Positions 1 through 25,011 of a stretch of DNA of 25,011 bases are shown here, in pieces. The position numbers and the translations under genes were made by a program. The DNA is from a virus: IMG/VR virus record IMGVR_UViG_3300009703_000097, positions 1-25,011 of that record. One strand, 5' to 3'. Numbering within the stretch: the first letter of the stretch is position 1; every line of letters begins with the position of its first letter. Below the pieces are notes generated by a model. It ran no database searches. It saw only the letters and a list, made by a program, of their open reading frames with translations, and had not been told where the DNA came from.

Positions 1-727
1 ATACAAAGGCGACTGTCTTGAAGTGATGGATAAACTTATTGCTGATGGTGTTAAGGTAGATGCAATTATTACAGACCCACCTTATGGCACTACTGCTTGT
101 AAGTGGGATAGTGTTATTCCTTTTGATGAAATGTGGTTAAGGATAAACAAGATTATAAAACCTAATGGTGCAATAGTTTTATTTGGTAGTGAGCCTTTTA
201 GTAGTGCATTAAGAATGAGTAATATTAAGAAATATAAGTATGATTGGGTTTGGGAAAAACATCATAAAACGGGTCACTTAAATGCTAAAAATAGACCAAT
301 GAAGATAATAGAAAATATATTAGTTTTTTCAAAAGAAAAACATAACTACCACCCTCAAGGATTATTGGAAATAAATAAACACACTAAAAATTCTGATAGT
401 GATATGAAAAGAGATGGCAAAAATTCAACATCTGTTGTGAATAATGCTCCACCTAAGAAGGACTATTTTCAAAAATACACCAACTATCCTGTAGAAATAT
501 TAAAATTCAATTCAATGAACTCCAACGGTGTCCACCCAACCCAAAAACCTGTAGCACTTATGGAATACCTGATAAAGACCTACACAAATGAAAATGAATT
601 GGTATTGGACTTCACAATGGGTTCAGGAACAACAGGTGTTGCTTGTAAGAACCTAAACAGAAACTTCATCGGTATCGAACTAGACGACAAGTATTTTGAC
701 ATTGCCAAGGAACGTATTAATGAATGA
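1..727 (+). CDS. Beta-class DNA methyltransferase (N6-adenine or N4-cytosine), 5' partial
   Basis: Transfers methyl groups from S-adenosylmethionine to exocyclic amino groups of DNA bases. The frame is open to the left edge: codons from base 2 read YKGDCLEVMDKL, the usual opening of this family, so the true start lies outside the window and the GTG at 23 is probably internal. Motif IV DPPY (bases 74-85) comes first, then an FGSEPFSS segment, then HPTQKP (533-550), and last the SAM-binding motif I DFTMGSGTTG (from 608); this order defines the beta class. Only a few N-terminal residues are missing. It overlaps the following nuclease gene by 8 bases. No restriction endonuclease partner is recognisable nearby, so it is best read as an orphan phage enzyme that protects phage DNA or modifies the host genome. 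Target site cannot be read from sequence. The family call is secure; the methylated base is not. Confidence 0.92.
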   Translation, partial: YKGDCLEVMDKLIADGVKVDAIITDPPYGTTACKWDSVIPFDEMWLRINKIIKPNGAIVLFGSEPFSSALRMSNIKKYKYDWVWEKHHKTGHLNAKNRPMKIIENILVFSKEKHNYHPQGLLEINKHTKNSDSDMKRDGKNSTSVVNNAPPKKDYFQKYTNYPVEILKFNSMNSNGVHPTQKPVALMEYLIKTYTNENELVLDFTMGSGTTGVACKNLNRNFIGIELDDKYFDIAKERINE

Positions 728-1073
728 TTATGAGCATTTAACACAAAAGGCAATATGTCAGTATTTAGATATGCGAGGTGTTATGTACTTTGCAGTGCCA
801 AATGGAGGGAAGCGTAATTTAATCACAGCAAAGAAACTAAAGGCAGAAGGTGTCAAAGCAGGTGTTCCTGATTTATGTGTTATTCATGATGGTCAGGCAT
901 ACTTCCTAGAAGTTAAAAAGCCTAAGACATTAAACTCAGGCAAAGGGCAACTAAGCAAAGCACAAAAGGTTATGATTGAACGAATTAAAGAAGCAGGTGG
1001 TGAAGTAGCAGTAGTTCATTCAGTAGCAGATGTTATTGAAGCCTGTATTGATTGGCACATAAACGTATTATGA
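720..1073 (+). CDS. Stand-alone VRR-NUC domain nuclease
   Basis: A 117-residue PD-(D/E)xK-type nuclease of the VRR-NUC family, which in phages is thought to act on branched DNA or as an endonuclease during recombination. Visible marks are the FAVPNGGKR segment (residues 24-32), the GVPDL motif with the first acidic residue D51, and the FLEVK core with E64 and K66, followed by a GQLSKAQ helix. The domain fills the whole protein, as is usual for phage versions. I chose ATG 720 because AAGGA lies 9 bases upstream and the protein then begins MNDYEHLTQ; an upstream start at 696 would add eight poorly matching residues and a longer overlap with the methyltransferase. It overlaps the next gene by ATGA. 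Together with the two following genes it forms a small nuclease/recombination cluster. The precise DNA substrate is not known. Confidence 0.88.
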   Translation: MNDYEHLTQKAICQYLDMRGVMYFAVPNGGKRNLITAKKLKAEGVKAGVPDLCVIHDGQAYFLEVKKPKTLNSGKGQLSKAQKVMIERIKEAGGEVAVVHSVADVIEACIDWHINVL

Positions 1074-1351
1074 GTAAGATTACTAAAAGCGCAAGAGGTC
1101 AAGCATGTACTATTCGATTAGATGGTTGTAACGGTGGTCCAAATAATGAAACAGTTGTCTTGGCTCATCTTAATGGTGGTGGTATGGGCGCTAAGTGTCT
1201 TGATATTCATGGTGCTTATTGTTGCCACAGTTGTCACGATATTCTTGATGGGCGTAAGCAATCTGATTATTCACAAGAATTTCTATTACTGAGCCACCTG
1301 ATGGGTATGAAACGAACACAAGAGATTTTAGTTAGCAAAGGATTGATATGA
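1070..1351 (+). CDS. YbcO/DUF1364-like putative nuclease
   Basis: A 93-residue protein matching the DUF1364/YbcO pattern: an N-terminal RGQACTIRLDGCNGG segment with C13 and C20, a central VLAHLN with H33, and a C-terminal GAYCCHSCHDILDGR with C51, C52, H53, C55 and H56. In the family these residues bind metal and form a small His-Me-finger-like fold, and members sit in lambdoid recombination regions beside NinB. ATG 1070 is chosen because it overlaps the preceding stop as ATGA, the coupling pattern used throughout this window; an earlier in-frame start at 1052 would add six residues inside the upstream gene. The stop overlaps the next start as ATGA. Nuclease activity is a family-level inference. 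Confidence 0.82.
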   Translation: MSKITKSARGQACTIRLDGCNGGPNNETVVLAHLNGGGMGAKCLDIHGAYCCHSCHDILDGRKQSDYSQEFLLLSHLMGMKRTQEILVSKGLI

Positions 1352-1767
1352 AAAGAGTAATTGAACGCAAGAAAGAGAAACGACATATTGTTGAATCAAT
1401 GATAGTGTCATTCTTTAGCGAACACGATGTAGACAAGGCTATTATTGAAATTATGGAAGACAAAGACTCACGTTCAACTAAGCAGAACAAATTGTATTGG
1501 GAATGGATAGGAACAGTCATAAGTCCTGAACTTGGTTACACTAAAGATGAGGTCCACATGCTACTCAGAGATAAGTTTTTAGGATACAATGAGGTAACAA
1601 CTAAGAAGGGCGAGACTATTAGAGAACTCAAAAGCACTACCAAACTAAAGGTGGGCGAGTTCAAAGATTACCTAGAGGCGATAGATATGTTTGTGGCAGA
1701 GTATGGGATAATACTACCAAGACCTGAAGATTTGTATTTAGAATCAATGGGAATAAAGAGAAGATAA
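1348..1767 (+). CDS. NinB-like recombination protein
   Basis: A 139-residue protein with two blocks characteristic of the lambda NinB (Orf) family: RSTKQNKLYWEWIG at residues 42-55, equivalent to the RSLDQN helix of NinB, and STTKLKVGEFKDYLEAI at about 96-112 followed by an aromatic/acidic helix. Lambda Orf binds single-stranded DNA and SSB and substitutes for host RecFOR in recombination. The N-terminus is basic (RKKEKR at 7-12). The centre (LGYTKDEVHMLLRDKF) resembles the variants found in non-lambdoid phages. It starts inside the stop of the YbcO-like gene, and this pairing mirrors the lambda nin region, which supports the call. Overall identity to lambda NinB is low, so the function is assigned by motif and context only. 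Confidence 0.68.
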   Translation: MKRVIERKKEKRHIVESMIVSFFSEHDVDKAIIEIMEDKDSRSTKQNKLYWEWIGTVISPELGYTKDEVHMLLRDKFLGYNEVTTKKGETIRELKSTTKLKVGEFKDYLEAIDMFVAEYGIILPRPEDLYLESMGIKRR

Positions 1768-1768
1768 G

Positions 1769-1993
1769 ATGAAATTAGAACACAGCCAAGAGTATTTAGA
1801 CGAGTTAGAGTTTATGGGAATGGTAGGAAGCACCTCAACAAAAGAGGAATTGTTAGATATGTATCATAAAGCACTGATTGTAATGTCAGAAGATAATGAT
1901 ATAACTGTAGACCAAGCGCATACAGGTGTTAGATTAATGCAAGCAGGTTTAGATGCAATAATGCCTTCAGATATAGGCGAGGAGCTACACTAA
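1769..1993 (+). CDS. Small acidic protein of unknown function
   Basis: I do not recognise this 74-residue protein. It is acidic, predicted mainly helical, rich in Met, Glu and Asp, and has no cysteine, signal peptide or membrane segment. It begins one base after the stop of the NinB-like gene, with a purine-rich AGAGAAGATAAG stretch as the ribosome site, and its stop TAA shares its last base with the start of the small terminase gene (TAATG). This tight coupling to packaging genes argues that it is real and co-translated. It could be a regulator or packaging accessory, but nothing in the sequence shows that. Confidence 0.7.
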   Translation: MKLEHSQEYLDELEFMGMVGSTSTKEELLDMYHKALIVMSEDNDITVDQAHTGVRLMQAGLDAIMPSDIGEELH

Positions 1994-2370
1994 TGGCAGC
2001 AGGTAGACCAACAAAGTACAACCAAGAGATGGTGGACAAGTCTTATGAGTATATAGAGAACTACGCAAAGTACGATGATATGATTCCAAGTATAGAAGGA
2101 TTAGCCGAAGCGTTAGACCTTTGTAGAGACACTTTATACGATTGGGCAAAGGATGATAAAAAAGAATTTTCCTACATATTAGCCAAATTACTACAAAAAC
2201 AGCAGAAAGTTCTTATCAATAACGGGCTGTCAAATACCTTTAATTCAGCGATTACTAAGTTAGTATTAGGTAAGCATGGCTTCCACGATAAAGTCGATAC
2301 AGACTTAAAATCAAGCGATGGAAGCATGAAGCCTACAGTCATTGAATTAGTGGCTAAGGATGACAAATGA
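1993..2370 (+). CDS. Terminase small subunit
   Basis: The small terminase recognises phage DNA and stimulates the large subunit during packaging into the prohead. This 125-residue protein starts MAAGRPTKYNQ, a widespread opening of phage terminase small subunits. Residues about 33-54 (SIEGLAEALDLCRDTLYDWAKD) form a helix-turn-helix that would bind the packaging site. The central helical part (about residues 60-90) fits the oligomerisation core, and the C-terminal tail is charged. It lies directly upstream of the large terminase apart from one small gene, with a one-base overlap before it and ATGA overlap after it. Family and position agree. The cos or pac site it binds was not identified. Confidence 0.85.
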   Translation: MAAGRPTKYNQEMVDKSYEYIENYAKYDDMIPSIEGLAEALDLCRDTLYDWAKDDKKEFSYILAKLLQKQQKVLINNGLSNTFNSAITKLVLGKHGFHDKVDTDLKSSDGSMKPTVIELVAKDDK

Positions 2371-2570
2371 ACGCAGGAATATCAATCTCAGATGAGTTAG
2401 GAAACAAAATACTTTTAACAGTAGAAGAAGCAAGACAGTTGTTTTGGAAGTTAGAGGAAATCTTTGGTAATGATGAAGAAGTACATCCACATACATTAAG
2501 TGCTGTGGCTAGAACATATCACCTAGGCGAGTATGACCAAGAAGAAAGCACAGATAGAATTACCACCTAA
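2367..2570 (+). CDS. Small protein between the terminase genes, unknown function
   Basis: A 67-residue acidic protein that I cannot assign. Residues about 4-36 (ISISDELGNKILLTVEEARQ and following) look like a short strand then a helix of the form seen in many small phage proteins. Its start overlaps the small terminase stop as ATGA, and its last 38 bases overlap the beginning of the large terminase gene in another frame. The overlap and the conserved-looking TVEEARQLFWKLEEIFG segment support translation. It may bind a terminase subunit, given its location, but that is only a guess from position. Confidence 0.65.
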   Translation: MNAGISISDELGNKILLTVEEARQLFWKLEEIFGNDEEVHPHTLSAVARTYHLGEYDQEESTDRITT

Positions 2571-3819
2571 GTTAGTACCTGTATTCGAGGGGGAAGCAAG
2601 ATACAGAGGTAGTTGGGGTGGACGTGGTTCAGGTAAGACAAGAACCTTTGCGCTAATGACTGCTATTATGGGTTACAAGTGGGGCATGAGTGGTAAGCAA
2701 GGACAGATACTTTGCGCTCGTGAATTTATGAACTCACTAGACGATTCATCACTAGAAGAGATTAAGACTGCTATTCGTTCTATAGATTGGTTAGACGAAT
2801 ACTATGACGTTGGTGAGAAGTACATCAAGTCTAAAGATGGCAACATTCATTACACCTTTGCAGGATTAAGACGCTCACTAGACGCTATTAAGTCTAAGGC
2901 TCGTATTATGTTGGCTTGGGTAGATGAGGCAGAGCAAGTAAGCGACATGGCTTGGCAGAAACTAATACCGACTGTACGTGAAGAAGGCTCAGAGATATGG
3001 GTAACGTGGAATCCCGAGAGTAAGTATTCAGCAACACATGAGAGGTTCAGGGTTAATCCACCTAAAGACTCTAAGATAGCAGAACTCAATTACACAGACA
3101 ATCCTTGGTTTCCATCTACACTAGAAGCAGAAAGGATTGAAGATAAAGAGAAGCGTATTGATATGTACGAACACATTTGGGAAGGTGGCTTCCTAGTGTT
3201 CAGTGAAGGCGCTTACTACTCAACAGAGATGCGTAGAGCAAAGGACGAGAAGCGTGTAGGTGAAGTAAGATACGATAGAGCAAAGGGTGTTGTTACTGCT
3301 TGGGATTTAGGTATTGGTGATTCAACATCTATATGGTTTGCACAGTTCATAGGCGCAGAAGTTCATATCATTGATTATTACGAAGCATCAGGTGTAGGAT
3401 TAGACCACTACGCGCTTAAACTTCAAGAGAAAGGCTATGTGTACGACCAACACATCCTACCACATGACGTAAGGGTTAGAGAACTAGGCACAGGCAAGTC
3501 AAGACTAGAAACACTAGACAACTTAGGAATAAGGAATATTGACATAGCGCCTGACCTACGAGTTGATGATGGTATTCAGCAGGTGAGGTCATTATTAGAT
3601 AGATGTTGGTTCGATGAGCAAAAGTGTGAAAAAGGCATTGATTGTCTGATAAACTACAGCCGTGACTACGATGAAAACGGTAAAACTTGGCGCTCAAGAC
3701 CTAGACATGATTGGTCTTCACATGGCGCAGATGCCTTTAGATACCTAGCAGTAGGTTATCGTGAATTAGATTCATCGTGGGGTAAACCATTACGTAGAAG
3801 CATTAAAGGGGTAGTTTAG
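2533..3819 (+). CDS. Terminase large subunit (packaging ATPase/nuclease)
   Basis: The motor that translocates DNA into the prohead and cuts it. In this 428-residue protein the Walker A loop GGRGSGKT is at residues 29-36, the Walker B strand with D131 and E132 at 125-132 (IMLAWVDE), and the coupling motif WVTWNP at 156-161. The C-terminal RNase H-like nuclease has acidic D258 in AWDLGIGDS and D400 in HDWSSHGADAFRY. Length and motif order are complete and fit the PBSX/Terminase_3-type group. ATG 2533 has a weak AGGCGAG upstream and places the IELPPKLVPVF segment, common before Walker A, at the N-terminus. The giant gene begins at the base after its stop. All catalytic motifs look intact. Confidence 0.97.
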   Translation: MTKKKAQIELPPKLVPVFEGEARYRGSWGGRGSGKTRTFALMTAIMGYKWGMSGKQGQILCAREFMNSLDDSSLEEIKTAIRSIDWLDEYYDVGEKYIKSKDGNIHYTFAGLRRSLDAIKSKARIMLAWVDEAEQVSDMAWQKLIPTVREEGSEIWVTWNPESKYSATHERFRVNPPKDSKIAELNYTDNPWFPSTLEAERIEDKEKRIDMYEHIWEGGFLVFSEGAYYSTEMRRAKDEKRVGEVRYDRAKGVVTAWDLGIGDSTSIWFAQFIGAEVHIIDYYEASGVGLDHYALKLQEKGYVYDQHILPHDVRVRELGTGKSRLETLDNLGIRNIDIAPDLRVDDGIQQVRSLLDRCWFDEQKCEKGIDCLINYSRDYDENGKTWRSRPRHDWSSHGADAFRYLAVGYRELDSSWGKPLRRSIKGVV

Positions 3820-6800
3820 ATGGGATTGATGGAATCATTGTTAGGATTAGAGGGTGTACAGGCAACAGGCGGTGGAGTTGCTTACGACCCAAGAGAAGAT
3901 GAGATGGAAGTGCGCTTTACAGCAGAAGGCACACCATACAACGCAAGACCCGATACACCACTTCACCCCGGACATACTAAAGCAAACCAACCTATGTTCA
4001 ATCTGCCTGTGGTAGAACAACCAACAGAGCCTTCATTACTCAATTATGGTGATAACTACTATTCAGATATACCATTTGTACCTCAAAATGTAGCGCCAAC
4101 AAACAATGTGACGCAAACTCTCGACAAAAACATAAACCCTATGGATTTATATAATCGTCAGGGCAGAGCAGATTACATACCTCAAGATACATACAATCCA
4201 AACACAGTATTTGGAGACCCAAGCCTAGAGTCTTTACCTGACCCAACAAGAGATGCTTATGCTGAACAAGATTACTATGCTGAACAAGATAGACAAGCAA
4301 AGATTGAAGCACAGTATCAGGCATTACTAAAAGCACAAGGTATTCAAGAAGATAGACGTGCTGAGTGGGATATGAACAGAGCAGACAGACAGTTCAATAC
4401 CCTAGACAAGCAATATGAAGACGACAACGCACTGAGAGTATTAGAACAATTACGACTGAAAGAAGAGAAGCAGAGATTAGAGCAACAACGCCAATATGAG
4501 CAACAACAAGAATTATTAAAGGCAGAAACCTTAGAGAATCGTGCTAATTGGGATATGCGTAGAGCAGATGACCAATTTAAGAATTTAGATACACAATACG
4601 ACATTAACAATCAGATAAACACAGACGACTTCGGTAACGAACTGTTAAATGCTAATGAACACGGTCAGACTAGATACGACATTAACGCAATCAAGCAGAA
4701 CTCATTAGACAACCTAATGATGCAAGATAAGAAGCCTACAATGAAGCAAACAGTCACAGAGCCAACTAAAGTAGACTCAGGTCTTTGGGAAGGAGCAAAG
4801 GATTTATACACGGATTTTACTAAGCCCGATAACCGTACTAAGTTACAAAAGTGGAAAGATTCAGAAGAAACCATACAAGGTGTTAAAGACAGCATTACAG
4901 GATTATTTGGCTTTGATGAAGATACTACACAAACAATAGATTCCGACTACTATAAGAATATTTTTACTAACGGTCCATCAATGTCTGATAGGTACGCCAA
5001 GGGTGTTGATTTAATCGGCAAAGGTATAGAGTATTCATTAGACGAGTTTGCAGATTCCCCTATAGGACAGATGGGTCAGCACGCTTTCGCACCACCAGGT
5101 ATTTATAAAAATTCATATAACACAAAAGATGATGGAACGCCTGACATGGTTATTCCTGATACAGGCATGACAGAGGGAATCCTACAAGGCTTCTATACAG
5201 AGATTCCGCAAGAGACATCTAGGCTAATAGCACATGGATTGAACCTAGGCGCACATCAACTAGGCAAGGAAGATATTGTAGACGCTGAATCTTGGGCTAA
5301 AACTATTCCAAATGTTTTTCCTGAAGAAAAATATCCTGAATTATGGGAAGATGGAGCATTTAATTTCGGTCGTGTAGGAACTCAATGGCTTACAGGTTAT
5401 GGCGTAGTCAAGAAGTTGATGACTAATGTCCTTAAAGACAGTGGCAAAAAGAAGTTTGCAAAAGAAGTAATAGCATCGGGTGGCGGTGGTGGCGCACTAG
5501 ATTTATCAGAAGGAAACTTGTCAACATTTGTCAATAGTACCGAATACAAAAACGCCTTGACAGAGTTCTTAGATTCTAAGATAGATGACCCTACAGCAGA
5601 AGAGTTCTTTGCTAACAAACTTAAAGCAATAGCAGAAGAAATGGGTCTTACCATTACATTGGGTGGGGCATTCTTTGCAGGTCTTAAAACAATTAAATCA
5701 TCACCCGATATTGCAAACTCTGTTAAAGACTTCCTAGACCCTAAAACTTGGGGCGCTCAGATTGAAGGGGCTACTGATAAAGCACTAGAATTAGCATCAG
5801 GCATCAAGAGTGGTGGTCGTAAAGAGATATTTAGTGGTGCAAAGGGAGCAGAAAGAGTTGGGAAGACTGATTTGATGAACAAAGCAGAGTCTTTGGAGAA
5901 ATCAGGTGCTAGTAAAGAGGACATTTGGAAAGAGACAGGATTTATTCGAGGACAAGAAGGTAATTTGAAGTTTGAGATAGACGATTCTCAGATGGAAATT
6001 AAGGACATTAGTCACCTAGATAAAGGTCCTAACACTATGGTACGTCTTAGTGAGATAGTTGACCATCCTAAACTATTTGAGGTCTATCCCGAGTTAAAGA
6101 ACATGGAGTTTTATCCGTTTGACAGTAGGATGGATGATGATGTTGGTGGTTATTTCACTCCAACCGAAAAAGGCGTTGGAATCATCAACATGAACCCAAA
6201 AACTTTAAACAAAGATGTTATTTGGAAGAAAATAGATGGTGAGTGGAAAAGAGTACCTGCAACTAAAGAAGAACTAGAAGGCTCTTACAAGAGACACGCT
6301 ACCTATAGAGCGTTTGTTAACCATGAATTAGACCATGCTGTAGCAAATATTGAGGGGCATGCTCAAGGAAGTTCACCTATAGTCGAGGCAGGTTATGTAG
6401 GTAGAGAAATAGATGCGTCAGGCAGTAGTATAAATAGCACCTTGATAGAAATGAGGCAGGCTAGGACAAAGGCTAGTAATGATTTCAACGATTTAACCGA
6501 TATTAAAAGAAGATTACAAAACAGGTTTGAATTTGTTTCAGATGAAGAGTTGGCTAAGTTTGGAATTAAAAGAGAGACGGCATTGTTAGGCGTTGATAAC
6601 AAATTAGACGACCTAAACAAAAAACTTAAAATGCTTGATAGGAATATTCAAGAAGGCGAAGTCTATCTCAATCGTGCAGGTTCTGCAAATTACAGAAAAG
6701 TAGCAGGCGAAAATTCCGCTTTTGAATCTCAAAACAGAATTGATATGACAGACGCAGAGCGCAGAGCAAATATGCCTGTGTGGAATAATGTAGCAGACGA

Positions 6801-9800
6801 AGACGCTATAATTAGAACACAATCGGTCATTTCTCAAGGTAACTTACCTTGGAAAATGTCAACTAAGGGCGATGGTGACTTCTACATTCAGAGAGTTGGT
6901 CCTAACGCAGGTAAGGTATCTAAGACAAGGCAAGGTCCAAGTGATATAGCATTCTCTACAGACCAAAGCGTATTACTGCCTGACTACGCCTACTACGCTG
7001 TGATGAATCTTGAGAAGCAATTACAAGCAAGAGCGCACGGTACAGCACAACAATCAATCAATAAGAAAGATATTGATGCTGTATTGACTGACTTCTTTCA
7101 GAATATGAAATCAGAGAGCAAAGTAACAGATGGTGTACTAGGACAGGTAGGTAAAAAAATAATTAAAGACTCTGACATAGAAAGAACAGACGTTGGTCTG
7201 TCTATCAGAGGCAAGAAAGACGGTCGCCAATATAGTATGACTGCTAACATCACAGAACATGGGCTACAGATTAAAAATATAAATGTTGACCATAAAATAC
7301 AAGGAAAGGGTGTTGGCACAGACATATACAAGGAAGCATTTAATGATGCAAAGTCACGTGGCTTAGATTTATCATCTGATTTCACCGTATCTGAAGACGC
7401 TTTAGGCTTGTACAAGAAACTTGAAAAGGAGGGTTATGATGTATGGTTTAATCCTAACGTAGAGATAAACTCAAAAGGCGTAACTCAATCATTAGACAGC
7501 AAACCTGTGGTTGTTGTGTCTACTAAAGTAGACAAAGACACTAGAATAGCACTTAATGAACAAAAAGCAGAGATTAAGGCTAAGGCTAAAGCGCAACAAC
7601 AAGAACAGTTAGACGCTAAAACTAAAGCAAAGGTGGATGAATTAGGATTCTACTCTAAAGCAGAACAAGCGTTATTAGACCTAAAACAAGAGAAGAACTC
7701 GCCTGACCATATACTTTCATACCTTAGGAAACAAGGGGTGACTCATGATGAGTTAAACGACACAGGGCTACTTGGGTTAATTATGGGTAATAAGATAGAA
7801 GGACAGCAAGTAACAAGAACAGGCTTACTTTCTCATATCAAATCGAATAAGACAAAACTTGATGAAACACAGTATCTTGGCGACAGAATTTATGATGATG
7901 CAGGTGACAGTGAATTAGATGACCCTGATTGGTATCGGGGAGCGGACGGTGGTAATGTGTCAGTTGTTGATGATACAGACTATATAAACAGCCGTGCAGA
8001 TGACATAAAATACGAATTAAACTCAGGTGATACTTTTGAGATGGAAAGGTTGTTTAATTATCTACATAGGTCTGACCCTGTGAAATACCCTAAGACCATT
8101 GATATGCAAATTGATGATTTAGACTTCGAACTGTCTGACATACGGTATCTTCAAACTCACGACCAATCGAATTATGTTGAAAATGTTAATCGCTTTTTTA
8201 ACAAACATCCTTCACACAGGGCTAATTTAGAGGACGGCTCGCACGTTGCTAAAGAAGAGTATCTGAAAAACCTTTATAAGTCTAATGATGAGAAAATAAT
8301 AGCCTTAAAGAACAAGAGAACTACAACAGATGGTTACACAGACGATTGGGCAGGGCAGATAGGCAAAAAGATAGACGATAATGAATTAGAAGCCTTAGAT
8401 TTCGATATTGATGATTATACCTACTCTGTTGCAGAGGCAGATTACCTAGACGACCCTTTTTATGAGTGGAACACTGAAAGCGGTTACACGGCTACAGGAA
8501 ATGAAAGCATTGGAATTACGATTAAAGACCCTAATGGTGATTTTATTAATAATGGCGAGCCTGTTTATAGTAGGAATGAGGCTAATATTCAGATTGGACA
8601 GCACGCTGATGATTGGGGTTATCAGACACAGGGTGAAGGAGGAACTAAATACTCTGACTACACCCAACCGGGTCTTGATGTCGAAACTTACAGAGAGATT
8701 CCTATTACATCTAAGCCTTTACATGGTGGTGATTACTGGGGTGGTCACTTCGATGAAGACAATGTAGTAGGTCATTTGCGTTTGTCTGACAAAACTGACG
8801 CAGACGGCAAGTGGGTATTGTTTATTGAAGAGTTACAGTCTGATTTGCATCAACAAGGTCGTAAGGGTGATTATGCAAGCAAAGCGCTTGATGATGCTGT
8901 TATTAAAGCCACAGACGAGGAAAAAGGCGCACAAGAAGTGTATATGACACTGAAGCGTAAATATGAAAAAGACCACCCTCTAACAGGCAAGATTGATGAG
9001 ACACTTAAAAATTATAAGACGTTAGATGAAATAAGTGACCCAACCGATGCAATGCTAAAAGAGAAATCTCGCCTTACTGATTTAATATATGAGTTGGACG
9101 TAGATAGAGATATTGACCTATTAAAAAACAAAGACTTTGCAAGTGCAAAGGTAGCACGAGACAAGGCTAAAGCGGAACTTAGAAAGTTAGTAAATAGACA
9201 AGCAAACGCTGTACCTGATTTTCCTCTAAAGAACGACAAATGGTTGGAGATGGCATTTAAACGTGCTATTAAGATTGCATCAGACGAAGGTTACGATAGA
9301 GTTGTGTGGACTAACTCACAACAGCAAGTAAATCTCTACTCTGACAGATACAGAGAGTTGTACGAGAACACGTATGACAATAAACTTCCGGGTTTTGCTA
9401 AGAGGCTAGCAAATAAGCATGGCTCACAGACAGGTACTGTCGAAGTAAATGATGTTGTCAATAATTACATCGACATCAATCCTAAACTTAAAGACGCTAT
9501 TAAAGACGGTCAACCAATGTATATAGCCCCTGTTATACCCGCAGGTGGTCTACTAGGTGGTGAAGAAACCCAAGCAGAAGAAGAGACTGAGAAAGACGGC
9601 ATCTTAAACAACGTGAAGTCTTGGAAGCCTAATAACAAACTAACCGACTTCGTTAAGATGATGGAAAACGCACCACTTGCAGTAGGCAAAGCAAAGGTTG
9701 AGGCGTATGACGATGTAGGGCATCAAGCAAAGGGTTTTGGCACTAAGGCAGGACTACTTGCTCAAGATACACCTGAAGAAGCAACTAAGGCTTTGATAAC

Positions 9801-10086
9801 TAAGTTAATTGATGCAAACAAGGCAGTTGACAGATTAGTCAAAATAGACTTAAATGAAGACCAAAGGAATGCTTTAGTATCATTAGTCTATAACGTAGGT
9901 GCTACAGGTTTTGGTAAATCTAATGCCCTAAAGGCGTTAAATAATGGTAATATAAAGACATTCTTGACAGAAGCGTTCGACCCTAAAAAAGGTTTTGTTA
10001 AATCAGAAGGTAAGATTAGCAAAGGCTTAGTGAATAGAAGAGCGAGAGAAAAGCAGATTTTCACAAAGGGGAACTATGGCAATTAA
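3820..10086 (+). CDS. Giant polyvalent virion-type protein: HExxH, GNAT-like and GH24-like domains (2088 aa)
   Basis: A 2088-residue multidomain protein of the phage 'polyvalent' kind, thought to be packaged and injected to act in the host and during entry. Seen in order: disordered N-terminus; Gln/Glu-rich coiled coil (about 140-265) with a 61-residue-offset duplication; Gly/Ala segment with a TEFLDSKIDDPTAEEFF motif (about 560-640); a metallopeptidase-like segment (about 680-1000) with HELDH at 835-839, preceded by IWKETGFIRG and followed by MTDAERRANMP, as in large polyvalent-protein-associated domains; a GNAT-like fold with QGKGVG at 1161-1166; a GFYSKAEQAL domain (1276-1355); a VLFIEELQSD segment (1666-1675) and EGYDRVVWT (about 1823-1831); and a GH24 lysozyme-like end (about 1940-2083). 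AAGGGG precedes ATG 3820. There is no signal peptide. Domain names rest on recalled family patterns; activity is unproven. Confidence 0.88.
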   Translation: MGLMESLLGLEGVQATGGGVAYDPREDEMEVRFTAEGTPYNARPDTPLHPGHTKANQPMFNLPVVEQPTEPSLLNYGDNYYSDIPFVPQNVAPTNNVTQTLDKNINPMDLYNRQGRADYIPQDTYNPNTVFGDPSLESLPDPTRDAYAEQDYYAEQDRQAKIEAQYQALLKAQGIQEDRRAEWDMNRADRQFNTLDKQYEDDNALRVLEQLRLKEEKQRLEQQRQYEQQQELLKAETLENRANWDMRRADDQFKNLDTQYDINNQINTDDFGNELLNANEHGQTRYDINAIKQNSLDNLMMQDKKPTMKQTVTEPTKVDSGLWEGAKDLYTDFTKPDNRTKLQKWKDSEETIQGVKDSITGLFGFDEDTTQTIDSDYYKNIFTNGPSMSDRYAKGVDLIGKGIEYSLDEFADSPIGQMGQHAFAPPGIYKNSYNTKDDGTPDMVIPDTGMTEGILQGFYTEIPQETSRLIAHGLNLGAHQLGKEDIVDAESWAKTIPNVFPEEKYPELWEDGAFNFGRVGTQWLTGYGVVKKLMTNVLKDSGKKKFAKEVIASGGGGGALDLSEGNLSTFVNSTEYKNALTEFLDSKIDDPTAEEFFANKLKAIAEEMGLTITLGGAFFAGLKTIKSSPDIANSVKDFLDPKTWGAQIEGATDKALELASGIKSGGRKEIFSGAKGAERVGKTDLMNKAESLEKSGASKEDIWKETGFIRGQEGNLKFEIDDSQMEIKDISHLDKGPNTMVRLSEIVDHPKLFEVYPELKNMEFYPFDSRMDDDVGGYFTPTEKGVGIINMNPKTLNKDVIWKKIDGEWKRVPATKEELEGSYKRHATYRAFVNHELDHAVANIEGHAQGSSPIVEAGYVGREIDASGSSINSTLIEMRQARTKASNDFNDLTDIKRRLQNRFEFVSDEELAKFGIKRETALLGVDNKLDDLNKKLKMLDRNIQEGEVYLNRAGSANYRKVAGENSAFESQNRIDMTDAERRANMPVWNNVADEDAIIRTQSVISQGNLPWKMSTKGDGDFYIQRVGPNAGKVSKTRQGPSDIAFSTDQSVLLPDYAYYAVMNLEKQLQARAHGTAQQSINKKDIDAVLTDFFQNMKSESKVTDGVLGQVGKKIIKDSDIERTDVGLSIRGKKDGRQYSMTANITEHGLQIKNINVDHKIQGKGVGTDIYKEAFNDAKSRGLDLSSDFTVSEDALGLYKKLEKEGYDVWFNPNVEINSKGVTQSLDSKPVVVVSTKVDKDTRIALNEQKAEIKAKAKAQQQEQLDAKTKAKVDELGFYSKAEQALLDLKQEKNSPDHILSYLRKQGVTHDELNDTGLLGLIMGNKIEGQQVTRTGLLSHIKSNKTKLDETQYLGDRIYDDAGDSELDDPDWYRGADGGNVSVVDDTDYINSRADDIKYELNSGDTFEMERLFNYLHRSDPVKYPKTIDMQIDDLDFELSDIRYLQTHDQSNYVENVNRFFNKHPSHRANLEDGSHVAKEEYLKNLYKSNDEKIIALKNKRTTTDGYTDDWAGQIGKKIDDNELEALDFDIDDYTYSVAEADYLDDPFYEWNTESGYTATGNESIGITIKDPNGDFINNGEPVYSRNEANIQIGQHADDWGYQTQGEGGTKYSDYTQPGLDVETYREIPITSKPLHGGDYWGGHFDEDNVVGHLRLSDKTDADGKWVLFIEELQSDLHQQGRKGDYASKALDDAVIKATDEEKGAQEVYMTLKRKYEKDHPLTGKIDETLKNYKTLDEISDPTDAMLKEKSRLTDLIYELDVDRDIDLLKNKDFASAKVARDKAKAELRKLVNRQANAVPDFPLKNDKWLEMAFKRAIKIASDEGYDRVVWTNSQQQVNLYSDRYRELYENTYDNKLPGFAKRLANKHGSQTGTVEVNDVVNNYIDINPKLKDAIKDGQPMYIAPVIPAGGLLGGEETQAEEETEKDGILNNVKSWKPNNKLTDFVKMMENAPLAVGKAKVEAYDDVGHQAKGFGTKAGLLAQDTPEEATKALITKLIDANKAVDRLVKIDLNEDQRNALVSLVYNVGATGFGKSNALKALNNGNIKTFLTEAFDPKKGFVKSEGKISKGLVNRRAREKQIFTKGNYGN
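4351..4611 (+). repeat. Duplicated coiled-coil unit inside the giant protein
   Basis: Two copies of a 26-residue unit, residues 178-203 (bases 4351-4428) and 239-264 (bases 4534-4611), are offset by exactly 61 residues. Both contain the pattern RAxWDMxRADxQFxxLDxQY. They flank a Glu/Gln/Arg-rich helix. The match is stronger in protein than in DNA, so the duplication is old or kept by selection. Confidence 0.85.
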
Positions 10087-10705
10087 TACATTCGCAACGC
10101 TTAAAACCGCAATAGCAGACTTTCTAAATAGGGATGATTTAACATCGGCTATTGAGAACTTTATTGCATTAGCAGAAGCACAGATTAACAGAGACATCCG
10201 ACATTGGAAGATGGAGAAGCGTGCTAGTGGTCAACAAAGTGCTAATGATGAATATTCACAGATTCCTTCTGATTGGATGGAGACTATTAGATTCCACGTC
10301 ACAGACAACGGAACATCACCACTTGATTTAATCTCAAGAGCATCAATGGCAGACAAACGTGCCTCTAATGAAGATGCTGTAGGAACACCAACACATTACA
10401 CTCACGCAGACGGACAGTTTCAGTTCTATCCAACACCATCTGCTACAGTGAACACAGAATTGCTTTACTACGCTAAGACAGACGCTCTTAGTTCAAGTAA
10501 TGCTAATAATTGGCTTTTACTAGAAGCGCCTGACGTGTACCTTTATGGTGCGCTATTACATTCAGCACCGTATCTAGGGGAAGACGAGAGAGACGCAGTA
10601 TGGGCGCAGATGTATTCTGCTTCTGTTGCTCGATTAAACGAAACGTCTGAGAATGCTAGGTTTAGTGGCTCAGGCTTAAAACTTAAAATACGTGGGCAAG
10701 GTTAG
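10076..10705 (+). CDS. Head-tail adaptor (SU10-like/gp4-like)
   Basis: A 209-residue protein of the phage adaptor family that forms a ring under the portal and links it to the tail nozzle. Diagnostic parts are the opening TFATLKTAIADFLNRDD, the helix IENFIALAEAQINRDIRH (about residues 23-40), a QIPSDWMETIRF strand (about 61-72), and the C-terminal helix DVYLYGALLHSAPYLGEDER (about 151-170). These occur in this order in adaptors of SU10-like and many uncultured podoviruses. The start overlaps the end of the giant gene by 11 bases, with AAGGGG just upstream. Its location before the propeller-like tail gene fits. Length is normal for the family. Confidence 0.85.
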   Translation: MAINTFATLKTAIADFLNRDDLTSAIENFIALAEAQINRDIRHWKMEKRASGQQSANDEYSQIPSDWMETIRFHVTDNGTSPLDLISRASMADKRASNEDAVGTPTHYTHADGQFQFYPTPSATVNTELLYYAKTDALSSSNANNWLLLEAPDVYLYGALLHSAPYLGEDERDAVWAQMYSASVARLNETSENARFSGSGLKLKIRGQG

Positions 10706-10726
10706 CCCTATATAGGAGAAATAAAA

Positions 10727-11113
10727 ATGTCATTCACAAACTTCCTCGAAACGGAAATTTTGGACCATGTATTCGCAGGTTCGGCTTACACAGCACCTAC
10801 GACTAAATACTTGGCTTTATACACAGCAGCACCGGGTGAGACAGGTGGCGGTACAGAGGTATCTACTACAGGTACGGCTTATGCTCGTCAATCAGTAGCA
10901 TTCAGCACAACAGGTAACACTACATCAAATACCGCAGCAGTTGAATATCCAACAGCAACAGCATCATTTGGTACAGTAACTCACGTAGGTGTATTTGACG
11001 CGGCTACAGCAGGTAACTTAATGGCTTACGCTACTTTATCTTCGTCTAAGACGATTGATACAGGTGACGTATTCCGTGTGCCAACAGGCGACCTAGATAT
11101 TACGCTAGACTAG
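10727..11113 (+). CDS. Small beta-rich virion protein (unassigned structural role)
   Basis: A 128-residue protein with a pattern common in podoviruses: an N-terminal helix (ETEILDHVFAG), YLALYTAAPGETGGGTEV, YARQSVAFSTTG, a Ser/Thr-rich strand region ending in THVGVFDAATAGNLMAYA, and the closing GDVFRVPTGDLDITLD. The family is recognised in many phage genomes, always among neck/tail genes, but its place in the virion is not firmly known; some annotate it as a tail or head-fibre component. AGGAG lies upstream in a 21-base gap. No cysteine is present and the composition suggests an extracellular beta sandwich. Confidence 0.78.
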   Translation: MSFTNFLETEILDHVFAGSAYTAPTTKYLALYTAAPGETGGGTEVSTTGTAYARQSVAFSTTGNTTSNTAAVEYPTATASFGTVTHVGVFDAATAGNLMAYATLSSSKTIDTGDVFRVPTGDLDITLD

Positions 11114-11128
11114 AATCAGGAGTAACCT

Positions 11129-12082
11129 GTGGGTACTTTTGTTTATGGTAATAGTTATTATGGTCTAAGGTCTTTTGACCAAACGACAGGCGCTGTAGAA
11201 GACGCTTCTGCCACAGTAACAGCAACTTCATCTATTGCAGGTGTTGATTGGATTGTTACTATGGGAAGTGGTCCTATTAGCGTTTCAACTTCTTCAAGTT
11301 CATCTTGTTCAGGTGAGGTAGTTATCATCGAAGAGACCGATAAGTTTTCTTATGGCTCAGGACTATATGGACAAAACGAATATACCCAAGGTGATTTACA
11401 AACTGTAGTAACAGCAACATCTTCTGCTTCAGCGTCATGTATTAAGATACAGACAGCATCTGCTACTTGTAGCGCTGTATCAACAGTTAGTGCAAATGCT
11501 AGAAGAGTGCCTGAAGGCTCTGCTTTAGTAAACGGAACATCTACTACTTCAGTAAACAGTACGGCTAACGGAGCAAGAATTAGAGAGTCAAGTGCTACAT
11601 CAAGCACAACAGCATCTAATTCTATAAGCGCTACTAGAGTAAGAGAAGGGTATGCTAACCCATCTGCTTCTGCAACAACAAGTGCAAGTAGTGTATTTGT
11701 AGTAAGTGGAAGTGCTACGGTTAATGCTTCTTGTACGACCGCAACGATATGTAATAGAGTAAGATTTGGCTCGGGTGTTGCGACATCTAATGCTAGTATT
11801 ACTGTCTTAGGGTTTGCTACAAGAGGTGGTATTGCATCTCTCAGTGGAACTTCAACAGCATCTTCAGACTCTGAAAAGATATTCCAAGGTAGTGCCACAT
11901 CATTACCTTCAACTACAATTACAGCAACTTGTAATAGAGTTCAACATTCAGGCGCAACAGTGAGTTCAACATCAGGAACTCTTACGATTGGTAGAGAGAA
12001 GTGGGAAGTTGTTTCACCTACGGGTGCTACATGGTCTACAATAGCAGAAACATCAACGACTTGGACGGATATAGCGGCATGA
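11129..12082 (+). CDS. Ser/Thr/Ala-rich repeat protein, likely virion surface or tail-associated
   Basis: A 317-residue protein with extreme composition (Ser, Thr, Ala, Val) made mostly of 20-residue repeats (residues about 91-274). The N-terminus carries two copies of a Tyr/Gly motif (FVYGNSYYG and FSYGSGLYG), and the C-terminus a Trp-rich tail ending TWTDIAA, a kind seen at the end of other phage proteins. The start is GTG at 11129, supported by CAGGAG 7-12 bases upstream; no closer ATG fits. Cysteines occur at similar places in several repeats (such as TATCNRV and TATICNRV). The stop overlaps the next start as ATGA. Position between adaptor and propeller protein suggests a structural component. 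I do not recognise a named family, and a beta-solenoid-like fold is only a guess. Confidence 0.78.
   Translation: MGTFVYGNSYYGLRSFDQTTGAVEDASATVTATSSIAGVDWIVTMGSGPISVSTSSSSSCSGEVVIIEETDKFSYGSGLYGQNEYTQGDLQTVVTATSSASASCIKIQTASATCSAVSTVSANARRVPEGSALVNGTSTTSVNSTANGARIRESSATSSTTASNSISATRVREGYANPSASATTSASSVFVVSGSATVNASCTTATICNRVRFGSGVATSNASITVLGFATRGGIASLSGTSTASSDSEKIFQGSATSLPSTTITATCNRVQHSGATVSSTSGTLTIGREKWEVVSPTGATWSTIAETSTTWTDIAA
11399..11950 (+). repeat. Tandem 60-base (20-residue) coding repeats
   Basis: Nine consecutive units cover residues 91-274 of the repeat protein. Eight are 20 residues; one (131-154) is 24. The loose consensus is SAT followed by about eleven Ser/Thr/Ala residues, then N-R-V-R-x-G. 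The DNA copies are diverged, so they are selected protein repeats and not recent amplification. Units 155-174 and 195-214 are the clearest. Confidence 0.8.
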
Positions 12083-13557
12083 GTTTAATACCATTACAAT
12101 TACCACCGGGCATTCACCGAAACGGTACAGATTTTGAATCATCTAATAGATGGCGTGATGCTAGTCTAGTACGTTGGCATGATGGCTCAATGCGTCCTGT
12201 GGGCGGTTGGACTACACGTAAGGCTTCGGCATTTGCTTCTGCTCCAAGAGCAATGTTATCTTGGGTTGATAACTCTAGTGGTTCTAATTTAGTGGGCGCT
12301 ACATACGACAAGTTGTACTATGTTAATCCTTCAAGCACGGTGTCCGACATTACACCGACAGGCTTAACATCAGGAACATTAAACGCTACACAGAACTTAG
12401 GCTATGGTGGTGGATTCTATAACGCAGGTAACTATGGCAGAGCGCCAACAGGCTCAGGTGTATATGACGAAGCAACTACATGGGCATTAGATACATGGGG
12501 TGAATACCTACTTGCTTGTTCATCAGAAGATGGCAAGATTTACGAGTGGCAGTTAAACACAGCGGTATTACCGACAGCATTAACCAACGCACCTGTATCA
12601 AACGCATCAATGCTTGTTACAGAAGAAAGATTTGTATTCGCATTAGGCGCAGGTGGCAATCCTAGAAAGGTTCAGTGGTGTGATAGAGAAAATAACACCA
12701 CATGGACACCATCAGCAACAAATGAGGCAGGTGACTTTGAATTACAAACACAAGGTCAGATTATGTGTGGCACAAGAATGAGAGGTCGAACTCTTATCAT
12801 TACAGACCAAGACGCTCACATTGCTACTTACTCAGGTCCACCGTTTGTATATGGTTTTGAGAGAGTTGGTACAGCATGTGGTATTGCATCACGTAAAGCA
12901 TTAGTTGCAGTAGATGAAGGCGCATTTTGGATGGGGCATAAAGGCTTCTATACATTCGATGGCTCAGTAGCAACAGAAATGAAGTGTGATGTATTAGACT
13001 ATGTGTTTGATGACATCAACAGAAATCAGATTAGTAAAGTGGTAGCAGTACACAACTCACAACATGGCGAAGTATGGTTCTTCTACCCTTCAGGTTCATC
13101 AACTGAGAATGACAGATATGTTTCACTAGACTATAAAGAGGGTCATTGGTCTACAGGAACACTAGACAGAACAGCGTGTGTCGATAGAGGTGTATTCTCT
13201 AACCCTATTTGGGCAGATGCTAGTGGTAACTTGTACAATCAAGAGACAGGCTTCACACATGGCTCAGTTAAGCCTTACGCAGAGTCAGGTCCTATTAGTT
13301 TAGGTAATGGCGATACAGTAATGAGAGTAACAAACCTTATTCCTGATGAAGAAACTCAGGGCGAAGTAAAAGTAACCTTTAAATCAAGATTCTATCCAAA
13401 TGCGTCAGAAACGACACACGGACCATACACATTAGTAAATCCTACAGATGTTCGTTTCACAGGCAGACAGATTAGACTTAAAGTTCAAGGCGTAGGTAAT
13501 GATAATTGGCGCTCAGGTGTAATGCGTATTGAAGCAAAAGCAGGTGGTAGAAGATGA
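12079..13557 (+). CDS. Beta-propeller-like tail protein (probable nozzle/tail tubular protein B analogue)
   Basis: A 492-residue protein starting MSLIPLQLPPGIHRNGTDF, the standard opening of a common podovirus tail family. It has repeated beta-strand units with aromatic turns: ATYDKLYYVNP, WGEYLLACSSEDGKIYEW, RTLIITDQDAHIATYSGPP, EGAFWMGHKGFYTFDG and GEVWFFYPSG, typical of propeller blades, and ends with VMRIEAKAGGRR. T7 gp12 and relatives use such a propeller in the nozzle through which DNA leaves, so this is the best role. ATG 12079 overlaps the preceding stop as ATGA; the open frame continues upstream to 12001 but those residues do not resemble the family. Its place downstream of the adaptor supports the assignment. 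Confidence 0.75.
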   Translation: MSLIPLQLPPGIHRNGTDFESSNRWRDASLVRWHDGSMRPVGGWTTRKASAFASAPRAMLSWVDNSSGSNLVGATYDKLYYVNPSSTVSDITPTGLTSGTLNATQNLGYGGGFYNAGNYGRAPTGSGVYDEATTWALDTWGEYLLACSSEDGKIYEWQLNTAVLPTALTNAPVSNASMLVTEERFVFALGAGGNPRKVQWCDRENNTTWTPSATNEAGDFELQTQGQIMCGTRMRGRTLIITDQDAHIATYSGPPFVYGFERVGTACGIASRKALVAVDEGAFWMGHKGFYTFDGSVATEMKCDVLDYVFDDINRNQISKVVAVHNSQHGEVWFFYPSGSSTENDRYVSLDYKEGHWSTGTLDRTACVDRGVFSNPIWADASGNLYNQETGFTHGSVKPYAESGPISLGNGDTVMRVTNLIPDEETQGEVKVTFKSRFYPNASETTHGPYTLVNPTDVRFTGRQIRLKVQGVGNDNWRSGVMRIEAKAGGRR

Positions 13558-13763
13558 TTAAGCCACCACCACCACTTGGAACAGATTGGAAGTCATGGGG
13601 TGAAAGGCTTGTATCGTACTTATCAACTAATACAGACAAATTAAGACACCTAACATCAGGCGAATCAGCGTCAGAAGATGGCGTTATGATGTGGGATAGG
13701 ACCAACCAAACAATCGTTGTATCTAAGAATGGCGCTTGGGTAAAGGTTAAACTAGACCCATGA
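13554..13763 (+). CDS. Small conserved tail-region protein, unknown function
   Basis: A 69-residue protein coupled by ATGA overlaps on both sides. It has a Pro-rich start (MIKPPPPLGTDWKSWGERLV), a short helix and a C-terminal strand pair, SEDGVMMWDRTN and IVVSKNGAWVKV. This layout, a short amphipathic helix then a 'display-like' hairpin, recurs in small podovirus tail-region genes. Its role is unknown. It may be a tail accessory or connector peptide. No catalytic motif is seen. Confidence 0.72.
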   Translation: MIKPPPPLGTDWKSWGERLVSYLSTNTDKLRHLTSGESASEDGVMMWDRTNQTIVVSKNGAWVKVKLDP

Positions 13764-14125
13764 ATATGCAAGAGGACATTTTAAGGTGTAGAGATTGGAT
13801 TCAGTCTGCTTTAGACAAAGGTGGTGACACTCATTCTTTTGTAGATGTTGTAGATGGATTGATGAGTGGAAATATGCAACTTTGGTCAGGACAAAAAGGC
13901 TGTGCTGTGACAGAGATTGTAGTGTATCCTAATAAAAAAGTCCTACACGTTTTCTTGGCAGGTGGGAAACTTGAACAGATTACAGATATGCACGCTGATG
14001 CGGTAAAATGGGCTAAGGCTCAAGGGTGCGAAGGAATGACCCTATCAGGAAGAAAGGGTTGGTTAAAAATATTAAATAAAGACGGTTGGAAAGAACAACA
14101 AGTCGTAATGAGTAAGGAGTTTTGA
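13760..14125 (+). CDS. GNAT-fold-like phage protein, likely non-catalytic
   Basis: A 121-residue protein resembling the small GNAT-like proteins of podovirus structural regions: a helix at 4-30, strands with VTEIVVYPNKKVLHVFLAGG (about 50-69), a helix DMHADAVKWAKAQGC, and the TLSGRKGWLKILNKDGWKE ending (about 94-112). The acetyl-CoA pyrophosphate loop expected in an active GNAT enzyme (R/Q-x-x-G-x-G/A) is not visible, so acetyl transfer is doubtful. The start ATG overlaps the preceding stop as ATGA; a second ATG two codons on is possible. Its location next to internal-protein genes hints at a structural or internal virion role. Fold assignment is by pattern memory only. Confidence 0.68.
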   Translation: MNMQEDILRCRDWIQSALDKGGDTHSFVDVVDGLMSGNMQLWSGQKGCAVTEIVVYPNKKVLHVFLAGGKLEQITDMHADAVKWAKAQGCEGMTLSGRKGWLKILNKDGWKEQQVVMSKEF

Positions 14126-14126
14126 T

Positions 14127-14504
14127 ATGAGCGGTGGCGGTGGAAAAGGCGGAAGCCAAACACAAAAGACAGAGATACCTAATTGGTTAAAAGAACCATC
14201 TATTAGGAATTTAGCACGAGCAGAGGAAACGCAAAAGATAGGATATATGCCTTGGCAAGGTCCTGATATGGCGGCTTTCAATCCTACTCAGACAGCAGCA
14301 ATGCAACAAAACATCGGTGCGGCAGAGGCATTTGGTCTAGCACCAACAGGCTCATTAACTCCATTACAAGGTTTGCCAACACCAACAACTTACACAGGTG
14401 GTACTCAAGGTTACAGCGCATCGCCTCTTTATGAACAAGCATTAGCAGAGTTAAAGACTAAGCAACCGACTAATGTAGCACAATATAACAAACTATTTAG
14501 TTAG
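14127..14504 (+). CDS. Gly-rich internal/tail protein, N-terminal half-like
   Basis: A 125-residue protein with a Gly/Ser/Lys-rich start (MSGGGGKGGSQTQKTEIPNW), an Ile/Leu/Ala helix, then PWQGPDMAAFNPTQTAAMQ, a motif seen near the N-terminus of a widespread podovirus protein family of probable internal or DNA-ejection role. In relatives as I recall them this part is fused to the segment encoded by the next gene. The stop TAG is followed by AGGAG and an ATG 9 bases later, so translation of the downstream half is independent. AAGGAG precedes ATG 14127. Function is inferred from family and position only. Confidence 0.7.
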   Translation: MSGGGGKGGSQTQKTEIPNWLKEPSIRNLARAEETQKIGYMPWQGPDMAAFNPTQTAAMQQNIGAAEAFGLAPTGSLTPLQGLPTPTTYTGGTQGYSASPLYEQALAELKTKQPTNVAQYNKLFS

Positions 14505-14513
14505 GAGTAGATT

Positions 14514-15272
14514 ATGGCAGGTGGACCACAACCGGGTGGAATAGCAACAAACCCGAACATTAATCAAATGGCAGCCCAAGGAATTAAGGGCGCAGGAATT
14601 GGTACAGCACAAGGAATGGGTTATACACCTACCTCTGTTGCATCAGGTCAGTTAGCATCGACTAGCATGACACCTTACATGAATCCTTATACAACCGATG
14701 TAATTAAGGCTAACGAAGCAGACATCCTACGTGGTGGTCAATTAGGTTTGAACGAATTAGGCGCACAAGCACAGGCGGCAAAGGCATTTGGTGGTTCACG
14801 ACATGGTGTTGCAACAGGTGAGATGGGCAGAAACATTGTACAACAACTTGCTCAATCATCAGCAGGTCTAAGACAACAAGGCTTCCAACAAGCACAACAA
14901 GCGGCACAATCTGATATTCAAAGCAAATTACAAGCAGACTTAGCGAATCAATCAGCAGGTCTACAAGGTCAGCAACAAAGATTAGGTGCGGCAGGTCAAT
15001 TAGCAGACATTTCTAACCTAGGCTTCGGCATGGGTCAGACAGTTACTAAGAACCTCGCTCAACAAGGCGCTCAACAACAAGCAATGCAACAAGCACTTAT
15101 TGAAGCGGCTAAACAAAGATTTGCAGGTTACACAGGTCAACCACAACAAACGCTTGGTTACTTATCTCAGGCTATTGGCGCATCACCTGTTCCACAAACA
15201 CAAACTACATCTAAGCAACCGGGTCTATTTGATTATCTGACTCTTGGTGCTAGTATGTATAAACCGGGATAA
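14514..15272 (+). CDS. Gln/Ala-rich probable internal virion (ejection) protein
   Basis: A 252-residue protein with the pattern YMNPYTTDVIKANEADILRG followed by AKAFGGSRHGVATGEMGRN and a long Gln/Ala helical region (residues about 100-200: RQQGFQQAQQAAQSDIQSK and so on). Such proteins are common in podoviruses between tail and ejection genes. The Gly-Gly-Ser-Arg turn after an Ala-rich helix is the hallmark. The Gln/Ala repeats suggest a coiled coil or extended helices. An SD-like TTAGGAGTAG covers the previous stop. I infer an internal or tail-lumen protein; no enzymatic motif is visible. Confidence 0.72.
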   Translation: MAGGPQPGGIATNPNINQMAAQGIKGAGIGTAQGMGYTPTSVASGQLASTSMTPYMNPYTTDVIKANEADILRGGQLGLNELGAQAQAAKAFGGSRHGVATGEMGRNIVQQLAQSSAGLRQQGFQQAQQAAQSDIQSKLQADLANQSAGLQGQQQRLGAAGQLADISNLGFGMGQTVTKNLAQQGAQQQAMQQALIEAAKQRFAGYTGQPQQTLGYLSQAIGASPVPQTQTTSKQPGLFDYLTLGASMYKPG

Positions 15273-15274
15273 AG

Positions 15275-15307
15275 ATGGGTTTGTTTAGTATGGATTGGTT
15301 CAAATGA
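15275..15307 (+). other. Ten-codon mini-frame upstream of and overlapping the 15304 gene
   Basis: ATG 15275 opens a frame encoding MGLFSMDWFK, ending with TGA at 15305-15307, which overlaps ATG 15304 as ATGA. GGGATAAAG is just upstream. It could be a leader that couples translation, or the lost N-terminus of the next protein reached by a frameshift or broken by an indel. MGLF-type openings are frequent in phage proteins of this sort. Confidence 0.4.
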
Positions 15308-15690
15308 TGAACTTAGGACTAGGAGACCAAAGCAAAGGCGGTAGTCTACTAGACACTGTATTACAGATAGCATTTCCTGCTTATGGTGTTATGCGTAATA
15401 CACAAGCATTCTTCGAGCCTGAGCATAGAGAAGGAACTACGGTTGGTTGGGGCATGGACAAGTTGGAACAGCCCGGTGGTTTATTTGGCAGTGACCAACC
15501 TCAAGGCGGTGGATTAATAGGAACAACACCTGATGTAGGTGGATATGGTTATGATACATACAATTACGGAAATGGTGACATTGGCGTAGAGCATACAGGT
15601 GGTGACAACAGTTCAGCACAATCAGATTACAGCAACGTCTCATGGGATAATATGACAGACGCAGAAGCGTCATCATGGGATGATTATTAG
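15304..15690 (+). CDS. Gly/Tyr/Asp-rich small virion-region protein, unknown
   Basis: A 128-residue protein beginning MMNLGLGDQSKGG with a hydrophobic segment LLDTVLQIAFPAYGVM (about residues 15-30) and a low-complexity Gly/Tyr/Asn/Asp tail ending SSWDDY. No family is recognised with certainty. The start is uncertain: ATG 15304 overlaps the stop of a tiny upstream frame (15275-15307) as ATGA, but has no ribosome site; a TTG at 15295 is also in frame. The hydrophobic N-terminus and position among internal-protein genes suggest a virion or membrane-interacting role, which is only inference. Confidence 0.62.
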   Translation: MMNLGLGDQSKGGSLLDTVLQIAFPAYGVMRNTQAFFEPEHREGTTVGWGMDKLEQPGGLFGSDQPQGGGLIGTTPDVGGYGYDTYNYGNGDIGVEHTGGDNSSAQSDYSNVSWDNMTDAEASSWDDY

Positions 15691-15699
15691 GAGATACAG

Positions 15700-17115
15700 A
15701 TGGCAGGTGGTATATTAGATATTTTAAGTGGTACGTTTCTTGACCCAACAAGCGAAAAAGAAAAAGAAAAAGGGGGCGCACAAGACATAACCAACGATAC
15801 TTATCGAATGAATACTCAAGGTTTTAATAATGACTTTATTAATGTTAATGGCGCACCACAGGGGATGCCTGTGGTTTATGATAGGCAAGTTGTTAAAAAG
15901 CCCGTACCTCAGCAGATGAGCAACAATCAAGGCTCTATGAATGCTATGGACATGATGGGTAAGTATCCACAGAATCTAGCATCAGGCGCAGTAGATACTG
16001 CTTGGAACTCTCAGAAAGACCAAAGAACACCACCTGTAGAAGAGCCTAGTTTCATGGATAAAGTAGGTAGTGGTATTAGCGACTTCTTCGGTGATGAAGA
16101 GCGCATGGCTCGTATGACTATTGCTCTTAACTCAATGAGACTTAATCCTGACCCGAACATTGCCAAGTCAATGGAAAACAAGTTGGAGAGACTTCAGACG
16201 AATAAAGGCAGAAACGCAACCGTCATAAAACTACGTGAAAAAGGCAGAAACGATTTAGCAGACGCTGTAGAAAGTGGCGCTCTAAAGGCTACAGATGCTT
16301 GGACATTAGCATTTAAACCACCTTCAGCATTCCAAGAGAAACTTGACTTTATTAAAGACAAGACACCTGAAGAAGTTGAAATGTACAAAGAACTTGGAAT
16401 TTTAGGTGGTGGAACTACTATCAACATGGGAGATAAAGATTATCACAAGAATCTAAATAAGAATGTTGCAGAATCACAAAAATTATGGACTGAGCGAGGT
16501 GCAAACGCAAGAAGCACTTTAAATACCCTTGCTGAACTTGACCGAGCGATTTCTAATTTTGGCGAGACAGGTCCTGACCAAGAGACTAAACAGACTCTAA
16601 GAACCATTGCAAGTAAACTTAACATGACGGCTTTGATTGACGAAGATAGAATGTCAGATGCTCAGTACATAGAGGCTATTAAAAACAGGTTGGTGGCAGA
16701 ACAATTAAGAATGAATAAAGGTCCACAAACAGACTTTGATGCTAAGTTTGCAGGAACATATATACCGGGTCTAGGAACAGGTACAGAAGCAAATCAAAAA
16801 CTACTTAGTTATGGTCAATCTATTGCTTTACAGCAGAGAATTTTGTCAGATATGTCAGCAAACATTCTGACATCAGATGCCGCAGATTCTAGGGCGTTGA
16901 TGCAAGAAATTATTATATTAAATAATGGTGCTGCAGGTGCTATTGGACGAAAAGATGGTAGTTACATGACATTCCAAGAGTTCTTTTCGAGTGATGCAAA
17001 TGTTGTAATTAAAGACGAAAAAGGACAAGATAAAGAAGTTAGTTTAATGAGTTTGTCACCGCCTGAAAAACTTAGACAATGGGTTACGTTGGCAAACCGT
17101 TTAGCGGGGTATTAG
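15700..17115 (+). CDS. Probable internal virion/ejection protein (471 aa)
   Basis: A 471-residue protein whose central part (from about residue 132) reads GDEERMARMTIALNSMRLNP and then IAKSMENKLERLQ, followed by GRNDLADAVESG: a pattern common to podovirus ejection-type proteins. The first 40 residues contain a low-complexity SEKEKEKGG tract. The C-terminal half is helical and charged (LNTLAELDRAISNF, LRQWVTLANRL). There are no secretion signals or enzyme motifs. TTAGGAGATACAG precedes the ATG, and five bases separate it from the next gene. Context with the 252- and 799-residue genes suggests a set of internal proteins released with DNA. The role is inferred. Confidence 0.74.
   Translation: MAGGILDILSGTFLDPTSEKEKEKGGAQDITNDTYRMNTQGFNNDFINVNGAPQGMPVVYDRQVVKKPVPQQMSNNQGSMNAMDMMGKYPQNLASGAVDTAWNSQKDQRTPPVEEPSFMDKVGSGISDFFGDEERMARMTIALNSMRLNPDPNIAKSMENKLERLQTNKGRNATVIKLREKGRNDLADAVESGALKATDAWTLAFKPPSAFQEKLDFIKDKTPEEVEMYKELGILGGGTTINMGDKDYHKNLNKNVAESQKLWTERGANARSTLNTLAELDRAISNFGETGPDQETKQTLRTIASKLNMTALIDEDRMSDAQYIEAIKNRLVAEQLRMNKGPQTDFDAKFAGTYIPGLGTGTEANQKLLSYGQSIALQQRILSDMSANILTSDAADSRALMQEIIILNNGAAGAIGRKDGSYMTFQEFFSSDANVVIKDEKGQDKEVSLMSLSPPEKLRQWVTLANRLAGY
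15754..15776 (+). repeat. Short A-rich microsatellite (GAAAAA)x3 plus G5
   Basis: Three perfect GAAAAA units are followed directly by five G within the start of the 471-residue gene, encoding Glu-Lys repeats then Gly-Gly. Runs of five A and five G next to each other can promote polymerase or ribosome slippage. Nothing else shows that this happens here. Confidence 0.9.
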
Positions 17116-17119
17116 CGCA

Positions 17120-19519
17120 ATGGCACAATCAATAGAAGACTTTGTATTAGGCGATAGTCAAGAAACTCAACAAGAGTCTCAGACTGTTACTATACAACCA
17201 ACTACAGTGGAAACACCAACAATTCAGGAATTTGTTGAGTTTGGTGGGAGTGAAGTTCAAAAAGAACAATCCCAAATAGAAGAAGGTTTAATACTAAAAC
17301 GTGGTGGTTTGCCTGATAATGGTAGAGTATTACAAGACCCTAAAACCAAGTTACTTCATTATGTTTCAAGCGGTTATGCAACAAGCAACCAAGATGAAAT
17401 TAAACAAATTTTAGATAACGCATCTAAAGGCGATATTGCAAACCCTACTCAAGACGCAATATCAAGAGGTAAGCAATGGTTTTTTGAAGAGAAAATGCCA
17501 AGCCAAGTTGAACAATATTACGGACTTCCCAAAGGTCTAGGAACACCTGCAAAAGAAGCAGGGTTGTTAAGTCAGCAGTTTTTAAGTGGTGGCGCAGGTT
17601 CAGGCACTTGGTGGGATGATATTCTTACAGGTGACAAGGAAGAAAAACAGCGTTATGAGAGAATAAGACAAGATTATGCAAGTGAATATCCTGAAAGAGC
17701 AATCCCTGCTCAATTAGCAGGTTTAGGAACAAGCATTTATGGTGGCTCTCTTGCGTTTAAAGAACTTACAGGCGCTAAGAGTAAATTTGATAAACTAAAG
17801 TCTGTTGTTGATAATGCAAGAAAGTGGTATCAAGGCTTACCGCCTCGAATGCAAGATGCGGTTAAGATTGGTGGTGGAACTGTAGGCGCAGGTGTAGAGG
17901 GTCTTATCTATGGCGCAGGTAAGGGTGATACAACAGAAGAAAGGGCAATGGGTGCTGTAACAACAAGTGGCATGAATATGATGATTACTGCCCCTTTGAT
18001 GACAGCATTCCCTATTGTAGGCTCACTTATTAATAGATACAAACCTGTACAACAACAGGTAGAAAGCATCGCAACAGAGTTTGGTATTGGTATTGAGTCA
18101 GCAAGAATGCTAAAAGACGCATTTGAAAGTGGACTGTCTTTGTCAGACATGATGTTACAAGTAGAGCGTTCAGGCGATAAAGCGCTAATTGTGGATGCCA
18201 CAAAAGCATTTGAAAGTTTATTAGACGCATCTAAAACATCAGGAGCGGCTTCAACAGAGAAGGTAGATAGAGCAATTACAGGTCGTGTAGAAGATACTTC
18301 AGGTGTATTACAACACGATATTGACACTGCTTTAGGTGTTAAACCTGAAGGAACACAAACCATAATTGAAAAAGTATCTAAAGATACCGCAGGTGCAAGA
18401 AGTGATGCTTATGACAAGGCGTATGACCATGTTATTGATTTTAGTTCCGATGTAGGTCAACAAATAAAATCAGTATTGAAGCGAGTTGACCCTATAGACA
18501 TGGAAAAAGCGCTTATAGAAGCAAACAAATCACTTAGAGATAAGGGTCTGCAACAATTTCAAATAATGGTGAAATTTGATAGGCACGGTAACTTGTCGGT
18601 AGCGAAAGATTTAAACTTTATTCAACTTGATTACATCAAAAGAGGTCTTGATGCCTTGGGCAGAGAGGTAGATAATTTTGGAATGCCGACACCATCTGCC
18701 ATTCGGTCGCGAGGTCAAGCATCAGATTTGAGAAACGCACTAGTGGAAAGCAATCCTGCGTATGGAGAGGCTTTATCTATAAGTCAAGGAAAAATTTTGA
18801 CACAAGAAGCGATAACTCTAGGAAGCAAATTGCTTAATAAAAAAACCACTCTTGATGAAGTCAAGAGAATGGTTAAAAAAGCAAGTAAAAATGAATTAGC
18901 AGGTGCAAGACAAGGAATAAGAGAACAAATCGAAAACATTATGTCTAACGCCAAGACAGCATCAGGACAAAAAACCGCTTCAGAGGTTAAAGAGGCAATG
19001 AGCCTAGTAAATGAGTTGTCTTCACGAGCAAATAAAGAAAAGTTACGACTTATTCTTGGTGAAAAGACTGCAAACGCTTTATTAAAACGAGTAGATGAAG
19101 TTAAAAAGGCACTAGAGGTTCAGGGTGGTGTAAGATTAGGCTCGCCTACACAGCCAAGACAGGAAATAGCCAAGCAGGTAGAATCACTTGCAGGCGGTGG
19201 TGGGATAAGGTCGTTTTCTTTGGGAGACCCTAAAACAAGTGTCGCAAGAATGCGTGACTTCTTTACAGGTAGAGATGACTACTTACGTTCACAAACTGAA
19301 CAAATTTATGGAGAAATGGTAGATGTATTAACTTCGTCAGAAATTAAAGGTAAAACAGTAAAACAAGCGCTACAATATTTAGACAAAGTTAGAAAAGGTG
19401 AGACATTAACTGAGCCTCAAGCAAGTTGGCTTGTAGGTCACATAAAACGAGGCTTAGAATCACAGGGCGTAGCAATAGGTGTAGGTATTGGGTCACAGCG
19501 TCAAGTTATCGAACAATAA
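17120..19519 (+). CDS. Large probable internal virion/ejection protein (799 aa)
   Basis: A 799-residue protein with a Gln/Glu/Thr-rich N-terminus (about 1-55), a segment DPKTKLLHYVSSGYATSN, then WWDDILTGDKEEKQRYERIR (about 163-182), and Gly/Ala/Met-rich near-hydrophobic stretches (GGGTVGAGVEGLIYGAG and MNMMITAPLMTAFPIVGSLI, about 250-305) that could insert into or cross a membrane. The rest is mainly helical and charged (IDMEKALIEANKSL, LDEVKRMVKKASK). Such a layout (soluble helices around hydrophobic patches) is usual for proteins that leave the capsid and line a channel during DNA entry. It lies between the 471-residue gene and the portal gene. No lysozyme motif is seen in it, and the call rests on context and shape. 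Confidence 0.72.
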   Translation: MAQSIEDFVLGDSQETQQESQTVTIQPTTVETPTIQEFVEFGGSEVQKEQSQIEEGLILKRGGLPDNGRVLQDPKTKLLHYVSSGYATSNQDEIKQILDNASKGDIANPTQDAISRGKQWFFEEKMPSQVEQYYGLPKGLGTPAKEAGLLSQQFLSGGAGSGTWWDDILTGDKEEKQRYERIRQDYASEYPERAIPAQLAGLGTSIYGGSLAFKELTGAKSKFDKLKSVVDNARKWYQGLPPRMQDAVKIGGGTVGAGVEGLIYGAGKGDTTEERAMGAVTTSGMNMMITAPLMTAFPIVGSLINRYKPVQQQVESIATEFGIGIESARMLKDAFESGLSLSDMMLQVERSGDKALIVDATKAFESLLDASKTSGAASTEKVDRAITGRVEDTSGVLQHDIDTALGVKPEGTQTIIEKVSKDTAGARSDAYDKAYDHVIDFSSDVGQQIKSVLKRVDPIDMEKALIEANKSLRDKGLQQFQIMVKFDRHGNLSVAKDLNFIQLDYIKRGLDALGREVDNFGMPTPSAIRSRGQASDLRNALVESNPAYGEALSISQGKILTQEAITLGSKLLNKKTTLDEVKRMVKKASKNELAGARQGIREQIENIMSNAKTASGQKTASEVKEAMSLVNELSSRANKEKLRLILGEKTANALLKRVDEVKKALEVQGGVRLGSPTQPRQEIAKQVESLAGGGGIRSFSLGDPKTSVARMRDFFTGRDDYLRSQTEQIYGEMVDVLTSSEIKGKTVKQALQYLDKVRKGETLTEPQASWLVGHIKRGLESQGVAIGVGIGSQRQVIEQ

Positions 19520-19529
19520 GGAATAAACA

Positions 19530-21626
19530 ATGGCAGAATTAAAGCAAATGAGCGAAGACGACATCCAAGGCATTGTCAGTGATGCTGTAGGTGAGGCTGT
19601 TGACTTTGTAGAGAGTGAAATTACAGAAGACCGTATTAAAGCACAGCGTTATTTTGACGGTGAAACAGACATTGGTGAAGAAGAAGGTCGCTCTAAGATT
19701 GTAGCAACTAAAGTACGTGATACAGTTCGTGCTATTAAGCCAAGCCTTATGAGAGTGTTCTTATCATCAGAAAATCCTGTTGAATATGTACCTACCTCAC
19801 AAGAAGATGTAACAAACGCTGACCAAGCCACCAAATACGCTCATTATCGCTTTAACGAGTTAAATGGCTACACTTTGCTTAATGATGCAATTCATGACGC
19901 TCTAGTGAAGAAAACAGGCATTTTAAAGGCATATTGGGAAGACTACTCAGAAGCAACAATCCACACGTACTCAAACCTTACTGAAGAAGAGATGGCGGTT
20001 ATTGTAAATGATGAGGACGTCACAGTAATTGAGCAATCCACAGAACTTGAAATGTCTATGGATGAGTTTGGCATGGAAGTAGAGATGCCTAAATACGAAT
20101 TAAAGATTAGTCATACTAAAGACTCAGGCAAGATGTGTATTGAATCAGTACCACCTGAAGAGTTCTTTGTAGACAGAAACGCTAAGAGTGTTGAAGATGC
20201 TTATGTAGTTGCTCACAAGACAGAAATGAGAGTTGGTGACTTAGTGGCTATGGGTTATGACTTCGAGGTTGTATCTGAATTATCAGGTAACTCTGTAGAC
20301 GACACTTTCTCTGATTCTGAGAAGTTTGAGCGTAGTGGTTATTCAGAGGATGACGAAGAGCAATCACAAGACCCTTCAATGAAACTTGTAGAAGTAACAG
20401 AGGCTTACATGAAGATGGATGTCTATGGCACAGGTCAAGCAACCATGCACAGATTCATTCTTGGTGGTGGCAATCAAGAGTTACTAGACCATGAGCCGTG
20501 GGGTGAAGTTCCTTTTGCTGTATTCGAGATTGACCCTGAGCCTCATACATTCTATGGACGCTCTATTGCTGATTTAATTATGAACGACCAAGATTCATCG
20601 ACTGCTATGTTACGTGGCATGATGGATAACGTGGCTTTGACTAACTCACCTACGATTGATGTAGTAGACGGTCAAGTGAACATGGACGATGTAATGAATA
20701 ACGAGATTGGCGCTATTAGACGTGTGAAGACACAAGGCGCTATTACTGTTAATGCTGTTCCTTTTGTGGCAGGTCAAACATTAGGTGCGATGCAATACCT
20801 AGATGAAGAGATTCAAGTTAAGACAGGCGTTACTAAAGCAAGTATGGGATTAGACCCTAACGCATTACAAAATACTACAGCAACCGCCGCACAACTTACT
20901 GCTCAACAAGGCGCAGGACAGATTGAGGTAATTGCTCGAAATATTGCCGAGGGTGGCATGAAGCGTCTATTTAAGTTGATGCTTAACCTTCTTGTAGAAA
21001 ACTCGTGTGAAGAGACTATGATGCGTCTAAACGGACAATATGTACCGATTGACCCTCGTTCTTGGAACACTGCTATGGATGTGACTGTAAATGTAGGTTT
21101 AGGCACAGGTCAAGAAGAGAATAAGGTTGCGGCATTGAACCAAGCATACCAAATACAATCACAGATTTGGCAAGCATACGGTCCAACTAACGGCTTAGTA
21201 ACTATGACAGGTATGCGTAACACATTAGCAGATATGTTAGTTCTATCAGGTGTACGCAATGTTGATAGATACTTTAACCCTATGACACCTGAACAAGAAC
21301 AACAGTTAGTTGCTCAAGCACAACAAGCACAAGCACAACAGCCACAGACTTCACCTGAAGCACAAGCAATCGTAGAAGCAGAAAGTATTAAGGCAAATGC
21401 TAAGGCTCAAACTGATATGATGAAGTTAGAGATTGAAGCACAGAAGGCTATTGCTGAAGATGACCGTAAGAGAGACCAAATGGACCAAGACTTAGTTGTA
21501 GATGCCGCTAAGATTCTAGGCGACCACGGTACTCGTGTTGATTTAGAAAGAATTAAGCAGATGCAAAACGCACCTAGATACCCTCAGCAGAATCCTGCTC
21601 AGGCAGTAACAGGAGGTAGATTTTAA
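19530..21626 (+). CDS. Portal protein (SU10/P22-like podovirus type)
   Basis: A 698-residue portal, forming the dodecameric ring at the vertex through which DNA passes. Characteristic segments are AQRYFDGETDIGEEEGRSKI (about residues 38-57), VRDTVRAIKPSLMRVF, a KKTGILKAYWED strand (about 124-135), ESVPPEEFFVDRNAKSVEDA and VPFAVFEIDPEPHTFYGRSIADLI with the MRGMMDN-like helix after it; these match the SU10-type portals. The C-terminal part has a Gln/Ala helix (EQEQQLVAQAQQAQAQQ) and a long amphipathic helix, as in a barrel. GGAATAAACA precedes ATG 19530. It lies downstream of the ejection genes rather than next to the terminase. Confidence 0.92.
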   Translation: MAELKQMSEDDIQGIVSDAVGEAVDFVESEITEDRIKAQRYFDGETDIGEEEGRSKIVATKVRDTVRAIKPSLMRVFLSSENPVEYVPTSQEDVTNADQATKYAHYRFNELNGYTLLNDAIHDALVKKTGILKAYWEDYSEATIHTYSNLTEEEMAVIVNDEDVTVIEQSTELEMSMDEFGMEVEMPKYELKISHTKDSGKMCIESVPPEEFFVDRNAKSVEDAYVVAHKTEMRVGDLVAMGYDFEVVSELSGNSVDDTFSDSEKFERSGYSEDDEEQSQDPSMKLVEVTEAYMKMDVYGTGQATMHRFILGGGNQELLDHEPWGEVPFAVFEIDPEPHTFYGRSIADLIMNDQDSSTAMLRGMMDNVALTNSPTIDVVDGQVNMDDVMNNEIGAIRRVKTQGAITVNAVPFVAGQTLGAMQYLDEEIQVKTGVTKASMGLDPNALQNTTATAAQLTAQQGAGQIEVIARNIAEGGMKRLFKLMLNLLVENSCEETMMRLNGQYVPIDPRSWNTAMDVTVNVGLGTGQEENKVAALNQAYQIQSQIWQAYGPTNGLVTMTGMRNTLADMLVLSGVRNVDRYFNPMTPEQEQQLVAQAQQAQAQQPQTSPEAQAIVEAESIKANAKAQTDMMKLEIEAQKAIAEDDRKRDQMDQDLVVDAAKILGDHGTRVDLERIKQMQNAPRYPQQNPAQAVTGGRF

Positions 21627-21635
21627 TATAACTCT

Positions 21636-21866
21636 ATGAATATTAAAGAAAAATCTGCTAGAATAAAGACATTGATGAATGACGACACCTTTAAGGACGT
21701 TATTTCTGAAGTCATGGAGAGGCAAGTATTGGTCTTCATGGACGCTCATTCCACTGCGGAAGAGCGAGATGACGCGCATGACATTGTTCGTGCGCTTGAG
21801 AGTATCACTAGTTACATGCAAACCGTCATAGACGACCATAAGATTAGTGAACGTAAACGTAAATAA
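21636..21866 (+). CDS. Small helical protein between portal and scaffold, unknown
   Basis: A 76-residue charged, wholly helical-looking protein (MNIKEKSARIKTLMNDDTF to HKISERKRK) that I cannot name. It lies between portal and scaffold in a compact operon. A good SD is not close to the ATG: AGGAGG at 21611-21616 is 20 bases upstream, and the next in-frame ATG (21675) also lacks one. The helical nature and location suggest a head-assembly accessory, comparable in size to small proteins found after portal genes in other podoviruses. That is inference only. Confidence 0.65.
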   Translation: MNIKEKSARIKTLMNDDTFKDVISEVMERQVLVFMDAHSTAEERDDAHDIVRALESITSYMQTVIDDHKISERKRK

Positions 21867-21883
21867 TATAGGGGAACAGCACC

Positions 21884-22891
21884 GTGGAAACGACTGAAAC
21901 TATACAAAATGATGGTAGTATTGAAACTGCCGTAGAGAGCATTATTGCTCCAACAGAAGAAGTAATAGAAACAACTGAAGAAGAAACTCAGGTAACAGAT
22001 GAGGCTACTAATGTAGAGGAAACTGCTGAGTCTGAAGAAGTAGAAGTTACGGAAACTGAAGATGATGATGACACAGATTCGCAAGAAGAAGTGGCAGAGT
22101 CGGACGAATACGAAGACCAAGTAGAGGATGCCGTTCAAGATGCGCCTTCTAACATTAAAGTCAAGATTGACGGTAATGAAGTAGAAGTAACGCTAGATGA
22201 ACTAAAGCAAGGCTATAGCGGACAGAAATACGTCCAAAAGGGAATGCAAGAGGCGGCTCAGCAACGTAAAGAAGCAGAGCAAGTCTATTCAGCCCTATTA
22301 AACGAACGACAGCAAGTACAGCAACTATTCCAAGAACTTCAACAAGGAAATATTGCACAAGCACCTACTCCACCGTCTCGTGAACTTTTTGACAGTGACC
22401 CTATCGGTTACATGGAACAAAAGATGAACTATGATGAGAGTAAAGTGGCTTATGATAATAAGATGGCACAATTTCAGCAACTGAATAATCAAAACTCAGA
22501 AGCAGAAAAGGTTGCTAAACAGACTTATCTAAAGCAAGAGATGCAAACGCTCCAAGAGAAGATTCCTGAATTTGGAGACTCTAATAAAGCCTCTAAAATC
22601 AAGGAAAGACTAGTACAGGTAGGACGCGAGGCTTATGGCTACACACCTGAGGAAATCGGGCAAGTGATGGACCACAGAGCAATTCAAGTGCTACATGATG
22701 CTATGAAATACCGTGAAATTATGAGTGGTAAGGCTAAGGCGGTCGCTAAGACCAAGAAAGCAAAACCTATTGTAAAGGCAGGGGCGAAGAGAATAGATGA
22801 CTCAAACACTAAAGTTCGTAAGCGCCAAAAGGCAAAACTACAGAAATCAGGAAGCATCGATGATGCTCTTGGTTTAATTTTAAATACCTAA
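21884..22891 (+). CDS. Scaffolding protein
   Basis: A 335-residue protein that directs procapsid assembly and leaves before maturation. It has a very acidic N-terminus (about residues 1-85, Glu/Asp/Thr-rich), a small IKVKIDGNEVEVTLDEL unit (about 91-107) followed by GYSGQKYVQKG, a Gln/Glu coiled coil (about 115-225), and a basic C-terminus (about 280-322) of the sort that binds coat protein in other phages. It lies directly upstream of the capsid gene, the normal place for a scaffold. The start is GTG at 21884 behind ATAGGGGAAC; the acidic region follows immediately and no nearby ATG is better supported. No protease motif is seen. Confidence 0.85.
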   Translation: METTETIQNDGSIETAVESIIAPTEEVIETTEEETQVTDEATNVEETAESEEVEVTETEDDDDTDSQEEVAESDEYEDQVEDAVQDAPSNIKVKIDGNEVEVTLDELKQGYSGQKYVQKGMQEAAQQRKEAEQVYSALLNERQQVQQLFQELQQGNIAQAPTPPSRELFDSDPIGYMEQKMNYDESKVAYDNKMAQFQQLNNQNSEAEKVAKQTYLKQEMQTLQEKIPEFGDSNKASKIKERLVQVGREAYGYTPEEIGQVMDHRAIQVLHDAMKYREIMSGKAKAVAKTKKAKPIVKAGAKRIDDSNTKVRKRQKAKLQKSGSIDDALGLILNT

Positions 22892-22906
22892 TAAAGGAGT
22901 AATAAC

Positions 22907-23857
22907 ATGGCACAACCATCGAATACATTTGATAGTTATGACGCAAATGGTATCAGAGAGGACTTGGAAAACGTAATTTACAACATTTCCCCTGAAGAGA
23001 CACCATTCTATTCATCTATGAAGAAAGTTTCAGCATCTAACACTTACCATGAGTGGCAGACTGATTCACTAAGAGCATCAGCAGCAAACGCGCACATTGA
23101 AGGTGACGACACAACTGCTAACGCAATGACAGGCACATCACGTAAAGGTAACTACACGCAAATCTTTAAGAATGCTGTAACTATCCCTGATACTGATGAA
23201 GGTCTTGACAAAGCAGGTCGTTCTGCTGAAATGGCTTACCAAACTCTAAAGATTGCTAAAGAGCAAAAATTAGACATCGAGAAGGCGTTATTTGACAATA
23301 ACGCACGTGTAGCAGGTTCTGCCTCAACTGCTCGTGAATTAGCAGGCGCTCCATCATGGATGACTACTAACATCACGAACACAGGTACAGGTGGTGCTAA
23401 CGCTACAGGTGACGGTACTGACGCTCGTACAGACGGCACTCAAACAGCATTTACTCAAGCAGACTTCGATTCAGCGATGCAGTCTATTTGGGAGAATGGT
23501 GGTCGTCCTGACTCTGTTTACCTTTCAGCATACCAAATGAACATTGCTTTAGGTTTCACAGGTAACAACAACCAACGCTCAACTGTACAAGCAGGTGACG
23601 AGAAAGTTGTTAAGTCATTAGACGTTTATGTAACTCCATGGGGTACAGTAGAGTTTACACCTACTCGTGAAAACCGTGGTCGTGACGTATTCATCATGCA
23701 AAACGATATGTGGTCTTGCGCTTCATTGCGTCCGACTAAGAACACCGCTCTTGCTAAGACAGGTGACTCAACTAAACGTCAAGTATTGACTGAGTTGACT
23801 CTTGTTTGTAAGAACGAAGCAGCATCAGGAATGATTGTTGACTGTTCTACGTCATAA
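22907..23857 (+). CDS. Major capsid protein (SU10-family head protein)
   Basis: A 316-residue coat protein with the HK97-like fold expected of the SU10 major head family. Segments seen are GIREDLENVIYNISPEETPF (about residues 15-34), NTYHEWQTDSL, GNYTQIFKNAVTIPDT, KAGRSAEMAYQTLKIAKEQ and KLDIEKALFDNN, followed by ARELAGAPSWM. A Gly/Thr/Asn/Ala insertion follows (NITNTGTGGANATGDGTD), and the C-terminus contains VKSLDVYVTPWGTVEF and ENRGRDVFIM as usual. TAAAGGAG sits before ATG 22907, the strongest RBS here, fitting a highly expressed gene. It ends just before an intrinsic terminator. Length and motifs look complete. Confidence 0.97.
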   Translation: MAQPSNTFDSYDANGIREDLENVIYNISPEETPFYSSMKKVSASNTYHEWQTDSLRASAANAHIEGDDTTANAMTGTSRKGNYTQIFKNAVTIPDTDEGLDKAGRSAEMAYQTLKIAKEQKLDIEKALFDNNARVAGSASTARELAGAPSWMTTNITNTGTGGANATGDGTDARTDGTQTAFTQADFDSAMQSIWENGGRPDSVYLSAYQMNIALGFTGNNNQRSTVQAGDEKVVKSLDVYVTPWGTVEFTPTRENRGRDVFIMQNDMWSCASLRPTKNTALAKTGDSTKRQVLTELTLVCKNEAASGMIVDCSTS

Positions 23858-23871
23858 GATGAAGTAATAAG

Positions 23872-23895
23872 AAGGGTGGTTTAACCGCCCTTTTT
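23872..23895 (+). terminator. Intrinsic terminator after the capsid gene
   Basis: An 8-base stem AAGGGTGG (23872-23879) pairs with CCGCCCTT (23885-23892), with one T-G wobble, closes a 5-base loop TTTAA and runs into five T (23891-23895). It starts 15 bases after the capsid stop. This fits the end of a long late transcript and could reduce expression of the following genes. Confidence 0.9.
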
Positions 23896-23910
23896 ACTAA
23901 GGAGATAAAC

Positions 23911-24105
23911 ATGAAAGTAGAAATCCTAACAAATAATATTTTCCTAAATGGAAAAACTAATTATCAAGGCGATATTGTGACCGCATCAAAGGAAGAGGTC
24001 GATATTGTTAAGAAAATGGACAAAGAAGCAGGTCGTGACTTTAGACTTAAAGTTATTGCCGAAAAGAAAAAAGCAACAAAGAAAGTGACAAAGGCTAAGA
24101 AATGA
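23911..24105 (+). CDS. Small Lys-rich protein, unknown
   Basis: A 64-residue protein with an N-terminal beta-like part (MKVEILTNNIFLNGKTNYQG then IVTASKEEVDIVKKMDKEAG) and a Lys-rich tail KKKATKKVTKAKK. AAGGAGATAAAC gives a good RBS, placed after the terminator. The stop overlaps the next start as ATGA. Small proteins with this shape often follow major capsid genes in podoviruses; head-completion or decoration is possible but not shown. The basic tail could bind DNA. Confidence 0.7.
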   Translation: MKVEILTNNIFLNGKTNYQGDIVTASKEEVDIVKKMDKEAGRDFRLKVIAEKKKATKKVTKAKK

Positions 24106-24392
24106 AGATAGGCGAAAAGGTACACATTGACGAGGAAAAACAAAAGATTCTTGTCGAGAGTGTTTATTCAAACCAACCTTATTTAGACCGTATTGCTGAG
24201 ATTAATAAACTTGGCTTAGGGCAGACAGGTGAGAGTAGATTGGCAGGTAGCATACCTATTCACTTATTAAAGCAAGTTTGTGATAAACTTGGTGTTGAAT
24301 GGAGCGACACAGAGGCTAGAAAAGATGTCGTAAAAAAGATGTTACTCAGTGGTGATTTTGATAAACTACGAGTATGGAAAGGTAAATTTTAA
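24102..24392 (+). CDS. Small conserved phage protein downstream of capsid gene
   Basis: A 96-residue protein coupled by ATGA overlap. Pattern: KVHIDEEKQKILVESVYSNQ then PYLDRIAEINKLGLGQTGES, RLAGSIPIHLLKQVCDKLG, and the ending DVVKKMLLSGDFDKLRVWKG. The layout (helix, then GxxxRxAGSIP, then a short C-terminal strand with LRVWKGK) recurs in small podovirus proteins near capsid genes, where the role is not established. I infer a virion or assembly role from context. There is no cofactor or catalytic motif. Confidence 0.72.
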   Translation: MKIGEKVHIDEEKQKILVESVYSNQPYLDRIAEINKLGLGQTGESRLAGSIPIHLLKQVCDKLGVEWSDTEARKDVVKKMLLSGDFDKLRVWKGKF

Positions 24393-24406
24393 TATAGGAT
24401 AATAAA

Positions 24407-24961
24407 ATGGCAGATACAACTACTACAACTTATAGTCTGACTAAACCTGAAGTAGGTGCGTCAGCCGACACATGGGGAACTAAGTTAAACACTAACTTAG
24501 ATACGATTGATGATTTATTAGATGGCACTACAGCCATTGCACCTAACGTAACAGCAGGTTCATGGAAAGTAGGTGGAGTGGCAGTAACCTCTACCGCAGC
24601 AGAATTAAACGCACTAGATGGTATCACCTCAACAGTTACAGAACTCAACTTGCTAGATGGCGTGACAGCCACCACAGCAGAACTTAACTACGTTGATGGT
24701 GTTACCTCAGCAATCCAAACACAGTTAGACACCAAGTTGGCATCAGGTGGCACATTAGCAACTGCAACAATTACTACTTTGACGAGTACAACAACCACAG
24801 CGACAACTGCTAACATCACAACGGTTGATTTGGGTAATTGGACAGTAACAGAATCAGCAGGTGTGCTTTACTTTGCTACATCAGGTACTAACAAAATGAA
24901 GTTAGATGCTTCAGGTAATTTAACAGTAACAGGTAATGTAACAGGTTACGGTACAGTTTAA
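24407..24961 (+). CDS. Tail-fibre-like protein with ELNxLDGVT repeats
   Basis: A 184-residue protein with the common phage-fibre N-terminus (SLTKPEVGASADTWGTKLNT and then NLDTIDDLLDG), three 13-residue ELNxLDGVT repeats (residues 66-104), a Thr-rich stretch and a closing strand region MKLDASGNLTVTGNVTGYG. Such proteins form trimeric spikes or fibres that meet the host surface. At 184 residues it is short and stops at a point where many fibres continue into receptor-binding or chaperone domains. ATATAGGATAATAAA precedes the ATG. It may be the virion-attached part of a fibre whose distal part lies in the following gene. Confidence 0.82.
   Translation: MADTTTTTYSLTKPEVGASADTWGTKLNTNLDTIDDLLDGTTAIAPNVTAGSWKVGGVAVTSTAAELNALDGITSTVTELNLLDGVTATTAELNYVDGVTSAIQTQLDTKLASGGTLATATITTLTSTTTTATTANITTVDLGNWTVTESAGVLYFATSGTNKMKLDASGNLTVTGNVTGYGTV
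24602..24718 (+). repeat. Three tandem 39-base coding repeats in the fibre gene
   Basis: Three in-frame units of 13 residues beginning ELNALDGIT, ELNLLDGVT and ELNYVDGVT (residues 66-78, 79-91, 92-104). This repeat is widely seen in phage tail fibres and likely forms part of the trimeric shaft. The units are similar but not identical in DNA. Confidence 0.9.
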
Positions 24962-24972
24962 AGGAGTAAACA

Positions 24973-25011
24973 ATGGCAATTCAATCTTCGGGTGCAATTA
25001 GTTTACAAGAT
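24973..25011 (+). CDS. Start of a tail/fibre-region gene, 3' partial
   Basis: Thirteen codons remain before the right edge: ATG 24973 with AAAGGAGTAAACA upstream, reading MAIQSSGAISLQD. This is the recurrent N-terminus of a phage protein found beside tail fibres, which often continues into a Gly-rich structural domain. Too little is present for a firm role. Confidence 0.65.
   Translation, partial: MAIQSSGAISLQD

Follow-up and report, generated by a model that had tools for sequence, protein, structure and literature searches.

A family of 20-residue repeat proteins encoded beside gp80-type fibre genes of short-tailed phages: a probable tail fibre or adhesin rod

The window analysed here, a virus record of 25,011 bases in which a PHROG search found portal and major capsid genes, encodes a repeat protein that belongs to a family so far without a name. 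Probably (roughly 0.6) it serves a short-tailed phage as a tail fibre or adhesin rod, situated beside gp80. This reading draws on the position of its gene, its homology to two other gp80-linked families, the modular way in which its length changes, its faster evolution, and a domain of tail-fibre type inserted in some of its relatives.

Architecture of the repeat protein

The gene lies at 11129–12082 on the plus strand, as do all its parts given below, and according to the list of open reading frames and its translation it encodes 317 residues from a GTG start: about twelve 20-residue units in total, accompanied by a pair of Tyr-Gly motifs and an end rich in Trp. The N-terminal Tyr-Gly motif (FVYGNSYYGLRSF, 11138–11176) is the conserved start of the family, with Y6 invariant and G12 conserved to at least 90% in the window-family alignment (A1, see below); by eye, phiM5 gp18 and the ctjtQ328 protein also have a start of this type. 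Two 20-residue units follow (11204–11323, by unit count), and then a second Tyr-Gly module (FSYGSGLYGQNEYTQGD, 11345–11395), located with A1, which hhalign pairs with the N-terminus of family A5 and of which longer relatives have an additional copy. This module stands ahead of the main array of nine units (11399–11950, from self-similarity and unit count). The last unit is degenerate (11951–12010, from A1 and unit count) and continues into GREKWEV, and the C-terminal tail recognised in A1 (GREKW...TW...TW, 11990–12079) contains Trp decapeptides whose copy number differs among relatives.

The original prediction was of a protein of nine almost exact 20-residue repeats, one of them extended to 24 residues, and the periodicity is borne out. 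The stretch 11399–11950 is a single open frame of 184 residues, divisible into eight units of 20 and one of 24, and its self-similarity is greatest at lag 20 (z 5.9 relative to 500 shuffles that keep the composition); for the whole protein the shuffle test gives z 4.4 at lag 20 and z 5.4 at lag 60. The count of nine is correct for that stretch but too low for the gene, in which two units precede it and a degenerate one follows. The composition, said to be unlike the rest of the window, is indeed its most extreme (S+T 0.36, S+T+A 0.48), but S+T+A reaches 0.42 in both the gp80-like gene at 10727–11113 and a fibre-like gene at 24407–24961. Tandem Repeats Finder reports no DNA array within the gene, the repeats being visible in the protein only, which indicates that they are old and diverged. 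The earlier remark that no named family fits also holds: the protein matches no Pfam family at E 1 (including PF23140, the gp80 family), no PHROG (including phrog_19041) and no PDB sequence. An open frame of 182 residues runs antisense to the gene (11350–11898, minus strand) and has most likely arisen as a side effect of the gene's Ser/Thr/Ala codons.

Position in the tail gene block

The gene order, all on the plus strand, is adaptor, gp80-type gene, repeat gene, nozzle, which puts the repeat gene in the tail block, adjoining tail genes. The adaptor (10076–10705) belongs to the SU10 adaptor family (Pfam PF24175, E 1.9e-36; synteny), the GP4 fibre I or gp80-type protein (10727–11113) directly upstream matches PF23140 (E 2.8e-43) and PDB 8jou_a (E 5.7e-14), and the nozzle-like tail protein (12082–13557) directly downstream matches phrog_3287 (E 5.6e-87), nozzle gp16 of PDB 8zkk (E 1.7e-6) and 9nwi_Y (E 2.7e-10). 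Of 80 related IMG/VR loci, 76 have the gp80-type gene directly upstream and 76 have the nozzle gene downstream, the loci without one or other neighbour being contigs that end at that point; the repeat protein thus comes after a gp80-type gene wherever the contig extends far enough. The upstream gene is of the same family as fibre I gp80 of the GP4 tail complex (PF23140; PDB 8jou), unlike the repeat protein itself with its want of Pfam and PDB sequence matches. In GP4, chain g of PDB 8JOU, which may or may not be gp80, is described in parts of PMC13243795 as forming a fibril by which an adhesin is joined to the collar of the tail nozzle; the match obtained here is to chain a (8jou_a).

The window's portal has its nearest named relatives in Octadecabacter Antarctic DB virus 2, at 47%, and in Sinorhizobium phage phiM5, at 37%. 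As to the host, a search of genome contigs found no protein related to the repeat protein, and the portal led only to a single metagenome-assembled contig, from Phycisphaerales, too weak a clue for naming a host.

Relatives and homologous families

A search of IMG/VR returned 179 relatives of the repeat protein, and tblastn against 50,697 phage records gave no match at E 10. The gp80-type gene is better conserved and was used as a guide to named phages, yielding 24 regions, in 20 of which the gene after gp80, or one nearby, was translated. In 17 of these 20 genes a period of 20 or 22 residues ranks within the six best lags: ct2t2046, ctjtQ328, MEP401, MEP402, C72C1, DC1, JC1, BcepMigl, CRP-5, CRP-4, phiM5 and DB2 gp11 in a first batch, and Itty13, POI1126, OH, BcepIL02 and PBC5 in a second. 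The periodicity is weak (z < 3.6) in BcepMigl, CRP-5, CRP-4, phiM5 and Itty13, and DB2 gp11 is the third gene after gp80 rather than the adjacent one. The other three have no such period (ctXG6705, where an HNH protein follows gp80; ctvy9321; and Venkman, judged by eye). Outside the translated 20 are the next genes in Sporosarcina phage Lietuvens, a Desulfofustis phage and Mycobacterium phage Quesadilla, and Atu_ph08, viewed by eye only.

Alignment A1 comprises the window protein and 28 of 40 distinct relatives (29 sequences). It omits ten with a truncated sequence or a different start (L009, L030–L034, L037, L038, L042, L047) and, for no special reason, the full-length L074 and L080; L025, one of the 80 loci, is cut by its contig and has no open frame, so that protein counts for the window family are out of 79. 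With two of the named-phage proteins as seeds, 79 and 80 IMG/VR loci were gathered, from which alignments A4 (42 of 79 loci) and A5 (41 of 80; 4 of 45 distinct ones were dropped for odd length) were built; these are the families of ct2t2046 and ctjtQ328. By profile comparison both of these freshwater families are homologous to the window family. The hhalign score is 126 for A1 with A4 (best of 20 column-shuffled controls, 22) and 122 for A1 with A5 (best of 20, 19), and the A1–A5 alignment spans the Tyr-Gly module through the Trp tail. A gp80-type gene lies upstream wherever there is room for it (78 of 78 loci for A4, 77 of 77 for A5), and a nozzle gene lies downstream in 74 of 74 A4 loci. Weak matches to phrog_31951, a family of unknown function, come from ten of the 41 A5 members (best E 7.3e-5).

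The seed proteins resemble the window protein in several respects. The ct2t2046 'serine-rich adhesin' (UOF77096.1, MW202462.1) and the ctjtQ328 hypothetical protein (MW202879.1) both come after gp80, have a 20-residue period and end in Trp decapeptides. They differ in that their repeats are far more regular, in the lack of a Tyr-Gly start in ct2t2046, and in the genes that follow, a nozzle gene being downstream of the ctjtQ328 family in only 1 of 64 loci.

Other phages offer likeness of position. In Burkholderia Lessievirus the gene after gp80 (phrog_19041) has a similar length and a 20-residue period (z 6.8 in DC1 gp54, 7.9 in BcepIL02 gp56), but its Ser/Thr content is 0.08–0.12, as opposed to 0.36 in the window protein, and the Lessievirus set (A3) shows no profile homology to A1, with an hhalign probability of about 1 that is not above shuffled controls. 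We treat it therefore as a positional counterpart only. Since some members of A3 are strongly 20-periodic, its failure to match also indicates that periodicity alone does not generate the scores of A1 with A4 and A5. Five of six A3 members match phrog_19041, a virion structural protein family; neither the Lessievirus profile nor the counterparts found a convincing solved chain in the PDB, and no GP4 counterpart could be reached by that route. In the Methylophilales phages, MEP401 gp59 ('tail protein') and MEP402 gp62 come next after gp80 and have strong 20/40-residue periodicity (z 9–12); their N- and C-termini differ by eye from those of the window protein, and they are likened to it by position and periodicity. 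Octadecabacter Antarctic DB virus 2 gp11 (L082:6714–8240) has 22-residue repeats and a C-terminus of Trp decapeptides, and its annotation as 'ribonuclease E' looks wrong. The genes after gp80 in Roseobacter phages CRP-4 and CRP-5 (L084 and L156) have an 8-residue period, by eye of the GD-R-TE type, together with a weaker 20-residue one. In the papers that our literature search found, most subscription journals lying outside its reach, neither the repeat family nor the insert domain discussed below is described.

Length changes and evolution

There are several features of the family's variation. First, in A4 length varies in whole 20-residue steps, to within a residue or two: the 75 full-length proteins have 196 (5 proteins), 216 (1), 276 (37) or 294–296 residues (32). 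The Trp-Trp spacings in their last 75 residues are likewise regular, 365 of 365 being 10. Second, the window family falls largely into length classes of 305–307 (25 of 79 loci), 370–374 (13), 410–422 (25) and 428–439 residues (13), and the two examples of 428–431 residues that were examined, L044 and L065, each contain additional units and one more Tyr-Gly module, the third. The original prediction was to fall if a disordered model went together with a repeat number not conserved in relatives; the latter is not what is seen, length being constant in the closest relatives (the 305–307 class) and otherwise changing by modules. Third, in 33 of 35 distinct loci the repeat gene is the least identical of the four genes of the block (median identity 0.58, as compared with 0.72–0.79), and its dN/dS, 0.18–0.28 against four relatives, is the highest of the four in 4 of 4 pairs. 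Judged by these ratios the gene is nevertheless under purifying selection. Parts of PMC3909814 place the tail fibres of marine phages and their repeat stretches among the most variable phage genes, which agrees with the fast change of this gene if it encodes a tail fibre.

Fourth, conservation is unevenly spread. A1 has 64 invariant columns; the Tyr-Gly start and the GREKW C-terminus are conserved and the repeats between them are variable. In A4 and A5 conservation is 20-periodic, the observed value being reached by 0 of 1000 permutations, although lags 18 and 22 likewise exceed all permutations, as alternating residues would also bring about. Conservation in A1 is not clearly 20-periodic (108 of 1000 permutations).

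A domain inserted between repeat units

In 25 of 79 close relatives an extra domain of about 104–115 residues stands between two repeat units, after the position of window residue 238; the window protein is without it, and the corresponding point (11842–11843, from A1 and domain mapping) is empty. A Cys-His-Met motif is present in all 25 window-family loci of 410–422 residues, and an example (L046:2513–2848) is cupredoxin-like, with the invariant His and Cys-x2-His-x2-Met. A scan for the domain gave 80 loci, 51 with a window-type protein alongside and 29 without, and the Cys-x2-His-x2-Met motif is found in all 80; in the alignment of 23 of these loci (A6), H50, C97, H100 and M103 are invariant (23 of 23). 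We take this set, a His followed by Cys-x2-His-x2-Met, to be the ligand pattern and spacing of type-1 copper proteins, and the insert accordingly looks, from its residues, like a domain with a copper-site-like His/Cys/His/Met set. Matches to curated profiles are mixed. Pfam Copper-bind (PF00127) falls below the cut-off, with 2 of 23 members and a best E of 0.026 at a loose threshold; CBM_4_9 does better (3 of 23, best E 0.0002), plastocyanin TIGR02656 matches one of 23 members at E 0.076, and no PDB sequence matches convincingly.

The PHROG matches of the insert are to tail-fibre, baseplate and virion families, the best being to a family of unknown function (E 5.5e-18) and to a tail fibre (E 9.2e-14), and tblastn finds it in 272 phage records, mostly of cyanophages with some pelagiphages and Methylophilales phages. 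We offer as a speculation, unlikely to be right in full, that gp80-type podophages may have a modular tail rod of 20-residue coils that lengthens by whole units and accepts a domain between coils, and that in about a third of the close relatives this domain could be a type-1 copper protein, giving the virion a copper centre where it touches its host; the domain would likewise occur in tail proteins of cyanophages, pelagiphages and Methylophilales phages. Metal sites are already described for phage tail fibres, as the His-x-His iron sites reported in parts of PMC11705849; the copper-site-like insert, if real, would be a metal centre of another kind on a phage tail.

Predicted fold

Structure prediction gives little for the window protein and a lead for a relative. 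AlphaFold2 run on the window protein with 29 sequences returned a pLDDT of 31, which is uninformative and which we would not read as disorder. For a 226-residue A5 member (41 sequences) it gave a pLDDT of 56.8 (other models, 38–47) and pTM of 0.50, with strands of about 16 residues recurring every 20. The model superposes on adhesin beta-solenoids (4opw_A, Z 16.4, 2.6 Å over 169 residues; 6n2b_A, Z 16.2, 2.7 Å over 161). The likeness to such adhesins (4opw, tapirin 6n2b and Candida Awp3b) is one of fold matches to this low-confidence model, at 8–14% sequence identity. Foldseek found no PDB match for it at E 0.001 and, among viral models, one at E <= 0.001, an uncharacterised uncultured-phage protein with a low TM-score; a fold of a family outside the lists of PDB matches may also apply. 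AlphaFold2 tends to invent beta-solenoids for repeats, according to parts of PMC11795689, and for that reason we take the A5 solenoid as a lead only. The solenoid proposed earlier thus gains weak support from a homologue and none from the window protein itself.

Another fibrous fold was considered and rejected. The triple beta-spiral of adenovirus-type shafts has a repeat of about 15 residues with a Gly/Pro turn, whereas the best lag of 11399–11950 is 20 and lag 15 is outside the 15 best.

A probable tail fibre or adhesin rod

We propose that the Tyr-Gly N-terminal part would anchor a rod to the collar of the tail, either on the gp80-type fibre I protein or beside it. The twelve or so units would then form a stiff, beta-structured rod, most likely with one beta-solenoid coil per unit, its length being set by the number of units, and the Trp decapeptide C-terminus would cap the rod or connect it to a partner. 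The rod surface would evolve fast and in some relatives would display the extra domain between two units; a fast-changing surface and an inserted domain would be natural in a part that touches the surface of the host. The repeats, the gene order, the homology to two other gp80-linked families, the whole-unit length steps, the faster evolution and the insert are observations; the place in the virion, the site of attachment, the solenoid fold and contact with the host are inferred. The fibrous virion element of the original prediction is supported by the position between gp80 and nozzle, by homologous families in the same place and by the tail-fibre-type insert, and the protein is probably part of the virion. 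Against the reading stand the low pLDDT of the window protein, the low confidence of the A5 model, the want of clearly 20-periodic conservation in A1 and the failure of the Lessievirus set to match. Particle proteomics also count against it: phiM5 gp18, the matching gene, carries no 'detected in phage particle proteome' note, which most of its neighbours have, and JC1 gp54, a positional counterpart, is absent from the mass-spectrometry protein list of Burkholderia phage JC1 in the parts of PMC9144972 consulted. The window protein has a Lys/Arg fraction of 0.05, and poor proteomic detection of proteins of its type could follow from having few of these residues.

The foremost alternative, to which we give a minor share of the probability, is that the protein is a plain shaft or spacer, standing between the gp80-type fibril and a distinct fibre that binds the receptor, and itself touches no receptor. 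A candidate for that fibre exists in the window, the fibre-like gene at 24407–24961 with an N-terminus like that of phiM5 gp19 by eye, and the whole-unit repeat number in A4 is ruler-like. However, the repeat gene evolves fastest in its block and has taken up a domain in 25 of 79 relatives, both of which look more like host-driven selection. Less probable again is a low-complexity and largely disordered tether, its Ser/Thr/Ala richness reflecting loose constraint. The pLDDT of the window protein would suit this, and the parts of PMC11795689 already mentioned put 20-residue repeats in the class for which AlphaFold2 can invent solenoids, but the phase-locked conservation of A4 and A5, the invariant columns of the 29 window-family sequences and the low dN/dS argue against it, and length changes by exact units point to a fold. 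A fibre of the capsid or head, or a tail plug, in place of a lateral tail fibre is quite improbable: PHROG files the gp80-type gene under head and packaging and labels the Lessievirus counterpart in the same way, whereas the genes immediately around the repeat gene encode an adaptor, gp80 fibre I and a nozzle, and tail-fibre and baseplate families have the insert domain too.

If the reading as a tail fibre or adhesin rod is correct, it would point to a second host-contact part in podophages of a large marine and freshwater group. Genes beside or near gp80 can in any case be recognised by their architecture (a Tyr-Gly start, 20-residue units and a Trp decapeptide end); at present they are annotated as hypothetical, as 'serine-rich adhesin' or even as 'ribonuclease E'.

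Cysteines

The window protein has six cysteines (60, 104, 114, 202, 208 and 268), five of them inside 11399–11950, in agreement with the earlier observation that cysteines recur in several units, and by our unit count C60, C104, C208 and C268 occupy the equivalent position in their respective units. In the 29 sequences of A1, C60 is conserved in 28 and C208 and C268 in all 29; another residue, mainly Ala, Ser, Thr, Gly or Val, takes the place of C114 and C202 in most relatives and of C104 in 15. As small residues, these substitutes would suit a tight core. The further proposal, of disulfide cross-links between units or metal binding through the cysteines, fares badly and is very improbable in spite of the three conserved residues in one common phase, given that the other three are so often replaced, that 11 of 41 A5-family proteins have no cysteine at all, and that C208 and C268, 60 residues or three units apart in equal phase, would lie about three coils from each other in a solenoid.

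Other genes of the window

The fibre-like gene at 24407–24961, close to the end of the record, is Thr-rich and has weak PHROG matches only; phiM5 gp19, which its start resembles, is annotated as a putative host-binding tail fibre. At the other end of the record, a DNA methyltransferase-like gene (2–727) is truncated by the record start and is followed by a small nuclease-like gene (696–1073), both recognised by eye. A protein of 2088 residues (3820–10086), with a phage lysozyme domain at its C-terminus besides LPD23 and GNAT acetyltransferase-like domains, is probably an ejected or polyvalent virion protein.
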